Assembly (NCBI GenBank): GCA_028875655.1
Contig: JAPPCX010000112.1
Span: forward strand, 64,141 to 128,140
DNA from: Chloroflexota bacterium
GTDB lineage: Bacteria; Chloroflexota; Dehalococcoidia; Lucifugimonadales; UBA3495
Direction: 5' to 3'
Length of the DNA: 64,000 nt
A program made the position numbers and the translations under genes. Positions within the stretch are counted from its first letter, which is position 1. Every line of letters starts with the position of its first letter. Below the pieces are notes generated by a model. That model had not been told where the DNA came from. It saw only the letters and a program-made list of their open reading frames with translations, and did no database searches. Shown in pieces: positions 1 through 64,000 of the stretch.

Positions 1-1068
1 GGTACCGGAGCGGTGGCCGGGCCGGCGCTGGGCGGGTTCCTGGTGGACGCATTCGGCTGGAGGGCGGTGTTCTTTGCGACGGTACCGATGGTAGTGGCCA
101 GCATGGGGATGACGCTGGCGATCCTGCCCGGCGGTAGCGACCTGCGCCGAATGCAGAGCGTCAACCAACCTCGGTTCGACTGGCTGGGAGCGTTCCTGTC
201 TTCCAGCGCGCTGCTGGCGTTGCTGTTGGGCATCTCGAACGCGCACCGCGTCGGCTGGACCGCGCCGCCGATACTGGCCGCGGTTGCTGTCTTCGTGACG
301 TTCCTGGCCATTTTCATCTGGTGGGAACTGCGGTATGCCAGCCCCATGCTGGAACTGCGGCTATTCCGCCGGCGCAACTTCTTCCTGGGAGTTACCGCCA
401 ACTACATGATGTTCATGGGCAGTTCGGCGGTGCTGTTTATGACGCCGTTTTACCTGCAGAACGTGTTGGGATACAAGCCGTCGGTGGCGGGGCTGGCGGT
501 GGTGCCGGGCGCGATGTGCATGGCCACCCTGGGGCCGTTGAGCGGGCGGCTTTCCGACCGGTTCGGCTGGCGCAAGTTCACCGTGGCCGGGCTGATGCTG
601 TCGCTGCTCGGAGTGGCGATTCTCTCCCGCCTCTCCAGCGATTCGTCCTTGCTCCACGTGATTCCGGCGCTGATGATGATGAGCAGCGGCATGGGCACGT
701 TTTACTCGCCCAACTCCAGCTCGATTCTGAGCGCGGTGGAGCGGGAAAGCCACGGGGTGATTTCAGGACTGGTCAACCTGATCCGTAACACGGGCAACGT
801 GGTCAGCATCGCCGTGGCTACAGCGATTGTTACAGCAACGATGGGATCGCTGGGCTATGAGCCCAGCCTGGACGCGGTGCGAAACGGAGGAACGGAGGGA
901 GTCGGCGCGGCCTTTACGTCAGGACTCAGATACGCTTTCATTGCCATGATGGGCTCGCTGCTGGTGGCGCTGGTCCTGTCGGCATTGCCCACACACCGGG
1001 AGGGACAAGCCAGGCCGGCGCCAGCGGAAGCAGTTTTGCGTCCGGCCAGCCAGGCACAGGAGGATTAG
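1..1068 (+). CDS. MFS drug exporter, DHA2 (EmrB/QacA) type, 5' end outside window
   Basis: The reading frame is open from base 1, so the gene starts upstream. The first visible residues (GTGAVAGPALGG) are motif C of the drug:H+ antiporter branch of the major facilitator superfamily, which lies in TM5. The remaining 355 residues hold a series of hydrophobic segments, and the segment near 540-570 (GRLSDRFGWRK) is the MFS loop A-type motif of the second half. That layout fits a 14-TM DHA2 protein in the inner membrane. It is followed after 3 nt by the ThDP enzyme, so the two are probably cotranscribed. The substrate cannot be told from sequence. A GTG at 13 could be mistaken for a start, but it sits inside motif C and is not a real start. 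Confidence 0.9.
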   Translation, partial: GTGAVAGPALGGFLVDAFGWRAVFFATVPMVVASMGMTLAILPGGSDLRRMQSVNQPRFDWLGAFLSSSALLALLLGISNAHRVGWTAPPILAAVAVFVTFLAIFIWWELRYASPMLELRLFRRRNFFLGVTANYMMFMGSSAVLFMTPFYLQNVLGYKPSVAGLAVVPGAMCMATLGPLSGRLSDRFGWRKFTVAGLMLSLLGVAILSRLSSDSSLLHVIPALMMMSSGMGTFYSPNSSSILSAVERESHGVISGLVNLIRNTGNVVSIAVATAIVTATMGSLGYEPSLDAVRNGGTEGVGAAFTSGLRYAFIAMMGSLLVALVLSALPTHREGQARPAPAEAVLRPASQAQED

Positions 1069-1071
1069 AAC

Positions 1072-2778
1072 ATGACGACAACCACCACCACTCGAGACGG
1101 CGGAGAGGCCATCCTGGAGGCATTCCGCAACTTGGGCATTGACTACATCATATCGTCGCCCGGGTCGGAATGGGCGCCGGTATGGGAGGCCCTGGCACGG
1201 CAGCAGATCAATGAGACGCCGGGCCCGCGCTACATCAACTGCTGGCACGAAACGCTGGCGGTGAACATCGCGTCGGGTTACACCCGCGTGACCGGCAAGA
1301 TGCAGGCGGTGCTGCTGCACGCCGGCGTGGGATTGTTGCAGGGCAGCATGGGCATTCAGGGCGCCGTTGTGGGTGAAGTGCCCATGCTGGTGTGCTCCGG
1401 CGAGGCCATCAGCTACGGTGAAGATCCGGAGATTGATCCGCAAGCCCAGTGGTATCGCAACCTGAGCGTGGTGGGCGGGCCGGACCGATTCGCCAACGCT
1501 TTCACCAAGTGGAGCGGAAAGGCAACCAGTCCCCACACGCTGTACGAACAGCTGGTGCGTGCCGGGGAACTGGCCCAGCGCGTTCCCCAGGGGCCGACGT
1601 TCCTGGACATTCCCATCGAGACGATGATCCACGACTGGACGCCGGGCAGCAAGATGCGCATGGTTGCCGGCGCGCCGAAAACCCGTCCGGCGGACGAAGA
1701 CATCGCCGGCTTGGCCGAACTGGTGGCGCGGAGCAAGTCGCCGCTGATCATCACCGACTCGGCGGGCCGCGAGGTGGCGGGATTCAACAACCTGGTGGCG
1801 CTGGCCGAGTTGTTCGCCATCCCGGTGGTGGAGTCTGCGGCATTGTACGCCAACTTCCCCAAGAGCCACCCGCTGTACCTGGGCGGACAGTCGGAACGCT
1901 ACCTGAACCAGGCCGACCTGGTGATCCTTGCCGGCAGCAGGGCGCCGTGGTATCCGCCGCAGGCCGGGCCGCAGCACGCCACGGTGGTGGCCATGGGCGA
2001 GACCACTATCAAGGAATACATGGTCTATCAGAACCTGTTTGCCGACCGTTACGTTGAGGGCGACCTGACCCTCGGCCTTGGTTTGCTGGCCGATGCGCTG
2101 CGTCCCGAGACCGAGAAACAGCAGGCCGAGATAGCGGCGCGTCGGGAACGCGTATCCGAGGAGCACGACCGGCTGGCCGAGGCCACCTATGCGGCGGAAT
2201 CGGCGACCAGCGGCAGCAGCCCCATTGATCCGGCATGGCTCGGCGCGGCGCTGAGCGAGGTGATGCCGGAGGACGTGGTGTACGCGGAGGAGGTTACGAC
2301 GCACCGGCCGGCGGTGGGTCGGCACGTGCGCTGGGACCGGCCGCAGAGCTACTACAAAACTAACGGCGGTTTGGGTCAGGGCCTGGGCCTCGCGCTGGGC
2401 GTGAAACTGGCGAAGCGGGACCAGCCGGTGGTGGCGCTGATGGGCGACGGCGGCTTCCTGTACAACCCGGTGACCCAGTGCTTCGGCGTCGCGTGTGAGG
2501 CCGATCTGCCGTTCCTGACGGTGTTGTACAACAACGGGGGCTACGAGGCCATGCGGGGCAACCACCTGGCCTACTACCCGGACGGCGACGCCGCGCAATC
2601 CGGCATCTGGCACGGCGTACACATCCCCGGGCCGGACTATGCCAAGCTGGTGGAACCCTTCGGCGGCTACGGCGAGCGGGTGGATGATCCGGCGCAACTG
2701 CACCAAGCGCTGCGCAACGGCCTGGCGGCAGTGCAGGAGGGGCGCATCGCGCTAATCGACGTCGTCCTGAATAAGTGA
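1072..2778 (+). CDS. Thiamine diphosphate enzyme, acetolactate synthase-like large subunit
   Basis: This 568-residue protein has the three-domain layout of the ThDP decarboxylase/acetolactate synthase family. Glu60 in the CWHETLAVNIASGY segment is the cofactor-activating glutamate. The ThDP/Mg motif runs from GDG (458-460) to NN (487-488), about 30 residues apart as expected. The central domain (about 190-350) resembles the FAD/ADP-binding-like middle domain. AGGAGG at 1058-1063 sits 8 nt before the ATG. No regulatory subunit or other branched-chain amino acid gene is nearby, so this is more likely one of the many catabolic ThDP lyases or decarboxylases than IlvB. Cotranscription with the upstream exporter is likely. 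The exact reaction is unknown. Confidence 0.85.
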   Translation: MTTTTTTRDGGEAILEAFRNLGIDYIISSPGSEWAPVWEALARQQINETPGPRYINCWHETLAVNIASGYTRVTGKMQAVLLHAGVGLLQGSMGIQGAVVGEVPMLVCSGEAISYGEDPEIDPQAQWYRNLSVVGGPDRFANAFTKWSGKATSPHTLYEQLVRAGELAQRVPQGPTFLDIPIETMIHDWTPGSKMRMVAGAPKTRPADEDIAGLAELVARSKSPLIITDSAGREVAGFNNLVALAELFAIPVVESAALYANFPKSHPLYLGGQSERYLNQADLVILAGSRAPWYPPQAGPQHATVVAMGETTIKEYMVYQNLFADRYVEGDLTLGLGLLADALRPETEKQQAEIAARRERVSEEHDRLAEATYAAESATSGSSPIDPAWLGAALSEVMPEDVVYAEEVTTHRPAVGRHVRWDRPQSYYKTNGGLGQGLGLALGVKLAKRDQPVVALMGDGGFLYNPVTQCFGVACEADLPFLTVLYNNGGYEAMRGNHLAYYPDGDAAQSGIWHGVHIPGPDYAKLVEPFGGYGERVDDPAQLHQALRNGLAAVQEGRIALIDVVLNK

Positions 2779-2856
2779 CCGGCAGCACGACGCGGAAAAC
2801 GGCGAACCGTAGCCGTGTGCTAACCTGTATCCCAACACTACGCAGGAGGCGGTACT

Positions 2857-3186
2857 ATGGCCGTCAGCAATGAAGTGCAGCAAAAAGTTGCCGGTCTAAT
2901 GCGGGATTTGCTCACCGAGCGGTTCAAGGACGACTTCGTCTTTGATCCGATTATCGTGCAGTCTGAATATGACGAATACGACGACGAATACCTGCACATC
3001 TACATCATCTTCGACGGCGACCGGAAGAAACTGATTCCGGACAAGACAATTGGCTTGTCGGGTTGCCTCTGGGAAGATGTGGAAAAATTGGGATACCCGC
3101 ATTTGCCAAGCCGGTCGTTCATCAGCAAATCAGAGTGGGAAAAAATGTATATGAAGAAATATCATGAGACCGGCAGAGTGCGATAG
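2857..3186 (+). CDS. Hypothetical acidic protein, partner of the HEPN-like gene
   Basis: I do not recognise the family. The 109 residues are acidic in the middle (SEYDEYDDEYLHIYIIFDGD) with an alternating hydrophobic pattern suggesting a beta-strand core, then a Lys-rich tail. An AGGAGG box at 2843-2848 lies 8 nt before the ATG at 2857. The TAG stop shares its G with the GTG start of the next gene (TAGTG), a sign of translational coupling. Two coupled small genes, one of them HEPN-like, is a common layout for toxin-antitoxin or nucleotidyltransferase/HEPN modules. No nucleotidyltransferase GSx10DxD motif is visible here, so the antitoxin role is only a guess. Confidence 0.7.
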   Translation: MAVSNEVQQKVAGLMRDLLTERFKDDFVFDPIIVQSEYDEYDDEYLHIYIIFDGDRKKLIPDKTIGLSGCLWEDVEKLGYPHLPSRSFISKSEWEKMYMKKYHETGRVR

Positions 3187-3671
3187 TGAACCCGGTGGAA
3201 TTGCTCAGAATAGCCCGGCATCTGGCAGCCGGTGGGGTTGGCAGCGGCCGAGGCCGCCCCCGCCAATCTGAGTTGCAACGCGCCGTCAGCACAACTTACT
3301 ACGCTTTGTTCCACACCCTCGCCCGCTGCTGTGCCGATTTGCTGGTCGGTGCTACCCGCACCAACCGAGATCAAGCGGCCTGGGAACAGACCTACCGCGC
3401 CTTGGAGCACGGTTACGCTCGGAACCAGTGCGACAATCGGATGTCGATGGCACGGTTTCCCACAGAAATTCAGGAGTTCGGCAAGTGGTTCGTTGAAATG
3501 CAACGCCTACGTCACCAGGCTGACTACGACCCTGCGATCGCTTTCTCTCGCGACCGGGTCGAACAGCTAATCGATGACACCGAAGTGGTTATAGCCCAAT
3601 TCAATCGCGTGCCAGCCAGGGAGCGCCGCGGTTTCGCAACCCACGTCCTGTTGCGGTTGCGTCGAGACTAG
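3186..3671 (+). CDS. HEPN-like helical protein
   Basis: This 161-residue, mostly helical protein carries SELQRAVSTTYYALFHTLAR near residues 27-47 and RHQADYDP near 110. That pairing (an S/T-x-YYALFH helix followed by a RHxADYD helix) is what I know from HEPN-domain proteins, many of which are RNases or RNase-derived. It starts with GTG overlapping the stop of the upstream small gene. Its TAG stop overlaps the last codon of the convergent amidase gene by 4 nt. Base composition looks less GC-rich than the flanking enzymes, which hints at transfer. It could be a toxin or a non-toxic HEPN accessory protein; the sequence alone does not decide. Confidence 0.65.
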   Translation: MNPVELLRIARHLAAGGVGSGRGRPRQSELQRAVSTTYYALFHTLARCCADLLVGATRTNRDQAAWEQTYRALEHGYARNQCDNRMSMARFPTEIQEFGKWFVEMQRLRHQADYDPAIAFSRDRVEQLIDDTEVVIAQFNRVPARERRGFATHVLLRLRRD

Positions 3672-4861
3672 CGTGAAAACTGGTGTGTGATTTCCCGCGC
3701 CAACGCTATAAGTTGCTCGTCTGCGCCGTGGTCGCCTAGCAGGGAGAGGCCGATGGGTAGGCCGTTCACCTCGGCGAGCGGGAGGCTGATTTGGGGCCGG
3801 CCGGTGTTGCCGGCGATGGAGGTCAGCGCGCTATTGCGGAGGCGCAGGGTGTGGCGGTCGGACACGGCCTGACCCAACGGCGGCGCGGGGCCGACGATGG
3901 TGGGCAGGCAGACCACGGTTTCGCCGTCCTGGAAAACCTCGTTTATGCGGTTGACGATCCCATCGCGGCCGGCCTGGGCATTCGCCACCTGCTCGTCGGT
4001 TACGGCGCGGGCGGTCACGTAACGGTCGGACACCTCGAAACTCATAGTCGGGTTCACCGCGTCCAGCCAGTCGCGGATGGACAGCCACGCCTCGCGGCTC
4101 TGGAGTATTTGCTGGTGTCCGGACCATTCCTCCAGGCTGGTGGGCGAGAGGCGCTCGGTTATCCGCGAGTCGAAAGCCGCGGCCACGGCATCAATGGCGG
4201 ATTCCAACGCAGCGCGCACCGGCGCCTCCGCCAACTCAAAAGCGTCCTCGGCGATGACCAGCCGGCGCGGACGAGCGGCTTCGGCGGCGGGCGGCAGGAC
4301 AACTGCGCCGACGCGAGCAAAGGTTCCGGCGTCGCGGGCGAACCAGCCGATGGTGTCGTAGCTCGGAGCCTGCAAAAGCATTCCATCCAGAGGGATGCGC
4401 CCGTGGGTGGGACGCAGGCCGTAGAGTCCGCAGAAGCTGGCCGGCACGCGCACCGAGCCGCCGGTGTCGGAGCCGAGGGCGAAATCCACCAACTTGCCGG
4501 CGACTGCCGACGCCGAACCGCTGGACGACCCGCCGGGGACGCGGCCCGGAGCGCGGGGGTTGCGCGGAGTGCCGTAGTGCATATTCTCGCCGAAGATGCC
4601 GCGAGTCAGCTCGTCGGTGATGGTCTTGCCGGTCATGGTTGCGCCGGCGTCCACCAGCGTCTGCACTACCCAGGCGGTAGAACCGGCTGGGCCGTGCGTC
4701 GCCTTCCAGTGGGGGTTGCCGCATCCGGTGACGTGGCCAGCCACGTCGAAGATGTCCTTGGCGGCAAAGGTGAGGCCGGCTAGTGGGCCATCAACTGCGC
4801 CGGGCAGGTAAGCGTCGCTATCAGTGCAGAAGGCGTTGAGGGGGGCGTTTAGCATCGTCAT
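3668..4861 (-). CDS. Amidase signature family hydrolase
   Basis: This 397-residue protein has the Ser-cisSer-Lys triad of the amidase signature family. Lys35 is in LTFAAKDIFDV, the cis-Ser is about residue 112 in PGGSSSGSAS, and the nucleophile is Ser136 in GSDTGGSVRVP. It is shorter than GatA (about 480) and closer in length to plant AMI1-like or small bacterial amidases, so a free-standing amide hydrolase is more likely than a glutamyl-tRNA amidotransferase subunit. No gatB or gatC is nearby. The gene begins 4 nt after the stop of the EEP phosphohydrolase, so the two form a short operon. Its 3' end overlaps the convergent HEPN-like gene. Confidence 0.88.
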   Translation of the reverse strand: MTMLNAPLNAFCTDSDAYLPGAVDGPLAGLTFAAKDIFDVAGHVTGCGNPHWKATHGPAGSTAWVVQTLVDAGATMTGKTITDELTRGIFGENMHYGTPRNPRAPGRVPGGSSSGSASAVAGKLVDFALGSDTGGSVRVPASFCGLYGLRPTHGRIPLDGMLLQAPSYDTIGWFARDAGTFARVGAVVLPPAAEAARPRRLVIAEDAFELAEAPVRAALESAIDAVAAAFDSRITERLSPTSLEEWSGHQQILQSREAWLSIRDWLDAVNPTMSFEVSDRYVTARAVTDEQVANAQAGRDGIVNRINEVFQDGETVVCLPTIVGPAPPLGQAVSDRHTLRLRNSALTSIAGNTGRPQISLPLAEVNGLPIGLSLLGDHGADEQLIALAREITHQFSR

Positions 4862-4865
4862 TCGC

Positions 4866-5690
4866 TCAATCCTTTAATCCTAACCAGGCTTCGGAAACCT
4901 CGGCGACGATTCGGCAGTGGTCGCTGGGTCCCCATTCGTCGGCGCCGTTCATCGCCCGGACATGGATGCTGTCGTGGAATCCTTGTGAGGCGAAAACGTG
5001 GTCGAACTGCGTTGTCGCCGTCGTTGGGTCTTGACGTGGCGTGTGGTAGGTAGGCACGTTCTCGCCACTTGAGTCCCGCGGGCCAAGGTACTCCAGGCCG
5101 AGAGCGTTCATACGATTCATCACGGTCTGCATACGGGCGTCGGAACGGAAATTACCAAAGAACGCCATGTTAAGGTCTCCGGCTGCCAAAATCCTGTGAG
5201 TGGAGTTTTTCGGATTGTGACTAATGAACACCGAGAGGTCGGAAATGATACGGTGCGCGGAAGCGTCCGCATGAATCCATTGTTGGTCTCCAACGCTTGG
5301 ATGGGGAGGACGCCAACGCCCGTACATGGACACGGCGATAAAGGGCTCTTGACCCGACAAGGGCGTGACTCTGGCAACCGCGATGGTGCCGATTCCACTC
5401 ACCGGGAACTCATCAACTTTGGGCCAATAGACGGGCAACCGATACTTAAACCATTCAACCTGCACTCGGTCGGACAATTTCACAACCAGGGGCCACCGCG
5501 TGTACGCTCCCTGTGTCCAAGGAAGCCATGGTTCATAAGGTGTTACAGCGACCCCGTTGCCAACACCAGCGAGTCGTTTCCAGCCGTTGACGGTTACTTC
5601 TTGCAGTAATGCAACGTCAGCATCCATCTCCAGCAATTTCTGGATTGCGTCGCGTCTCGCGTTGGTGTTCCAGCTCACTACCTTGACCAT
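4866..5690 (-). CDS. Endonuclease/exonuclease/phosphatase (EEP) family protein, copy 1
   Basis: This 274-residue protein shows the EEP fold motifs in order: SWNTNARR near the N-terminus, LLQEV with the metal-binding Glu (about 36), AAGDLNM in the middle, FDHVFAS and the C-terminal GPSDHCRI with the catalytic Asp-His pair. Substrates in this family range from DNA to inositol phosphates. I chose the ATG at 5690 because GGAGG sits 5 nt before it; an ATG 12 nt upstream lacks spacing. It is clearly paralogous along its whole length to the protein at 25507-26304, sharing for example WIHADAS.HRIISD and DEWGPSDHCRI. No signal peptide is visible. It leads the short operon with the amidase. Confidence 0.82.
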   Translation of the reverse strand: MVKVVSWNTNARRDAIQKLLEMDADVALLQEVTVNGWKRLAGVGNGVAVTPYEPWLPWTQGAYTRWPLVVKLSDRVQVEWFKYRLPVYWPKVDEFPVSGIGTIAVARVTPLSGQEPFIAVSMYGRWRPPHPSVGDQQWIHADASAHRIISDLSVFISHNPKNSTHRILAAGDLNMAFFGNFRSDARMQTVMNRMNALGLEYLGPRDSSGENVPTYHTPRQDPTTATTQFDHVFASQGFHDSIHVRAMNGADEWGPSDHCRIVAEVSEAWLGLKD

Positions 5691-5754
5691 ACGAACCTCC
5701 ACCGTTCGAAAAGTAGAATTTCACTCGCACGTATATCGGAGAGTCAAAAGGGCC

Positions 5755-7173
5755 CTAGCTCACCGGCCCGCCGAGAGGGGCGCGGGGTTCGCCGCTTTCC
5801 AGGAACTGGCCGTAGCCGGGGTTTTGCTGGATTTCACCGTCCTTGAGCAGCACCTGGCCGCGCAGCATGGTGATCCACGGGCGGCCGTTGACCTGCCAGC
5901 CCTCGAACAGCGTGTAGCCGGCATTGCTGTGGTGGTTCTGCGACGTGAGGATGCGGTCGCCGTTGGGGTCGAGGATCAGGAAGTCGGCGTCGGAACCAAC
6001 CTGGATGACGCCCTTGCGGGGGTAGATGCCGAAGATGCGCGCCGGATTTTCGGCCATGACGCGGGCCAGCCACCAGATGGGCATGCCGCGCTTGACCACG
6101 CCCTCGCTGTACATCAGGGGCACGATAGTCTCGATGCCCGGCGAGCCGAACGGAATGGACGTGCCGTTGGAATCGACAAAGATGTTGTCCCAGCCGGGCT
6201 GCTTGAGCTCGCGGGGGTGCGGCGAGTGGTCGCTGGCGACGATGGACACGTTGCCCTGACGGAGGCCCTGCCACAAGGCGTCGCGGTCGGGGCCGTCCTC
6301 GGGACGCAACGGCGGGCCGATCTTAGCTAGCGGGCCGAACTCGGCCATCTGCTTGTCGGAGAGCAGCAGGTACTGAGGGCAGGTTTCCGTCCAGACCCGC
6401 TGTCCCAGGCTCTGCGCCTGCTTGATGCGCTCCAGGCCCAACTGCGTGCTCAGATGCACGACGTAGGTGGGGCAGCGGGTCGCGCCTGCCATCTTGACGG
6501 CGCGGTTGATGGCCTCCTCTTCCGCCCAGTCGGGGCAGGCGGTGGGGAAGTCGGTGGGATGGGTGTGTCCCTCGCCGATGAGCTTGTTCTCCAGGTACTC
6601 GATGATGTTGCCGCTTTCGCAGTGGAGCTGCAGAACGCCACCGCCGCGGCCCACCATGTCCATGGCTTCGCAGATGTAATCGTCGTCGCACATGCGGCCG
6701 GGGCGCTTCTTGTAGGTCATGAACATCTTGAACGACTTGACGCCCAGGTCGATGGCGTCGGGCAGGCCGGACAGGATGCTGGGCCGGTTCTGGAGGATGA
6801 AATGGAAAGCGAAGTCGGTGAGGGCGCACTGCTCCACGGTTTCGCGGGTGCGGTGCGTGGCCTGGGGCAGTGATTCGTCGCCCTCCAGCTGGTAGGTGCC
6901 GAAGGGAATCAGCGTGGTCAGGCCGGCGTGGGCAGCGGCTAGGGAACCGAGGGCGTAGTCGTCGTGCCCGTCCAGGTGGACGTGGCTGTCGATAAGCCCG
7001 GGCAGGACGAACTTGCCCGACGCGTCGATGTAGTTGTCGGCCGGCGGCAAATACGCCTCCGGGCCGATGGCGACGATCTTCTCGCCGGCGATGGCGATGG
7101 AACTTTCGTACACTTGGGACGAGGTTACGATTTGTCCGCCTACGATGACGGTATCGACGTGGTTGGCGGGCAT
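5755..7173 (-). CDS. Dihydropyrimidinase/hydantoinase-type amidohydrolase
   Basis: This 472-residue cyclic amidohydrolase has a full dinuclear metal site: HVH (64-66) in LIDSHVHLDGH, the carbamylated Lys in the SFKMFMTYK motif, His in LQLHCES, His in YVVHLSTQLG and the catalytic Asp in IVASDHSPHP. These match D-hydantoinase and dihydropyrimidinase, which open cyclic ureides such as hydantoins or dihydrouracil. The start at 7173 is set by AGGAGG 7 nt upstream; a longer frame to 7200 has no ribosome site. No other pyrimidine-degradation gene is adjacent. The neighbour upstream is an acyl-CoA-dehydrogenase-fold enzyme across a repeat element. Substrate is uncertain. Confidence 0.88.
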   Translation of the reverse strand: MPANHVDTVIVGGQIVTSSQVYESSIAIAGEKIVAIGPEAYLPPADNYIDASGKFVLPGLIDSHVHLDGHDDYALGSLAAAHAGLTTLIPFGTYQLEGDESLPQATHRTRETVEQCALTDFAFHFILQNRPSILSGLPDAIDLGVKSFKMFMTYKKRPGRMCDDDYICEAMDMVGRGGGVLQLHCESGNIIEYLENKLIGEGHTHPTDFPTACPDWAEEEAINRAVKMAGATRCPTYVVHLSTQLGLERIKQAQSLGQRVWTETCPQYLLLSDKQMAEFGPLAKIGPPLRPEDGPDRDALWQGLRQGNVSIVASDHSPHPRELKQPGWDNIFVDSNGTSIPFGSPGIETIVPLMYSEGVVKRGMPIWWLARVMAENPARIFGIYPRKGVIQVGSDADFLILDPNGDRILTSQNHHSNAGYTLFEGWQVNGRPWITMLRGQVLLKDGEIQQNPGYGQFLESGEPRAPLGGPVS

Positions 7174-7202
7174 GAGTTGCCTCCTATGCCAGTCGGCCAT
7201 CT

Positions 7203-7290
7203 GTCATTGCGAGGAGCGCAGCGACGTGGCAATCTCGTGGCGTTGGATCGTTGCTGGCTGCCGGGATTGCCACGCGACGCTCGCAATGAC
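7203..7290. repeat. Dispersed inverted repeat, GTCATTGCGAGG type
   Basis: The left arm starts GTCATTGCGAGGAGCGCAG (from 7203) and the right arm ends CGACGCTCGCAATGAC (to 7290), giving an imperfect stem of roughly 26 bp per arm. The same arm sequence is known from many unrelated bacterial genomes as a dispersed, probably miniature mobile or REP-like element. It lies between the amidohydrolase and the next upstream gene. Only one copy is in this window. Confidence 0.75.
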
Positions 7291-7301
7291 GAAAGAGTAT
7301 C

Positions 7302-8477
7302 CTAAAACACGCCCTGCGGTTCCAGGCCCAGCAGGTACTGGCCAGTGGTCTCGTAGTGCATGTAATGCCCCTGCGTATGCTGGGTAATCACGTGTATGTC
7401 CTGGAACCGCCGCTGTATCGGATTGGTCTGGAAAATCGCGCCGGAGCCGGACAGGGTGTAGCACGTGTCCACCACCTGCGCCGAGGTGCGGATGGCGTGG
7501 GTGGTGGCGACGCGCAGTTGTATCCGCTCTTCAATGGTCAGGCTGCCCCTGGCGGACGCCGATTCCCACAGCCGGGCGTGGCTCTCGCGGAGGAAGGCGC
7601 GGGCGGACGAATGGAGCGCGTGGGCCTCGCCGATGGCGCGCTGTGTCGTCTGCTGGTCGCCCAGCCGTACCCCGCCGCGGTAGGGCATCCGGCTGCCGCC
7701 CTCGATGGCGATGTCCAGGCTCTTGCGCGCCACGCCCAATGCCACCGTAGCGAATCCGGTGGCGAACAGCAGCGTGGTGGGAATCACGTACAGCGGCCCG
7801 TCGGACCAGGAATCGCCTTCCTGCAGGAAAGTATGCTCGGCCGGGACAAACAGGTCTTCAGCCTGGAAGCTGAAACTGCCGGTGCCGCGCAGCCCGGCGG
7901 TGTGCCAGAGGTCAACCATGCGCACGTCGCCCTTGGGCATCAGGTGCAGGCGAGTTTGCGGCGGCTGGCCGTCCGTTCCCGCGCCGTTTTCCGGCATCAC
8001 AGGGGCCAGCGCGGCGATCCAGGTGGCATGGTCGCTGCCGCTGCTGAAGTTCCAGTGGCCGCTGAGCCGGTATCCGCCCGGCGCCGGAACCGACTTCGAC
8101 CCTCCGGCCGGCGGCCCGTTGGTGACCACGGCCCGCTGCTCGCCCCAGATCTCTTGCGCCGTAGCCTTGGGCATGCGGGTGGACCTGGTGGAGAAGACGT
8201 TGTTCTGGTTGAGGCACCAGGCAGCGCTGGCATCGGCGCCGGCGAACAACTCCAGGATGCGCAGGAAGTCGGGATGCGCCAGCTCGGCGCCGCCCAGCTC
8301 ACGGGGCAGCAGCAGTCGGAAAAAGCCGGCGTCGGCCAGGTCTGTGGCCAAGTCGGCCGGGATCTGGCGCTCGGCGTCGATGGCATCGGCAGCGTCGGCG
8401 ACGCGCTGCACGAAGGACGGCGCGGCGGTGAGATAGTGGTCAATGTCGGTGGGAACGGCGAGGGTGGTGCTGGTCAT
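7302..8477 (-). CDS. Acyl-CoA dehydrogenase-fold flavin oxidoreductase or monooxygenase
   Basis: This 391-residue protein has the acyl-CoA dehydrogenase layout: helical N-domain (PADLATDLADAGFFRLLLPRE), middle beta domain (GGYRLSGHWNFSSGSDHATW) and a helical C-domain ending in HTQGHYMHYETTGQYLLG. The GHWNFSSG segment and the lack of a clear acyl-CoA catalytic Glu fit the hydroxylase-like branch (two-component flavin monooxygenases related to HsaA/DszC) better than a beta-oxidation enzyme. The reduced-flavin partner is not adjacent. I place the start at 8477 (MTSTTLAV), preceded by a weak GAGAG. It stands alone between repeats, and the substrate is unknown. Confidence 0.8.
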   Translation of the reverse strand: MTSTTLAVPTDIDHYLTAAPSFVQRVADAADAIDAERQIPADLATDLADAGFFRLLLPRELGGAELAHPDFLRILELFAGADASAAWCLNQNNVFSTRSTRMPKATAQEIWGEQRAVVTNGPPAGGSKSVPAPGGYRLSGHWNFSSGSDHATWIAALAPVMPENGAGTDGQPPQTRLHLMPKGDVRMVDLWHTAGLRGTGSFSFQAEDLFVPAEHTFLQEGDSWSDGPLYVIPTTLLFATGFATVALGVARKSLDIAIEGGSRMPYRGGVRLGDQQTTQRAIGEAHALHSSARAFLRESHARLWESASARGSLTIEERIQLRVATTHAIRTSAQVVDTCYTLSGSGAIFQTNPIQRRFQDIHVITQHTQGHYMHYETTGQYLLGLEPQGVF

Positions 8478-8548
8478 CTTTTCTCTCGATATGGGTTGAC
8501 TGGCGACTACGGTACACGGGCGGAATTGCGGTGTCAAAGGGGTTCATC

Positions 8549-8597
8549 CTTCGACAGGCTCAGGATGAGCGGGGGGCCGGGCCAGGATGAGCGGGGG
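8549..8597 (+). repeat. TTCGACAGGCTCAGGATGAGC repeat with partial second copy
   Basis: CTTCGACAGGCTCAGG followed by ATGAGCGG (8549-8572) matches a short dispersed repeat familiar from many bacterial genomes. A truncated copy (AGGATGAGCGG) follows at 8584. Related copies lie at 9973-9997 and, inverted, at 37706-37750. It is intergenic between two genes that diverge. Confidence 0.7.
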
Positions 8598-8702
8598 AGC
8601 CGGGCCGGTTTGAGCGGGGCAGAATGGGCAGGACGACGGCGGACGGCAGGGGCGGGTCGGGTAGTAGAATGGAGAGACACGAGCATCGAACAGGAGACAC
8701 TC

Positions 8703-8951
8703 ATGGCCGAACCCGCCGCTACCAGCAACAACCGACTCATGTTCTCCACGGAAGACTGGGGGATGGTATCCAAAACGCAAATCGAACGCTCCACCATCCC
8801 CGGCGACATGGACGAGGAATCGGGCGTCCTGGTGGTCTGGACCCGAGGAACGGCGGATCGTCCCAATGCCGGATGGACCGCCCGGCACGCCATATCGGGC
8901 GACGCGCTGCGAGACGCGCTGCTGGCGGCGGGGTTGATACCGGAAGAATAG
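8703..8951 (+). CDS. Small hypothetical protein (82 aa)
   Basis: I do not recognise this family. The 82-residue product has a Ser/Asn-rich N-terminus, then FSTEDWGMVSKTQIERS and a VLVVWTRGTADRPNAGW stretch, ending in a short helix (GDALRDALLAAGLIPEE). The start is well set: AGGAG at 8692-8696 lies 6 nt before ATG 8703. The pattern of Trp and alternating hydrophobics suggests a small folded alpha/beta domain, and no membrane segment or signal peptide is present. It lies alone between two genes of opposite and same direction, 125 nt before the dehalogenase-like gene. Confidence 0.65.
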   Translation: MAEPAATSNNRLMFSTEDWGMVSKTQIERSTIPGDMDEESGVLVVWTRGTADRPNAGWTARHAISGDALRDALLAAGLIPEE

Positions 8952-9076
8952 CTGCCACCGCAGCCCGCGCGATGCCGGTCGAAACGTGGGGTATTTACAA
9001 TGAGAGGCCGCCGCCGCATTATGTGGGCGCGGCGCCTATGCGGGCTCTATAACTTGAGGACCATAACCAGGAGAGA

Positions 9077-9961
9077 ATGATGGCTTTGTTCGAGGGATTT
9101 GACCGGATGCAGATTGAGGCCGGCAGCGGCGAGATCGTGAACTTGGTGAGGGGCGGTAGCGGACCGCCGTTGCTGCTGCTGCACGGGTATCCGCAGACCC
9201 ATACCATGTGGCACAAGGTCGCGCCCCGGCTGGCCGAGGACTTCACCGTCGTCTGCGCCGATCTGCGCGGCTACGGCGACAGCGGTAAACCCCAGGGCAG
9301 CGCCGACCATTTCAACCACTCCAAGCGGGCCATGGCGCAGGACCTGGTGGACGCCATGTCCAGCCTGGGGTTCGACACCTTCTTCCTGGGAAGCCACGAC
9401 CGGGGCGCGCGCTGCGCCCACCGGCTGACCAAGGACCACCCGGAGCGGGTGCTGCGGCTGGCGACGCTGGACATCGTGCCGACACGCCACATGTTCAGCA
9501 TTGTGGACAAGGAGTTTGCGACCAACACCTACCACTGGTTCTTCCTGATCCAGCCCTATGACTTCCCGGAGCGGGTGATCGGCGCGGACCCTGACTACTT
9601 CATCCGGTCGCGGTTCATGCGGGAGCGGAACGCCGAGGAGGTCTTTCCACTTGAAGCAGTCGAGGAATACGTCCGCTGCTTCAGCGATCCCGGCGCCATC
9701 CACGGGGCGTGCGAGGACTACCGGGCGGGAGCGAGCATCGACCTGGAACAGGACGAGGAAGATTTCAGCAACAAGGTGAACTGCCCGCACCTGGCGCTGT
9801 GGAGCGACCGTGGGTTCGTGGGTCGCACCCAGGACGTGCTGGGCGTGTGGCGCAACTACTCCAACAACGTGGAGGGCCAGTCGCTGCCGTGCGGCCACTA
9901 CATCGCCGAGGAGCTGCCCGACGATTGCTATCGGCTGCTGCACGAGTTCTTCACGCGGTAG
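9077..9961 (+). CDS. Alpha/beta hydrolase, haloacetate (fluoroacetate) dehalogenase-like
   Basis: This 294-residue alpha/beta hydrolase has an Asp nucleophile (Asp108 in GSHDRGARC) rather than Ser. The DRGAR context is that of fluoroacetate dehalogenase, where the two Arg bind the carboxylate. The segment TYHWFFLIQP carries the His-Trp pair that forms the halide pocket, and the catalytic His is about residue 274 in CGHYIAEELP. Together these support hydrolytic C-halogen cleavage of a 2-haloacid, although epoxide hydrolases share Asp108. AGGAG lies just before two adjacent ATGs (9077 and 9080); the second has better spacing. It may be cotranscribed with the PrpD gene 50 nt downstream. Confidence 0.85.
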   Translation: MMALFEGFDRMQIEAGSGEIVNLVRGGSGPPLLLLHGYPQTHTMWHKVAPRLAEDFTVVCADLRGYGDSGKPQGSADHFNHSKRAMAQDLVDAMSSLGFDTFFLGSHDRGARCAHRLTKDHPERVLRLATLDIVPTRHMFSIVDKEFATNTYHWFFLIQPYDFPERVIGADPDYFIRSRFMRERNAEEVFPLEAVEEYVRCFSDPGAIHGACEDYRAGASIDLEQDEEDFSNKVNCPHLALWSDRGFVGRTQDVLGVWRNYSNNVEGQSLPCGHYIAEELPDDCYRLLHEFFTR

Positions 9962-9972
9962 CGGTAGGGGAT

Positions 9973-9997
9973 GGTTCGACAGGCTCACCATGAGCGG
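9973..9997 (+). repeat. TTCGACAGGCTCACCATGAGC repeat
   Basis: GGTTCGACAGGCTCACC followed by ATGAGCGG is a variant copy of the element at 8549. It occupies nearly the whole gap between the dehalogenase-like gene and the PrpD gene, and its last bases abut the GGAGG ribosome site. Confidence 0.65.
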
Positions 9998-10011
9998 AGG
10001 AAAGGGAGGGA

Positions 10012-11367
10012 ATGATGGCGCAGGACTACCTTGACCAACTCGCCGAGTTCGTCGCCGACACACGGATTGAAGACCTGCCGCCGGATACCATCGCCGCCGC
10101 CCGCGACGTGGTGCTGGACACGCTGGGTGCGATCACGGCGGGAAGCCGCCTCCCCGAAAACGCCAACTTCGCGCGGCTGGCCGCCGAGATGAGCGGGCCG
10201 GGCAAGTCGGGCATCGTTGGGCATCCGTACCGGGTGCAGCCGGTTTGGGCGACATTCGTGAACGCCACCGCCGGCGTCGCTCTGGAGATGGACGAGGGCA
10301 ACCGCGTGGGCGGCGGCCATCCGTCCATCCACGTTACGCCCGGCGCGCTGGCGGTCGGCGAGGACCTGGGCAGCAGCGGGCGGGACGCGCTGGCCGCCAT
10401 CATCCTGGGCTACGAGGTAATCTCGCGGGTTGGGACGGCTACGCAGGTCAAACCGGAGGTCCACTCGCATGGCACGTGGGGCACCATCGGAACGGCGGCG
10501 GCCACGGCCCGGCTTCTGGGATTCGACGCGGCGCAAACCAAGCTGGTGATGAACCTGGCCATGTCCATGAGTCCCGCCAACACCTGGACGCCGTGCCTGG
10601 AAGGGGCCACCGTGCGCAACCTGTACCCCGGACGCTCCGGTTTCCAGGGGATCATGGCGGCGCACCTGAGCCGCTGCGGTTTCACGGCAATCGCCGACGG
10701 GCCGGCGGACCTGTACCGCACGTTCCTGGGCGACGGGTTTGATCCCGATGAAGTGGTGGCAGGGTTGGGCAGCGACACGTACCGCATCCAGCAGGGTTAC
10801 GTCAAATTCCATGCCTGCTGCCTGTACAACCATCCGGCATTGGACGCGGTGGAAAACCTGCTGCATGAATCGCCCTTCACGGCCGGCGAGGTGGAGCACA
10901 TCGTGGTAACGGCGCCGCCCATCGCGCAGATCATGGCCGACCCAGAGCCGGACAATATGCTGGCCGCCAAGTTCTCCATACCCTACGCCGTGGCCGCCGC
11001 CGTGTGCCACGGCGCGACGGACGTGAGCGCGTTCCTGCCGGGCAGGGTCGCCAACACGGAGGTGCGGCAGTTGGCGCAACGTGTTACGGTGGACGCCGAT
11101 TCCGAGATGAACCTGCGCCGGTACGATTACCCGTCGGCGCGGGTCGCCGTGCATCTGGGCGATGGGCGCTCGCTTGAATCCAGCGTGGTATCGCAGCGGG
11201 GCGACGCGACCAACCCGGCATCGCGGGAGCGACTGTTGGGTAAGTTCCGCTCGCTGGCGGGGCCGACGCTGGGCGACGATGGCGCGGCGCGGGCGATTGA
11301 CACGGCGGGCCGCATTGACGCGCTGGAGAACATCACCGAGCTGACGGACTGCTGGAGGGATAACTGA
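10012..11367 (+). CDS. MmgE/PrpD family protein
   Basis: This 451-residue protein matches the MmgE/PrpD family, which includes 2-methylcitrate dehydratase, cis-aconitate decarboxylase and many catabolic homologues. Visible family traits are the N-terminal ARDVVLDTLGAITAGS helix, FVNATAGVALEMDEGNR (the family usually has a HxxDxDD-like segment here), HSHGTWGTIGTAAATARLLG and the late KFHACCLYNHPALD segment. The family covers several reactions, so only the fold is secure. Two adjacent ATGs (10012 and 10015) follow a purine-rich GGAGG region. The stop overlaps the ATG of the dipeptidase gene (TGATG), so the two are translated together. Confidence 0.88.
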   Translation: MMAQDYLDQLAEFVADTRIEDLPPDTIAAARDVVLDTLGAITAGSRLPENANFARLAAEMSGPGKSGIVGHPYRVQPVWATFVNATAGVALEMDEGNRVGGGHPSIHVTPGALAVGEDLGSSGRDALAAIILGYEVISRVGTATQVKPEVHSHGTWGTIGTAAATARLLGFDAAQTKLVMNLAMSMSPANTWTPCLEGATVRNLYPGRSGFQGIMAAHLSRCGFTAIADGPADLYRTFLGDGFDPDEVVAGLGSDTYRIQQGYVKFHACCLYNHPALDAVENLLHESPFTAGEVEHIVVTAPPIAQIMADPEPDNMLAAKFSIPYAVAAAVCHGATDVSAFLPGRVANTEVRQLAQRVTVDADSEMNLRRYDYPSARVAVHLGDGRSLESSVVSQRGDATNPASRERLLGKFRSLAGPTLGDDGAARAIDTAGRIDALENITELTDCWRDN

Positions 11368-12482
11368 TGACCACCCACAACTTTCCCATGGCGGCCCAGG
11401 TTGACCGTGTGCCATCCTCAGTTGTGCCGCTGAGTTCCGACGAGGAGACGCGGTTCGAGCGCATCATGGACCAGGCGGTGATGATTGACGTGCATCAGCA
11501 CCCCTTCGTGCTGCCGGAGTCGATGGACGGGTTCATGGAATTTCTGCGGGCAGCGAGCCGGTTCCAGTGGGGATACCAGGCGGCCATCGCCGGCGGCTGG
11601 AGCGCGGTCACCACGTCCAACTTCTTCACTGCGCTGTACAAAGTGTCGGATATGTCCTTCGTGGAATACGACGACATCGCGGCGGAGGTGGGCGGGATGC
11701 TGGCCGACGTGGCGTCGCAGGACGACGTGGTGCGGGTGGGCAACGCCGATGAGATACTGGCGGCGCGGCAGCAGGGCAAAGTGGGGTTCATGCCCACGCT
11801 GGAGCACCTGCCCATCGGCAACCACATCGAACGGGTCAACGCCCTTTTCGGCATGGGCGTGCGCGTGGCCGGCATCACCTACAACCGCCGGAATTACATC
11901 GGCGACGGGCAGCAGGAACGCAACCCGGGCGGGCTCAGCGCGTTCGGCGTCGAGGTGGTACATCGCATGAACGACCTGGGCATGGCCGTTGACCTGTCCC
12001 ACGCATCGACGCCCACCGCCATGGACGCCATCGAGGTATCCCGCGCGCCCACGGTGTTCAGCCACAACGCATCCTACACGCTGCGTCCCAACGGACGAAC
12101 GCGCACCGACGAGGAACTGCTGGCGTGCGTCCAAAAGGGTGGGCTGGTTTGCATCACTGCCGTGCCCAACTCGCTCAGCGACGATCCGGAGCAGGACATC
12201 GAGTGCGTGCTGGACCACTACGACTACATGGTGAGCCTGGTGGGCGTAGATCACGTGGGCATCGGCACGGATACCACCGTGGGCGACCACGTTGGGTTTC
12301 ACCGGGTGGTGATGGGCCGGACGCCCGACGAACTGCCGGCCCCATATCTGAACGGCCTGGAGTCGCCGGCGGACGGCAAGAACATCGTGCGCGGGCTGAT
12401 CCGGCGGGGGCACTCCGACGAGGACGTGCTGAAGATCGTGGGCGGCAACGCGCTGGACTATTTCCGGCGGGTGATGGCGTAA
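11367..12482 (+). CDS. Membrane dipeptidase-like amidohydrolase (peptidase family M19)
   Basis: This 371-residue protein has the M19 renal dipeptidase metal-binding pattern: DVHQHP near residue 33, Glu in PTLEHLP, His in VDLSHASTPT, His in VFSHNAS and Asp in GIGTDT. Bacterial M19 members cleave dipeptides, including D-amino acid dipeptides and some N-acyl amino acids. No signal peptide is visible, so a cytoplasmic role is likely. The start codon overlaps the PrpD stop. Pairing with PrpD and, 90 nt on, a PNPOx-like gene points to a small catabolic operon whose substrate I cannot infer. Confidence 0.87.
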   Translation: MTTHNFPMAAQVDRVPSSVVPLSSDEETRFERIMDQAVMIDVHQHPFVLPESMDGFMEFLRAASRFQWGYQAAIAGGWSAVTTSNFFTALYKVSDMSFVEYDDIAAEVGGMLADVASQDDVVRVGNADEILAARQQGKVGFMPTLEHLPIGNHIERVNALFGMGVRVAGITYNRRNYIGDGQQERNPGGLSAFGVEVVHRMNDLGMAVDLSHASTPTAMDAIEVSRAPTVFSHNASYTLRPNGRTRTDEELLACVQKGGLVCITAVPNSLSDDPEQDIECVLDHYDYMVSLVGVDHVGIGTDTTVGDHVGFHRVVMGRTPDELPAPYLNGLESPADGKNIVRGLIRRGHSDEDVLKIVGGNALDYFRRVMA

Positions 12483-12521
12483 TGCCGGTCAACATATACC
12501 GTCACTCCCGCGATACTACCC

Positions 12522-12546
12522 GTCATTCCCGCTTTCGCGGGAATCC
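12522..12546. repeat. ATTCCCGC/GCGGGAAT hairpin repeat
   Basis: CGTCATTCCCGC, a 4-nt loop, then GCGGGAATCC form an 8-bp perfect stem. This is the common dispersed GTCATTCCCGCGAAAGCGGG-type element. It sits in the 90-nt gap before the PNPOx gene and could also slow transcription there, though no T-run follows. Confidence 0.7.
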
Positions 12547-12573
12547 AGATAGCGAAATTGATAAGGAAGCGAC

Positions 12574-13020
12574 ATGATTCAACTTACCGAAGAAATGGCG
12601 CGGCTGATTAACCACGCGCGGGACGACGGGTATCCGTGCATCGTGGGCACGGCGTCCGGCGACGGCACTCCGAACTGCGGCTACATTGGCACCGTGCTCA
12701 CCGTCGGCGACGACCGGCTGATTTACCGGGACCGCACGGGGCGCGTGCCGCTGGACCACATCGAGGAAAACCCCAAAGTGATCGTGCTGTTCCGCAACAC
12801 GGAGCAGGACGTCGGCTGGAAGTTCCGCTGCACCGCCGGCGTGTACCGCGACGGCCCGGTGTTCGAGGAGATGATCGACCTGCTGCTGGAGTCGGGCCTG
12901 ATTGCGGAACGGCACCTGCCGGACGGCAGCCAGGGCACTATCGTATCGCTGCGGATTGACCAGGTGCTGACCCTGTTCGGCGAGGTGTTGCAGGAACGGG
13001 AGTCGGGGCTGCAGTGGTGA
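12574..13020 (+). CDS. Pyridoxamine 5'-phosphate oxidase-like flavin/F420-binding protein
   Basis: This 148-residue split-barrel protein starts with an amphipathic helix (TEEMARLINHARDDGYPCIVGT), then the strand-turn-strand GDGTPNCGYIGTVLTVGDDRLIYRD and NPKVIVLFRNTE. That is the PNPOx-like flavin- or deazaflavin-binding fold. Residues for the PLP pathway are not evident and the protein is short, so it is more likely a general flavin/F420 or heme-binding member than PdxH. AAGGAAG precedes the ATG by a few bases. It follows the M19 gene in the same direction and may belong to that operon. Confidence 0.78.
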   Translation: MIQLTEEMARLINHARDDGYPCIVGTASGDGTPNCGYIGTVLTVGDDRLIYRDRTGRVPLDHIEENPKVIVLFRNTEQDVGWKFRCTAGVYRDGPVFEEMIDLLLESGLIAERHLPDGSQGTIVSLRIDQVLTLFGEVLQERESGLQW

Positions 13021-13033
13021 ACGCCGGGGTATC

Positions 13034-13140
13034 GTCAGAATCAGGATTTGCCGGATTTGAGGATTTACAGGATTGCGCCGGCGGTATCGGAATGACAACA
13101 ATCCCGAAAATCCGATAATCTTGTGAATCCTGATTCTGAC
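13034..13140. repeat. GTCAGAATCAGGATT nested inverted repeat
   Basis: The left end GTCAGAATCAGGATT (13034) is mirrored by GAATCCTGATTCTGAC ending at 13140. Between them are several AGGATT/AATCC submotifs, so the 107-bp unit is a nested inverted repeat. The same outer arms flank 23929-24039, and a looser relative lies at 35701-35764. This class is dispersed in many bacterial genomes. It fills the gap between two convergent genes. Confidence 0.78.
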
Positions 13141-13152
13141 AACACGTTCGGG

Positions 13153-14148
13153 TCAGCCGGCGGACACCGCCAGCGCGCCCACGGCCACCGTCGGCAGTTG
13201 CACCGGTAGTTTCTGCCAGGTTTTGCCATTGTCTCCGCTGGAATAGAGGCCGCCGCCGTCGGTGCCGGCGTACACCTGGTTGGGTTCCTGTGGGTCCCAG
13301 TCGAAGGCGACCACCATGTCCTCGGGGTTTTCGCCCGCGCCGAGGCCGTCCACCAGCGTCCAGCTTTGGCCGGCGTCGGTGGAGCGATAGAACTGCGGAT
13401 TGAGGCGGCGAGCGTTTTCGGACACGGTTACCAGCACCAGGTCGGCGTCGTCGGGAGCCGCGGCGATGTGTAGGGTGTAGCGTCGGTCGAGTCCCGTGTT
13501 AATCAGTTCCCAGTTGGCGCCGCCGTCGTCGGAACGGTAAGGAGCGCGCGCCGTGGCAACATAGACGCGCTCGGGCTGGGCATCGCTCAGATGCACGCAG
13601 TGAATGTCGTCGTTGAGGCCGGGAAGCTGCCGCCAACTGGAACCGGCGTCGTCGGAGCGCACCATGCCGCCGACCTCGATGCCGCCGTACAATCGCCCGG
13701 CGTCGTCGGGCGCGACGCGCAGGTCCCGCACGTGGGAATCGCGGGTTGGGGCGTGAAACCCCCAGTCGCTGGACTCGGGGACGGCGCGGAATCCGTCCAG
13801 TTCCTGCCAGGTATCGCCGCCGTCCGTGGAACGATAAACGGTGGCGGGTTCGCTGCCCACGTAGATGGTGTTGGGTTCGCTGGGATGGGCCAGAACGCTG
13901 TGGGCGTAGGGTGATGGGTAGGTGTCGAGCTTGCGCCAGGACGCGCCGCCGTCGTCGCTGCGGTACACGCCGGCCTCATAGGCAGCCAGGTATGCGGTCT
14001 GCGGATTGGCTGGCCCGGCGACCAGGCGCGCCGCGGCGTGAGCCAATTCCGTCACCGGCCCCTGCCGCCAGGTTTTTCCGCCATCATCGCTGCTAACGGC
14101 GCATACCCCGTCGTGCATACCAACGTAGATAGTCTTATTCTGTGACAT
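13153..14148 (-). CDS. Asp-box (BNR/sortilin-like) beta-propeller protein
   Basis: This 331-residue protein is built of repeats with the Asp-box S-x-D-x-G-x-x-W: SSDDGGKTWRQ, RSDDGGASWRK, RSTDGGDTWQE, RSDDAGSSWRQ, RSDDGGANWEL, RSTDAGQSWTL and SSGDNGKTWQK. Seven such boxes fit a seven-bladed propeller. Similar proteins are annotated as sialidase-like, photosystem II stability (YCF48-like) or exo-alpha-sialidase, but no sialidase Arg triad is visible. There is no signal peptide, which suggests a cytoplasmic scaffold. I chose the ATG at 14148 because an AGGAGGAG box lies just upstream; the longer frame lacks one. The downstream end faces a repeat. Confidence 0.83.
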   Translation of the reverse strand: MSQNKTIYVGMHDGVCAVSSDDGGKTWRQGPVTELAHAAARLVAGPANPQTAYLAAYEAGVYRSDDGGASWRKLDTYPSPYAHSVLAHPSEPNTIYVGSEPATVYRSTDGGDTWQELDGFRAVPESSDWGFHAPTRDSHVRDLRVAPDDAGRLYGGIEVGGMVRSDDAGSSWRQLPGLNDDIHCVHLSDAQPERVYVATARAPYRSDDGGANWELINTGLDRRYTLHIAAAPDDADLVLVTVSENARRLNPQFYRSTDAGQSWTLVDGLGAGENPEDMVVAFDWDPQEPNQVYAGTDGGGLYSSGDNGKTWQKLPVQLPTVAVGALAVSAG

Positions 14149-14236
14149 CGCTCTCCTCCTTGCGTGAGGGTCAGGCGGGGACCGGGAGTAATCGGCTCCA
14201 TATTCCGGCAAACTCGGATAATCGTCAACATACCGG

Positions 14237-14265
14237 ATGACAAGTTCCGGGCGCAGCCATATAAT
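14237..14265 (+). promoter_or_regulatory. Sigma70-type promoter for the VOC gene
   Basis: ATGACA (14237-14242), a 17-nt spacer and a perfect TATAAT (14260-14265) lie 50 nt before the ATG of the VOC-family gene. The -35 differs from TTGACA at one base. This is the best promoter match in the window. Confidence 0.65.
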
Positions 14266-14314
14266 GCCGAATCAACAGACAGTCAATGAGTCACCACCTT
14301 TCAGGAGGGTAAAC

Positions 14315-14752
14315 ATGGCTACCGCAACCCAGTTTGAACGACTGACCAAACCCCTGGTCAAAATCACCGAAATGGACCACATTGTGCTACGCACCCGCGA
14401 CGTGGAAGAATCGCTGCGGTTCTACACCGAAGTGCTGGGAATGCAGCCCGAACGGGTCGAGCAGTGGCGGGCCGGCGAGGTGCGCTTCCCGTCGGCGCGG
14501 CTGAACGCCGACACAATCATCGACTTCTTCGCGTCCGACAACTATTCCCTCGACAAGGACGGTCCCAAGAACCAGGACCATTTCTGCATGGTCATCGACT
14601 ATACGGACATGGACGAGCTCAAGGCGCGTTTCGAGGATCTGGGCGTGGAGATTCAGGCTGGGCCGGGCAAGCGCTGGGGTTCCCACGGCGACGGCATCTC
14701 GCTGTACATCTACGACCCGGACAACAACGTGGTGGAACTGCGCCACTACTGA
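14315..14752 (+). CDS. VOC (glyoxalase/bleomycin resistance) family protein
   Basis: This 145-residue single-module VOC protein has MDHIVLRTRDVEESLRFYTEVLG (His metal ligand), QDHFCMVIDY (second His) and DPDNNVVELRHY (Glu ligand). That is the facial 2-His-1-Glu pattern of catechol dioxygenase, glyoxalase and fosfomycin-resistance-like enzymes. AGGAGGG lies 6 nt before ATG 14315, which decides against an upstream in-frame codon. A good promoter lies 50 nt upstream, so it has its own transcript. The specific substrate is not inferable. Confidence 0.84.
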   Translation: MATATQFERLTKPLVKITEMDHIVLRTRDVEESLRFYTEVLGMQPERVEQWRAGEVRFPSARLNADTIIDFFASDNYSLDKDGPKNQDHFCMVIDYTDMDELKARFEDLGVEIQAGPGKRWGSHGDGISLYIYDPDNNVVELRHY

Positions 14753-14769
14753 GCCGGAGTTTGACATGC

Positions 14770-14794
14770 AGGGGCAGGTTTGAAATCTGCCCCT
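14770..14794. repeat. AGGGGCAG...CTGCCCCT palindrome (family A)
   Basis: AGGGGCAGGTTT and AAATCTGCCCCT pair over 12 bp, with one G-T wobble and a 1-nt centre. It is a divergent member of the palindrome family found also at 16446, 27425, 53581, 55379, 58292 and 60705. It follows the VOC gene stop by 18 nt and may act as its transcript end, although the T-run is absent. Confidence 0.7.
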
Positions 14795-14821
14795 ATGGAA
14801 TCCCTAAGAGCAAGCGGCATC

Positions 14822-15847
14822 ATGTACTCCAAAGTAATCGTTCCGCTGGATGGCTCCGAGCTTTCCGAGCGGTCTCTGCCCTACGCCCGGCTGATTGCGG
14901 GCGCGCTTTCGCTGCCCATTGAACTGGTGGAGGCGTTCGACGTATTGCCGCCCGCGATGCACGCGGCCAGCGCGATGTTCGCAACCGAACGAATGCTTGA
15001 GGAAGCGCGGACGCAATCCGGGCATTACCTTGAGCGGGTTCGGACGGAACTGAGGGGCATGGGATTCGCGGCCACGGCAACGACGCTGCCCGGAGCGCCG
15101 GCGCCGGCTATCGTTGATTGGGTTGGCGACGACCCAGAGGCGCTGGTGGTGATGTCAACCCATGGCCGGGGCGGGATCGCGCGTTGGGCACTGGGCAGCG
15201 TGGCAGACAAGGTGCTCCACTCGATTCCTAATCCCGTGCTGCTAATCAGAGGCAACGCCGGAAAAGCCCCGGCAGCCATAGAACCCAAAGCGGTCCTGGT
15301 GCCGCTGGACGGCTCTACGCTGTCGGAGCTGTCCCTGGAACACGCGGCGACCATGGCCGCCGCGCTCCGGTCTCGTATCGTGCTGTTGCGAATAAATCCT
15401 GACGCGGAACTTTACCGCCAATACCTCAGTCCCGCAGCGCGGGGCGCTGATGCGGAGGCGGAATCCGATTGGGCGTCAATCGAAGAGTTGACCCAGGCGG
15501 ATGCCGATGACGCGAGGATGTCGCTGGAGCGAGCGGCGCAGCGGCTGGCGAACGAATGCCACTTCCCCGGTAACGTGGCGCTCCGTTCAGTGGAGTCGCG
15601 GAATGTAGCCGAGGCTATCGTGGACATGGCCGCTTCAGAGCAAGCCATGCCGGTGATGACCACCCACGGGCGCAGCGGCATCAACCGATTGGTGCTGGGC
15701 AGCGTCACCGACCGGGTCGTGCGCCATTCCGACGTTCCGGTGCTGGTGGTCAGGCAGGCGCATACGCCGGCGCACACCGGCGTAGAACTGCCGATCCACG
15801 CCGCCGATACACTGAACTTCGACGGGATCGCGGCTCAGCCGACGTAA
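14822..15847 (+). CDS. Tandem universal stress protein (UspA) domains
   Basis: This 341-residue protein holds two Usp domains. Each starts with a strand KVIVPLDGSELSE or AVLVPLDGSTLSE and ends with the ATP-binding pattern G-x2-G-x9-G-S: GRGGIARWALGS near residues 110-125 and GRSGINRLVLGS near 285-297. Both ATP sites look intact, so ATP binding is likely. I start at 14822 (MYSKVIVPLDG), the usual Usp N-terminus; codons upstream have no homology to the fold. The ribosome site is weak. Its last 13 nt overlap the end of a convergent small gene. Confidence 0.88.
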   Translation: MYSKVIVPLDGSELSERSLPYARLIAGALSLPIELVEAFDVLPPAMHAASAMFATERMLEEARTQSGHYLERVRTELRGMGFAATATTLPGAPAPAIVDWVGDDPEALVVMSTHGRGGIARWALGSVADKVLHSIPNPVLLIRGNAGKAPAAIEPKAVLVPLDGSTLSELSLEHAATMAAALRSRIVLLRINPDAELYRQYLSPAARGADAEAESDWASIEELTQADADDARMSLERAAQRLANECHFPGNVALRSVESRNVAEAIVDMAASEQAMPVMTTHGRSGINRLVLGSVTDRVVRHSDVPVLVVRQAHTPAHTGVELPIHAADTLNFDGIAAQPT

Positions 15848-16101
15848 GGGTAGCGCGGTACTTCATCACGCTCCGAGGGCTCGCTACGCTCCGGCGGCTC
15901 GCTGTCCAGGCGGTGGTCCACCGGCAGGTGGCCGTGGCGACGCAGGGTTGCGATCAGCGAGCCGGCCTGTCGCCGGTCCAGGTCATTGAAGCGGGTCGGC
16001 GCCTGGGGCCAACGACGCCGGACCATCGGCCAGGTGGTATCGGCGCTGGCGAGCAGCCGCTCCAGGTAGCGGAGTTGCGCTGTCGTTGCTCTTTCCGTCA
16101 C
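15835..16101 (-). CDS. Small basic protein, DUF3072-like
   Basis: This 88-residue protein has TTAQLRYLERLLASADTTWP followed by RRQAGSLIATLRRHG. The pattern (T-x-x-Q-x-x-Y-L-x-x-L, then a helix with SLI..L) resembles the short DUF3072-type domain common in Actinobacteria and Chloroflexi. An almost perfect ribosome site (AGGAGGT, 5 nt before a GTG at 16101) supports it as real, despite a 13-nt convergent overlap with the Usp gene. The tail is Arg/Glu/Pro-rich and probably disordered. Function is unknown; the overlap would let the two transcripts form antisense pairs. Confidence 0.6.
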   Translation of the reverse strand: MTERATTAQLRYLERLLASADTTWPMVRRRWPQAPTRFNDLDRRQAGSLIATLRRHGHLPVDHRLDSEPPERSEPSERDEVPRYPYVG

Positions 16102-16261
16102 GTCGCACCTCCTTCGGAAGGTGGTGGCGCGGTCAGTTGGCGCTGCGGATCGTATTCCGGGTGATGGTCTTATTCAGTTGATGGGTGGCCGTGACTACAT
16201 TATCTCACAAATCCGCGCCGTCCATTTTTGCGGTCGGCTTCCCGAGAGGAAAGGAATAAGG

Positions 16262-16375
16262 ATGATGAAGTACCTGGCGGTCGGCATGGTGGGGGGCGTC
16301 GTCATCGGGATGCTGGTGGCGTTCCTGGGAGTCTATGGCGTACCGATGTTGAGAAGCCTGGCGTCCATCTGCTGA
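16262..16375 (+). CDS. Tiny single-TM protein (37 aa)
   Basis: ATGATG at 16262 is preceded by a purine-rich AGAGGAAAGGAATAAGG. The predicted 37 residues contain one strong membrane helix with Gly spacing (LAVGMVGGVVIGMLVAFLGV), then a short tail. Such tiny membrane proteins are common but easily predicted by chance. The Gly-rich helix and the ribosome site are the only support. It lies between the small DUF3072-like gene and the symporter, with a hairpin downstream. Confidence 0.45.
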   Translation: MMKYLAVGMVGGVVIGMLVAFLGVYGVPMLRSLASIC

Positions 16376-16445
16376 CCCGGCGACCTGCTGACGAATCACG
16401 GGCCGGCCCCGGCGAACGTCGATGACGGCTGTGGCAGTTGACGTA

Positions 16446-16482
16446 GCAGGGGCGAATCCACCTCAGGCGGATTCGCCCCTGC
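16446..16482. terminator. Perfect 14-bp palindrome between convergent genes (family A)
   Basis: GCAGGGGCGAATCC (16446-16459) and GGATTCGCCCCTGC (16469-16482) pair perfectly with a 9-nt loop. It lies between the tiny membrane gene on + and the symporter stop on -, where a bidirectional terminator would be expected. It shares AGGGGCGAA...TTCGCCCCT with 58292 and 60705, so it may instead be a dispersed element doing that job. No T-run follows. Confidence 0.6.
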
Positions 16483-16497
16483 GTGGTGTGCGGATGG

Positions 16498-18015
16498 CTA
16501 ATCATCGGCGATGGCGGGTTCGTCGATGAGGCCCACGTTGGAGTCGAGGGCGGCGAAGTCGTACTCCTGCGACGGCGCGGCCATGCGCCGGATCAGGATG
16601 ATAACCAGCGAGATGGCTGATGAAATCACCAGCGCCGAGGCGAAAGCCCAGAGCATTTGGCTGTTGGCCCAATCGGGAGCGGTGAGAGCCCACGGCGACA
16701 GCAGGTCGGGCTTGGGATAGTACAACGCCCCGATAACGATGCCGACGCCGCCGGCCAGCAGCACGCCCCAGCCGGGCATTCGCGCGGAGTACAGGCCCAC
16801 CAGCATCGGCACGGCGATGGCCGCTCCGATCAGGTCCGCAACGAGGAAAACGTAGAGCACGCTGTTGGCTTTCGTCGCCACGATTATGGCCGGAACCGCC
16901 AACACGATGGTCGCGATGCGGGCCACCCACATCAGCGTGCCGCGACCGATGTTCATGCCGGCCATGTCGGCGGCGATGTTGCTCGCCAGGCCGTTCATCA
17001 TAGTGTCCAGCGTGCTCATCGCCAGCATCAACGCGCAAATCAGCATGAGGAAGTGCATCCACAACGGGAACACATCGGAAGCCAGCGCAAAGAGAGCCAC
17101 GGCGACCTCCGGGTAGCCGAAGGGGTCCACCGAGCCGTTGCCCACGGCAGCGACGCCAGCCATACCCATGAGAAAGGTCAGCGGGATGGCAATGGCGGCG
17201 GCGCCCCACAGGCTCCGGTTGAGGGCCTGCTGATTTTCCACGGTGTACACCCGCTGCCACATGCCGGGGTGGAAGGCGTTGGAAGCGACGATGCCGATGA
17301 TCAGTACGATGGCGAAGAAGTAGCTATCGGCGCGGGAAACGGAGAGCGCCCCGGCCTCACCGGCCGACTTCCAGGCGCCGGTGCTGCCCACCAATACGGC
17401 GGCCACCACCAGCAGCAACAGCAATACCGGTATTAGAATCCAGAACTGGATGCGGTCCGTGTAGATGGAAACTCGCAGGCCCCCGTAGGCCGTATAGGCG
17501 ACCACCACCAGTCCCACTGCTACGGCGGTCGCCCACTTGGGCGATCCGGTGAGCACGCTCACGGCGTTGGTGATGGCAACCATTTCGGCGGTGATGAATA
17601 TGCCGATGACAAAAATGATGGCTACCGCGATGGCGACAAAGGGAACCGAGCCGAAACGGTGCTTGACGTACTCGGTGATCGAGTGGCCGTTGGGCATCAG
17701 TTGGCGGATGCGCGGCCCCACGAACATGAACATCACCGGGATGCCGGCCATGCCCAGCGCATAACCCACCAGGGAGATGATGCCGAAGTTGGCGCCCGAC
17801 TCCCCCGGGCTCATCAGCACCCAGGTGCCGAACATGGACGCCACCAGCGTGGCGATGCCCACGTTGGTGGGCGCGTGATTGCGGGAGACGGTGTAGTCCT
17901 CGACGCTCTGGCGACGTCGCCGCCAGGCGTAGGCCAAGCCCAGGACGAGGAAAACGGCACAGGCGACCACCAGGGTCACAATCCCCCACACCAAGGTGAT
18001 TTGAGTATCCAGCAT
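16498..18015 (-). CDS. Sodium:solute symporter, TPP-riboswitch controlled, probable thiamine/precursor uptake
   Basis: This 505-residue membrane protein has the sodium:solute symporter layout: 12-13 hydrophobic segments, SVEDYTVSRN after TM1, then ASMFGTWVLMSPGESGANFG. GLRVSIYTDRIQFWIL is the characteristic GG-x-R-x-x-x-x-T-D-x-x-Q stretch of the family. By itself the substrate would be unknown. The leader carries a complete TPP riboswitch and terminator, so the gene should be silenced when thiamine diphosphate is plentiful. That points to thiamine, HMP or a thiazole moiety as cargo. I recall SSS-family members (called ThiV) in earlier TPP-regulon reconstructions, but have not checked homology. 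No thiamine biosynthesis gene is adjacent. Confidence 0.85.
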   Translation of the reverse strand: MLDTQITLVWGIVTLVVACAVFLVLGLAYAWRRRRQSVEDYTVSRNHAPTNVGIATLVASMFGTWVLMSPGESGANFGIISLVGYALGMAGIPVMFMFVGPRIRQLMPNGHSITEYVKHRFGSVPFVAIAVAIIFVIGIFITAEMVAITNAVSVLTGSPKWATAVAVGLVVVAYTAYGGLRVSIYTDRIQFWILIPVLLLLLVVAAVLVGSTGAWKSAGEAGALSVSRADSYFFAIVLIIGIVASNAFHPGMWQRVYTVENQQALNRSLWGAAAIAIPLTFLMGMAGVAAVGNGSVDPFGYPEVAVALFALASDVFPLWMHFLMLICALMLAMSTLDTMMNGLASNIAADMAGMNIGRGTLMWVARIATIVLAVPAIIVATKANSVLYVFLVADLIGAAIAVPMLVGLYSARMPGWGVLLAGGVGIVIGALYYPKPDLLSPWALTAPDWANSQMLWAFASALVISSAISLVIILIRRMAAPSQEYDFAALDSNVGLIDEPAIADD

Positions 18016-18058
18016 GAAGACCCCCGATGTAGTTCAACCGCGGCGGCCCGTGTGCAAC

Positions 18059-18089
18059 AAAAAAACCGCCGGATTTTCAACTCTGGCGG
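18059..18089 (-). terminator. Intrinsic terminator of the TPP riboswitch leader
   Basis: On the minus strand CCGCC (18089-18085) pairs with GGCGG (18070-18066), followed by a run of seven T (18065-18059). It lies 44 nt before the symporter ATG and after the TPP aptamer. Its 5' arm region, CCGCCAGA (18089-18082), is perfectly complementary to TCTGGCGG at 18199-18192, which overlaps P1 of the aptamer, so it can be held open when the aptamer is not formed. Confidence 0.7.
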
Positions 18090-18103
18090 CAAACTAATGG
18101 CAA

Positions 18104-18201
18104 ATCCCAATTCCTACGCCGGCATTACCCGGATCAGGTGCTGCGGTCGGCGGCTTTTCGGCCACCCTCTCAGCCTGGCAAAACCAAGCTCCCGCCAGAA
18201 T
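18104..18201 (-). promoter_or_regulatory. TPP riboswitch aptamer
   Basis: Read on the minus strand, the leader contains the conserved THI-box elements in order: GGGAGC, GGCTGAGAGGGTGG, ACCTGATCCGGGTAATGCC and GGCGTAGGAA. P1 can be drawn as ATTCTGG (18201-18195) with TTGGGAT (18110-18104), using several G-U pairs. P3 is CTTGG...CCAGG. The aptamer is directly upstream of a terminator and the sodium symporter gene, in the same direction, so it should switch transcription off when TPP binds. Confidence 0.92.
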
Positions 18202-18332
18202 CTTATTCGGTTGTGGCCCGACGATACCACAGCGCGGCGGGGCGGTCAAGCGGGGGGTTGCTTGCCTGCGAGGGATTGCTTGCCCGGGGACGCGATGGCA
18301 CTATGGTCGGCGCTCAGCGGAGGAATGAACAA

Positions 18333-20243
18333 ATGGGAATAGAGGCGTTGACACACCGGGACGACGGCGCGCCGGCAACGGTTCCCGCCTTGGAACCGGA
18401 CTGGCGGGAGTGGGTGAGCCCCACCGACGCCCACAACTGGATGCTCAAGGACCCGCTGATCGACTGGCTGGAATTGTACGGCGACCGGCTGGACGCGGTT
18501 TCCAAAGCGGAGACGGACGACTATGACGCCAACCTGGACTTTGGCAAGTTCGTCGGCGAAAAGGCGGCGGCGTTCCGGGCCGGCATCCGGCGCCTGCTTG
18601 AGGAACGGCACGAGGTAGTCGCCATCGGGCGGAGCCGTGAGGACGCGCAACGCCTGGACCGGGCGCGGGAGACATTCGCGGTGATGCAGCGCGGCGCGCC
18701 GATAATCCACCGGGCCGTGCTGCGGGACGCCGAACACCGCACCTACGGGTGGGCGGATTTCTTGATTCGGAGCGACGTTTTGCGCGAGCTGTTTCCTGAT
18801 GATATGTCTGATGCGGAGGCGGCGGTTGCCGCGCCCGATCTGGCCGGGGCCGACTGGCATTACCGGGTTGTGAACGTCAAGTACATGACGCTGCACTTGA
18901 ACGCCGCCGGCACGGAGCTGGGCAACGGCGGGAATGCGGCGCGCAAGGCCGAGCTGTACCTCCTGAACCGGATGCTGGGACGGTTGCAGGGCTACCTGCC
19001 GCCGGCGTCATACGTGCTGGGACGGGGGTGGACGCTAACCCGGCAAAGGCAAGGCCAAAGGGAAACCCACAGCGGCGACAGCGCGCTGGAGCGGCTGGGG
19101 CGGGTTCCGCAGGACGGCAGCATCGCGCGGGGACTCCCTATTGGTGAGGAAGTTGAACGAGCGCTGGAATGGGTGAGACGGGTAAGAACGGAGGGCGATG
19201 GCTGGGAAGTATTGCCCACACCGTCGGTTCCCGAGCTTTACCCGAACATGAAGAGCGGCACCGATTCAGACCTGATGGTGGGCAGCGGCGGCGAACCGGG
19301 CGCGGACGCCGGCGACGGTGAATCGGGCGAGCAATGGGTTAGCGTGAAAAAGCGCGTGGCGTCGGGGTTGAAAGAGTTGACCCAACTTTGGCGGGTGAGC
19401 GTCGCCGGGCGCGAGCAGGCTCATGGCGCGGGCATTTTCCGCTGGGATGACCCACGAGTCACGCCAGACGCCGTGGGCGTTGGCGGCCAAAACTACGGCC
19501 CGATCCTGGAACAGTTGTTGGCCATTAACGTGGACGACGGCCCGCCGGTGCGCCCGGAACGGATTGATGTGGACCGGGACGTGTGGCACGGAACGCCCGG
19601 CGTGGAATTCTACGTTGATTTTGAGTATTGCAGCGACCTGGACGATGATTTCGCCAAACTGCCGGAGAAGGGAGGGCAGCCGCTGATTTTCATGATAGGG
19701 TGCGGGCACCTGGAAAACGGAGAATGGCAGTTCAAGTCGCTGGTCACGGAGTTTCTGACACTACGGGAAGAGGCGCGCATCGTGAGCGAGTGGATCGAGC
19801 ACATGCGGTCAGTCCGGGAACGTTTGGAGCCGGGCAACACTCAGCCGCGCGTCTTCCACTGGTCGCAAGCGGAAACCAACGCCTACCGGGGAGCCAGGGA
19901 ACGACACGGCTGGCCGGCCGGCTGGCCCGAACTGGGCTGGTATGACTTCCTGGACCGAGTGATGCGCGCGGAGCCGGTTGTGGTAAGAGGCGCGTTCGAT
20001 TTCGGGCTGAAGTCGGTGGCGCGGGCCATGCGCCGGCATGGCTTCATCGAAACGGAATGGGACGACAGCAATCCGGTTGACGGCCTGGGTGCGATGGTGG
20101 GCGCGTGGCGGTGCAACGCCGAGGCCAGGCGGCTCGCCATTCCCATGGGCGAACTGCCGCTGATGGACGATATCGCGGGCTACAACGAGGTGGACTGCAA
20201 GGCGATGATGGAGATCGTGCGCTATCTGCGAGCGAATCACTAG
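18333..20243 (+). CDS. Predicted RecB-like/RNase H-fold nuclease (TM0106 type)
   Basis: This 636-residue protein looks like the predicted RecB-family nucleases that join an N-terminal PD-(D/E)XK domain with a C-terminal DEDD ribonuclease-H-like domain (YprB-like). The C-terminal part has YVDFEY (Asp429, Glu431), WYDFLDRV and the terminal YNEVDCKAMMEIVRYL (Asp621). Those are the expected DEDD positions. In the N-part, TYGWADFLIR (Asp142) and VVNVKYM (Lys183) fit PD-(D/E)XK, but the (D/E) position is Asn181. The start at 18333 follows GGAGG by 9 nt; the open frame upstream runs through the riboswitch and is not coding. No cas genes are near. It is probably a DNA or RNA repair nuclease. Confidence 0.72.
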   Translation: MGIEALTHRDDGAPATVPALEPDWREWVSPTDAHNWMLKDPLIDWLELYGDRLDAVSKAETDDYDANLDFGKFVGEKAAAFRAGIRRLLEERHEVVAIGRSREDAQRLDRARETFAVMQRGAPIIHRAVLRDAEHRTYGWADFLIRSDVLRELFPDDMSDAEAAVAAPDLAGADWHYRVVNVKYMTLHLNAAGTELGNGGNAARKAELYLLNRMLGRLQGYLPPASYVLGRGWTLTRQRQGQRETHSGDSALERLGRVPQDGSIARGLPIGEEVERALEWVRRVRTEGDGWEVLPTPSVPELYPNMKSGTDSDLMVGSGGEPGADAGDGESGEQWVSVKKRVASGLKELTQLWRVSVAGREQAHGAGIFRWDDPRVTPDAVGVGGQNYGPILEQLLAINVDDGPPVRPERIDVDRDVWHGTPGVEFYVDFEYCSDLDDDFAKLPEKGGQPLIFMIGCGHLENGEWQFKSLVTEFLTLREEARIVSEWIEHMRSVRERLEPGNTQPRVFHWSQAETNAYRGARERHGWPAGWPELGWYDFLDRVMRAEPVVVRGAFDFGLKSVARAMRRHGFIETEWDDSNPVDGLGAMVGAWRCNAEARRLAIPMGELPLMDDIAGYNEVDCKAMMEIVRYLRANH

Positions 20244-20289
20244 GCGGTGTTGGGAGTATAATTGGGCGACCGGACAGGAGGCAGCGACG

Positions 20290-21306
20290 ATGACGACAAC
20301 CCAGGGAACGCAGCAAGATGCCACCGCCGAACGGCTCTGGACCTACGACACGGTGCGCGTCGGTCAAGCCGGCGCGGAAACCCAGGTTACCCTCACCGGC
20401 GAGGACATCGCCGAATACGCAGCGTGTGCCCAGAACCCCGACGCGCGGTACTCGATGCCGGGGGCCGGTGGGGACGCGCCGCGCATGATGGCGATGCCGA
20501 CTATGGCGCTGACCTACGCGCCACTGCTGCGGGACGAGATTGCCGAGGCCAACGGGTTTGTGGCCCAGGAGCGTTCGGTTACGGCGCGGCGTCAGACCCC
20601 GTTCGCCAAGTGCGAAATCCGCTGGTACCGGCCGGTGTACGCCGGCGAGACGCTGACCGCCAGCCGTCGGGTGTACGAGAAGTACGAGCGGCGCGGCAGC
20701 AAGTTCGTGACCTTCCGTGTTTCGGCCTTCGATGAGGCCGGCGCGGTGGTCGCCAGCTACGACTACACCTGCATCTTCGAGTATTCGGCGGGGCAGCGCG
20801 CGGTTCCCGATGCGTCCGACCAGGTTACGGTAGCCCAGGATACGGACGCCGTGCCGGACCCGGCCCAGTTCTTGACGTGGGAACAGGCCGGCACGGGGAC
20901 GGCGTTGCCGCGTACCCTGGCGGTGGGCGAAACGACGGAGAATATCCTGCGCAAAAACGCGCATCGTCTGGCCGGCCGGCCCAGCGAGAGCAACATCCAC
21001 ACCGACGAGGAATTCGCGCGGCAGAACATCTTTGGCGGCGCCGTGAACGCGGGGCCGGCCACCTTGTCATACGTTGACCGCTTCCTGGGTCTGAACTTCC
21101 CGCCGGAAGCGTTGTACAACGGCGGCAGCCTGCTGATGCGGGCCATCACCCCGTTCCGAGCTGGGGACGTGGTGACCTTCTCGGGAGAAATCACCGGCGC
21201 CGGCGGCAACCTGTACGGGCAGCGCAAGGCTCAGGTGCGTATCCGCGGCGTGAACCAGCGCGACGAGCTGGTGTCGCTTTCGGACGCGACCGTAACGTTT
21301 GCGTAG
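20290..21306 (+). CDS. MaoC-like double hot-dog dehydratase
   Basis: This 338-residue protein has two hot-dog halves. The first (about 1-160) includes ARRQTPFAKCEIRWYRPVYAGETLTASRRV. The second (about 190-338) includes the hydratase-like NIHTDEEFARQNIFGGAVNAGPATLSYVDRFL and FRAGDVVTFSGEITGAGG. MaoC family enzymes hydrate enoyl-CoA or dehydrate beta-hydroxyacyl-CoA. The usual catalytic D-x-N-x-x-H is replaced by N-x-H-T-D-E, so the active site may differ. AGGAGG precedes the ATG. The YbaK gene follows 12 nt later, suggesting an operon, but their roles do not obviously connect. Confidence 0.82.
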   Translation: MTTTQGTQQDATAERLWTYDTVRVGQAGAETQVTLTGEDIAEYAACAQNPDARYSMPGAGGDAPRMMAMPTMALTYAPLLRDEIAEANGFVAQERSVTARRQTPFAKCEIRWYRPVYAGETLTASRRVYEKYERRGSKFVTFRVSAFDEAGAVVASYDYTCIFEYSAGQRAVPDASDQVTVAQDTDAVPDPAQFLTWEQAGTGTALPRTLAVGETTENILRKNAHRLAGRPSESNIHTDEEFARQNIFGGAVNAGPATLSYVDRFLGLNFPPEALYNGGSLLMRAITPFRAGDVVTFSGEITGAGGNLYGQRKAQVRIRGVNQRDELVSLSDATVTFA

Positions 21307-21318
21307 AGTGGTGGCCAA

Positions 21319-21828
21319 ATGACGATGGAAACACCGGAAGAAATCGAAGGGCGAGTGCGGACGGCGCTGGATGAGTTGGGCATCGCCGGCTGGGAATGGA
21401 TTGAGATCGACCCGCAGTATGGCGACACGGCGGACTTCTGCGAGCAGTACGGGTACGATCTGCCCCACTCGGCCAACACCATCATCGTGGCGAGCAAGCG
21501 GGGGCCGGCGGCCTACTGCGCCGGCATCGTGCGGGCTTGCGACCGGCTGGACGTGAACAAGCGGGTGCGCGGACTGATGGGCGTGTCGCGGGCGTCGTTC
21601 GCGTCGGCGGACGAGACGCGGGAAGTGACCGGCATGATGATCGGTGGGGTAACGGCGCTGGCGCTGCCGGACGGCCTGCCAATCTATGCCGACGCGCGCC
21701 TGCTGGAGATGGACTACATCATCCTGGGCGCGGGCAGCCGCTCGGGCAAAGTGAAGCTGGCGCCGCAAGAGCTGGAGAAACTGCCGGGTTTGGAGTTCAT
21801 CGAGGCCCTGTCGATTTCTGCGGAGTGA
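21319..21828 (+). CDS. YbaK/EbsC-like aminoacyl-tRNA deacylase domain protein
   Basis: This 169-residue protein ends with GGVTALALPDGLPIYADARLLEMDYIILGAGSRSGKVKLAPQELEKLPG when read across 115-165. That is the YbaK/ProX pattern: a Gly-Gly-x-x-P/A loop, a VD-like strand, then AG.R..K and a P-x-x-L end. The family removes mischarged amino acids from tRNA, and YbaK itself clears Cys from tRNA-Pro. The N-terminal half carries TIIVASKRGPAAYCAG, where the family usually has a Lys or Arg near the active site. It follows MaoC by 12 nt. Its precise tRNA specificity is unclear. Confidence 0.75.
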   Translation: MTMETPEEIEGRVRTALDELGIAGWEWIEIDPQYGDTADFCEQYGYDLPHSANTIIVASKRGPAAYCAGIVRACDRLDVNKRVRGLMGVSRASFASADETREVTGMMIGGVTALALPDGLPIYADARLLEMDYIILGAGSRSGKVKLAPQELEKLPGLEFIEALSISAE

Positions 21829-21959
21829 CCTCGCCCCGGTTTGTGAATCAGGTTGTTATAGTGTAGATTACTTTGGCCGGCTGCGGGAAATGATCCAACG
21901 CTTCTCGCGTCGCCGGCAACCCCATTAAGGAACGCCTCATTCGCCGGAGGGTATGACGA

Positions 21960-23123
21960 ATGGCTAACACTCCGCTTTTTCCCGTAACCGTGGTCGGTAG
22001 CTGGCCCCGTTCCGCCGATTTGATCCGCGCGCTGCGCCGCAAGGAAGCTGGCGAGATCACGCTGGCCGAATTCAACGAAGTGGCCGACGATGAAGTGCTG
22101 GCCTGCATCCGCGCCCAGGAAGCGGCCGGCGCGGACATAATCAGCGACGGCGAGCAGCGCCGCGACAACTTCTACTCGTTCGCGGTGGACAAGCTCAACG
22201 GCATGCAGCTGATGAAGGTGTCGGAGTTGCTGGACTATTCCTCCGACCGCGCCCGCATGGAGGAAGTGCTGCGCGCCCTGGACGTGCCGTCCTTCGCCAT
22301 CAAGAGCCCCATCGTGATCGACACCATCAGCAAACGGCACGGGTTGGCCCTCGACGAGCTGGCCTTTATGAAGGAACACACTGACCGGGCCATCATGGTT
22401 CCCATTCCCGGCCCCTATATGCTCACCCGCTCCGGCTGGTTCGAGGGCTTGTCCGACAAAGCCTATCCCTCGCCCGACGACCTGGCCAGGGACGTGGTGG
22501 AAATCCTGCGCGAGGAGATTATCGCCCTGCGCGACCACGGTTGCGATTTCGTGCAGCTGGATGAACCCACCCTTTCCCAGGTGGTGTTCGGCGAGGAAAC
22601 CACCGAGACCTTCATGTGCGCCGCCCTGCCCAACCGCCGCGACCCCACCGACGAGCTGGAAATGGCGGTGCGGTTGATGAACGAGACCCTGGACGGCATC
22701 GACGGCATCAAGACCGGCGTACACGTCTGCCGGGGCAACTGGAGCAAGAAGGAAGAGGTGTTGTTGCAGGGCAATTACGGCCCCATGCTACCCTACCTGA
22801 CCCAGATGAACATTGACCGGTTGGTGCTGGAGTGCGCTACGCCCCGCGCCGGCGAGATGGCTGTGTTCCAGGAATACGCCAACGAGAAGGAAATCGGCCT
22901 GGGCGTGGTCAACCCCCGCACCGACGACGTCGAGCCGGCCGAGCAGATCGTGGCGCGCGTCAAGGAACTGATGCAGTATTTCGATCCTGACAAGATCTAC
23001 CTCAACCCGGACTGCGGATTCGGCACCTTCGCCGAGCGCAACGTCAACACCCACGACATGGCCGCCAAGAAGATGCAGGTAATCACCGAAGCCGCGGAGA
23101 TTCTGCGCGCGGAGTATGAGTAG
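21960..23123 (+). CDS. MetE C-terminal domain-like methyltransferase
   Basis: This 387-residue protein corresponds to the C-terminal catalytic barrel of cobalamin-independent methionine synthase without its N-terminal half. The N-terminus FPVTVVGSWPRS is the usual opening. Zinc ligands appear as His255 and Cys257 (GVHVCRG), a Glu in LVLECATP and Cys352 in LNPDCGFG. DFVQLDEPTLS is the expected middle motif. Such short MetE homologues are either core methionine synthases or methyltransferases acting on unknown thiols. GGAGGG lies upstream of the ATG. The last 8 nt overlap the start of the DUF4258-like gene. Confidence 0.86.
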   Translation: MANTPLFPVTVVGSWPRSADLIRALRRKEAGEITLAEFNEVADDEVLACIRAQEAAGADIISDGEQRRDNFYSFAVDKLNGMQLMKVSELLDYSSDRARMEEVLRALDVPSFAIKSPIVIDTISKRHGLALDELAFMKEHTDRAIMVPIPGPYMLTRSGWFEGLSDKAYPSPDDLARDVVEILREEIIALRDHGCDFVQLDEPTLSQVVFGEETTETFMCAALPNRRDPTDELEMAVRLMNETLDGIDGIKTGVHVCRGNWSKKEEVLLQGNYGPMLPYLTQMNIDRLVLECATPRAGEMAVFQEYANEKEIGLGVVNPRTDDVEPAEQIVARVKELMQYFDPDKIYLNPDCGFGTFAERNVNTHDMAAKKMQVITEAAEILRAEYE

Positions 23124-23514
23124 CGACTACGCCGCCGGATTGCCGCCTACGCTGACAGTTGCCGGCGTTGAAAGGGAGATAACCATCCACCTGCAACAGC
23201 GGGCAGAAGAGCGGAGGTACATCACGGAGGAGAATCTGGTTGAAGTTTTGCGCAATTGGGTTGCACGCGGCATCCGGTACGATGAGCCCAGATTCAATGA
23301 ACCCAGAAGAGCAAGCATGGTCTATTGGGGCTGGATAGAGTATGCAGGAGCTGAGCGCTTGATGCGAGTGGCAGTTTCCATGGACGACCGACGGATTGCC
23401 TCGGCCTTCACAGACGATACGGCTACCGAGAAAATGAACCGTGGAGACATCGGTTACTTTCAGCGAAACTACGAACGATGGGAGATGCGAAATGAAGCTG
23501 AAAGTGCACTATGA
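23116..23514 (+). CDS. DUF4258-like protein, possible RelE-type toxin
   Basis: This 132-residue protein has the short helix HLQQRAEERRYITEENLVEVLRNW near residues 26-49 (His, Arg, Glu-Arg, then Ile-x-Thr), typical of DUF4258-like proteins in the RelE/ParE toxin fold. It continues into two strands (YWGWIEYAGAERLMRVAVSMD and RRIASAFTDD), where catalytic residues would lie. Its start overlaps the MetE-like stop by 8 nt (ATGAGTAG). The DUF2283-like gene starts inside its last codons. The two small overlapping genes resemble a toxin-antitoxin pair, but the DUF4258 match is by eye only. Confidence 0.62.
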   Translation: MSSDYAAGLPPTLTVAGVEREITIHLQQRAEERRYITEENLVEVLRNWVARGIRYDEPRFNEPRRASMVYWGWIEYAGAERLMRVAVSMDDRRIASAFTDDTATEKMNRGDIGYFQRNYERWEMRNEAESAL

Positions 23515-23899
23515 CCCTGATTGTGATGCGATTGGCGCAAACTACAAACAGCCGCACGATGGGGCCCGCGAGGTGGAAGGACTCGGTTGGGTCGTGATAG
23601 ACCTGCTCGACAGGGAAAGTCATGTACCAGTCGGACTGGAAGTGATCGGCATCAGCGCGTGGCTGCCACTGGGCAAGCGTGGCTATTGCGAGGAAACCGA
23701 CGTCCTGACCTTCGGCGATGGCGTGGAGACCGCAACGGTGGTTGCGGTAAATGGCGACCTGGTTGCGTACTGGGGCCCGGATAAATACGATCCTGACTCG
23801 TCTTTGCTGCCTATCGCGGTTGACCTGCACAACGCTTCGAAGCATCTCGCCCCCGTCATCGCGGCAACGTCTCTACCAGTGAACGTAGCCAACGGCTAA
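23492..23899 (+). CDS. DUF2283-like small protein, possible antitoxin
   Basis: This 135-residue protein starts with MKLKVHYDPDCDAIGANY, the usual opening of DUF2283 proteins (M-K-x-x-Y-D-x-x-x-D-A). It is longer than the 50-70 residues of most members: after the domain come two more segments (EVIGISAWLPLGKRGYCEE and ETATVVAVNGDLVAYWG) I do not recognise. The start at 23492 has GGGAG 8 nt before it and overlaps the DUF4258-like gene by 23 nt. DUF2283 genes often sit next to DUF4258 genes, which is why I list it as a possible antitoxin. Confidence 0.6.
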   Translation: MKLKVHYDPDCDAIGANYKQPHDGAREVEGLGWVVIDLLDRESHVPVGLEVIGISAWLPLGKRGYCEETDVLTFGDGVETATVVAVNGDLVAYWGPDKYDPDSSLLPIAVDLHNASKHLAPVIAATSLPVNVANG

Positions 23900-23928
23900 G
23901 CGTCCGGGCGTTCCCTCTTTTCGTTAAT

Positions 23929-24039
23929 GTCAGAATCAGGATTTACGGGATTAGAGGATTATCAGGATTGGTAACTCTCTGCTTTGAATGGATCCAATCC
24001 TGGAAATCCAGAAATCCGGTAAATCCTGATTCTGATAAC
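23929..24039. repeat. GTCAGAATCAGGATT nested inverted repeat, second copy
   Basis: The left arm GTCAGAATCAGGATTTACGG (23929) mirrors GTAAATCCTGATTCTGATAAC ending at 24039. As in the copy at 13034-13140, the core contains extra AGGATT and AATCC pairs, and the length (111 bp) is similar. It occupies most of the gap before the OsmC gene. Confidence 0.78.
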
Positions 24040-24067
24040 TATCTCAACGACAACCAAGGAGCTCGAC

Positions 24068-24604
24068 ATGGCACAGCAACAAGAAAACCTGAACGGATTG
24101 CCCCGCGAAAAATTGACCGAAGTGCTGGATTCCTTCCGCGACCCCGACGTTTTCAACGCAGTGACCGGCCCCTGGAAGTCCCGCGTCGTCTGGCAGGACG
24201 GGATGCGCGCCCGCGCCTACATGCGGAACCACCAGGTTGACATGGACGAGCCCGGCGACCTGACCGCTACCGATGTTGCCGCCAGCGCTCATGAGCAACT
24301 GCTGTCCGCCGTAGGGAGTTGCATGACGGTGGGCTTCGTGGTCAACGCCACCAAGCAGGGCGTGCGCATCCATGACCTGGAAATCGCCGTGGAGGGCTAC
24401 TTCGACAACATTCGCAAGTGGGCCGGCGTCGAGGACGAGGGTAATCCCGGCTACGGCCAGATTTCCGCCAAGTGCTTCGTGCGCGCCGACGCCGACGAGG
24501 ACACCCTGCGCGAGATCTGGCGGCTGGCGGTGGAGGGTTCACCCGTCACCCAGTCCGTCGCCAATCCTACGTCCGTGGCAACCGATTTTGAGATGGTGGG
24601 TTAA
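24068..24604 (+). CDS. OsmC-family protein, second Cys replaced
   Basis: This 178-residue protein fits OsmC/Ohr-like proteins, which reduce organic peroxides through two cysteines. The peroxidatic-type Cys is in EQLLSAVGSCMTVGFVV. The usual second Cys (in C-P-V) is Ser in EGSPVTQSVAN, so a classic two-Cys cycle is not possible. Such members may be one-Cys peroxidases or bind other thiols. AAGGAG precedes the ATG. The stop overlaps the start of the rhodanese gene (TAATG), a strong hint that they are cotranslated and that the protein handles sulfur or persulfide chemistry rather than only peroxides. Confidence 0.8.
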   Translation: MAQQQENLNGLPREKLTEVLDSFRDPDVFNAVTGPWKSRVVWQDGMRARAYMRNHQVDMDEPGDLTATDVAASAHEQLLSAVGSCMTVGFVVNATKQGVRIHDLEIAVEGYFDNIRKWAGVEDEGNPGYGQISAKCFVRADADEDTLREIWRLAVEGSPVTQSVANPTSVATDFEMVG

Positions 24605-25377
24605 TGGCGACATTCGTTTCCGCCGATTGGGTCGCTGAGCGCATCGGCCAGCCGGGATACCTGATCATTGATCCCCGGTCGGCGATGCGCTACCTGATGG
24701 GCCACCTGAAGGGAGCAGTCAGCGTACCGTTCAAGAAGTTGCAAGGGCCGGATGGGAAGTTGGCAGAGCCGGACCAACTGGGCGCTGCTTTCGGCGTTGT
24801 TGGGCTGGGCGACGACATTGCGCCGGTGCTGTACGACCACCAGGACGGGCGCAACGCCGCCATGGCCGCCTGGGTGCTGGAGTACCTCGGGCGCGACGAC
24901 GTTCACATCATGGACCTGCGGTACGAGTCCTGGCAGGAACAGGGACGCGAGGTGTTGTACCGCCCCGTGCCCACGGAGTCCAGGCCCTTCACCGTGCGGC
25001 TCAACCCGTCGGTACGCGCCACGCTGGACGACGTTGCGGATCCCGGCGAAGCCGTGCTGCTGGATACCAGAACCGAGGACGAATTCAACGGACAGGTGGA
25101 GATGGACCACCGGCCCGGCCACATTCCCGGCGCCGTCAACCTGCCCCACGTTGAAACCGCCGGAACGGACGGCAACCTGCTCATTGACGAGTTTGAGCTG
25201 CGCGAGCGGCTGGGCATCGTCGGCGTCGCCAACAACGACTCGGTGATTGCCTACTGCCGCAGCGGAGTGCGCGCCTCCGTGGCGTGGCTGGCGCTGCGTC
25301 AAAACGGCTACGACGTTCGTTTGTACGATGGATCCTATACCGAGTGGATGGACAGCGATCAGCCGGTTGAGCTGTGA
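24604..25377 (+). CDS. Tandem rhodanese-like sulfurtransferase
   Basis: This 257-residue protein has two rhodanese domains. The N-terminal one (about 1-115) is catalytically silent, with no Cys in its loop. The C-terminal one has the active Cys218 in YCRSGVRAS. A six-residue loop starting CRSGVR resembles thiosulfate sulfurtransferases more than 3-mercaptopyruvate types (CGTGVT). DTRTEDEFNGQ is the family's CH2A-like motif. It moves sulfane sulfur from thiosulfate or a persulfide to an acceptor thiol. ATG overlaps the OsmC stop by one base, so these two likely act together in sulfane-sulfur or redox handling. Confidence 0.86.
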   Translation: MATFVSADWVAERIGQPGYLIIDPRSAMRYLMGHLKGAVSVPFKKLQGPDGKLAEPDQLGAAFGVVGLGDDIAPVLYDHQDGRNAAMAAWVLEYLGRDDVHIMDLRYESWQEQGREVLYRPVPTESRPFTVRLNPSVRATLDDVADPGEAVLLDTRTEDEFNGQVEMDHRPGHIPGAVNLPHVETAGTDGNLLIDEFELRERLGIVGVANNDSVIAYCRSGVRASVAWLALRQNGYDVRLYDGSYTEWMDSDQPVEL

Positions 25378-25506
25378 CCGCCTTGCGCGATTCGGCTGCT
25401 TTGAGTAACAGGATCGCGGTGGTGTCTCACTTAGACCAGCATGCAATTCACCAATAAAATTTTGCAGGGACTACTATTTGGGAAAAAGCATAAGGAGCAA
25501 ATGTAC

Positions 25507-26304
25507 ATGACCGAAGTGGTTGTTTGGAACATTAACCGAAAGCAGCAGGCTTTGGAACAACTCGTGGAAATGGGTGCGGACCTGGCTTTGCTGCAAGAGG
25601 TTCATCCCGGAGGGTGGAAGTGGTTGGCCCAATATGGAAATGGTGTTGAAGTATCTCCGCACGACCCGTGGTCGCCGTGGGGGAAAGCCACCTATGACAG
25701 ATGGCCGTTGGTGGTGCGTCTGTCGGACCGGATACGGATGGAGTGGTTTACCTACCGGGGACCAGCGCATTGGCCTACTGCCACCCAGTTTCCTACCAGC
25801 GGTTACGGTACGGTTGCCGTAGCCAGGGTGATCCCGTCGGACAATCAGGAACCTTTCATTGCGGCGTCGATGTACGGTCGGTTTCGGTCACCCCATCCCA
25901 CCGTAGGGGACTCCGACTGGATCCATGCGGATGCGTCAGTACATCGCATCATTTCCGACTTCTCGGTGTTCATTAGCCCCGAGCCGGACACGACACACCG
26001 GATACTGGCCGCCGGTGACTTGAACATGAACTTCTTGAGCCGTGTCGTCCCAGAAGGTCGCAGTCAGAGCGTCATGACTCGCATGGAAGCATTGGGGATG
26101 GAATACATTGGCCCAAAGACGAGTGACAACGAGAGAGTGCCCACGTATTACACTAGGAGCCAACAACCTGCTACTGCCCGCTCACAGTTGGATCACGTAT
26201 TCGCCTCCAAGGGAATGCACGACAACATTACGGTTCGGGCTATGAACAGCGTGGACGAATGGGGACCCAGCGATCATTGCCGCATTTTGGCAACACTCGC
26301 GTGA
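25507..26304 (+). CDS. Endonuclease/exonuclease/phosphatase (EEP) family protein, copy 2
   Basis: This 265-residue protein has the same motifs as the copy at 4866-5690: VVWNINRKQ, LLQEV, AAGDLNM, LDHVFAS and DEWGPSDHCRI. The metal-binding Glu, Asp-x-Asn and Ser-Asp-His are all present. I start at 25507 because AGGAG (25493-25497) is 9 nt upstream; an ATG at 25501 is too close. Local sequence looks less GC-rich than neighbours, as for copy 1, so both may come from a transferred family. No signal peptide is present. The two copies stand in different contexts, so a common partner is not evident. Confidence 0.82.
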   Translation: MTEVVVWNINRKQQALEQLVEMGADLALLQEVHPGGWKWLAQYGNGVEVSPHDPWSPWGKATYDRWPLVVRLSDRIRMEWFTYRGPAHWPTATQFPTSGYGTVAVARVIPSDNQEPFIAASMYGRFRSPHPTVGDSDWIHADASVHRIISDFSVFISPEPDTTHRILAAGDLNMNFLSRVVPEGRSQSVMTRMEALGMEYIGPKTSDNERVPTYYTRSQQPATARSQLDHVFASKGMHDNITVRAMNSVDEWGPSDHCRILATLA

Positions 26305-26447
26305 CCATTATTAGAAGCGACCGCTATTGCAGTAGTCGCCACATCGCGCGCTTCCTCGGCACGGGTTGTACAAACCCGTTATAATGCGGCCAACTGCCGC
26401 ATCGCCCTGTCGCGCCTGCTCAGGCCGCTGGCCGGGCCGGAGGATTT

Positions 26448-26870
26448 ATGCCCATCGTCCAACGTCCCTACGTGCCGCCGGAAGACAAGCCGCCGCAAGA
26501 AGAGAGCTATATCAACCCGGGCGACGTTGCGCCCCTGAACGTCAACACTGCTACTGCCGCCGCGCCGGCCCAGGCGGAAGGGGCAACCTCGCTGGACGCC
26601 ATCACGTTCTACAGCGATTCGTTCCATGTTTTCAGCAGCCTGTACTCGGCGGTGTTGTTCTTCGGGGAGCAACTGGAAGAGCGGGAGCCGATCCTGAGGG
26701 CGCGCATCAAGGTCAGCCCGCAGATGATGAAAGCCATCGCCGTGCTGGCGACCAAGCACGTGCGGGAGTACGAAGAGGCGGTCGGCCCAATCTCGCTGCC
26801 GGACCAGGTTTTCGCGGCCTGGGAGTTGAACCCGGACGGCACGAGCAACGTTGACGGCCAGGGCCACTGA
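26448..26870 (+). CDS. DUF3467-like protein
   Basis: This 140-residue protein has a Pro-rich N-terminus (about 1-50) and then AITFYSDSFHVFSSLYSAVLFF and RARIKVSPQMMKAIAVLATKHVREYEEAVGPISLP. The second segment follows DUF3467: R-x-x-x-S-P-x-x-x-K, then an L-x-x-x-I-x-x-Y-E-x-x-x-G-x-I helix. That family has no known function. ATG is 26448, with GGAGG a few bases upstream. A TATAAT at 26380-26385 lies 60 nt before the start, but no -35 at proper spacing is seen. It is followed after 18 nt by another hypothetical gene. Confidence 0.66.
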   Translation: MPIVQRPYVPPEDKPPQEESYINPGDVAPLNVNTATAAAPAQAEGATSLDAITFYSDSFHVFSSLYSAVLFFGEQLEEREPILRARIKVSPQMMKAIAVLATKHVREYEEAVGPISLPDQVFAAWELNPDGTSNVDGQGH

Positions 26871-26888
26871 TCGACCAGGGTTATTGAA

Positions 26889-27389
26889 ATGAGCACACCG
26901 CAGGATGCAGGCGCCCCGGGTAGCGACCGCGCGCTGGCGCAGGATCTATCGCTGCCGGTGAACGTGGTTCCCAACGCCAACTATGCTCAGCCGGAGGGAT
27001 GGGATTGGCACAGCACGTCAACGAGCCAGCCCAACGCGGCGACGTTTCACATCAGCCACAGCGACGTTACCAGGGTATTCGCGGACGTGCTGACGCCGGC
27101 CGACAGCCCGCCGGAAGCCTACTTCGTGCTGAAAAAAGACATCCCACTGGTGATAATAGACAGCTTGGACAAGTATTGGGCCGCTGAATCCAAAGCCGCG
27201 TTGCCGCTGAATGGGTTACGAGTGCCGGTGGAGGCGGACACGGTGGCAGAGGCGAAAGGTAAACTGGCGGTGGATCTGGCGGCGCAGTTGCGGCTCCTGG
27301 CAATGCTGTCCGCCGGCGGGACCACGCTGGCGCCGCAGTTGCAGGAGAACTTCCTGATGCTGAGCGAGGTTTTAGGACAGCGCGAGTGA
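26889..27389 (+). CDS. Hypothetical protein, likely operon partner of the DUF3467-like gene
   Basis: I do not recognise the 166-residue product. It has a polar N-terminus of about 60 residues, then FHISHSDVTRVFADVLTP and AYFVLKKDIPLVIIDSLDKYW, and a helical C-terminal half (VAEAKGKLAVDLAAQLRLLAML). No signal peptide or membrane segment is visible. It starts 18 nt after the DUF3467-like gene with no convincing ribosome site but clear continuity of direction. The region after the stop holds a family A palindrome. It may be a binding partner, but function is unknown. Confidence 0.58.
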   Translation: MSTPQDAGAPGSDRALAQDLSLPVNVVPNANYAQPEGWDWHSTSTSQPNAATFHISHSDVTRVFADVLTPADSPPEAYFVLKKDIPLVIIDSLDKYWAAESKAALPLNGLRVPVEADTVAEAKGKLAVDLAAQLRLLAMLSAGGTTLAPQLQENFLMLSEVLGQRE

Positions 27390-27424
27390 TCGACGCTGAT
27401 TCGTGTCATCGCGATCGATGAGTG

Positions 27425-27449
27425 AGGGGCGGGTTTCAAACCCGCCCCT
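27425..27449. repeat. AGGGGCGGGTTT palindrome (family A)
   Basis: AGGGGCGGGTTT (27425-27436) and AAACCCGCCCCT (27438-27449) pair perfectly over 12 bp, with only a single C at the centre. It lies between convergent genes, where it could also act as a terminator for both. Confidence 0.75.
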
Positions 27450-27482
27450 GCTCTTTGCGCCTGCTGGAAACGCTGGCGCCGG

Positions 27483-29774
27483 CTATGCTCCGTTGGCTTC
27501 CTGAATGGCTTCCAGGACGCTGGTGGGGGACAGCGGCAGCTTGTTCACGCGGACGCCGGTTGCGTGGTACACGGCGTTGTGCAGCGCAGCCAGCGGCGGG
27601 ATGATGGGAGCCTCGCCAACTCCGCGCAAACCATAGGGATGGCGCGGGTTGGGGACTTCGATGACCACCGTGTCGATCATGGGCATGTCGAGGGCGGTGG
27701 GCATGCGGTAGTCCAGGAACGTCGAGTTGAGCATCCGCCCGTCGTCGGCGTAGGTGTAGTCCTCGGACAGCGCCCAGCCGATGCCCTGCATGGTCCCTCC
27801 CTGCATCTGGCCCTCGACGTAGCTGGGGTGGACTGACGTGCCGGAGTCGATGAAGGCGGTGCAGCGCAGGACGTCCACCTTGCCGGTTTCGGGGTCAACC
27901 TCAACGTCGATGATGTTGCCGGCGAAGATGGGCCCCACGCCGGTGGAGGTGGCGGAGGCCGACGCGGTGAGCGGGCCGCCGGTGCGCATCATGCGGCTGG
28001 CGGCGTCGGCGATGGTCATGCGCTCTTCGTTGGCGGTGCAGGTGAACACGCCGTCGGCGAACTCGACCTGGTCGGGTTCAACCTCCCAGACCAGGGCACA
28101 GCACCGGGCCATCTGGTCGCGCAGGTCCTCGGCGGCGGCGATGGCGGCGAGGCCGGTGTCGAAGGCGATGCGGCTGCCGCCGGTGGAGGCAGTCCAACCG
28201 ACGGTATCGGTGTCCACCACGGTGGGGGCGATCTGGTCAACGTCGATGCCGAGGGTTTCGGCGACCTGCATGGCGACTGCGGTGCGGGTGCCGCCAATGT
28301 CAACGGAGCCGGTGATGAGGTTGAGGGTGCCGTTGGAGTTGACGTTGATAGTGGCCGATGAAGCCTGGCCGGCCTGCCAGCGGAAACCGACGGCGATGCC
28401 ACGGCCGCGATTGGGACCTTCCAGCGGCGTCCGGTTGTGGTCGCTGTTGATCATGGCCTCTTCCAGTTCACGGCAACCGAAGACGCGGTGGGGCACGCCG
28501 TTGGGCATCCGGTCGCCCTCCTGGACGGCGTTCTGGATGCGGAGTTCCATGGGGTCCCGGCCGAGAATTTCGGCCAGTTCGTCAACCACGGCTTCCACGG
28601 CGAAAGCGACCTGGGGTTGGCCGGGAGCGCGGTAGGCTTGCACCTTCTGCTTGTTGCAGACCACGTCGTAGCCGTCCACCAGCATGTGATCCATCTTGTA
28701 GGGGCCGAAGCCGGTGAGAGCGCCGCCGCCGACGGGAGAGCCGGGGTACGCGCCGGCTTCATAGACCATGTAGAGTTGACCCGCGACCATGGTGCCGTCG
28801 TTCTTGACGCCCATCTTGCAGCGCATGAAGGTGGCGGAGGCAGGGCCGCTGCCGATGAACACGTCGGTGCGATCCATGGCGACCTTGACCGGCTTGCCCG
28901 TCTTCTTGGACAGGACGGCGGCCACCGGGTCGGTGTAGGTGATGCCCTTGGCGCCGAACCCGCCGCCAATTTCCATGGGGACAATCTTCACCTGACCCTC
29001 GGGCACGCCGATGATGGCGGCGGTCTGGGCGCGCACGTTGAAGATGCCCTGCGTGCTGGTCCAGACGGTTACGCGGCCGTCGGCGGACCACATGGCGGTG
29101 GAGACGTGCGGCTCGATGTAGCCCTGGTGCACGGTCTGGGTTTCAAATTCGCGCTCGATGACGATGTCGGCCTCGGCGAAACCCTGATCAACGTCGCCGA
29201 CCTTGTGCTGGATGTGTCCGGCCACGTTGCTCTTGACGCCGGTGTCGTCGCCGCGGGCAAACCGTTCCATGCGGAAGTAGGTGGTCATGTCGTCGTGGAG
29301 CAGGGTGGCGTCATCGGCCATGGCCTCGCGCCAGGTGAGCATGGTGGGCAGAACCTCGTAGTCCACCTCCACCAGTTTCATGGCCTCCATGGCGATGTGA
29401 GGGCTGGTGGCGCAGATGGCGGCGACAGCGTGGCCGACGTACAGGACTTTATCCTTGGCCAGCAGGTTCTCGGCGATCATGCGAGCGTTGCCCTGGACTT
29501 CGGCGAAGTCGATCATCCGGTTCTCAATGATTGGGAAGTCGGCCGCCGTGGCGACGGCGACGACGCCGGGCACGGCCTCGGCCTTGCTGGTGTCGATGCT
29601 GCGGATGCGCGCATGGCTGTGGGGGCTGCGCAGGATGCGGGCGTGGAGCATCCCCGGCAGGTTGATGTCCGCGCCGTAGCGGGCGGCGCCGGTCACCTTG
29701 TCCACGCCGTCGTGTCGCACCGGACGGGTGCCGATGACGCGGTATTGCTGTTCGGGCTGAGCGGTGGTGGTCAT
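27483..29774 (-). CDS. Molybdopterin-binding subunit, xanthine dehydrogenase/aldehyde oxidase family, orphan
   Basis: This 763-residue protein is the large subunit of a molybdenum hydroxylase. TRPVRHDGVDKVTGAARYGAD opens the family's N-domain. EIGGGFGAKG is a molybdopterin contact, QAYRAPGQPQ is the active-site loop, and GVGEAPIIPP carries the catalytic Glu. The loop reads AYRAPG, as in xanthine or aldehyde oxidase-type enzymes, not the AYxCSFR of form I CO dehydrogenase. The FAD and 2Fe-2S subunits usually encoded beside it are absent on both sides. An AGGAGG box sets the start at 29774. The substrate is unknown; N-heterocycles or aldehydes are typical. Confidence 0.88.
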   Translation of the reverse strand: MTTTAQPEQQYRVIGTRPVRHDGVDKVTGAARYGADINLPGMLHARILRSPHSHARIRSIDTSKAEAVPGVVAVATAADFPIIENRMIDFAEVQGNARMIAENLLAKDKVLYVGHAVAAICATSPHIAMEAMKLVEVDYEVLPTMLTWREAMADDATLLHDDMTTYFRMERFARGDDTGVKSNVAGHIQHKVGDVDQGFAEADIVIEREFETQTVHQGYIEPHVSTAMWSADGRVTVWTSTQGIFNVRAQTAAIIGVPEGQVKIVPMEIGGGFGAKGITYTDPVAAVLSKKTGKPVKVAMDRTDVFIGSGPASATFMRCKMGVKNDGTMVAGQLYMVYEAGAYPGSPVGGGALTGFGPYKMDHMLVDGYDVVCNKQKVQAYRAPGQPQVAFAVEAVVDELAEILGRDPMELRIQNAVQEGDRMPNGVPHRVFGCRELEEAMINSDHNRTPLEGPNRGRGIAVGFRWQAGQASSATINVNSNGTLNLITGSVDIGGTRTAVAMQVAETLGIDVDQIAPTVVDTDTVGWTASTGGSRIAFDTGLAAIAAAEDLRDQMARCCALVWEVEPDQVEFADGVFTCTANEERMTIADAASRMMRTGGPLTASASATSTGVGPIFAGNIIDVEVDPETGKVDVLRCTAFIDSGTSVHPSYVEGQMQGGTMQGIGWALSEDYTYADDGRMLNSTFLDYRMPTALDMPMIDTVVIEVPNPRHPYGLRGVGEAPIIPPLAALHNAVYHATGVRVNKLPLSPTSVLEAIQEANGA

Positions 29775-29890
29775 GGGGTTCCTCCTGATATAAGAGTAGT
29801 GGCTGCGGGCTTTGTTTCTCATTGATGCGGAGTAGGAACGGAACTTCGGGGTTGCGCAGGAGTAGAAACCAAGGAGGCTTTCGTCATCTT

Positions 29891-32008
29891 TCAGTTCCCA
29901 TCGGATTTAGCGCGGACGATATTGGAGCAGCCTCCGCTGTTGCATGCCGTTACCCAATAGTAGTTCTTGTCTTCGTCAGGGCGATTGTGAGTATAGCCGG
30001 AGCCGGAGACCTTGTCCGCCAGCAGTTCGCAGAAACTGGGGCTTCCGTCGCTTCTTACTCGGCAATTCGAGGCGAAGAAGTCGTCGTAATATACCTTGTA
30101 GTATTGCGCTCCCTCTGCCGTATTCCAGCTTACCTGTATCGCCGAACCGGACCACGCGGACCGCACGTTGCTTGGAGCCGCTGGTCGAGTGTCTATGAAC
30201 CGCGCAGGGGTGGCTTCCGAGCATCCTCCGCGGTTGCAGGCTGTCACCCAGTAATAGTTGCGGTCGTCGTCCGGACTGGTGTGGGTGTAGGTCGTCCCGG
30301 GGACGTTATCCGCCAGCAGTTCGGCAAAGGAGAAACTGGAATGGAAATCGTCGTAGTACACCCCGTAGTAATCCGCTTCCTCAACCACATCCCAGCTGAC
30401 TCGTATGTTCGAACCGTCGCGAACGTATTGGACATCACCGGGTTTGTCCGGCTCGGCTTCCACCGGAGCCGCGCTAATCGGATCCGAGCATCCGCCGCTG
30501 TTGCATGCTGAGACCCAGTACCAGTTTTGATCTTCAGTTTCCGTATGCAGATAGGTGGTCGCAGTGATATTTGTTGCCAGCAAGTCGGCAAAGGACAATG
30601 AACCGTGGAAATCGTCATAGTACACCTGGTAATAGTCGGCTTCGGAAACCGCGTCCCAACTGAGGCGAATATCCTCACCGACAAATTCACCTACGACGTT
30701 GTTGGGAGGCGACGGCCTGGTGTCAACGAATGTCGCGGCCACGAATTTCGAGCACCCGCCGCGATTGCAGGCTGCCACCCAGTAATAGTTGCGGTCGTCG
30801 TCTGGACTGGTGTGAGTATAAGTCGTCCTAGAGACGTCATCTTCCAGCGGTTCGGCAAAGAAGAAATCCGAATGGAAATCTTCGTAATACACCTTGTAGT
30901 AGTTCGCTCTTGCCATTGAATCCCAGCTCACCACCGTTTGGTCGTTGTTCCATCTGTATTGCGCATTGTTCGGCGACGAAGGCGGAGAGATAGGTGTAGC
31001 CGTGGGCATAGGTGTAGCCATGGGCATGGTCGTAGCCGTGGGCATAGGCGTAGCCGTGGGCATGGTCGTAGCCGTGGGCATAGGCGTAGCCGTGGGCATA
31101 GGCGTAGCCGTGGGCATGGTCGTATCTACAGCCGCAGCCGTGAGAGTAACCGTCGGCGTCGTGGTAGATGTAGAATCTATGTAATGGCCGGTTGCAACAT
31201 CAACGACGTACTCTTTGACGTTGCCAATAGTATCCTCGTCGAAGAAACGCAAATGGGTAATGCGCAATCCGTCCCAATAACCCCAATCCCTGCTTTCCGC
31301 ACGGCACACTTGTGCCGACTGGTAGCCGTTGAGGCGCCCCAACCGTTCCACCTTGATATACACAGTGCTCCCGCGATCGAGCTCCCGATTGACGAAGTCA
31401 CACCCAAGAAGCATCCCCAATAGCATGTAGGCAACTACGCCATGCTCGGAGTCATCGGTGTAACGGCCAGGTACTCCCCATACGGTGCCGCGATTACGTA
31501 AGGTGACCCCAATGTAGCCAGTCGGAGTGTTGGCTTCGAATAATTCGCGTGTCACATCAAGATCAGTCGGCATTCTGATTCGCTCAGGTGAGGGACTGGT
31601 CAGTGGCAACGTAGTGGATTGTAAAGGCGACTGTCTGTCGAGAATCTCGGACTGGCCGGTAGGCTGTGTGGATAGCAATCCGAGAGTAGGCGTAGGGGTA
31701 TCAGCGAACACCATCACGGGCGTGGGCGTGCCGTTAAAGCTCGTGCCCGCCGTTTCCGACAATGCTCCAGCGCCGCGGAGGAGAACGATAAGACCCGCGA
31801 GCAACAGGAGTACCACTAGTGATGCGCTTATGCCAACCCACAGCCGTGTCCGGGATCGCGGGGAGGATTGAATTGGGAATGCATCATCGTCGGCAGACGC
31901 AGGGGAGGCTCTTTCTGCCCTCGGCATAGGTCCGACCATGGCCTGCCCGCAGTTCCGGCAGAATCTGGCGCCGTCGGCGTTTTCCTGCCCGCAGTTCCTG
32001 CAAAACAT
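29891..32008 (-). CDS. Zinc-ribbon membrane-anchored protein with four fibronectin-like repeats
   Basis: This 705-residue protein starts with a zinc ribbon (MFCRNCGQENADGARFCRNC), then a membrane helix (ISASLVVLLLLAGLIVLL, about 55-75). A domain of unknown kind (about 145-280) is followed by a Pro/Thr linker of PTATPM units and four repeats of roughly 88-95 residues. Each repeat has SWD..., YYxVYYDDFH, a TYTHT strand and ends in YWVTACNxGGCS. The repeats look like fibronectin type III domains. The likely topology is a cytoplasmic zinc ribbon with an outside repeat region. It follows the zinc-ribbon protein at 32012-33112 by only 3 nt, so the two are an operon. Confidence 0.8.
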   Translation of the reverse strand: MFCRNCGQENADGARFCRNCGQAMVGPMPRAERASPASADDDAFPIQSSPRSRTRLWVGISASLVVLLLLAGLIVLLRGAGALSETAGTSFNGTPTPVMVFADTPTPTLGLLSTQPTGQSEILDRQSPLQSTTLPLTSPSPERIRMPTDLDVTRELFEANTPTGYIGVTLRNRGTVWGVPGRYTDDSEHGVVAYMLLGMLLGCDFVNRELDRGSTVYIKVERLGRLNGYQSAQVCRAESRDWGYWDGLRITHLRFFDEDTIGNVKEYVVDVATGHYIDSTSTTTPTVTLTAAAVDTTMPTATPMPTATPMPTATTMPTATPMPTATTMPMATPMPTATPISPPSSPNNAQYRWNNDQTVVSWDSMARANYYKVYYEDFHSDFFFAEPLEDDVSRTTYTHTSPDDDRNYYWVAACNRGGCSKFVAATFVDTRPSPPNNVVGEFVGEDIRLSWDAVSEADYYQVYYDDFHGSLSFADLLATNITATTYLHTETEDQNWYWVSACNSGGCSDPISAAPVEAEPDKPGDVQYVRDGSNIRVSWDVVEEADYYGVYYDDFHSSFSFAELLADNVPGTTYTHTSPDDDRNYYWVTACNRGGCSEATPARFIDTRPAAPSNVRSAWSGSAIQVSWNTAEGAQYYKVYYDDFFASNCRVRSDGSPSFCELLADKVSGSGYTHNRPDEDKNYYWVTACNSGGCSNIVRAKSDGN
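30993..31123 (-). repeat. 18-bp coding minisatellite (PTATPM linker)
   Basis: About seven 18-bp units, variants of GTAGCCGTGGGCATRG on the + strand, encode the linker of the fibronectin-like protein on the minus strand. Units differ at positions that swap TP, TT and MA. It is a coding minisatellite that should vary in copy number by slippage. It is not a CRISPR array: there are no spacers. Confidence 0.85.
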
Positions 32009-32011
32009 TGT

Positions 32012-33112
32012 TCAGCTCTCAAGATTCCGGTCGGGCTGAGGATTGGCGTCGGTGTTCTCGTCCGTTGCGGTGGGTATCGGGATTCTGCGGAGGTACCGCA
32101 CCAACAATAGCCCGATGGTAGCAATGGATACCAAAACAATGCCTCCGTGGATGAACCGCATAGCGCCCGCGGGCAGGTCATCCCACAAAATCCCTACCGC
32201 GCTGGTGAATCCGACAAGTCCCAACACGACGTACGCGACGAGAACGAAAGTGCGCGTCTTCCTGGCTCTTGCCTGAGACATGAGGGCAGCAACGATGGAA
32301 TATACGATCACAACTGAAACTGCCGTCCCTAAGGCAGCGGCAAAACTATCCATCATTTCCTGTCCAGACCGTCCCCGGCTTCCCAACCATATGGCGTCCA
32401 GAATTTCCACCGCGATCAAAACCAGCAGGGGGTACAGCGTTCCCTGCACAATTCTATAGATTCGCGTCATTCCAACGTCCACCAGGGCCAAGTACCCGCC
32501 ATACGTTCCACACAAACCAACACCAATCAGTGAGAACATCGCCCGTCGCAGGTCGTCGGGACCCCACGCGAAATCAGTCCACACCTGCAATATCATGATG
32601 AGCAGCCCCACGCTGATTAAGGCGCCCCAAATGAACGGCAGATACGAAAGCGCGTCCCACAACTGTCCGGTCCGCTCACGGAATCTATGGATGAGGTAGT
32701 AGTTGACTGCGGTACTCAGGACTATCCCGACCAGAATTAGCATGCTGAGCAGCAGGCTCTCAAGATCGATAATAGCTCCGATGTCGAAGCGGAGCGAAAT
32801 GAGTCCAATGATGGCCCAGATCAAAACACCTACCGCGCCCGACCAAATGAGCACCGGACCGACGGTGGTTAGGAAACCACCGGAGGCATCTATCGTCGCG
32901 TAGCGCTGATAGACGCTCCTGACCGTGCTGCCCGCGCCTGAGGCTGAGGCATCACGCGCGCTTGCCGGCTCAGCCGTGCTTGACGCCTCGGTTGTGGTTG
33001 CCGCTTCCGGAGAAACATTCTGCGGAATAGCGGCACCGCACCTCACGCAAAACTTAGAGCCCTCATCATATCCGCTGCCACAGCCAGGGCAATAACCAAC
33101 TATTTGTTCCAT
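32012..33112 (-). CDS. Zinc-ribbon multi-spanning membrane protein
   Basis: This 366-residue protein starts with a zinc ribbon (GYCPGCGSGYDEGSKFCVRC) and a Ser/Ala-rich linker to about 75. It then has around eight to nine hydrophobic segments, for example GPVLIWSGAVGVLIWAIIGL, LLSMLILVGIVLSTAVNYYL and TFVLVAYVVLGLVGFTSAVG. The DUF5671 family of membrane proteins has a similar look, but I am not certain. It lies 3 nt before the fibronectin-like gene, and both carry a zinc ribbon at the N-terminus, so they probably act together at the membrane. Function is unknown. Confidence 0.74.
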   Translation of the reverse strand: MEQIVGYCPGCGSGYDEGSKFCVRCGAAIPQNVSPEAATTTEASSTAEPASARDASASGAGSTVRSVYQRYATIDASGGFLTTVGPVLIWSGAVGVLIWAIIGLISLRFDIGAIIDLESLLLSMLILVGIVLSTAVNYYLIHRFRERTGQLWDALSYLPFIWGALISVGLLIMILQVWTDFAWGPDDLRRAMFSLIGVGLCGTYGGYLALVDVGMTRIYRIVQGTLYPLLVLIAVEILDAIWLGSRGRSGQEMMDSFAAALGTAVSVVIVYSIVAALMSQARARKTRTFVLVAYVVLGLVGFTSAVGILWDDLPAGAMRFIHGGIVLVSIATIGLLLVRYLRRIPIPTATDENTDANPQPDRNLES

Positions 33113-33137
33113 CTGATCGCCTTTCCTGCAATTGGGG

Positions 33138-33905
33138 CTAGTGCGCCACGAAGCCGGGCAGGAAATACTCCCGCGTCGGGTCGGGGGGCATTCCCGGCAT
33201 GTCGGCGGAGACTACGCCGTCGCTTTCGATGGCGGAGCGGACGATGCCCTTGTTGAAGGGGCTGATGTCGTCGTCGGACATGAAATCGCGGACGGGCATC
33301 CAGAGGCATTCCTCGATTTCCTGCTCGCTCATCTTGATCTCGTGGGTGAGCGCGCGCAGGCGGCAGACGAAATAGATGTCGGACTTGCCGTAGCGGTAGC
33401 CGTGCCAGTGGCGGAAGCAGGCCAACGCCTCAAACTCTGCCTGGACTCCGGTTTCTTCAAGCACCTCTCTAACAATCGAGTCAACGATGTGCTCGCCGGG
33501 TTCCAAAGCGCCGCCGGGCAGCTTGTAGAAGGGCGGGCGGTTGTCGATGCGGTAGCGCTCGCAGACGACCAGCAGTTCCTCCTTGTCGTTGAGGACGACG
33601 CCGCCGGCTCCCACGTAATGAGTGGCGTAAGGCGGGATGAAGGAGTCTGGAATCAGCATCAGCGTGGCGGTGACGCCGTGTTCGTCGGCGTGGTGGTAGG
33701 TGAAGCCGCGCTGGGTGGCGACGGGTACGTGGGTCGCCAGCTCGATGGGAATGTCCACCCAGGCAACCTCGTAGCCGGCCTCGCGCCATTCGGCGATGGA
33801 GGCGTCGAGAGCAGCGGCGAAATCGTCGGGATCGGGAGGCAGACGGTCGGAATTGACCACGACGCCACGGAAGGGATTGGGCGTCGCAGCAAGGGGAGAG
33901 ACCAT
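33138..33905 (-). CDS. Nudix hydrolase with N-terminal extension
   Basis: The last 150 of 255 residues form a Nudix domain. GGALEPGEHIVDSIVREVLEETGV fits the Nudix box G-x5-E-x7-R-E-U-x-E-E-x-G-U in full, with all Glu ligands present. The first 100 residues (ALDASIAEWREAGYEVAWVDIP, then a short strand set) resemble the N-terminal part of a Nudix hydrolase family with an NUDT6-like N-domain. Such enzymes hydrolyse nucleoside diphosphate derivatives. The gene leads the minus-strand run before the zinc-ribbon genes. No close partner suggests a substrate. Confidence 0.85.
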   Translation of the reverse strand: MVSPLAATPNPFRGVVVNSDRLPPDPDDFAAALDASIAEWREAGYEVAWVDIPIELATHVPVATQRGFTYHHADEHGVTATLMLIPDSFIPPYATHYVGAGGVVLNDKEELLVVCERYRIDNRPPFYKLPGGALEPGEHIVDSIVREVLEETGVQAEFEALACFRHWHGYRYGKSDIYFVCRLRALTHEIKMSEQEIEECLWMPVRDFMSDDDISPFNKGIVRSAIESDGVVSADMPGMPPDPTREYFLPGFVAH

Positions 33906-34001
33906 GAGGCGGCTCCGTATCGGTTCAGTTGATTTGGGAGTCGGCGGCAGTATAGCACACTGGTATAATCAAGCCGGCGGCGGCCAAACGGGAGCAGGGT
34001 T

Positions 34002-34382
34002 ATGAACACTCCAGATACTGAAATGCACCCCTTGAAAGCTTTGGAAGTGGCCGAGCGCCAATACGCCGCCGGCAACTACGTGGAATCGTCGCGCATCCTG
34101 TGGAAGGCCACGGAAGCCACCTACGTGATGATGGCCAAGGCACATGGCCTGCACACCAGAGACCTGAATCAGATAGCGGCCGCCTTGGACAGGAAGTACG
34201 GCGGGAATGATCGCCGGAGCAAGCGTTATTACAGTGGCTACCTGACGACGTGCGGGCTTATGCAAGACCACGCCGAAATGGAGGCATTGGAAGGGTATGA
34301 ATTGGACTGGCCCAGTCGCCGGTTGATGAATTTCATCAAGGAAAGCTACCTGAAGTTCGGAAACGATGCCACCGGCCGATAG
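34002..34382 (+). CDS. PaREP1/HEPN-like small protein 1
   Basis: This 126-residue helical protein reads LKALEVAERQYAAGNYVESSRILWKATEATYVMMAKAHGL, then LNQIAAALDRKYG and a basic second half. The pattern A-x-x-Q/Y-x-x-G-x-Y-x-x-S-x-x-x-W-K-A resembles PaREP1/HEPN-fold proteins. No RX4-6H RNase motif is visible, so catalysis is doubtful. It overlaps the next gene by 17 nt, so the two are coupled. A TATAAT at 33964-33969 lies 33 nt before the ATG with no strong -35. Confidence 0.6.
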   Translation: MNTPDTEMHPLKALEVAERQYAAGNYVESSRILWKATEATYVMMAKAHGLHTRDLNQIAAALDRKYGGNDRRSKRYYSGYLTTCGLMQDHAEMEALEGYELDWPSRRLMNFIKESYLKFGNDATGR

Positions 34383-34764
34383 CCGATACCGTCAAAGAGC
34401 GGAACGGCATCGGGACAGAGCCATCAGCTACCGGGACGACGCCAATCTGCTGCTGACCCAATACAATAAGCCGGATTCCGCCGGGGCGCTGCTGTACGAA
34501 GCGGCCAAGCAGTGCATCAACGCTGTATCCAACAGGAACGGCCAAAATCCCGGTGCTACTGGGAGCAAAACGCGCTACTTGGAATCCATCGCCTCACAGC
34601 CTCCCGGCGATGGGTTCGACTTGGCCGTCGGCTGGGAAGCGGCCATGCGGCTGCACATCCACGCTGACCGAGAACACCTTTCGGATGCAGATTTTCAGAA
34701 AGCCCGGATGTTGGCCCAAAACTTCATTGACGATATGCTGGCAATCTACGCCAGCGGCGGGTGA
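34366..34764 (+). CDS. PaREP1/HEPN-like small protein 2
   Basis: This 132-residue protein repeats the PaREP1-like theme: RHRDRAISYRDDANLLLTQY, SAGALLYEAAKQCINAVSNR, and a C-terminal helix set DADFQKARMLAQNFIDDML preceded by MRLHIHADREHL. Its start overlaps the preceding PaREP1/HEPN-like gene by 17 nt. The two proteins look distantly related to each other. The pair recalls HEPN/partner modules, but neither carries a clear nuclease motif. No toxin or antitoxin role can be proved. Confidence 0.6.
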   Translation: MPPADSRYRQRAERHRDRAISYRDDANLLLTQYNKPDSAGALLYEAAKQCINAVSNRNGQNPGATGSKTRYLESIASQPPGDGFDLAVGWEAAMRLHIHADREHLSDADFQKARMLAQNFIDDMLAIYASGG

Positions 34765-34775
34765 GTTCGGCGCGG

Positions 34776-34805
34776 TTGACGCTCGTTTTCGGAGGCCCCT
34801 ATACT
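34776..34805 (+). promoter_or_regulatory. Sigma70-type promoter for the Tam-like gene
   Basis: TTGACG (34776-34781), an 18-nt spacer and TATACT (34800-34805) lie 50 nt before the methyltransferase ATG. The hexamers each differ by one base from consensus. Confidence 0.55.
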
Positions 34806-34854
34806 CGGTAGCGTTGCGATTGAGCAACAATTTGCTGAGCATAGGGGTTTTTGA

Positions 34855-35691
34855 ATGACGCAGGCATCGCCGCACCAGCGGGATCTGGCGGGAGAATCCT
34901 GGAACCCGGGTCAGTATCTGAAGTTTGCCGACCACCGGCTGCGGCCGGCCCTGGATCTCATGGGCCGGATACCGCTGGAGGATCCCCAGGTCATCTACGA
35001 CCTGGGATGCGGCAGCGGCAACGTCACGCGGCTGCTGGCTGACCGGTGGCGGGACGCGGAAGTGGTCGGCATGGACAACTCGCCGGAGATGCTGGCGCAA
35101 GCGGCAGCCGATTCGGATGGGACCGCCGGGCGAGTGCGCTGGCAGACCGGAGACCTGGCGAACTGGCAGCCGGACCGGGAACCGTCGGTGCTGTACTCCA
35201 ACGCGGTGATCCAGTGGGTGCCCGACCACGATGAACTGGTGCCCCGGCTATGGAACCTGCTGCCGCCGGGCGGCTGCCTGGCGGTGCAAGCGCCCCTGAG
35301 CTGGGACATGCGGTCACATCACCTGATGCGTGAAGCACTGGCGGACGGCGGGCCCGATGACAGCGCTCTCGGGTCGCCGGAACTGCGGACGGCGGTGGGC
35401 AACCGCTGGGTGCAGGATCCCGATTTCTACTACGATCTGCTGGCTCCGCAGTCGGCGCACCTGGACGTCTGGACGACGGAGTACCAGCACGTGCTGACCG
35501 GGGAGGACGCGGTGCTGGAGTGGGTTACGGGCACGGGCCTGCGTCCAATCCTGAACGGTCTGGACGACGGCGAGCGCGAGATTTACCTGGAGCAATACCG
35601 GCGTCGGCTCAACGCGGAGTATCCGCGGCGACCCGATGGCGTTACGCTCTATCCCTTCCGCCGGCTGTTCTTCGTAGCGGTGCGCAGGTAA
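34855..35691 (+). CDS. tam: Trans-aconitate 2-methyltransferase-like SAM methyltransferase
   Basis: This 278-residue class I methyltransferase has motif I VIYDLGCGSGNVTRLL (about 43-58) and the acidic residue of motif II in VVGMDNSPEM. The stretch IQWVPDHDELVPRLW, then LPPGGCLAVQAP and HHLMREAL, is typical of Tam, which methylates trans-aconitate to relieve aconitase inhibition. Length (about 250-280) agrees. It has its own promoter 50 nt upstream. The symbol is assigned from family features only. Confidence 0.8.
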   Translation: MTQASPHQRDLAGESWNPGQYLKFADHRLRPALDLMGRIPLEDPQVIYDLGCGSGNVTRLLADRWRDAEVVGMDNSPEMLAQAAADSDGTAGRVRWQTGDLANWQPDREPSVLYSNAVIQWVPDHDELVPRLWNLLPPGGCLAVQAPLSWDMRSHHLMREALADGGPDDSALGSPELRTAVGNRWVQDPDFYYDLLAPQSAHLDVWTTEYQHVLTGEDAVLEWVTGTGLRPILNGLDDGEREIYLEQYRRRLNAEYPRRPDGVTLYPFRRLFFVAVRR

Positions 35692-35700
35692 TTTAAACCG

Positions 35701-35764
35701 GCATGGATGTACAGGATATTCGGGATTATTTGAATCTCATCATGCTAATCCTGCACATCCATGC
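35701..35764. repeat. GCATGGATGTACAGGAT inverted repeat
   Basis: GCATGGATGTACAGGAT (35701-35717) mirrors ATCCTGCACATCCATGC (35748-35764) with one mismatch in 17 bp. It shares the AGGAT/ATCCT core of the repeats at 13034 and 23929, so is probably a relative of that class. It fills the gap between the methyltransferase and epimerase genes. Confidence 0.72.
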
Positions 35765-35791
35765 AAAAACTCATCTCTTGGAGGCATGATT

Positions 35792-36730
35792 ATGACGGTT
35801 CTGGTACTGGGCGGCGCGGGCTTCATTGGGCCGCGGGTGATTCGCAAGCTGGTGGAGCGCGGCGAGGACGTTTACGCGACGGACATCAATCCGCTGCCCG
35901 ACATTCCCGGCGTTGAGCCGGACGGCATCCGCAGCGCGCGGGTGGACATCACGGACTTTGAGCAGGTGACGCGGGCCATCGTGGACTCGCAGCCCGACCG
36001 CATTATCAACCTGGCCTACCTGCTGGGCGGCGGCGAGGGCAACCCGCACCACCAGATGCGACTGAACATCCTGGGCATGGACAACTGCTTCGAGGCGGGG
36101 CGACTGCTGGGTGTGGACCGTATCGTGTACGCCAGTTCGGTGGCGGTGAGCGGGCAGCAGTCGAACTTCGGCGATCGCGAGATCAACGAGGACGAGGCGA
36201 CTTACGGCGACAGCCAGTACGCCACGCACAAGATTTTCAACGAGTTCCAGGCCAAGATGTTCAACGAGAACTACGACATGCGCATCACGGGCATCCGGCC
36301 GGCCAACGTGACCGGCCCGGACAAGGTGCGCGGCTCCACGGACCACGTGCGCTGCGTCACCCTGCCGTCCCGCGGCGAGCCGGTGAGCTTCCCCTACCAG
36401 GACATGATGCGCCTGCCCATCCACGTGGAGGACATCGCCGAGGCGTTCGTGCGGGTTACGCTGGTGGACCGCAGCGAGTACCCGGTGTACAACTCGGGCG
36501 GCACGCCGATCAGCCTGGGCGACCTGGCGGAGATGGTGCGCGGCTACCTGCCGGACGCGCAGATCAACTTCGACAACCCCGGCGGACGTGAGCACTCCGG
36601 CAACTACCTGGTGGACAACAGCCGGCTGCTGTCCGAGTTCGAGCTGACCTACGCGCCGCTATCCCAGCGGGTGCTGGAAATCATCAACGAGGTGCGCGCC
36701 GACGAGGGGTTGCCGCTGGCTTCGGGCTGA
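35792..36730 (+). CDS. NAD-dependent epimerase/dehydratase (extended SDR)
   Basis: This 312-residue extended SDR starts with the Rossmann motif GGAGFIG (about 6-12) and DINPLP for NAD ribose binding. The catalytic Ser lies in IVYASSVAVSG and the YxxxK in SQYATHKIFNE, as in UDP-glucose epimerase-like enzymes. ITGIRPANVTGP and the VEDIAEAFVRV segment fit the sugar-nucleotide family. I start at 35792, 7 nt after GGAGG, rather than at 35786, where the spacing would be one base. No other sugar gene is nearby, so the substrate may be different. Confidence 0.86.
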   Translation: MTVLVLGGAGFIGPRVIRKLVERGEDVYATDINPLPDIPGVEPDGIRSARVDITDFEQVTRAIVDSQPDRIINLAYLLGGGEGNPHHQMRLNILGMDNCFEAGRLLGVDRIVYASSVAVSGQQSNFGDREINEDEATYGDSQYATHKIFNEFQAKMFNENYDMRITGIRPANVTGPDKVRGSTDHVRCVTLPSRGEPVSFPYQDMMRLPIHVEDIAEAFVRVTLVDRSEYPVYNSGGTPISLGDLAEMVRGYLPDAQINFDNPGGREHSGNYLVDNSRLLSEFELTYAPLSQRVLEIINEVRADEGLPLASG

Positions 36731-36760
36731 CTGATGTTGAAGTAGCGGCGACATTCCGTC

Positions 36761-37234
36761 ATGTGGCAGAATATAAAACTGTACGTTCTGGCGTACTCCA
36801 TCATGGTGGTGGGCGCAGTGGTATCGACGGCGTTTCAATTGCTGGGGGACCAGTTCCCCGTCGGCCACCCGGTCAGCGCGATGGCCGCCAACTTGTCCGG
36901 AATGTCAATCGGAGGTCTGATCATGGTACTGGGATTCATTCGGGATGGCCGGGTCAAGGAGGAACGGCAACGCACGGCGGACGCTGAAGCCAGGGCCCAA
37001 GAGGCGACCATCAAGGCCGCCACGGCAACAGCCCAGTTGGAACGGGAGCGGGAACAGGCACACGCCCAGTTGCAGTTGGAACGGGAATGGTCAAACGCCC
37101 AGTTGCAGTTGGAACGGGAACGGGCCGCCGCTGCGGAGGCCAGAGCGGAGCGGTTGATGGACCGCTATGAAGCCGTTACCGAAGCGCTGATACGGCGTTT
37201 GGAAGAGCGGAACGGAGACGGCGCGAAGGAGTGA
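36761..37234 (+). CDS. Two-TM protein with long coiled coil
   Basis: This 157-residue protein has two membrane helices (LYVLAYSIMVVGAVVSTAFQ and SGMSIGGLIMVLGFI) in the first 65 residues, followed by a charged alpha-helix of about 90 residues. The helix carries a near-repeat of AQLQLERE at about 106-125, so part arose by small duplication. The tail probably forms a cytoplasmic coiled coil. I do not recognise the family. It lies 30 nt after the epimerase in the same direction, with no strong ribosome site, so it may be cotranscribed. Confidence 0.66.
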   Translation: MWQNIKLYVLAYSIMVVGAVVSTAFQLLGDQFPVGHPVSAMAANLSGMSIGGLIMVLGFIRDGRVKEERQRTADAEARAQEATIKAATATAQLEREREQAHAQLQLEREWSNAQLQLERERAAAAEARAERLMDRYEAVTEALIRRLEERNGDGAKE

Positions 37235-37705
37235 CTGGTTCGCTTCTGATTGTTGGTGCTGGCGCTGATCAGTACGAACGCCAGCGCCGCTGTTGTTTCC
37301 GGTCAGGAGCGAGCAGTTGCGTAGGGCAGGTGCTCGCCGATGTAGCCGGCATTTCCCGCTTGACAACGGACAGAACAACAGTTCATAATAACCCTGTGCA
37401 CACCGGATTATCCAACCATCCCAGCCTGCCAACGAGGTCACATCACTACGGTCGTCAACGGCCGCCAACCAGTCAGCAAATCCAATTCGCAAGACCACGC
37501 CCTGACCGACCGGGCAACCTTTGCGCGCTACCCACTGCGACGTGTACGGCTAACTACATGACCCGTGCGAACTCAACGGTGGCTAATCGTTCCTTGCGTG
37601 ACAACCCCCGGCCGTGGGGCTGGCAACGACCACAGTGAATCCGGAAACCGACCTCGGCAGGCAACCCAACCAACACCAACTCTCCGACTCCCGCTCAACG
37701 AACCA

Positions 37706-37750
37706 GCTCATGGTGAGCCTGTCGAACCATCATCCTGAGCCTGTCGAAGG
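37706..37750 (-). repeat. Two adjacent copies of the TTCGACAGGCTCA repeat
   Basis: GCTCATGGTGAGCCTGTCG (37706) and CATCCTGAGCCTGTCGAAGG (37731-37750) are two copies in the same direction, reading inverted relative to the copies at 8549 and 9973. One is the ACC-ATG variant of 9973 and the other the AGG-ATG variant of 8549. Confidence 0.7.
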
Positions 37751-37806
37751 AAGGAGGCCAACCCAAAATCCTGTTGCTGACCCAAAGCTTGCGCCCGCCA
37801 GCCGGG

Positions 37807-37835
37807 TTGCCGCCGTATCGCACCGCCCATATAAT
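37807..37835 (+). promoter_or_regulatory. Sigma70-type promoter for the LLM oxidoreductase gene
   Basis: TTGCCG (37807-37812), a 17-nt spacer and TATAAT (37830-37835) lie about 90 nt before the start codon. The -10 is a perfect match. Confidence 0.6.
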
Positions 37836-37927
37836 GCGGTCATATTCGCTCGCCTGAACGACCTGAACGCGCATCGCTCCGCGCTGCCGGTCGGCGCGTC
37901 TCACGGCCCCAGCAGGAGGATTTCCCG

Positions 37928-39100
37928 ATGGCATTACCCGACCGTATGAAGTTTGGCATCTTTATGGGGCCGTTCCACCGCGCCGGCGAGAACCCCACGC
38001 TGGCCCTGGAGCGGGACCTGGAGCTGGTGCAGTGGCTTGACTACCTGGGCTTTGACGAAGCCTGGATCGGCGAGCACCACAGCGCGGGCTGGGAAATCAT
38101 CTCGTCGCCGGAGATTTTCATCGGCGTGGCCGCCGACCGCACCAAGCACATCAAGCTGGGCACCGGCGTGGTCAGCCTGCCGTACCACCATCCCTTCATG
38201 GTCGCCAACTGGATGACGCAGCTGGACCACATGACCCGCGGCCGGGTGATGCTGGGCGTCGGGCCGGGCGCGCTGCCCGGCGACGCCTACATGATGGGCA
38301 TCGACCCCACCAAGCAGCGCCTGCGCATGGACGAGTCGCTGGGCGTAATCATGCGGCTGTTCAAGGAAAAGGAACCCATCACGCACAAGAGCGACTGGTT
38401 CGAGCTCAACGAGGCGATGCTGCAGCTGCGGCCCTACCAGACGCCGCACATGCCCATCTCGGTGGCGTCGGTGCAGACGCCGTCGGGCGTCGCGCTGGCC
38501 GGCAAGCACGGCGCGTCGGTGCTGACCATCACCACGCCGCGCGACCCCAAGGTGCCCCAGGGCGCAGCCCTGCACGAGCTTTGGGACATCTGCGAGGAGT
38601 CGGCGGCGGAGCACAACCAGGTGGTTGACCGCTTCGAGTGGCGCTTGGTGCTGCCGGTACACCTGGCCGACACCCGCAAGGAGGCCTTCGAGCAGGCCCG
38701 CATCGGCGCGGGACGCTACCAGCGCGAGTACTTCGAGCACACCATGGGTCGCCCCCAGGTGGTAGATGGTCCGCCGGACAAGATCATCGACGTGATGGCC
38801 GAGCGGGGCGCGTGGATCATCGGCACGCCCGACGACTGCATTGAGGGCATCAAGCGGCTGGAGGAGATGAGCGGCGGATTCGGCGCGTTCATGGTGCAGA
38901 CGGTGGACTGGGCGGCGCGGGAGCACATGTTGCACAGCTACGAGCTGATGGCCCGCCACGTGATGCCGCATTTCCAGGGCTCGGCGGACGCGATGATCGC
39001 CTCCAACCAGTGGGCCTACGAGCGCCACGAAACGCTGCAAGCCGGCCGTACGCGCGCGCTGGATCGGGCGCGGGAGGACTACGCCGGCCGGAACGCCTGA
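37928..39100 (+). CDS. LLM-class flavin/F420-dependent oxidoreductase
   Basis: This 390-residue TIM-barrel protein belongs to the bacterial luciferase-like family. It starts MKFGIFMGPFHRAGENPT, then EAWIGEHHSAGWE (a typical x-GEHH motif near residues 44-50), then KLGTGVVSLPYHHPFMVAN and GRVMLGVGPGALPGDAYM. The GEHH pattern and the length are common in LLM monooxygenases acting with FMN or F420. AGGAGG precedes the ATG, a promoter lies 90 nt upstream, and a terminator lies just after the stop, so it is a one-gene transcript. Substrate unknown. Confidence 0.86.
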   Translation: MALPDRMKFGIFMGPFHRAGENPTLALERDLELVQWLDYLGFDEAWIGEHHSAGWEIISSPEIFIGVAADRTKHIKLGTGVVSLPYHHPFMVANWMTQLDHMTRGRVMLGVGPGALPGDAYMMGIDPTKQRLRMDESLGVIMRLFKEKEPITHKSDWFELNEAMLQLRPYQTPHMPISVASVQTPSGVALAGKHGASVLTITTPRDPKVPQGAALHELWDICEESAAEHNQVVDRFEWRLVLPVHLADTRKEAFEQARIGAGRYQREYFEHTMGRPQVVDGPPDKIIDVMAERGAWIIGTPDDCIEGIKRLEEMSGGFGAFMVQTVDWAAREHMLHSYELMARHVMPHFQGSADAMIASNQWAYERHETLQAGRTRALDRAREDYAGRNA

Positions 39101-39121
39101 TCGGAAACCATAGACGACAGC

Positions 39122-39164
39122 GGCCGCCGGAAAGCCTTAAGAGGGAACTCCGGCGGCCAATTTT
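39122..39164 (+). terminator. Intrinsic terminator after the LLM gene
   Basis: GGCCGCCGGA (39122-39131) pairs perfectly with TCCGGCGGCC (39149-39158), a 10-bp stem with a 17-nt loop, followed by AATTTTC. It ends the single-gene LLM transcript, 22 nt after the stop codon. Confidence 0.8.
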
Positions 39165-39196
39165 CATCACGACGCACGAAATAGTGGAGGCCCCAA

Positions 39197-41161
39197 ATGC
39201 CACTGCACCCACAAGCGCAAGAAGTTATTGAGGCGACCCGCGCGCTGGGTCTGCCGCCCAACCACACGGTTTCGCCGGCCGAGGCGCGGGCCAACGCCGC
39301 CAAGCGCCCCCGAGGCCCCGGCCCGGATGTAGGCAAGGTTGAGAACCGCAGCGTCCCCGGACCGGACGGCGACGTTCCGGTTCGCATCTACACGCCGGAA
39401 GGCGACGGCCCCTTTCCGATACTAGTCTGGTATCACGGCGGCGGCTGGGTCGTTGGCAACCTGGAATCGGCGGACGGCACGGCGCGCCACCTGTGCGTCG
39501 GCTCGCGCAACGTCGTGGTGTCGGTGGACTACCGGCTGTCGCCGGAGGCCAAGTTTCCCGAGCCCTTTGACGATTGCTATTACGCCACCATCTGGGCCAG
39601 TGACCATGCCGAGGAACTGGGAGGAGTCAGTGGCGTCGTGTCCGTGGGCGGCGACAGCGCCGGCGGCAACCTGGCCGCAGCGGTCAGCATCAAGGCCGCC
39701 GAAACCGGCGATTTCCACGTCAGCCACCAGTTGCTGGTCTATCCCGTTACCGACGTCGACTTTGACACCGGCTCCTACCTGGACAATGGCGCGGGCTACA
39801 ACCTGGATCGCGACCTCATGATTTGGTACTGGGAGCAGTACCTGGCCGACCCGTCGCAGGCCAACGACCCGCAGTGCGCGCCGATGCGGCTTGCCGCCGA
39901 CTTCGAGGCGATAGAAAGCCTGGCGCAGGCCCTGGTCATCACCGCCGAGTACGACCCGCTGCGGGATGAGGGCGAGGCGTACGGGCGGCTGCTGGCCGAA
40001 TACGGCGTGCCGGCGACCACCAACCGCTACGACGGCATGATCCACGGCTTTTTCAGCATGGCCGGCGTGATGGACACGGCCCGCGATGCCATGGACGACG
40101 CCTGCCGGTTCCTGCGGGGCGCGGTTGACGACATGATGGAGGAGTATTTCAACCAGCACGAGGGCGACCCGGCCGCGATGCGCAAGATGCTGGACCCGCA
40201 GGCGGCCCACGTGCTGGAGGTGTTTGCAGAACTGGGCATCAAGGCGTTCCAGGACATGGAAGTGGACGAGTGCCGGGAGATCATGAACAACCGGCCGCGT
40301 CCCGACGGCCCGGCGGTGGGCAACGTGGAGGACCGCATCCTGCAGAACGTCCACGGCAAGGAGCCTGGCGATGTGCCGATCCGGATCTACACGCCGGCAA
40401 CGCCCGGCCCATGGGGCATCCTGGTGTGGTATCACGGCGGAGGCTGGGTGATCGGCAACGTGGAAACCGCCGACGCTACGGCCCGGGAGCTGTGTGTGGG
40501 CGCCAACTGCGTGGTGGTGTCCGTGGATTACCGGCTGGCGCCGGAGTACAAGTTCCCCACGCCGTTTGAGGACTGTCTGACCGCGACGCTGTGGGCGATG
40601 GCCAACGCGGAATCGCTGGGCGGCCGGCCCGACGCCATCGCAGTGGGCGGGGACAGCGCCGGCGGGAACCTGGCCGCCGCCGTATCGCTGGCCCAGGATG
40701 ATTTCCCCAACCCGCTGGCGTTCCAGCTGCTGGTGTATCCGGTCACCGATTACGCCTATGAGACGCGCTCCTACCAGGTCAACGGGCAAGGGATGTTCCT
40801 GGAAACGGCCAGCATGCGCTGGTTCTGGGACCATTACGTGGACACCACTGACCTGTCGGGCTACAACATCTTCGCGTCGCCGTTGCGCGCGCGGCTGTCC
40901 AACGACCTGCCGCCGGCCCTGGTGATAACGGCAGAGTTCGACCCGTTGCGGGACGAAGGCGAAGCCTACCACGCGGCGCTGGAAGAGGCCGGCGTATCCA
41001 CCAGCCTGATCCGCTACGACGGCGTGATCCACGGCTTCTTCGGATTGCCCCACGTGATCGACAAGGGGCGGCAGGCCATCGACGCCGCCTGCGCCAGCCT
41101 GCGCGATGGCTTCGGCGCAGCGCTGGAGCAGCCGGAGGCCGTTGAGGCGGCGGATAACTGA
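39197..41161 (+). CDS. Fused double esterase: two alpha/beta-hydrolase (HSL-type) domains
   Basis: This 654-residue protein consists of two hormone-sensitive-lipase-like esterases joined end to end; single enzymes are about 310 residues. Each half has the oxyanion YHGGGW motif, a GGDSAGGN nucleophile (Ser154 and Ser487, 333 residues apart), an Asp in EYDPLRDEGEAY or EFDPLRDEGEAY, and the catalytic His in IHGFF. Both triads are intact, so both halves should be active. The linker (about 310-345) begins DDMMEEYFNQHEGDPAAMRK. No signal peptide is seen, so it acts in the cytoplasm. It follows the LLM gene after the terminator. I find this fusion unusual. Confidence 0.85.
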   Translation: MPLHPQAQEVIEATRALGLPPNHTVSPAEARANAAKRPRGPGPDVGKVENRSVPGPDGDVPVRIYTPEGDGPFPILVWYHGGGWVVGNLESADGTARHLCVGSRNVVVSVDYRLSPEAKFPEPFDDCYYATIWASDHAEELGGVSGVVSVGGDSAGGNLAAAVSIKAAETGDFHVSHQLLVYPVTDVDFDTGSYLDNGAGYNLDRDLMIWYWEQYLADPSQANDPQCAPMRLAADFEAIESLAQALVITAEYDPLRDEGEAYGRLLAEYGVPATTNRYDGMIHGFFSMAGVMDTARDAMDDACRFLRGAVDDMMEEYFNQHEGDPAAMRKMLDPQAAHVLEVFAELGIKAFQDMEVDECREIMNNRPRPDGPAVGNVEDRILQNVHGKEPGDVPIRIYTPATPGPWGILVWYHGGGWVIGNVETADATARELCVGANCVVVSVDYRLAPEYKFPTPFEDCLTATLWAMANAESLGGRPDAIAVGGDSAGGNLAAAVSLAQDDFPNPLAFQLLVYPVTDYAYETRSYQVNGQGMFLETASMRWFWDHYVDTTDLSGYNIFASPLRARLSNDLPPALVITAEFDPLRDEGEAYHAALEEAGVSTSLIRYDGVIHGFFGLPHVIDKGRQAIDAACASLRDGFGAALEQPEAVEAADN

Positions 41162-41258
41162 AGATACTAACCTAACGTCTATGGCAAGTGGTATCATGGC
41201 GGCGTAGGGGTAACCCAGTCCCTTCGCCGCCAACGCTTTGTACAAAGGAGCGACCAAC

Positions 41259-42599
41259 ATGGCTGAAACCATCCAGGAACAGTACATACGGATGAATCCC
41301 CGTTCGCGGGAACTGCAACCCAACTACCAGGCCCGGTTCCCGTCGGGCAGTCCCGGCCACGACGGCTACACGTCGGACCCGTTCCCGGTGGTGATCGCCC
41401 GGGGCAGCGGGCCGCGCAAGTGGGACATCGACGGCAACGAGTACGTGGACTACGGCATGGGGTCGGCGTCGCTGCTGCTGGGGCACGCGCACCCTGAGGT
41501 AGTTGCCGCATTGTCGGGAGCGTTGGACGCCGGGGCGCACTTCGGCGCGCCCACGGAATCCATGCTGGAATGGGGCGAGCGGGTCTGCACGCTGATGCCC
41601 TGCGTGGACAAGGTGCGCTTTGTCGGTTCCGGCGCCGAGGCCACCATGCTGGCGATGCGCGTGGCGCGGGCCTACACCGGCAAGGAGAAGATCATCCGTT
41701 GGGAGTCGCACTACCACGGCTGGCACGACTACGTAATGCCCGGCAACCTGCCGCCCTTTGACGTGCCGGCGTCCATCGGCATACCCCAAGGGACGATTGA
41801 CTCCATCATCGTGCTGCCGACGGATCTAACGGCATTGGAGAACGCGCTGAACAGCGACGACAACATCGCCGGCGTGATTACCGAGGCGTCGGGCGCGTCC
41901 TACGGCACGGTGCCCCTGCCCGACGGGTTCCTGGACGGCGTGCGCCGGCTGACCCGGGAGCATGGCGTGGTGATGATCCTGGACGAAGTGATCACCGGGT
42001 TCCGCTGGGCGCCGGGCGGCGCGCAGGAACGGTTGGGCGTTGACCCCGACATCTGCACCATGGCCAAGATCATCACCGGCGGGCTGCCCGGCGGCGCCGT
42101 GGGCGGGCGCGACGAGTTCATGGCGGTGATGCACCAGACCGGCGACAGTCACCACGACCGCTACGAGCGAGTGCTGCACGGGGGCACGTTCAACGCCAAC
42201 CCCTACGCCGCCGCGTCGGGCAACGCCGCGCTGCGCCTGGTCGCCACCGGCGAGTACAACGCCCAGGCCGACCTGATGGCTCAGCGGTTGCGCGTGGGCC
42301 TGCGCGAGGTGGTGGAACGCCGCGAGGTCAATGCCACGGTGTACGGGGATGCTTCGACCTTCCACCTCTTCTTCGGCGAGCGCAGCATCGACGGCCTGGA
42401 CGCTTCCCGCTTGAAGAACCAGCCCGCGGAAATCCAGCGAACCCTGCGCCAGGCGTTGCAGGTGCGAGGGGTGGACCTGATGTCCCGCACCAGCGGCGTG
42501 CTGTCGGGAACGCACACCGAAGCCGACATCGACTTCACCATCGAGGCGTTTGACGGCGCCATTGCCGCGATGATGGACGAGGGGTTGGTGCAGCACTAG
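41259..42599 (+). CDS. Class III PLP aminotransferase (glutamate-1-semialdehyde aminomutase-like)
   Basis: This 446-residue class III aminotransferase has VIARGSGPRKWDIDGNEYVDYGMG, then the PLP region MILDEVITGFRWAPGG and the Schiff-base Lys270 in MAKIITGGLPGGAVGG. The last is typical of the HemL and glutamate-1-semialdehyde aminomutase subgroup (GGG or GGLPGGA). VRFVGSGAEATMLAMRVAR places a phosphate-binding SGAE. Catabolic HemL-like enzymes often act on other omega-amino acids, and no heme gene is nearby. I choose ATG 41259, 8 nt after AGGAG; the longer frame starts with TTG and no box. A clear hairpin follows the stop. Confidence 0.86.
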   Translation: MAETIQEQYIRMNPRSRELQPNYQARFPSGSPGHDGYTSDPFPVVIARGSGPRKWDIDGNEYVDYGMGSASLLLGHAHPEVVAALSGALDAGAHFGAPTESMLEWGERVCTLMPCVDKVRFVGSGAEATMLAMRVARAYTGKEKIIRWESHYHGWHDYVMPGNLPPFDVPASIGIPQGTIDSIIVLPTDLTALENALNSDDNIAGVITEASGASYGTVPLPDGFLDGVRRLTREHGVVMILDEVITGFRWAPGGAQERLGVDPDICTMAKIITGGLPGGAVGGRDEFMAVMHQTGDSHHDRYERVLHGGTFNANPYAAASGNAALRLVATGEYNAQADLMAQRLRVGLREVVERREVNATVYGDASTFHLFFGERSIDGLDASRLKNQPAEIQRTLRQALQVRGVDLMSRTSGVLSGTHTEADIDFTIEAFDGAIAAMMDEGLVQH

Positions 42600-42634
42600 G
42601 CGCCGGCCCTCCACATAATCCGCACGAATCGGAA

Positions 42635-42662
42635 AGCCCCTCGCGGGAGATAGCGAGGGGCT
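42635..42662 (+). terminator. Strong hairpin after the aminotransferase gene
   Basis: AGCCCCTCGC (42635-42644) and GCGAGGGGCT (42653-42662) pair perfectly over 10 bp with an 8-nt loop. The following ATTCCGTTG is a weak T-rich tract. It also faces the minus-strand broken gene, so it could serve both directions. Confidence 0.72.
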
Positions 42663-42693
42663 ATTCCGTTGCCATCATGATTGGCTCGGGTTG

Positions 42694-43310
42694 TCAAAAC
42701 CGGGTGACGCATCCAGGACAATCGCAGGGGTCGAAAAGTAAGTCCCGATAGTGATGTAATCCGTGGACTATACCGCCCTCGCTGTCGAAAGAGTTAGAAA
42801 TTACGTCAAAGAATTGATCATCTCCTTTTTCGTATTTGCGCCATAAGGCATACGTTACCAAGTCAGCGTATTGGATACCTCGCGTGGCTGTAGAATCAAC
42901 AAAGAAGGGAACATCAACTAAATTCCGAGTAATCCCCCAGCGATGTCCGATAGTCCTGAACTCTGCCGCAAGAGATTGCATTCGGGCGCTCGCGCCTGTT
43001 TGTTTACCGCCACGCCAAAAAGTCGCCACCTATTGGGGGCCAACGATTGGGTCGCTGACAGGCCACCTCGGATAACCCCTCGGCGTTCGGGCGACGGCAT
43101 TCGCCGCCACCAATTGCGCCCAGACAGAATAGCATTGCCGTGCAGCTCCAGTGCGGTTGGTTCGTGATGACCAAGGCCGGATACCAAACGTTCCAGCGCA
43201 TCATGCAACCAGTAAACTTGGCGTTCGAATACCGCTATTCCAGCCAGGACGAAGTGCTTCTCGTCCGGGTTGCTAACGGAGCCTGCGTCATCCAGGTAAA
43301 GCAAATACAC
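42694..43310 (-). pseudogene. Broken DUF3800 gene (frameshift with internal deletion)
   Basis: The N-terminal part (from 43310) begins MYLLYLDDAGSVSNPDEKHF, the usual DUF3800 start. The C-terminal part is in another frame and reads FFVDSTATRGIQYADLVTYA and GGIVHGLHHYRDLLF, the usual DUF3800 end. They are joined in different frames near 42985-43000: the first frame ends at 42918 and the second runs to 42694. The stretch of about 60 residues that normally separates RLFGVAV from EFRTIGHRWG is missing, so the whole (about 205 codons) is shorter than the usual 240-250. That rules out a simple sequencing frameshift as the full explanation. Confidence 0.72.
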
Positions 43311-43437
43311 AATAAAAAGGCAGCCGGGTAAGAGCCATGTCTTAACGGACCGCTGTGGGCAGCCCTCCCAACCGCACCACTATGGTACACCTATCCCATA
43401 CACCCCGTCAATGCCGGCAACATCGACGTACGGTTTC

Positions 43438-45198
43438 TCAATAGCCCACCGCGTAGCCGTCGTAGCGGGGGTCGGCGGCGCCGTGGAGGGCTCCGGTGTC
43501 GGGGTCGATGTACAGGGCCATTTCGCGGCCGGTTACGCCGTCCCAGGCGCCCAGCTCGTGGACGGGGTGGCCCATGCCGCGCAACTGACGTATTGCGGCG
43601 GCATCGAAACGGCTTTCCATGAGCAGGCGGTCTTCAGCGGTGTGGGGGACGGTTGACTCGGTGCCGTCGCCGACGTGCTTCCAGCGGGGCGCTTCCACAG
43701 CCTCCTGTACCGTCATGCCGTAGTCAACGAGGTTGGTGATGACCTGCATATTGCTCTGCACCTGGCAGTCGGCCCCCGGCGTGCCCAGGACGTAGGTGAG
43801 ACGCCGGCCGCCGGTCCCGTTGCTGCTGCCGTTAGCAGCGGATGTGCCGCGTCGGAACACCATGACCGGGTTCATGGTATGGCGCACACGCTTGCCGGGC
43901 TGAAGGCAATCCACGTGGTCGGACTCCAGGTGCCAGTAGGTCATGCGGTTGTTGAGCAGGATGCCGGTGTTGCCGGCGACCAGGGAGGATCCCCAGCCGC
44001 TCTGGATGCTCTGGAGCAGGCAGACGGCGTTGCCGGCCCGGTCGGCGACGACAAAGCAGGTGGTGTCCTCTTCCTCGCTGCGGGGGCCGCGGCGGCCGGC
44101 TCCGGCGGGCGTGGCCGCGTGACGCTCTGGCTGGAAACGCCAGGGATCGCCGGCCTCCATGCGAGCCGATGCCACGTGCCGGTCGATGATCCCGGCACGC
44201 TCGCGCGCGTACTCTTCCGACAACATTCCGGCAATGGGCACGTCGATGTAGTCGGGGTCGGCGACGTAGGCTTCCCGGTCGGCGAATGCCATCTTCTTGG
44301 CCTCCACCATCAGGTGTATCGACTCGGGCGAGCCGAACCCAAAGGCAGCCATATCGTACTGTCGGATAATGTTGAGTTCCTGCAGCAGGATGTGTCCGCT
44401 GGAGTTGGGCGGCGCTTCGTAAACGGTGTAGTCGCCGTAGTCGGTGGAGATGGGATCCTGCCAGCGTGCGGAGCAGTCGTTGAGGTCAGCCATGGTCAAC
44501 AGGCCGCCCTGCTCCTCGCTGAACCGTACGATGGCCTCGCCGATGCTGCCCCGGTAGAAGGCGTCCCGGCCCTGCTGGGCGATGGTGGTGAGGGTGCGCG
44601 CGAGGTCGTTCTGGCGCAGGATGTCGCCCGGCTGCAGCGGCGCGCCGGTATCGCTGCGGGTGAAGATGGCGCGGCTGGTGGGAAACTCGCAGAGCAGCGC
44701 ATCGCCGGCGATGGCGCCGGCCAGGTAGTGCGTTACGGGGAACCCGTCATCGGCCAGGGCGATGGCCGGAGCCAGCACTTCACTGAGAGGCAGTGAACCG
44801 TAGGCCTCGTGAGTGTCCAGCCAGGCGTTGAGCAGGCCGGGCACGGAGACGCTGAGGATGCCTTTCATGGGAATGCCTTCACGGTAGCGTTCCAGCGTGG
44901 CAGCATAGGGCGCGGCGCCGGTGCCGTTGCATACGCGCAGGCTGTCGTGACCGGTAATTGGGTCCTGGGCGCGGTAAGTCATGATGAAGCCATCGCCTCC
45001 GATGCCTGACATCAGTGGTTCGACGACGCCCAGAGCGGCAGCGGTGGCGATGGCGGCGTCGAAGGCGTTGCCGCCCTTTTGCAGGATGCTCACGCCGGCT
45101 TGAGCGGCCAACGGGTGGCCGGCGCAGACCATGCCGTTGCGCCCCATGACGACGGGACGGTGCGCGGTAAAACCAATGCCGTGCGGTGTGTTGGACAT
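43438..45198 (-). CDS. ggt: Gamma-glutamyltransferase family protein
   Basis: This 586-residue protein fits gamma-glutamyltranspeptidase, an N-terminal-nucleophile hydrolase cleaved into two chains. The cleavage is expected before Thr379 in EEEDTTCFVVADRAGNAV, which would be the catalytic Thr of the small chain. LLNNRMTYWH, RRLTYVLGTPGADCQVQSNMQ and NPVMVFRRG match family regions of substrate binding. It lacks an obvious N-terminal signal peptide, so it may be cytoplasmic, as in several bacterial homologues acting on other gamma-glutamyl or acyl compounds. A short intergenic gap separates it from the pentapeptide gene upstream. Confidence 0.88.
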   Translation of the reverse strand: MSNTPHGIGFTAHRPVVMGRNGMVCAGHPLAAQAGVSILQKGGNAFDAAIATAAALGVVEPLMSGIGGDGFIMTYRAQDPITGHDSLRVCNGTGAAPYAATLERYREGIPMKGILSVSVPGLLNAWLDTHEAYGSLPLSEVLAPAIALADDGFPVTHYLAGAIAGDALLCEFPTSRAIFTRSDTGAPLQPGDILRQNDLARTLTTIAQQGRDAFYRGSIGEAIVRFSEEQGGLLTMADLNDCSARWQDPISTDYGDYTVYEAPPNSSGHILLQELNIIRQYDMAAFGFGSPESIHLMVEAKKMAFADREAYVADPDYIDVPIAGMLSEEYARERAGIIDRHVASARMEAGDPWRFQPERHAATPAGAGRRGPRSEEEDTTCFVVADRAGNAVCLLQSIQSGWGSSLVAGNTGILLNNRMTYWHLESDHVDCLQPGKRVRHTMNPVMVFRRGTSAANGSSNGTGGRRLTYVLGTPGADCQVQSNMQVITNLVDYGMTVQEAVEAPRWKHVGDGTESTVPHTAEDRLLMESRFDAAAIRQLRGMGHPVHELGAWDGVTGREMALYIDPDTGALHGAADPRYDGYAVGY

Positions 45199-45255
45199 GA
45201 CGGGGACTCCTTGATGACCGCGTCGCCGGATCCGGCAGCGCAGTAGTCTGACGCG

Positions 45256-46077
45256 CTACTGAACCGGACCTGAGCTGACTACGGGGCCCGTGGAGGCTAG
45301 AATTTCGGACGCCACCCCGCTGTTCGTTAAAAACGCAACCTGTTCCTCGGTGAACTGGCCGCCGGCGCTTTGCCGGGTGGTATGCAGGGTGTCGGTGCCG
45401 ATGCTCAACTGGGAAGGAGGATTATGGACGACCGCCCCCAGGTTGAGCGCGCCGCAAAGATCAATGGCGGCCAGGATCGTGTCGTACATCACGGCCTGAT
45501 CGAAGTTGGTGGTGTCCAGGGTGGCCAGGTTGAAATTGGTGTGGGACAGATTGGCCCTGGCAAAATTGGCTTCGGACAGCAGGGTGCGATAAAAGGTGGC
45601 GTTGGACAGGTTGGCGGATTCGAGGTCGGCCCAGGTCAGGGCAGCCTCTGAGAAGTCGGTGTAGTAGCAGTAGGTTTCCCGGAGAATGGCCCAGCTCAAG
45701 TTGGCGTTGCGCAGGTTGACCTGGTTCAAATCGGCGCGCTGCAGGTTGGCTCCCTGAAGATTTGCCCGCGTAAGGTTGCTCTGGCCCAGTTGCGCGCCTT
45801 GTAGGCTGGCGCCGCGCAGGTCGGCGTCCTGGAAGTTGCTCCCGACCAAGTTGCAGAAATGCAGGTCAGCGCCCCGCAGGTCGGCGCCGCTGAAGTCGGA
45901 TCCGGCGAAGTCCAGTTCCCCCAGGTCTGCCCAGGGCAACCTGGCCTGTTGCAGTTGGGAGTTTTGGAAGGCCATCCCCGCGCCGTCCCTGGTGGCCCGT
46001 GATTCATTCCAGGCGACCACGTCGGCGCACAACAGGTCCAAGCGACGTCGGGTCGTGAGTTTACGCCAAAAGTCCAT
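45256..46077 (-). CDS. Pentapeptide-repeat protein
   Basis: This 273-residue protein carries about 25 pentapeptides of the A(D/N)LxX type in two blocks (LDFAGSDFSGADLRGADLHF and later NLTRANLQGANLQRADLNQVN). They should form a right-handed quadrilateral beta-helix. The repeats run from about residue 45 to 205. The last 60 residues (TILAAIDLCGALNLGAVVHN) lie outside the helix and are of unknown fold. AGGAG 8 nt before the ATG at 46077 sets the start. Some such proteins protect gyrase, but most have unknown partners, and nothing here suggests one. Confidence 0.88.
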   Translation of the reverse strand: MDFWRKLTTRRRLDLLCADVVAWNESRATRDGAGMAFQNSQLQQARLPWADLGELDFAGSDFSGADLRGADLHFCNLVGSNFQDADLRGASLQGAQLGQSNLTRANLQGANLQRADLNQVNLRNANLSWAILRETYCYYTDFSEAALTWADLESANLSNATFYRTLLSEANFARANLSHTNFNLATLDTTNFDQAVMYDTILAAIDLCGALNLGAVVHNPPSQLSIGTDTLHTTRQSAGGQFTEEQVAFLTNSGVASEILASTGPVVSSGPVQ

Positions 46078-46189
46078 GACCGCACTCCTGAACAGAGATT
46101 CGTACAATTATGGTTATTCTACACTGGTTCACTCCAAAGGCGGCGCGAACCAATGAAAGCGGGTTAGCGCGAAATTACGGCTGGCCGGC

Positions 46190-46229
46190 GCCGGAAAACG
46201 AAACGGGGGCGAAAGTGATTCCGCCCCCG
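46190..46229 (-). terminator. Intrinsic terminator after the A-type Fe-S gene
   Basis: On the minus strand CGGGGGCG (46229-46222) and CGCCCCCG (46211-46204) pair perfectly over 8 bp with a 10-nt loop, followed by TTTCGTTTT. It lies 20 nt after the stop of the HesB-like gene. Confidence 0.8.
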
Positions 46230-46249
46230 CCAAACCGTATTATCGTCGC

Positions 46250-46621
46250 TTAGTGTCCGCCGCAGCCGCAACCACCACTACCGCAGCCACATCCGCCCCC
46301 GCCACAACCGCAGCCACCGCCACCACAACCGCCCCCGGCGTACATGGGGTTGTTGATGACGAAGCCGACGCGGCCGCCGAACTCTTCGACGTAGTCAATG
46401 GTGGCCTCTTCGAGGAAAGGAGCGCTGTCGGAGTCGAGGAGGAACTCCACGCCGTCCATCCTGAGCACCGTGTCATCCGGCTGGTGTTCTTTTTCCATGG
46501 TGAGCATGTACTGCAGGCCCGGTCCGGCGGGCATTGCTACGACGCGGAGCGCGGAATCGGCTTCGTTTTCGCCGTCCATGACTTCCTTCAGTTTTTCGAT
46601 GGCCAGAGGGGTGACGTTCAT
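46250..46621 (-). CDS. HesB/IscA-like A-type protein with Cys/Gly-rich tail
   Basis: The first 95 of 123 residues fit the A-type Fe-S carrier fold: VTPLAIEKLKEVMDG, LRVVAMPAGPGLQYMLTM and VEFLLDSDSAPFLEEATIDYV. The usual first Cys (in GGCxGxxY) is Pro34 here (AGPGLQY). The C-terminal Cys-x-Cys is replaced by a long tail of GGGC and GCGC units with seven cysteines and a final His (95-123). So the canonical three-Cys cluster site is not present as such, but the tail may bind Fe-S, Zn or Cu. A candidate palindromic operator lies 60 nt upstream. The terminator follows directly, so it is a single-gene unit. Confidence 0.82.
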   Translation of the reverse strand: MNVTPLAIEKLKEVMDGENEADSALRVVAMPAGPGLQYMLTMEKEHQPDDTVLRMDGVEFLLDSDSAPFLEEATIDYVEEFGGRVGFVINNPMYAGGGCGGGGCGCGGGGCGCGSGGCGCGGH

Positions 46622-46681
46622 CGTAGTCGCTCCTGATGATGTTTGGTGCCGGGGAAAACGGTCCCGGCTCGCAAGTCAGTG

Positions 46682-46712
46682 GTTACGCAAGCGTAACATG
46701 CAGAGGTTACGC
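46682..46712. promoter_or_regulatory. Candidate operator: GTTACGC palindrome plus half-site
   Basis: GTTACGC-AA-GCGTAAC (46682-46697) is a palindrome with 7-bp arms, followed by another GTTACGC half-site (46706-46712). It lies 60-90 nt upstream of the HesB-like start and before the ion-channel stop. The spacing suits a dimeric regulator. I know of no matching factor. Confidence 0.4.
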
Positions 46713-46729
46713 CGTCAATCAAATCCACA

Positions 46730-47593
46730 CTAGGCCATGGGCCAACGGGAACGGCGACGCTGGCGGGCGTACATGACCCGGCAGGTGCTCAATTCCATCT
46801 GGCCGGCGGTGGCTCTCGCCTGCTGGTACGCCTCCATGAAGTTGGAGGTAAGGATGCCGGCGGGGAGCGCGAACAGACCGATGCCCAGCAGCGCGATGAA
46901 GCCGGCGATTACCCTTCCCGCCAACGTTCCCGGCACCACTTCCAGGGAGGGCAGCGTAGTAAGGATGACCACCGATGCCCACAGGGATTCGCCAATGCTG
47001 CCGAACTGCTCGTGGTTGCCGCCGGGCAGGCGTGTTTCGGCGGCGTGCATCAGGTAGCCCGCCGCCAGCCAGAAGACTCCAAGGGTCACCAGCACACTCA
47101 CCAACTGGGTCGCAGAACGGAGCATGACCCGTCCCATGACGCGCATGGCCGGGAAACGCCGGCCGGTCATAATCAGGCGGGAGATCAGTCGGAATATCGG
47201 TAGGATCTCAACCTCGCCGAATATGATCATGACGACCAGCGTGGGCCAGATGGCGATGAAGTCAATGACGGCCGCGGCGTTGGTGGTGGCGTACTTCAGC
47301 CTGGCTCTCCAACCGCCCCGGCTGTAGTCCCGATGCCAGACGATGCACCAGAGCCGAATCAGGTACTCCAGGGCGAACACGCCGATGAATAAGAACTCCA
47401 GCCGGTCGTTGCCGATGGCCAGGTTAACCGCGCTGATCAACACCAGTCCGAAGATGGTGAAGTCCACCACCCGGGCCGGGCCGCCGTTGTCGGACTCCAG
47501 CACGTGAAACACGGCGTGCTGGAGACGCACGTAGGCATTCCGATCCGGCAGCCGGCACTTCAGCAGGCTGAAATTGTCCGAAATTGCCGCCAT
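46730..47593 (-). CDS. Voltage-gated cation channel-like protein with altered selectivity filter
   Basis: This 287-residue protein resembles single-subunit 6-TM voltage-gated channels. S1-S4 segments include FIGVFALEYLIRLWCIVWHRDY and EILPIFRLISRLIMTGRRFP, which carries Arg at about 3-residue steps like S4. The pore helix ESLWASVVILTT (about 201-213) leads to TTLPSLEVVPGTLAGR, where K+ channels have TTVGYGDVVPVTLAGR. So the filter TVGYGD is TLPSLE here. The surrounding helix and the S6 GFIALLGIGLFALPAGIL are well kept. It may be a channel of different selectivity or a non-conducting sensor. It is followed by the HesB-like gene, but the two do not seem related. Confidence 0.78.
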   Translation of the reverse strand: MAAISDNFSLLKCRLPDRNAYVRLQHAVFHVLESDNGGPARVVDFTIFGLVLISAVNLAIGNDRLEFLFIGVFALEYLIRLWCIVWHRDYSRGGWRARLKYATTNAAAVIDFIAIWPTLVVMIIFGEVEILPIFRLISRLIMTGRRFPAMRVMGRVMLRSATQLVSVLVTLGVFWLAAGYLMHAAETRLPGGNHEQFGSIGESLWASVVILTTLPSLEVVPGTLAGRVIAGFIALLGIGLFALPAGILTSNFMEAYQQARATAGQMELSTCRVMYARQRRRSRWPMA

Positions 47594-47610
47594 GGTTGCT
47601 AGTACGGTGG

Positions 47611-48357
47611 TTACATGGCGGTGCGGCCACCGTCGATGACGAGCTCACTGCCGGTCATAAAGGACGCTTCGTCAGATGCCAGAAACAGGACGCCGTAGGC
47701 AATGTCCTCGGGCTGGCCCAGCCGGCCGATGGGGGTGCGGTTGAGGCGATCCTCGCGGCCGCCGGCGGCCAGGAGGTCGGCGGTCATGTCGGTTTCGATG
47801 GTGCCGGGATGGACGCTGTTGCAACGTATGCCGTCGGCAGCGTGCTGGATGGCGGTCGATTTGGTGAACAGGCGCACCGCGCCCTTGGATGCGGTGTAGG
47901 CGGAGGAGATGTGGTTGCCAACGAGGCCGGCCACGCTGGAGATGTTGACGATGGAGCCGCCGCCGTTGCGGCGCATTTCGGGGATGGCGGCCTTGGTGCC
48001 CAGGAACACGCCCTTGGCATTGACCGACATGGTGACGTCCCAGTTTTCGTTGGTGGTGTTCTCGACGGTTTCAGGCATATAGACGCCGGCGTTATTGACC
48101 AGGATGTCCAGCTTGCCGAAACGTTGAACGGCGGCGGCGATGCCGTCCTTCCAGGACTGTTCATCGGTCACGTCCAGATGGACGTAGAGACACTCGCCGC
48201 CCAACTCGTTGATCTCCGCCTCAACCTGCCGGCCCAGGTCATCTCGCAGGTCGCCGATGACGACCTTGCAGCCCTCACGGGAGAACATCCTGGCCTCGGT
48301 GGCGCCCATACCGCGAGCGCCGCCGCTGATGAAAGCGACTTTGTTTTCCAGACGCAT
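47611..48357 (-). CDS. Short-chain dehydrogenase/reductase (SDR) 1
   Basis: This 248-residue classical SDR has the NAD(P)-binding SGGARGMG near residues 11-18, NNAGVY (about 88) and the catalytic Ser in NISSVAG with YTASKGAVR (Tyr-x-x-x-Lys). Asp in VVIGDLRDDLG suggests NAD preference. The end SELVIDGGRTAM is usual. It follows SDR 2 by about 97 nt and shares much of its sequence, so a tandem duplication is likely. The specific substrate is unknown. Upstream codons to 48441 have no ribosome site; GAGGT precedes 48357 loosely. Confidence 0.87.
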   Translation of the reverse strand: MRLENKVAFISGGARGMGATEARMFSREGCKVVIGDLRDDLGRQVEAEINELGGECLYVHLDVTDEQSWKDGIAAAVQRFGKLDILVNNAGVYMPETVENTTNENWDVTMSVNAKGVFLGTKAAIPEMRRNGGGSIVNISSVAGLVGNHISSAYTASKGAVRLFTKSTAIQHAADGIRCNSVHPGTIETDMTADLLAAGGREDRLNRTPIGRLGQPEDIAYGVLFLASDEASFMTGSELVIDGGRTAM

Positions 48358-48454
48358 ATTGTAAGTACCTCGTTTTCTGCGGGTTCGCTTGGATATTATA
48401 AGCGACGCCGGCGAGTTGCCGCGCTTTGCTCGCGACGACACTTACCCGGGGCGG

Positions 48455-49207
48455 TTACTGAGCGAACAGGCCGCCATCGATGACAAGTTCGCTGCCGGTC
48501 ATGAAGGAGGACTCGTCGGAGGCTAGGAACAGCACGCCCCAGGCCACGTCCTCGGCCTGGCCGACGCGCCCGATGGGAGTGCGATCCAGGGACGCCTGGC
48601 GGGATGCGTCGTCGCGGAGCAGGGTGGGCGTGGTCATGGGCGTTTCGATGATGCCGGGGTGGACGGAGTTGCAGCGGATGCCTTCGGCGGCGTACTGGAT
48701 GGCGGTGGACTTGGTGAACAGGCGCACCGCGCCCTTGGTGGCTCCGTAAGCGGGCGCGCGCCAACTGCCGATGAGTCCGGCGACGCTGGAGATGTTGATG
48801 ATGGAGCCACCGCCGGCCTTGCGCATTTCGGGGATGGCGGCCCTGGCGCCCAGGAACACGCCCTTGGCATTGATGTCGAAGATGTTGTCCCACAGCTCTT
48901 CGCTGGTGTCCTCGATGCCCACCTGCCGGTAGATGCCGGCGTTGTTCACCAGGATGTCCAGTTTGCCGAATTGCTGTACAGCGGTGTTGACGGCGGAGTT
49001 CCAGTCATCCTCGCTGGTGACGTCCAGGCGGACGAAGACGCATTCGCCGCCGGTTTCGTTGATTTCGGCCTCCAGTTGCCGGCCTTCATCCTCCAGCACG
49101 TCGGCGATGACAACTTTGCAGCCTTCGCGGGCGAACAGGCGGGCTTCGGCAGCGCCCTGGCCACGGGAACCGCCGCTAATCAGGGCAACCTTGTTTTCCA
49201 AACGCAT
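48455..49207 (-). CDS. Short-chain dehydrogenase/reductase (SDR) 2
   Basis: This 250-residue classical SDR shows SGGSRGQG (about 11-18), NNAGIY (about 88), catalytic Ser in NISSVAGL and Tyr-Lys in YGATKGAVR. Its C-terminal region, SGSELVIDGGLFAQ-like, is close to SDR 1 and to the SDR at 56445. All three share MRLENKV/MGRLDGKV, IRCNSVHPG and ASDE(A/S)SF(M/V)TG, so they are recent paralogues. It precedes SDR 1 on the minus strand. Such clusters are common in catabolic Chloroflexota genomes; the alcohol or ketone substrate is unknown. Confidence 0.87.
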   Translation of the reverse strand: MRLENKVALISGGSRGQGAAEARLFAREGCKVVIADVLEDEGRQLEAEINETGGECVFVRLDVTSEDDWNSAVNTAVQQFGKLDILVNNAGIYRQVGIEDTSEELWDNIFDINAKGVFLGARAAIPEMRKAGGGSIINISSVAGLIGSWRAPAYGATKGAVRLFTKSTAIQYAAEGIRCNSVHPGIIETPMTTPTLLRDDASRQASLDRTPIGRVGQAEDVAWGVLFLASDESSFMTGSELVIDGGLFAQ

Positions 49208-49341
49208 AGAAATACCTCCAATATGGCTGGCGGCCAGCCATCGGGGCCGAGCACAATAAGGAATCGCACGGGTCGATACGATTGTAGTCGGGCGCTGTGG
49301 GCAGTCAAGCGCGAGGAGATTTCGCTACGCGACAGGCCCGG

Positions 49342-49698
49342 TCAGCGTTCGCCCGACTCCGGGACTTTTCTGCTCCTCCGCTCGCAAAGCAGCGCGGTCA
49401 CGATGCAGCCGCACACAGCCACCAGCGCAAGCACAATAGCGATGATCTCAATGTCGCCATCGGTGGCCCAAGCGGAAATTAAGGTGCTCACCCAAGCACT
49501 TCCTGTGGTTCCTAACCCGGCATACAACCCAACGTTCCAGCCAGCCCCAACACCGAGCCGAGGCATAAGGCCGCCGCAAATAGCTCCAGTTACGATGCAG
49601 CCTATAAATGGGGCGATGAAATTGCCGATGAGAAGCGTGTAGATGGCCACCCCAAGGTCATCGAAACTGCCCCCGGAGCCAATTATTTGCATCAGCAT
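49342..49698 (-). CDS. Small membrane protein (118 aa)
   Basis: I do not recognise this 118-residue protein. It has three or four hydrophobic segments: VAIYTLLIGNFIAPFIGCIVT, GGLMPRLGVGAGWNVGLYAG and IIAIVLALVAVCGCIVTALL, with a basic tail (CERRSRK) inside by the positive-inside rule. Cys residues flank the membrane segments. It is Gly-rich, reminiscent of small GlsB-type membrane proteins but not clearly one. It lies alone between SDR 2 and the single-TM protein. Local GC looks lower than the SDR genes. Confidence 0.55.
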   Translation of the reverse strand: MLMQIIGSGGSFDDLGVAIYTLLIGNFIAPFIGCIVTGAICGGLMPRLGVGAGWNVGLYAGLGTTGSAWVSTLISAWATDGDIEIIAIVLALVAVCGCIVTALLCERRSRKVPESGER

Positions 49699-49962
49699 TA
49701 AGTACCGTCCTGCGTGTACAATGAGCCACCCAGGCGGCGCAATAGTAGCACATGTCTCAGGCCGCCGATTTGGAACGAGCCCACGCCCGCCAACTCCTCG
49801 GTAGGCGCGGGGTGGGAAAATTACTCGCTGCTTTTCCTACGACGTAGGAAGCGGAGGAGCGTCACCGCCGTCGGTACCGCTGGCGCCTCCATCTCCGGAC
49901 GAGACCGGCGCGGCCAAGACGAAATTCGTACTGCCACCTCGAACAGATTGTGTCGAGCCGCG

Positions 49963-50766
49963 TCAGTTGGGCGCACGGTAGCCGTCGGTTCCACTGAGGT
50001 CATGCTGGACGACTGACAGCGATATGGCGAGGTTGTCCGTGATGTCCGGCCTGGTGGCCTCGGCGGCGCCGCGCTCGGCTGCCTTCTCCAGTGAGGATAG
50101 TTTTTCACCGGAGGGCGGAGTCGCCATCTGGACGGTCACGATGATTTCAATGGCGTCGCTGTCGTAATAGGTCACGCTGTCCTGTACACCGTCCTCTGCC
50201 ATGACCGCGTAATGCGCTCCGATTACCGCTTCCTCCGCCTCCCTCTTGGTGAACCCTGGGTCTCTGCCTGCTTGTAGGCTGATCTCAACATGAGGGTTTT
50301 CGGACTTGAATTTGTCGATGGCATTTCGGGCGTTGCCGGAGATGGAACCTGAAAACTTGATCCAGGCCGACGACCCGCTGGTGATGGCAGCATCAACGAC
50401 ACTGTCAGGGTCCTCGTCCTCGATGGCCGTTACCATCCTTGAGAAGTTGCCGCGCCAGGCATGACGCGCGATGGACTCATCGAGAGTGATGCCATACTGG
50501 ACCGCGATGTGTTGCAGGTCGTTCAATTCGGCGGGGCTGTCGATGCTGGGGTGTTGGCGCATCAGTGCCGCCGCTTCGTGGGGGGTCAACGTCGCCATGT
50601 CGTGGTGGCTCACCGCCGTTTCGCCGTCGCGGCCGGGGGCGGGCGCCATCGCCACGATTACGACCCCGACCGCGATCACGACCAGGATGCCGCCGTAGGC
50701 GAGCCACATGTACCAGCGGGTCCAACGATTTTTTGGTGAGGCGCGTCGTTCATTCTCGTTCATCAT
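49963..50766 (-). CDS. Single-TM protein with extracytoplasmic domain (267 aa)
   Basis: This 267-residue protein has a basic N-terminus, then one membrane helix (YGGILVVIAVGVVIVAMA, about 23-41) and a soluble domain of about 220 residues. The domain includes LTPHEAAALMRQHPSIDSPAEL, HAWRGNFSRMVTAIEDEDPD and EAEEAVIGAHYAVMAEDGVQD, with several helices and a final strand pair (EIIVTVQM, LAISLSVVQHDL). I know no family with this pattern. The topology suggests a signal anchor with the domain outside. It is followed by a gap of over 400 bp on its upstream side. Confidence 0.62.
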   Translation of the reverse strand: MMNENERRASPKNRWTRWYMWLAYGGILVVIAVGVVIVAMAPAPGRDGETAVSHHDMATLTPHEAAALMRQHPSIDSPAELNDLQHIAVQYGITLDESIARHAWRGNFSRMVTAIEDEDPDSVVDAAITSGSSAWIKFSGSISGNARNAIDKFKSENPHVEISLQAGRDPGFTKREAEEAVIGAHYAVMAEDGVQDSVTYYDSDAIEIIVTVQMATPPSGEKLSSLEKAAERGAAEATRPDITDNLAISLSVVQHDLSGTDGYRAPN

Positions 50767-51183
50767 CGGAAAGCATCCTGTGGGACGGTTGACAGTCAGT
50801 CAGGACTGATCAATTTGATGGATTGGACAAGGCCAGACTACCACCAACCTCGACCACGGCTCAGCTGGTCAGTACCCACAGAAACTACCGGGGTGATTCA
50901 TTGCCAGCAACACGGAAGTTGCTCAAACCAATGTATTCGACTTCGTAGGGAGCATCCTCTTCAGCGCCTCTAAACTCTCAGGTCGCACTCGCGACATCAG
51001 AACAATCTGCCAGTCATCACAGCACCTCCGTACGTAAAGTCCACAAAAAGGCCCCGCCGCGAACTATGGGGCTGGACACACAGAGGGCACAGGGCTACCA
51101 TCGAGCCCGATGGCGGAGCGCAATTCCCCATTGAAGGAACCCAAAACATCGAGACGCAAGCGGCGCGAGTACAGCAAAGAGAG
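50767..51183. other. Intergenic region between divergent genes
   Basis: About 417 bp lie between the single-TM protein (minus strand) and the MFS gene (plus strand). I see no gene, repeat or clear promoter. Two divergent promoters would be expected here, but none matches consensus by eye. Confidence 0.5.
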
Positions 51184-52362
51184 GTGAACAAAGCGTGGTT
51201 CATGGCCGTGCTTGCGCTTACCGTTTTTGCGACCATCAGCGCGATTCTGATTGTTCCGCCGCTGCTGGTGGAAATCGCGACCGACCTGGAGATATCGGTG
51301 GCGGTGGCGGGCCAGTTGGCCACTGCGACCTTTGCGTCCTGGGCGGTCATGGGGGTATCCGGCGGCCCTCTGTCCGACTCCTTCGGCCGGCGTCCGGTTG
51401 CCCTGGTTTGTTTGGCGGCTCTGTCGGCATCGATCCTGGCCGTTGCCTTCGCGCCGAATCTGGAGACGCTGCTGGCGCTGAGGGTGCTGACGGGCCTCAG
51501 CGGGGGAGCGCTGCCGCCCAACATCGTTGGCGCGGTGGCCGACGTGATTTCTCCGGCCAGGCGGGCCCAGGCGGTGGGCGCGCTGCTGTCCATTCAGGGA
51601 TTGGCTTCCGCCATCAGCGTCCCGCTGGTTGCGGTGCTGGCGGACCTTGGCGGGTGGCGGTTGCCATTCATCGTGTATGGCGGGGTGCTGGTGGCGGCGC
51701 TGTTGGCGAACTGGATCTGGCTACCGAAAAGCCAAGGCGAGCGGGTTCGCAGCTGGGCGTTCTTTTCCAGATACCGGTCGCTGGTATCGATGCGGTTTTT
51801 CCGCGTGGCCGTGGTCGTCAACATCACGCAGCGAATCGCTTTCTGGGGAACGATCAGCTACTTCGCCGCCTACCTGATAAAGACCTTTGACTTGAGCGTC
51901 GGCTTTGTCGCGCTGCCGCTGGCGGTGGCCGCCCTGGGGCAAATGGCGGGCAGTTACGGCGCCGGATACGTGGCAAACCGGAGGTATCGGGGATACTTCA
52001 TCGCGGCGACCACGGCGGCGGGCGGAGTGTGCGGGTTCGTATTCTTCACCGCGAACCTGGGCCTCTGGGCCTCGGTGGCAGTAGCGACGGTCGGCACGGG
52101 CCTGCTCAGCATGACGTTCCCGATCCTGGTGGCCGCCAGCACCGAGTATTCGGGTGAATCCAAAGCCACGGGCGTAGGACTGATGGGCTTCAGCAACCAG
52201 TCCGGCGGTGCGCTAGGCGCCGGGATCGCGGGGGCACTGCTGGCGAGCGCCGGCTACCTGGGGGTTGGCTATATGTGCCTCGGCGCCACCATCACCAGCG
52301 CCTTGCTGACGGGTCTTTTCGGCCGGCAGTTCGGCGAAACTGCGGGTCAAAGCAAGGGGTAG
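51184..52362 (+). CDS. MFS transporter (12 TM, DHA1-like)
   Basis: This 392-residue MFS protein has twelve hydrophobic segments. GGPLSDSFGRRPV is the loop A motif after TM2, and LTGLSGGALPPNIVGAVADV, with ALLSIQGLASAISVPLVAVLADLGGWR, fits motif C of a drug:H+ antiporter of the 12-TM DHA1 group. It probably exports a small molecule. The GTG start at 51184 has a weak box; an ATG at 51202 is also possible. It is 7 nt before the TlpA-like gene, and downstream genes follow without gaps, so it may lead the operon. Its cargo is unknown. Confidence 0.84.
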   Translation: MNKAWFMAVLALTVFATISAILIVPPLLVEIATDLEISVAVAGQLATATFASWAVMGVSGGPLSDSFGRRPVALVCLAALSASILAVAFAPNLETLLALRVLTGLSGGALPPNIVGAVADVISPARRAQAVGALLSIQGLASAISVPLVAVLADLGGWRLPFIVYGGVLVAALLANWIWLPKSQGERVRSWAFFSRYRSLVSMRFFRVAVVVNITQRIAFWGTISYFAAYLIKTFDLSVGFVALPLAVAALGQMAGSYGAGYVANRRYRGYFIAATTAAGGVCGFVFFTANLGLWASVAVATVGTGLLSMTFPILVAASTEYSGESKATGVGLMGFSNQSGGALGAGIAGALLASAGYLGVGYMCLGATITSALLTGLFGRQFGETAGQSKG

Positions 52363-52369
52363 ATAAGCC

Positions 52370-52855
52370 GTGCGCAACTTGCTTTGGGCGTTGATACTGA
52401 CCGCACCGCTAATCTTGTCGGTGGCTTGCTCGACCGGCGAGCCGGCGATGGACTTCGTCCTGACCACCTTTGACCAAGAGGAATTTCGGCTGTCGGAACA
52501 GCGGGGCAACGTGGTGGTAATCAACTTCTGGTATCCGTCGTGTCCGCCCTGCCGTGATGAGATGCCGGCTTTCCAGGAGGCATGGGAGCAGTACGAGGGC
52601 CGCAACGTGCGGTTCATCGGGCTGTTCGTGCCCCAGGGTTTCGACACCGAGGAATCGGCACGGGAGTTTGTCGATGAGCTGGGGTTGACCTTCGACTTTG
52701 CCACCGACGTGCGGGCGGAGGTGGCGCAGGCGTACGCGGTGCAGTATTTTCCCACTACCTATTTCATCGACCAGGCCGGGCGCGTGCATCTCATGGAAAT
52801 CAGCCGCATGGACGTTGACCGTCTGACCGAAATACTCGACGACCTGCTGGGCTGA
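52370..52855 (+). CDS. TlpA/ResA-like thioredoxin-fold protein, secreted or lipoprotein
   Basis: This 161-residue protein has an N-terminal hydrophobic signal (LLWALILTAPLILSVACST), whose Cys at about 21 could be a lipobox. The thioredoxin domain carries the CPPC motif in NFWYPSCPPCRDEM. LPTTYFID-like FPTTYFIDQAGRV supplies the cis-Pro. This is the ResA/TlpA pattern for extracytoplasmic thiol reduction, often in cytochrome c maturation. It overlaps the CopD-like gene by the TGATG pattern, so they should be cotranslated. A GTG start at 52370 is assumed. Confidence 0.84.
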   Translation: MRNLLWALILTAPLILSVACSTGEPAMDFVLTTFDQEEFRLSEQRGNVVVINFWYPSCPPCRDEMPAFQEAWEQYEGRNVRFIGLFVPQGFDTEESAREFVDELGLTFDFATDVRAEVAQAYAVQYFPTTYFIDQAGRVHLMEISRMDVDRLTEILDDLLG

Positions 52856-53328
52856 TGGACGTACTGGACATCATCCTGCTGATCATCCGGTGGGCCCACG
52901 CGCTGGCCGCGGTGGTCTGGATCGGCGGCAGCCTGTTTCTGCTGCTGGCGGGCCGGCCGGCGCTGCGTTCGCTCCGGAACGAGATCGGCGATAGCACTGG
53001 GCTGGTAGGCCGTGCGCTGGCGGTGGAGTTCCGGCCCATCGTCGCCACCGCCATCGCCGTGCTGATCGTGACCGGGGTGATCCTGACGGTGGACCGGCTG
53101 ACTTCCGAGGCCGCCGGCATCGCCTACACCGCCGTGCTGGTCGCCAAGATCGTGCTGGCGGTGTACGCTTTCGGCATCGCGTGGCTGCTGCCGCGCCGCC
53201 TGGAGCGACAGACTGGCGGCATACGGGGCGCGCTGCTGGGGCCGGTTACGTTGACCATCATCGGCGTGTTGGTGATCGGGCTGGCCGACGTGCTGACGTG
53301 GCTGTTCGAGCGCGGGTTGGTAGGATGA
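52855..53328 (+). CDS. CopD/DUF2269-like four-TM membrane protein
   Basis: This 157-residue protein has four membrane segments: IILLIIRWAHALAAVVWIGG, ATAIAVLIVTGVILTV, AVLVAKIVLAVYAFGIAWLL and LTIIGVLVIGLADVLTWLF. H-A-x-x-x-V-x-W-I-G-G in TM1 is the signature of CopD-like and DUF2269 proteins, which may carry copper or heme. It starts in the TlpA-like stop (TGATG), and its own stop overlaps a possible ATG for the Trm112-like gene. With the TlpA-like protein this could be a small redox/metal-handling unit at the membrane. Confidence 0.74.
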   Translation: MDVLDIILLIIRWAHALAAVVWIGGSLFLLLAGRPALRSLRNEIGDSTGLVGRALAVEFRPIVATAIAVLIVTGVILTVDRLTSEAAGIAYTAVLVAKIVLAVYAFGIAWLLPRRLERQTGGIRGALLGPVTLTIIGVLVIGLADVLTWLFERGLVG

Positions 53329-53348
53329 GTGGAGCGAGGAGGCGTAAA

Positions 53349-53570
53349 TTGAGAAGCGATTTGCTGGACATACTGGCCTGTCCGGTTTGCAAGGGGCCTT
53401 TGGATTTGCGGGCCGACGAAATTGCGCCGGAGGGGGCGGCGGATGCCGGTGAGGTATTGACCGGGGCGTTGACCTGCGCGACGTGTAACGAGGTGTATCC
53501 AATCGCCGGCGGAATCCCGAACCTACTGCCACCGGAGTTACGGGACACGGAGATCGCAGCGGGGCGGTGA
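53349..53570 (+). CDS. Trm112-family zinc-binding protein
   Basis: This 73-residue protein is Trm112/YcaR-like. ILACPVCKGPL and LTCATCNEVYPIAGGIPNLLP supply two Cys-x-x-Cys pairs for zinc. The tail IPNLLPPE is typical. Such proteins activate methyltransferases in archaea and eukaryotes; their bacterial role is less clear. I prefer the TTG at 53349, 6 nt after a perfect AGGAGG, which gives the normal MRSDLLDILACP N-terminus. The alternative ATG at 53325 overlaps the CopD-like stop and would add eight residues, including a basic stretch. Confidence 0.78.
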   Translation: MRSDLLDILACPVCKGPLDLRADEIAPEGAADAGEVLTGALTCATCNEVYPIAGGIPNLLPPELRDTEIAAGR

Positions 53571-53580
53571 GCAGGTAATC

Positions 53581-53607
53581 GTAGGGGCGGGTCAAACCCG
53601 CCCCTAC
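53581..53607. repeat. GTAGGGGCGGGT palindrome (family A)
   Basis: GTAGGGGCGGGT (53581-53592) and ACCCGCCCCTAC (53596-53607) pair perfectly over 12 bp with a CAA centre. It lies 10 nt after the Trm112-like stop and 24 nt before the UGSC stop, which points to a bidirectional terminator role at this convergent junction. Confidence 0.75.
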
Positions 53608-53630
53608 AAGGTATCGATATGTTCTGCGCA

Positions 53631-54167
53631 TCAGCCGCCGGTGAGGATGGCGGCTACCTCCGTGGCCAGACCCTCGGCGCGTTCGCGCAGGGCGGGCCGG
53701 TCCAGGTTCTCGATGGGATGTTGGGTAAAGATCGTCGGGTAGTCTTCCGCGCCCCACATCTTGGCCATGCCCCTGGCGGTGGGGATGAACCGGTCGGTGC
53801 AAATGGTGGCAGAGGGGAGGCCGGCCTGCTCAACGTGGATTCCGTCGTGCACACTGCACGCGCTGCAGCTCCCTCAATCGCCGATGGCGACCACCACCGA
53901 ATCAACGTTGGCGACCAACTCCTGCAATTCCTCAGGGTCGGCGGGACGGGACGCGCTGGGCTTGCGGAGCCAGCGTACTTCACGGATTTCGTACCGGTTG
54001 CGGAGCACTTCGGCCAGCTCTTCCAGCAGCACGTCGGCGTTGCGCTTGCTGTCGTCGATCAGTCCGACCCGAGTGCCGGCCAGCGAGGGCAGGCGGGGCG
54101 CGCCGTCAAAGGGGGCGATGATCGGTTCGGTGACCGGGTTGACCAGGGTATATTGTTGGGTTGCCAT
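53631..54167 (-). CDS. UGSC-family selenoprotein (in-frame UGA read as Sec98)
   Basis: The frame from ATG 54167 runs 97 codons to a TGA (53876-53874) and continues without another stop to TGA at 53631, a total of 178 residues with Sec98. At the UGA the sequence reads VVVAIGD-U-GSC-SACSVHDGIHVEQAGLPS, which is the Sec-Gly-Ser-Cys motif (UGSC; homologues have CGSC). The downstream part SATICTDRFIPTARGMAKMWG and PHP-like HPIENLDR belong to the same fold, so the two parts are one protein. A bacterial SECIS-like hairpin starts 13 nt after the UGA. GGAGGTG lies 6 nt before the ATG. Sec98 and Cys101 would form the redox pair; reductase role is inferred. A partner gene lies 57 nt upstream. Confidence 0.82.
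53846..53860 (-). promoter_or_regulatory. Candidate bacterial SECIS element
   Basis: After the UGA on the minus strand, CGTGC (53860-53856) pairs perfectly with GCACG (53850-53846) with an AGTGT loop. The loop starts 19 nt after the UGA and has G at its second position. I recall that bacterial SECIS elements usually have an apical loop 16-37 nt after the UGA with a G among its first two bases, which this meets. A competing stem CTGCA/TGCAG nearby is also possible, so structure prediction is needed. Confidence 0.55.
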
Positions 54168-54224
54168 GCTTTGCACCTCCACGGGCAACGATTTCGGCAT
54201 TTACGAGCGAATCGCGGTTCGCAC

Positions 54225-55295
54225 CTACGGTAGTCGGATCGCTTTGGTTACGGCAGTGGAGCCAACTTTTGGCCCCCAACTGGGGATCACCGACGCCATG
54301 TTCGACTCCTCGCCGCCGGCGAATACTACCAGGATGTCCTCCGGTTCGGGAATCAGCGAGACCATGGCGGCTTCGTCGCCAGGTTCGATGTCGCCGCGCA
54401 GCACCAAGCCGCGCTTAAGGTCGGCCACGGAGCGCTGGATGTTGGCGTGCAGATACTCGCGTACCTTGTCCTTGGTCCAGTCCCGCCACAAGTTGCTGTT
54501 GCCGGCGAATGTTACCACAATCTGACCCTGGCGAATGCCGACGGAAACGTCGCCCACGGAGCCGGAGGTGGACATGGACGTGCCCAGGGATGACGCGACA
54601 TCGGCCATGGCGTACAGAATGGCCTCGGGTCGGCCCACGGCGCGGATCTGGCGGGGACTTTCGCCGGCAAAGACCGTAACCGTGCTGTCGCCAGCGTCGA
54701 AGCCGCGCTCAACGTGCAGCGGCGTCCAGTGGGTTTCGCCCTCGGCCTCGGCGATGCAGTAGGTGTACTTGCCGGGATGTCCGATGACGCTGCGGTCGAA
54801 AAGGCCGGGGATGGCGGCGCAGGCGTTCATCAGGATCAGGCGTATGGAGCGGCCGATGGTCCCGTTGGCGCGGTTGCCGGGGCCGAACAGATTGTTGCGG
54901 CTGTTCAGGCCGATCCGCTCGCGCACGGTGCCGTTGACGATGCAAAGCACCGCCGCGCCGCCCATGCTGGAGGATGGCCCGACCAGGTTGAACACAGGGT
55001 CCAGCATGGCCTCGGTGGCAGCCAGGACTACCGGGAAATACTCGGGCAGGCAGCCGGCCATGACGGCGTTGGCGGCGGCCTTCTCCACGGTGATGACACG
55101 GCGGCGTTCCGGGAGCTCGCCCAGTTCCTCATCGGGCGGGCGGGCGGCGTAGCCGATGAACTCGGCGACGCGCGCCGTGGTGGGCGGGACGACGGGCAGG
55201 CCGTCGCTCCAGCCCAGTTCGTAGCCCTTCTCGATGGCGGAGAGAGCGTCATCCCAGGAAGCGGTGGTGGTGTCGGTAAATGAAGTGGTGGTCAA
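54225..55295 (-). CDS. Conserved hypothetical protein, partner of the UGSC selenoprotein
   Basis: This 356-residue protein starts with a polar tail, then the conserved-looking ELGWSDGLPVVPPTTARVAEFI. Next come EKAAANAVMAGCLPEYFPVVLAATEAMLD and SSSMGGAAVLCIVNGTVRERIGLNS, a GPGNRANGTIGRSIRLILMNA segment, and later SGSVGDVSVGIRQGQIVVTFAG and PEDILVVFAGGEESNM. I cannot name the family. Cysteines appear in conserved-looking positions (for example near 90 and 145). It precedes the UGSC gene by 57 nt on the same strand, so they should be cotranscribed. It may act as a substrate-binding or catalytic partner of the Sec protein, by analogy with glycine reductase-like systems. Confidence 0.68.
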   Translation of the reverse strand: MTTTSFTDTTTASWDDALSAIEKGYELGWSDGLPVVPPTTARVAEFIGYAARPPDEELGELPERRRVITVEKAAANAVMAGCLPEYFPVVLAATEAMLDPVFNLVGPSSSMGGAAVLCIVNGTVRERIGLNSRNNLFGPGNRANGTIGRSIRLILMNACAAIPGLFDRSVIGHPGKYTYCIAEAEGETHWTPLHVERGFDAGDSTVTVFAGESPRQIRAVGRPEAILYAMADVASSLGTSMSTSGSVGDVSVGIRQGQIVVTFAGNSNLWRDWTKDKVREYLHANIQRSVADLKRGLVLRGDIEPGDEAAMVSLIPEPEDILVVFAGGEESNMASVIPSWGPKVGSTAVTKAIRLP

Positions 55296-55378
55296 TTTGG
55301 TTGCCTCTGGAGGAGTTGACAGATTCCGGCAGTCCTGCGGAAGCAGGACGCTGCGCCGATTCTAACACCCGTTGACAC

Positions 55379-55406
55379 GTAGGGGCGACTCATGAGTCGC
55401 CCCTAC
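55379..55406. repeat. GTAGGGGCGACTCA palindrome (family A)
   Basis: GTAGGGGCGACTCA and TGAGTCGCCCCTAC form a perfect 28-bp palindrome with no loop bases, the most regular member of family A. It lies between the partner gene (minus strand, ATG at 55295) and the NHL gene stop (55430), so a terminator role for the NHL gene is plausible. Confidence 0.78.
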
Positions 55407-55429
55407 AAGGTTGTGCTCCGAGTTCTCGT

Positions 55430-56377
55430 CTAAGCCTTGGCGTACTTGGAGAAGCTGCGCAGCTCGCGTGGCGGGTCCATGTGACTGCCGCGGATGGTGT
55501 AGGAGACTTCGGACACGTACACGGCGCCGGTGCTGTCCACGGCGATGCCGTGGGGCGCGATGAACTGGCCGGGACCCTCGCCCTCTTCCGGAGCGCCGAA
55601 CACGCAGACGCGGTTGCCGTCGCGGTCGTAGATGGTTACGCGGTGGCCGAGACCGGGCGCGTCGTCCACGCCGCCCATGCCGTTGAGCTCGCCGACGTAG
55701 ATGTGCCCGCCCCAGTACACCATCGCGTCCGGACGGTGGATGTTACTCCACATGGTCAGGAAGTTGCCATCGGTGTCGAACAGCTGAATGCGATGGCATT
55801 CGCGGTCAACCACGTACACCCGCTCGTCCTCGTCGAAGGCGATGTTGTGCGGGCGAATGAACTGGCCGGCGTCGATGCCCGGCTCACCCCAGGAAAACTT
55901 GTACTCGCCCTCGGCGGTGTACACGTGGATGCGGGAGTTGCCGTAGCCGTCCGAGATGTAGATGTCGCCGTTGCTGGGTCGGATGGCGGCGGAAGTGGGC
56001 CGGTTGAACGGCTGGCCGCTCCAGCGCGGGGCCGGATGGTTCTTCTCGCCAATCTCCATAAGCTTCTCGCCGGTGACGCTGAACTTCTGGATGGTGTGGA
56101 TGCCGTCGTCGGCGGCGAGGAGGGTGTCGTCGGCCTCGCTGTAATACAGGCCGTGGGTGCGATTTTCGCTGAAGTGGCCCTGGCCGAAGGAACGCTCGAA
56201 GTTGCCGTCCTTGTCGAAGACCATGATGGGGTGTTCGCCCCGGGTCAGGATGAACACGCGGTCGTTGCCGTCCACGGCCACGCCGGGGCATTCCAGCAGG
56301 CGCATCCCGTCCGGCAGTTTCAGCCAGTTGTCCACAAATGTGTACTGAAAATCTCCCTGCCCATAGGTTTCAGGCAT
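55430..56377 (-). CDS. NHL-repeat (six-bladed) beta-propeller protein
   Basis: This 315-residue protein has six repeats of the NHL type: VAVDGNDRVFILTRGEHPIMVFD, AAIRPSNGDIYISDGYGNSRIHVY, IAFDEDERVYVVDRECHRIQLFD and IAVDSTGAVYVSEVSYTIRGS are clear ones. The pattern is that of peptidylglycine-monooxygenase lyase-like and NHL propellers, often found as binding or lactonase-like proteins. No signal peptide is visible. ATG 56377 follows GGGAG. It lies just after an SDR on the same strand, though separated by a gap of 67 nt. Function is unknown beyond a propeller fold. Confidence 0.82.
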   Translation of the reverse strand: MPETYGQGDFQYTFVDNWLKLPDGMRLLECPGVAVDGNDRVFILTRGEHPIMVFDKDGNFERSFGQGHFSENRTHGLYYSEADDTLLAADDGIHTIQKFSVTGEKLMEIGEKNHPAPRWSGQPFNRPTSAAIRPSNGDIYISDGYGNSRIHVYTAEGEYKFSWGEPGIDAGQFIRPHNIAFDEDERVYVVDRECHRIQLFDTDGNFLTMWSNIHRPDAMVYWGGHIYVGELNGMGGVDDAPGLGHRVTIYDRDGNRVCVFGAPEEGEGPGQFIAPHGIAVDSTGAVYVSEVSYTIRGSHMDPPRELRSFSKYAKA

Positions 56378-56444
56378 GATTGCTCTCCCTTTGCAAAGTG
56401 TGTGGTGAGTTTGATGTTCAGCGGCTATCTTACTTGCCGCCGCG

Positions 56445-57221
56445 CTACTGGGCAACACACCCGCCGTCGATGACCAGCTCGGCGCCGGTAACAAACGACG
56501 CTTCGTCGGAAGCCAGGTACAGCACGCCGTAGGCCACCTCGATGGGATGCGCCCGACGGCCCAGCGGCACCAACGCCAACCGCTGCGCCGCCACCTCCGG
56601 ATCGTCGTAGGTGGACGCGCTCATGGGCGTCATGATGGGGCCGGGATGCACCGAGTTGCAGCGTATGCCCTCGCGCGCGTACTGGATGGCCGTGGCCTTG
56701 GTGAACAGGCGCACGGCTCCCTTGGAGGCGTTGTAGGGATGGGAGCGCGACCAGGCTCCGGACAGGCCGGCGATGGACGATATGTTGATGATGGAACCGC
56801 CGCCGGCTCGCCGCATGGCGGGGATGGCCGCTTTCGTCCCGAGGAACACGCCCTTGGAGTTGATGTCCATCACACGGTCCCACTGCTCTTCGCTAGTGTC
56901 CTCCAGCGAGATGTTGCGGGCGCCGCCTTCGACTGAGATGCTGATGCCGGCGTTGTTGACCAGCGCGTCCAGCCGGCCGTAGCGTTCCTCGGCCAGCGCG
57001 ACGATGGCCTCCCAGTCGGATTCGACGGTGACGTCCAGGTGGGTGTAGGCGACGTCCAGGCCGGCCTCTCGGCAATCGGCTTCCACCTGCTGGCCCAGGT
57101 CATCGAGGATGTCGCCGAAGACTACCTTTGCGCCCTCTTTGGCGAACAGGTTGACCTCCTCGGCGCCCATGCCGCGCGCGCCCCCGCTGATGATGGCTAC
57201 CTTGCCGTCGAGTCGGCCCAT
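56445..57221 (-). CDS. Short-chain dehydrogenase/reductase (SDR) 3
   Basis: This 258-residue classical SDR has SGGARGMG (about 11-18), NNAGISIS (about 90), catalytic Ser in NISSIAGLSG and Tyr-Lys in YNASKGAVR. A small insertion (SVEGGARNISLEDTSEEQ) follows NNAGIS, absent from SDR 1 and 2. The shared segments IRCNSVHPG and ASDEASFVTGAELVIDGG show it is a paralogue of the pair at 47611-49207. It is followed on the same strand by the NHL propeller gene and preceded by HepT. The substrate is unknown. Confidence 0.87.
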   Translation of the reverse strand: MGRLDGKVAIISGGARGMGAEEVNLFAKEGAKVVFGDILDDLGQQVEADCREAGLDVAYTHLDVTVESDWEAIVALAEERYGRLDALVNNAGISISVEGGARNISLEDTSEEQWDRVMDINSKGVFLGTKAAIPAMRRAGGGSIINISSIAGLSGAWSRSHPYNASKGAVRLFTKATAIQYAREGIRCNSVHPGPIMTPMSASTYDDPEVAAQRLALVPLGRRAHPIEVAYGVLYLASDEASFVTGAELVIDGGCVAQ

Positions 57222-57233
57222 GATGCTTCTCTC

Positions 57234-57590
57234 CTACTGCTTCGGGGGCAGGTTTTCGTCGATGATGGTTTGTACTTGCTGCATTAACGGTGGCAGATGC
57301 TCTTGAGTGATACGCCACAACTCGTCGAGATCAATCGTATCGTATCCGTGGATCAGGACGTTTCGCAGGTCGGTGGTGTCCTGCCAAGGCACTTGGGGAT
57401 AGCGGGCGCGAAACTTGTTAGGAACTCGGCGCGCGGCTTCGCCGATTACTTCCATCCACCTGATGAGGGCTGCTTCCAGCATCTCATCATCGTCAAGGTC
57501 AGACCGGGATCGGCCTTGTGTCGCGGTCAAGACGCGCAGCGCGTTGTCTCGCATATGTTGCACGGCCACCAGTGGATCACGACGCGACAT
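57234..57590 (-). CDS. hepT: HepT toxin (HEPN RNase, DUF86)
   Basis: This 118-residue HEPN protein has the RX4HxY motif as RNVLIHGY (Arg76, His81, Tyr83). Arg and His form the RNase site, and the Tyr is the residue that the antitoxin modifies in characterised HepT-MntA pairs. EAARRVPNKFRARYPQVPWQ is the usual helix before it. Its ATG overlaps the MntA gene by 14 nt on the same strand. The pair should work as toxin (HepT RNase) and antitoxin (MntA, AMP-adding enzyme). Residues for both are intact, so it is probably active. Confidence 0.86.
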   Translation of the reverse strand: MSRRDPLVAVQHMRDNALRVLTATQGRSRSDLDDDEMLEAALIRWMEVIGEAARRVPNKFRARYPQVPWQDTTDLRNVLIHGYDTIDLDELWRITQEHLPPLMQQVQTIIDENLPPKQ

Positions 57591-57876
57591 AGATTTCCTC
57601 CGCCTCGTCCAAAACCTCCTGTCGGAAGTAGGGACTGAGGGAAGCCGCGGTGTGCATATCCACTTCCCTGCCCAGCAGGGCGATTAGTTCCCTGCGCATA
57701 CGAAAAAACTCGAATCCGCCCGCATGGCCCGGCTCGTATTGCACCAGCACGTCTACGTCACTCTGAGGCGTGAAGTCGTCGCGGATAACGGAGCCGAACA
57801 ACGCCAGACGGTGGACGCGATAGCGCCGGCAGATCTCGGCGATTTCCTCACGGGGTATGTGGATGCGAGCGGGCAT
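57577..57876 (-). CDS. mntA: MntA antitoxin (minimal nucleotidyltransferase)
   Basis: This 99-residue minimal nucleotidyltransferase has the GSx10DxD motif: Gly28-Ser29 in LALFGSVIRDD and Asp40-x-Asp42 in SDVDVLV. These bind the metal and ATP. The rest (FEFFRMRRELIALLGREVDM, with a third acid) completes the fold. In known pairs MntA adds AMP to the HepT Tyr and so silences its RNase activity. It lies upstream of hepT with a 14-nt overlap, so the antitoxin is made first. The start of the VOC gene upstream is only 5 nt from its ATG on the same strand. Confidence 0.86.
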   Translation of the reverse strand: MPARIHIPREEIAEICRRYRVHRLALFGSVIRDDFTPQSDVDVLVQYEPGHAGGFEFFRMRRELIALLGREVDMHTAASLSPYFRQEVLDEAEEIYVAS

Positions 57877-57881
57877 GGAAA

Positions 57882-58259
57882 TCAGGCCGCGTTGGTGTCG
57901 TCCATGAACATTCCGACTACGTTGCCCTCGGTGTCGCGGAAGTTAGCGAAGTGTCCCATGCCGGGGATTGGAGTGCGCGGCGTTACGATTTCGCAGCCTG
58001 CGGCGGTTACCTTAGAGACGTAGGCGTCCAGGTCGTCCACGTTGATTACCACCAGGGTTCCGCCGGAGTTGACCGCCGACCCGCGAGCGATGAGCGCGCC
58101 GCCGATGCCGTAGGGTTCATCGTCGCCGCCGGTGTTTTGCAGGTAGTATTCCTCGGGGCCATCCCACTTGCTGGACTGCCAGCCGAACACATCGGCGTAG
58201 AACTTGTTGGCGCGTTCGGCGTCGTCAAAGGGCAGCTCGAAATGCACTACTTTAGGCAT
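57882..58259 (-). CDS. VOC/glyoxalase-like protein
   Basis: This 125-residue single-module VOC protein starts PKVVHFELPFDDAERANKFYADVFGW, where His6 is a metal-ligand candidate. IGGALIARG and VINVDDLDAYVSKVTAAGCEIV make the second half; the final GMFMDD has no clear Glu ligand, so metal binding is doubtful. Such proteins are often annotated as glyoxalase-like or lactoylglutathione lyase-like and may have regulatory or binding roles. It is directly upstream of mntA, which is probably a coincidence of packing. Confidence 0.78.
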   Translation of the reverse strand: MPKVVHFELPFDDAERANKFYADVFGWQSSKWDGPEEYYLQNTGGDDEPYGIGGALIARGSAVNSGGTLVVINVDDLDAYVSKVTAAGCEIVTPRTPIPGMGHFANFRDTEGNVVGMFMDDTNAA

Positions 58260-58291
58260 GGTTACTCCGTCAGATACTGCGGTGACTGGGC

Positions 58292-58315
58292 AGGGGCGAA
58301 TGATTGTTCGCCCCT
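58292..58315. repeat. AGGGGCGAA-TGATTG-TTCGCCCCT palindrome (family A)
   Basis: AGGGGCGAA (58292-58300) and TTCGCCCCT (58307-58315) pair over 9 bp with loop TGATTG. It is nearly identical to the copy at 60705-60728 (loop TGATTA) and lies between the GMC gene stop and the VOC start. Confidence 0.78.
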
Positions 58316-58338
58316 ACGTCGTTGGCATAGAGTTTCTG

Positions 58339-59934
58339 TCAGGCGATGGCAGACGAACCCTCGCCCTTGAGGTAGTCGGCGGTGCGCAGGGCCAGCGCCT
58401 GGATGGTGGTGGTGGGGTTGATGCAGGCGCCGGTGGTGAAGATGCTGCCGTCGATGATGAACAGGTTGGGCACGTCGTGGGCGCGGCCCCAACGGTCCAC
58501 CACCGAGCGGTCGGGGTCGGTTCCCATGCGGGCCGTGCCGAGCAGATGCCAGCCGGCGTTGCGCCGCAGCCGCGACGAGATCACGCGCTTCGCGCCGGCG
58601 GCCTCCAGAACCTCGGTGGCGCGGGCGGTGCCGTGGTCCAGGATGGCCCAGGTGTTGTCGCTGACGGTGTAGTCGATCTTGGGCGCGGGGATGCCGTCGC
58701 CGTCGGTGAGCGTCGGGTCGAGGGTGACGCGGTTGTGCTCTTCGGGCAGGTCTTCGGTCATGATGACGATACCCATCTGGTGGCGGAACCGCTCGGCGAA
58801 GTCTTGGTGGTGTCCCTCGCCCCACGACACCTGTTCGCCGACCAGTCCGCCCAGGGCGATTTGTAGCGGCGCGCCGCCCACGTTGGAGATCTGCATGTCG
58901 TAACCGCGCACGAAGCCCCGGCGCAGGTCTGTCTCGTAAAACTCCTGGCTCAGCATGGACGAACCGCGCGGGCCATCGTCCGGGCCCAGGTCCTCGTCGA
59001 ACAGGCCGAGCACGTAGCCGCAGGGGTGGTGCATCAGGTTGCGCCCCACCTGCCCGCTGCCGTTGGCGAGGCCGTTGGGAAACAGGGCTGACTTGGAGTT
59101 GAGCAGCAGCCGGGATGTACCGATGCCGTTGCAGGCCAGCACCACGACCTTTGCATACTGCGCTTGCAGATTGCCGTTGTGGTCGTAGTAGGCCGCTCCG
59201 GTGGCTCGGCCCGTCTCGTCCACCAGGATCTCGCGGACGCGGGCGTGGGTGATGAGACGGGCGCCCTGCTTCAGCGCGCCGGGCCAGAAGATGATGTCGC
59301 TGCTGGACGGCGAGCGCAGGTATTCGCCAACGTCGGCTTGCCGGCCGTCGTACTGCGTGGAGGCCACGGCGTTGTCCGACGACCACCAGTGCCAGCCCAG
59401 CTTGTTGAAGGCGCGGGCGAGCATTTCGCCGCCCGGTCCGATGGGCAGCGGCGGCGTGGGACGGGCCGGCTTGGGCGGGTACGCCGTATCGCCCTGCAAG
59501 CCGCTGACGCCGTGGGCGCGGTCGTTCTGGTCGTAGTAGGGTTCCAGCTCGAAGTAGTCCATGGGCCAGTCGTCGGCCACGCCGTCCAGCGACTTGAGCC
59601 GGAAGTCCGACGGATGGAACCGGGGGAAGTGGGAGCCCCAGTGGATGGTGCTGCCGCCCACGGCGTTGTACATGTACGGCGCGATGGGGGTGTCGTCCTC
59701 GTTGACCGGATAGTCCTCCGGCAGGCCGCGGAAGTTGGGGTTGGGATGGAAGTCGGTCTGCCAGTGCAGTTGCGCCTGGGGTTCGCTGACCGGGAAGGCG
59801 TTGAGCGGCACCCAGCCGCCCTGCTCCAGGCACACCACCTTGACGCCGGCCTGGGTCAGGCTCCAGGTGAAGGCTCCGCCGGAAGCGCCGGCCCCGATGA
59901 CCAGGACGTCGGCGATATCGTGTTTGCTGCCCAT
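58339..59934 (-). CDS. GMC-family FAD oxidoreductase
   Basis: This 531-residue protein starts with an FAD Rossmann motif, DVLVIGAGASGGAFTWSLTQ and then VKVVCLEQGG. VGGSTIHWGSHFPRF is the GMC signature 1 region. The C-terminal segment ends with HLLGTARMGTDPDRSVVDRW and LFIIDGSIFTTGACINPTTTIQAL, typical of GMC alcohol, sugar or sterol oxidases. His in WHLLGT fits the usual catalytic His position. Fe-S or heme subunits are not next to it. AGGAG is 9 nt before the ATG. It precedes no obvious partner, so the substrate is an unknown alcohol. Confidence 0.88.
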   Translation of the reverse strand: MGSKHDIADVLVIGAGASGGAFTWSLTQAGVKVVCLEQGGWVPLNAFPVSEPQAQLHWQTDFHPNPNFRGLPEDYPVNEDDTPIAPYMYNAVGGSTIHWGSHFPRFHPSDFRLKSLDGVADDWPMDYFELEPYYDQNDRAHGVSGLQGDTAYPPKPARPTPPLPIGPGGEMLARAFNKLGWHWWSSDNAVASTQYDGRQADVGEYLRSPSSSDIIFWPGALKQGARLITHARVREILVDETGRATGAAYYDHNGNLQAQYAKVVVLACNGIGTSRLLLNSKSALFPNGLANGSGQVGRNLMHHPCGYVLGLFDEDLGPDDGPRGSSMLSQEFYETDLRRGFVRGYDMQISNVGGAPLQIALGGLVGEQVSWGEGHHQDFAERFRHQMGIVIMTEDLPEEHNRVTLDPTLTDGDGIPAPKIDYTVSDNTWAILDHGTARATEVLEAAGAKRVISSRLRRNAGWHLLGTARMGTDPDRSVVDRWGRAHDVPNLFIIDGSIFTTGACINPTTTIQALALRTADYLKGEGSSAIA

Positions 59935-59960
59935 GGGTGTTTGCTCCTGTGTGTCAATAA

Positions 59961-60677
59961 CTATTGGCCCAACTCTGCTTCGAGTTGGCGAATCCGCTCC
60001 AGTGCGGCGTCACGTTCCGCTTGCACTTCGGCAAGTGCCGACTCTGCTTCTTCGCGGGTCATCAGGAAAGCGTCGGTTTGCGGATTGTAGAACCGCAGGC
60101 TGCCGGCGTCCCAGCACAGGTACAGGCCCAACGCATCGCTGTAGCCCGACAGCATCCCGTACAACTTACCGGGGAGGTCGTCGGCCAGCGATATGGGTTC
60201 GTAATCGTCATTCACCAGGTGGTCGCCGGCCAACGAGACGTCGTGATACTGACCGCCGGTATGGTCGAACCGCCAGTATTCCCTGACGCCGTAGTGGGCG
60301 TACCCGAACCGCTTGCGGGTGTAGTCGGCCTGTCCAGTCCTCCGGGAGGCCACTTCCAGCACGAAATCGGGAGGTTTACCCACTTCGCCGATTACGTAAC
60401 CGTTGCGGTCAGTGATGGATTCCGGATCAACGTCAAATGCGACCACGCAGTCGGGCACGAGCCAGCCGTCGTGGCTGCGAGTGTCGTAGCAGAGAAAACC
60501 CTCGCCACTTATCAGCGTGCCCGGCCGCGATGCGAAATGAGCCATGAGCGTCGATGCAACATTGGCAATGTGGACGTACTGCTGCATATCGGGCGCTCTC
60601 GGTGGGTCGGGCAACTCTACCGGAGGGTCCACTTTGCCGGTCGCGCGCGGCGGGGCGACGGGCTTGGCGATAGTCAT
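59961..60677 (-). CDS. Uma2-family (DUF820) PD-(D/E)XK protein with C-terminal coiled coil
   Basis: This 238-residue protein has the Uma2 pattern: SHDGWLVPDCVVAFDVDPES, KPPDFVLEVASRRTGQADYTRKRFGYAHYGVREYWRFD. PD...E-V-A-S is the PD-(D/E)XK nuclease-like site, with the final K/Q position as Ser-Arg. A C-terminal helix (EVQAERDAALERIRQLEAEL) forms a coiled coil. Uma2 proteins are abundant in Chloroflexota and Cyanobacteria, but their role is unproved. I place the start at 60677, 5 nt after GAGGG. It lies next to the GMC gene without a clear link. Confidence 0.83.
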   Translation of the reverse strand: MTIAKPVAPPRATGKVDPPVELPDPPRAPDMQQYVHIANVASTLMAHFASRPGTLISGEGFLCYDTRSHDGWLVPDCVVAFDVDPESITDRNGYVIGEVGKPPDFVLEVASRRTGQADYTRKRFGYAHYGVREYWRFDHTGGQYHDVSLAGDHLVNDDYEPISLADDLPGKLYGMLSGYSDALGLYLCWDAGSLRFYNPQTDAFLMTREEAESALAEVQAERDAALERIRQLEAELGQ

Positions 60678-60704
60678 AACGGCCCTCGTCAATGCTGTTG
60701 TCGC

Positions 60705-60728
60705 AGGGGCGAATGATTATTCGCCCCT
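60705..60728. repeat. AGGGGCGAA-TGATTA-TTCGCCCCT palindrome (family A)
   Basis: AGGGGCGAA (60705-60713) and TTCGCCCCT (60720-60728) pair over 9 bp. It differs from the 58292 copy by one loop base. It lies 24 nt after the thiolase stop on the minus strand and 28 nt before the Uma2 start. Confidence 0.78.
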
Positions 60729-60752
60729 AACCGTAGAAAAGCTTGCGTCCGC

Positions 60753-61952
60753 TTATTTGCGCTCGAACACCGCGGCTACGCCCTGGCCGCCGCCGACGCA
60801 CATGGTCTCCAGGCCCCATTGGGCGTCCTGGCGTTCCATCTCGTGGAGCATGGTGGTGAGGATGCGGGCGCCGGTGGCCGCGATGGGGTGGCCCAGGGAG
60901 ATGCCGGAGCCGTTGACGTTCAGGTTGTCCTCGTGGGGCAGTTGCCACTCGCGCAGTACGGCGAGCACCTGGGCGGCGAAAGCTTCGTTCAGCTCGATCA
61001 AGTCCATGTCGCCCAGGGTCATGCCGATCTTGCCCATCACCTTGTTGACGGCCGGCACGGGGCCGATGCCCATGGTGGCGGGATGGCAGCCGGTTACGGC
61101 CCAGCCGCGCAGGAAGGCCATCGGTTCCAGCCCCAGCTCTTCGAGCTTGTCCTCGGCGACGACCAGACACACCGACGCGGCGTCGTTCTGGCTGCTGGCG
61201 TTGCCGGCGGTAACGACGCCGTCGCGCATGACGGGACGTAGGCGGCCCAGTACTTCCATGGTGGTGTCGGCGCGGGGGCCTTCGTCGACGTCGAAGATCT
61301 TGGGGTCGCCGCGACGCTGGGGGATGCTCACGGGGACGATTTCGTCGGCAAACTTGCCGGAGTCGCGGGCGGCCACGGCGCGCCGGTGGCTGCGCAGCGC
61401 GTACTCGTCCTGCTCCTCGCGGGGAATTTCGTACTCGCGGGCCAGGTTCTCGGCGGTCTCGACCATGCCGCCGGGGATGGTGCCGAAGCGTTCGTCCGGC
61501 GCGATGGTGACACGGGCGCGGGCCAGCCGGTCGTGGAACGTCACTGAGCCGAAACGTGCGCCCCAGCGGGACTCGTTGCTGTAGAACTCGGCGCTGCTCA
61601 TGCTCTCGGCGCCGCCGGCGATCACGACATCGGCGTTGTCGGTCTGCACCAGCATGGAGGCGTTGAGGATGGCCTGGAGGCCCGAGGAACAGCGGCGGTC
61701 CAGCTGGTAGCCGGGCACCTCGATGGGGAGGCCGGCCTTGAGTCCGGCCAGTCGGCCGATGGCGGGATTCTCGCCGGACGGATAGCCGTGGCCCAGGATC
61801 ACGTCATCGACCTTGGCGGGATCGACGCCGCTGCGTTCCAGGGCGGCCTGGATGACGGTGGACGCCAGCTCGGCGGCCGGCACGTCGCGCAGCGCGCCGC
61901 CGAAATTGCCGACAGCAGTGCGAACCGGCGCAACAATGGCTACTCCTCGCAT
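60753..61952 (-). CDS. Acetyl-CoA acetyltransferase (thiolase)
   Basis: This 399-residue thiolase has the active Cys in QLDRRCSSGLQAI (about 88), the His in LNEAFAAQ and the second Cys-Gly in ETMCVGGGQGVAAVFE, plus GHPIAATGARILTTM. All catalytic residues are present, so it makes or cleaves acetoacetyl-CoA or longer 3-ketoacyl-CoA. It stands alone with no dehydrogenase or hydratase beside it. A promoter with TTTACA-N17-TATCAT lies 60 nt upstream on the minus strand. It probably feeds central acyl-CoA metabolism. Confidence 0.9.
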   Translation of the reverse strand: MRGVAIVAPVRTAVGNFGGALRDVPAAELASTVIQAALERSGVDPAKVDDVILGHGYPSGENPAIGRLAGLKAGLPIEVPGYQLDRRCSSGLQAILNASMLVQTDNADVVIAGGAESMSSAEFYSNESRWGARFGSVTFHDRLARARVTIAPDERFGTIPGGMVETAENLAREYEIPREEQDEYALRSHRRAVAARDSGKFADEIVPVSIPQRRGDPKIFDVDEGPRADTTMEVLGRLRPVMRDGVVTAGNASSQNDAASVCLVVAEDKLEELGLEPMAFLRGWAVTGCHPATMGIGPVPAVNKVMGKIGMTLGDMDLIELNEAFAAQVLAVLREWQLPHEDNLNVNGSGISLGHPIAATGARILTTMLHEMERQDAQWGLETMCVGGGQGVAAVFERK

Positions 61953-62011
61953 AATGACACTCCTTGTCCGCCGGACGCGGACGCTTGATGCAACAGGAAA
62001 ATGGTGCCGGT

Positions 62012-62040
62012 ATGATACTCGCTGCCCGCGCCGGTGTAAA
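62012..62040 (-). promoter_or_regulatory. Sigma70-type promoter for the thiolase gene
   Basis: On the minus strand TTTACA (62040-62035), a 17-nt spacer and TATCAT (62017-62012) lie 60 nt before the thiolase ATG. Each hexamer differs from consensus at one position. Confidence 0.6.
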
Positions 62041-62101
62041 ACGGAGAGCGGGCGATCGCCCCTGTGCTACAATCGATTGTGGCGACACGATGCGCCGGCG
62101 T

Positions 62102-62176
62102 GGGGGCTTAGCTCAGTGGGAGAGCACCTGCTTTGCAAGCAGGGGGTCAGGGGTTCGAATCCCCTAGCCTCCACCA
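62102..62176 (+). tRNA. tRNA-Ala (anticodon TGC)
   Basis: A complete cloverleaf: acceptor GGGGGCT/AGCCTCC with a G3-U70 pair (the alanine identity element), D-arm GCTC/GAGC, anticodon stem CCTGC/GCAGG around TTTGCAA (anticodon TGC), T-arm AGGGG-TTCGAAT-CCCCT, discriminator A and an encoded CCA at 62174-62176. It is the only RNA gene in the window. It lies between the thiolase (minus) and the LuxR gene (plus). A TACAAT at 62068 may be its -10. Confidence 0.97.
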
Positions 62177-62408
62177 TGTTCATAGTTAAGACTTGCCGAG
62201 GCTCGAACTTGTCCGATACGCACCCTTCTTCGATGGGCGGCGTCATCTATACTACCCTCATTCCCCTTTGTGAGGGCAGGGACACCGGGGCGGGCGAGTC
62301 ACTATTGGCTGCCTGGGGCTGATCGGAGCAGTCAACCGCTCTTCAGCAACTTGGCGATAGCCAGGGTCGTCCTAAGGACCCTGCCCTGCTATCACAACAG
62401 GCGGCTCT

Positions 62409-63044
62409 ATGCATCGATATGACATACGTGTGCTGGTCGTCGCCGGCGACCAGTTGACCAGGGCAGGGCTGGCGGCAGTGATCGCCGGCCAGTCGGGATG
62501 CGCCGTGGTCGGTCAATTGGCCGGCCCCGAGTTCTCCGACTCGGTTCCGGACCTCTATTCTCCGGACGCTGTGGCCTGGGACCTGGGATGGGACTCTAAC
62601 TCCGCGCTGGGGCACTTCGATCGGGCACAGGAGATCGGACTGCCAACGGTCGTACTGGCGCCCGATAGAGCGCAGGCTGCGGCAGCGTGGGACGCGGGCG
62701 CACTTGGCGCGTTGCCGCGTGATGTCGAAGGGCCGAGTCTGGCGATCGCCCTGATCGCGGCTTCGCAGGGCCTCGCCGTGTTCGACCCGGCGCTGCGGCC
62801 ACCAGCCCAGCCCTCGCCCAAAGAAGAACACAAGCCACTGGCGATCTCCGGCCTGACCCCGCGCGAACTCGAGGTTCTGGCACTCCTTGCAGAAGGCCTG
62901 CCGAACAAGTCCATCGCCAGCCGGCTGGACATCAGCGAGCACACCGTCAAGTTCCATGTGAACGCGGTCCTTGCCAAGCTGGACGCCCAGAGCCGGACTG
63001 AGGCGGCCGTCCGAGCTGCACGGATGGGCCTCATCACACTGTAA
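62409..63044 (+). CDS. LuxR-family response regulator with degenerate receiver domain
   Basis: This 211-residue protein has an N-terminal receiver-like domain (1-120) and a LuxR-type helix-turn-helix (about 146-211; LTPRELEVLALLAEGLPNKSIASRLDISEHTVKFHVNAVLAKL). Asp58 (PDAVAWDLG) lies at the phosphoacceptor position. The acidic pair near the N-terminus is reduced to one Asp14 and the conserved Lys is missing (LGALPRD), so normal phosphorylation is doubtful. No histidine kinase lies nearby. It is 168 nt upstream of the HtrA-like gene, which it could control. Confidence 0.86.
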   Translation: MHRYDIRVLVVAGDQLTRAGLAAVIAGQSGCAVVGQLAGPEFSDSVPDLYSPDAVAWDLGWDSNSALGHFDRAQEIGLPTVVLAPDRAQAAAAWDAGALGALPRDVEGPSLAIALIAASQGLAVFDPALRPPAQPSPKEEHKPLAISGLTPRELEVLALLAEGLPNKSIASRLDISEHTVKFHVNAVLAKLDAQSRTEAAVRAARMGLITL

Positions 63045-63211
63045 CCTGCCCGGATGGTCAGGGCCTCCTAACCGTTTGGACGATTGAGCGCGCCTCCGTG
63101 TACCCATACACTGATGAGTGTTCGCCAAACTGTAGTTGGGGTAATCCGCCGGGTCACCCGGTTCACCACATAGTCAGGCTGGACAGCATCCAGCAGAGGA
63201 GGCAATGACAG

Positions 63212-64000
63212 ATGACAGCTGAGCTATCTGTGCTCTCCGAAGAGCTCGCCGATACGGTCGCATCAGTTGGCATGGGTGTCGTGCGCGTGGAGGGACGAGG
63301 GCGACTGCCCGCCAGTGGTGTTGTATGGACTCAGGATGGCGTGATCGTAACAGCAAATCACGTGCTGGAGCGCGACGACGATATCCGTATAGGCCTGTCA
63401 AACGGCGAATCCGCCGGTGCCGCGCTGATCGGCCGTGACCCCACGACGGACCTGGCTGCGCTGCGGTTAGAGGTCGATGGCCTCAATCCGCCTGGACTCA
63501 GCGAGCCTGAAGGTATCCGTGTAGGCAACATAGCCCTGGCACTCGGCCGACCAGGCCGGACCGTCCAGGCGACGCTGGGCATCGTGAGCGCGTTGGGGGA
63601 GTGTTGGCGGACTCCGGCAGGCGGGCGGATCAGCCGCTGGCTCCAGACTGACCTGGTGATGTTACCGGGGTTCTCCGGCGGACCGCTTGTGGACGCCTCA
63701 GGGAGCGTAATCGGGATGAACACGTCGGCATTACTCCGCGGTGTCAACGTCGCAGTCCCGATTCCGACCATCCGGGCCGTCGTGGAAGAGCTTCTGGCCT
63801 ACGGCCGCATACGGCGCGGCCACCTGGGCGTTAGCTTCCAGTTGGTACGGCTGCCCGAGGGAGTTCAGTTGGACCAGGAGACCGGCCTCTTGGTGGCCTC
63901 GGTGGAAAAGGGCAGCGCCGCCGAGCAAGGCGGTTTGCTCCTCGGAGACACGTTGGCAGCCGTGAACGGCGAAGCTGTGAGACATCCCGACGACCTTATG
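63212..64000 (+). CDS. HtrA/DegP-like trypsin-family protease, 3' end outside window
   Basis: The frame is open to the last base, so 263 residues are visible. The chymotrypsin fold has His50 (VTANHVLE), Asp80 (TTDLAALR) and Ser155 (GFSGGPLVD), the complete triad. A PDZ domain starts near residue 205 (RRGHLGVSFQL, GLLVASVEKGSAAEQGGLLLGDTLAAVNGE). There is no signal peptide or membrane helix at the N-terminus, so this is a cytoplasmic HtrA-like protein, unlike DegP. GAGGAGG 9 nt before ATG 63212 sets the start. It follows the LuxR gene in the same direction. Confidence 0.88.
   Translation, partial: MTAELSVLSEELADTVASVGMGVVRVEGRGRLPASGVVWTQDGVIVTANHVLERDDDIRIGLSNGESAGAALIGRDPTTDLAALRLEVDGLNPPGLSEPEGIRVGNIALALGRPGRTVQATLGIVSALGECWRTPAGGRISRWLQTDLVMLPGFSGGPLVDASGSVIGMNTSALLRGVNVAVPIPTIRAVVEELLAYGRIRRGHLGVSFQLVRLPEGVQLDQETGLLVASVEKGSAAEQGGLLLGDTLAAVNGEAVRHPDDLM

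Follow-up and report, generated by a model that had tools for sequence, protein, structure and literature searches.

A UGSC-family selenoprotein of a Chloroflexota bacterium and its 356-residue partner probably form a two-subunit selenoenzyme with a GrdB-like selenocysteine domain

Introduction

What is encoded by a bacterial reading frame that is broken by a single UGA, and what might its product do? The question is raised by a minus-strand frame in a 64,000-nucleotide stretch of a Chloroflexota genome (GCA_028875655.1, contig JAPPCX010000112.1; hereafter the window), for which an initial annotation, made from the DNA letters alone, proposed a functional selenoprotein with the motif U-G-S-C, where U is selenocysteine (Sec). 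The UGSC family is known from environmental selenoproteome work, which reports 255 sequences in the GOS survey and places UGSC among the most abundant selenoprotein families of surface water (PMC2398784); it also features in PMC9312934 and PMC13188914. UGSC-motif selenoproteins have in addition been reported in genomes, Blastococcus included, with a tRNA-Sec of anticodon CUA (PMC5330540). Mechanical gene calling breaks the selenoprotein gene, and the protein encoded beside it has no family model; it is this surrounding module that we consider worth following up.

Results and Discussion

A split frame encodes a predicted UGSC-family selenoprotein

The UGSC gene (53631..54167, minus strand) encodes 178 residues, running from an ATG at 54167-54165, with a GGAGG at 54180-54176 lying 8 nt 5' of it, to a terminal TGA at 53633-53631. 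Its sole interruption is the TGA at 53876-53874, exactly where the initial annotation had placed it, which would encode Sec98 in the context IGD-U-GSC, so that the U-G-S-C motif occupies residues 98-101 and the second invariant cysteine is residue 101. The annotation had also expected standard gene calling to report two fragments, and mechanical ORF calling indeed splits the gene into an ORF at 53874-54200 and a GTG-initiated ORF of 73 aa at 53631-53852. Each half of the read-through frame is recognised by itself as part of the family, with E-values of 4e-14 (upstream of the UGA) and 9e-22 (downstream) against NF041046, and of 4e-20 and 6e-26, respectively, against PF24696. The joined frame scores 151.7 bits against NF041046 (curated cut-off 125) and 186.6 bits against PF24696 (curated cut-off 25). 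Because either half alone matches the family and both cut-offs are passed by the joined frame, the frame is not a product of chance, and the earlier claim that the two sides of the UGA belong together is borne out.

Homologues align to both sides of the UGA, beyond the first 97 residues, and P11, U/C98, C101 and D108 are invariant among 84 of them. Three homologues have no UGA, and in all three a cysteine sits at its position, as the annotation had held for Cys homologues; their motifs are CGSC (Natrialba), CGAC (Luminiphilus) and CAGC (a Geodermatophilaceae metagenome-assembled genome, L101:5047-5565). In its length, Sec position, U-G-S-C motif, SECIS element and Cys homologues the gene resembles the NF041046/PF24696 family, from which it does not itself differ.

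A covarying SECIS hairpin follows the UGA

The annotation had drawn a SECIS-like hairpin, CGTGC-AGTGT-GCACG, starting 14 nt after the UGA. The position stands, but the element (53846..53860, minus strand; +17 to +31 from the U of the UGA) is better drawn as a 6-bp stem, CGUGCA/UGCACG, in which +17..+22 pairs with +26..+31 around the three-nucleotide loop GUG. We aligned, without gaps, 39-nt slices starting at the UGA from 82 Sec-encoding genes, and the same element recurs throughout this set: all six pairs are complete in 72 genes and five in the other 10, and 81 of the 82 have a G at one of the first two bases of the loop. Paired cells make up 97.7% of the stem, as against 88.4% after shuffling, and the covariation score is 0.242 (0.096 shuffled), a value that neither any of 500 shuffles nor any slid version attained. 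The three Cys homologues retain five, three and four pairs, too few sequences for a firm contrast.

Folding 52 nt of the window copy brings up a second stem as a rival to the SECIS, whereas in a 39-nt fold this competitor is gone and the SECIS stem wins. The same-gene contrast in folding energy downstream of the UGA is clear for the group (Wilcoxon p 3e-8) and modest for each gene (mean z -0.58), and for this reason covariation was weighted above folding energy. An Rfam scan of the UGSC locus returned two sub-threshold chance matches only. By its recurrence and covariation, this element is a genuine SECIS of the bacterial type.

The genome carries the selenocysteine machinery

A selenoprotein gene implies that the organism needs SelA, SelB, SelC and SelD, and the same assembly (3.45 Mb in 123 contigs, 97% complete) encodes SelB, SelA (553 bits), SelD (378 bits) and a tRNA-Sec with anticodon UCA, found by an RNA family model at 66 bits and by ARAGORN. 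In control genomes this model also picks up other tRNAs, and the identification of the tRNA-Sec therefore relies on the score together with ARAGORN. A second match to the model (L003, G000:C2:15408-15495) scores 54.9 bits, above the gathering score, and ARAGORN finds no tRNA there. The SelD gene (L014, G000:C89:5347-6270) has an in-frame TGA of its own, a single one that splits it, and therefore SelD is probably a selenoprotein too. Two PrdB/GrdB-like selenoproteins with the motifs U-P-L-C and U-P-R-C are also encoded (L123/L141 on G000:C68, and L142:4422-5876), and the genome holds at least eleven candidate selenoprotein genes.

The two gene-calling fragments would suit a genuine stop codon or an error in sequencing followed by a decayed remnant, but this reading is extremely improbable given a TGA at the same codon in all eight paralogues in the genome (below) and in 82 related genes, a downstream half that outscores the upstream half in the family profiles, and a covarying SECIS accompanied by the full Sec machinery. 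On the comparative sequence evidence, then, the window gene is a genuine UGSC-family selenoprotein in which UGA98 is predicted to be read as Sec. This much of the initial annotation holds; it missed, however, that the genome has eight copies of the gene, and that a near-constant partner lies upstream.

Eight UGSC genes each have a partner gene

The partner gene (54225..55295, minus strand) lies upstream of the UGSC gene and encodes 356 residues. Its product has no Pfam family, even at E 10, and finds in NCBIfam only two single-member entries (E 0.02-0.08), which we take as chance. D31, G32, P34, A80, G81, N144, G148, R149 and N157 are invariant among its homologues, while C82 (88 of 90) and C180 (83 of 90) are nearly so.

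A search with PF24696 recovers eight UGSC genes in the genome, each with exactly one TGA, and a profile of the 84 UGSC sequences recovers the same eight. All of them adjoin a homologue of the partner or, in one case, are fused to it; in the fused copy (L033:2897-4612) the two make up a single 609-aa frame with one TGA. The other seven UGSC proteins are 24-44% identical to that of the window and the other seven partners 31-41%, and from these low identities it follows that the pairs either are paralogues of long standing or were acquired separately, and did not arise by recent duplication.

To ask about linkage from the partner's side, we gathered 80 loci using similarity to the partner and nothing else, from among at least 582 partner relatives. 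They span Chloroflexota, Rokubacteria, Proteobacteria, Acidobacteriota, Nitrospinae, Binatia, Poribacteria and the haloarchaeon Natrialba, and at 75 of them a UGSC gene lies within the fetched flank. Of the five exceptions, L057 and L093 run out within about 0.2 kb of the partner, and L041, L051 and L109 have the partner but no UGSC gene in that flank. The partner is upstream of UGSC in 71 arrangements, downstream in 13 and opposite in one, and the gap between the two genes has a median of 77 nt. Across 301 Chloroflexota genomes UGSC and the partner each occur in 32, together in 31, with one genome having UGSC only, one the partner only and 268 neither (Fisher p ~6e-40, a value that ignores shared ancestry). 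The adjacency across phyla and the fusion are independent of that caveat. We conclude that UGSC and its partner very probably bind each other and form a complex.

The 2008 GOS paper describes a fusion, whereas here the stand-alone partner, linked at 75 of 80 loci, is the common form (PMC2398784). The fused copy probably has the same architecture as the UGSC/Unknown_1 fusion of Figure S1A in that paper, the comparison being one of descriptions. Many UGSC matches in Chloroflexota lie in frames of 550-620 aa, which suggests that fusion is frequent, and at three loci from Rokubacteria and a betaproteobacterium (L053, L068 and L102) two UGSC-partner pairs stand side by side.

The Sec domain is remotely related to that of glycine and proline reductases

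The window protein matches TIGR01917 (gly_red_sel_B) with an E-value of 5e-5, four of the eight paralogues hit this model, and there is no match to PF07355 (GrdB). The TIGR01917 score of 22.3 bits is far below the cut-off of 602.2, and membership of the GrdB/PrdB family itself (PF07355, TIGR01917, TIGR04483) was rejected. Aligned by hhalign with a GrdB/PrdB profile, built from GRDB-family sequences of other Chloroflexota that were each translated across the UGA, the UGSC profile reaches a probability of 93.7% (E 1.9e-7) over 85 columns, with Sec placed on Sec. These profile comparisons show the Sec domains of UGSC and of GrdB/PrdB to be remote homologues.

Like GrdB (PF07355) and PrdB, UGSC thus has a Sec domain with aligned Sec residues, often in a U-x-x-C motif; only 49 of the 84 UGSC homologues, however, have the motif's third, GrdB-like cysteine at residue 104. 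Unlike GrdB, it has no long N-terminal GrdB part, and its partner has no detectable resemblance to GrdE. A GrdE-like identity for the partner was rejected in an hhalign comparison with GrdE (probability 0.1%, E 0.4), and nothing was found between the partner and the GRDB profile. Since the partner has no detectable GrdE similarity, the analogy with glycine reductase is limited to the Sec domain, and UGSC shares that domain with GrdB/PrdB but would work with a different protein.

Taking these results together, we consider that UGSC and the adjacent 356-residue protein are the subunits of a selenoenzyme with a GrdB-like Sec domain, with a probability of about 0.85. A search of the openly accessible literature found no paper that describes the partner as a stand-alone protein or links UGSC to GrdB; the present analysis adds a near-obligate partner that lacks a family model, eight pairs in one genome and the connection to GrdB/PrdB.

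Predicted structures and other readings of the pair

The AlphaFold model of UGSC (pLDDT 91.7) is a flavodoxin-like alpha/beta domain in which Sec98 falls between a strand (90-96) and a helix (99-114), at the N-terminal end of the latter. Its best matches among solved structures have flavodiiron, lumazine synthase and receiver-type folds. These results bear on the proposal made in 2008 (PMC2398784) that UGSC has a likely thioredoxin-like fold; UGSC would then be a generic thiol-disulfide oxidoreductase with U-G-S-C as a CxxC-type redox pair. The invariance of both residues of the UxxC motif would fit such a role, as would a nearby ResA-like gene (52370-52855, on the other strand). Against it, the predicted fold is flavodoxin-like, with no thioredoxin chain among the listed matches (one could lie beyond them), the protein is remotely homologous to GrdB/PrdB, and a constant large partner together with eightfold paralogy is better suited to a substrate-specific enzyme. 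A generic oxidoreductase is on balance unlikely.

Somewhat less likely still is a hydratase- or hydrolase-like partner that UGSC protects or keeps reduced. The partner model (pLDDT 90.6) has in its C-terminal half a weak fold similarity to two-subunit fumarate hydratase and to cyclic amide hydrolases, and the near-invariant Cys82 and Cys180 would favour such an activity. However, no Z-score of these matches exceeds 6.7, over some 90 residues, and their TM-scores are 0.2-0.3, with fumarate hydratase, Toblerone-fold and tubulin entries weak and tied, which makes the hydratase match uninformative; nor do we take the model as a new fold. Searching solved-structure sequences with the UGSC and partner profiles gave chance-level matches only.

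A possible mechanism

For the two-subunit selenoenzyme, the following scheme may be envisaged. The SECIS just 3' of UGA98 would recruit SelB and tRNA-Sec for the insertion of Sec, giving a selenium subunit (UGSC) that would act with the 356-aa partner as the other subunit, the two being fused in some copies. The Sec98 selenolate would attack a carbon of the bound substrate, as in glycine and proline reductase, and Cys101 or an outside thiol would then resolve the selenium adduct, resulting in reductive C-X cleavage. Nucleophilic attack by Sec has been discussed for GrdB-type proteins, copies of which multiply with substrate specificity (PMC10838667), and the UGSC paralogues may likewise differ in substrate and serve different catabolic gene clusters. 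By analogy, a chemistry of selenolate attack and reductive C-X cleavage resembling that of glycine and proline reductase is conceivable for UGSC, and we put it forward tentatively.

It is with similar reserve that we suggest that the pair may represent a selenoenzyme class not recognised before, which would form a third branch next to the glycine and proline reductases. Were this so, a GrdB-type Sec domain would have been combined with an unrelated substrate-binding subunit, and eight or more duplicates per genome would each act on a different C-X bond in heterotrophs of the sea and of soils, Cys versions in haloarchaea included. The partner, the eight paralogous pairs and the homology to glycine and proline reductases provide concrete handles on the function of an abundant family.

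Gene neighbourhood

Same-strand neighbours of the UGSC-partner module are catabolic in character, comprising short-chain dehydrogenases, NHL propellers, luciferase-like monooxygenases, amidohydrolases and CoA transferases, and although the counts are raw and small they would suit substrate-diversified paralogues. The adh_short family, among the commonest, and NHL genes each account for 8 of 142 such neighbours. In the window, an NHL-repeat beta-propeller protein (PF01436; 55430..56494, minus strand, start codon uncertain) is encoded upstream of the partner and is possibly a member of the operon, outside the core pair. Further upstream on the same strand as UGSC, a short-chain dehydrogenase (56445..57221, minus strand) is a possible pathway gene. 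It is one of three mutually similar short-chain dehydrogenase genes, at 47611-49207 and 56445-57221, of which two are in tandem.

On the opposite strand, just past the 3' end of UGSC, the region 52370-53570 encodes the ResA-like thiol-disulfide protein (52370-52855), a weakly CopD-like membrane protein and a short ORF, the last of which presumably resembles Trm112.
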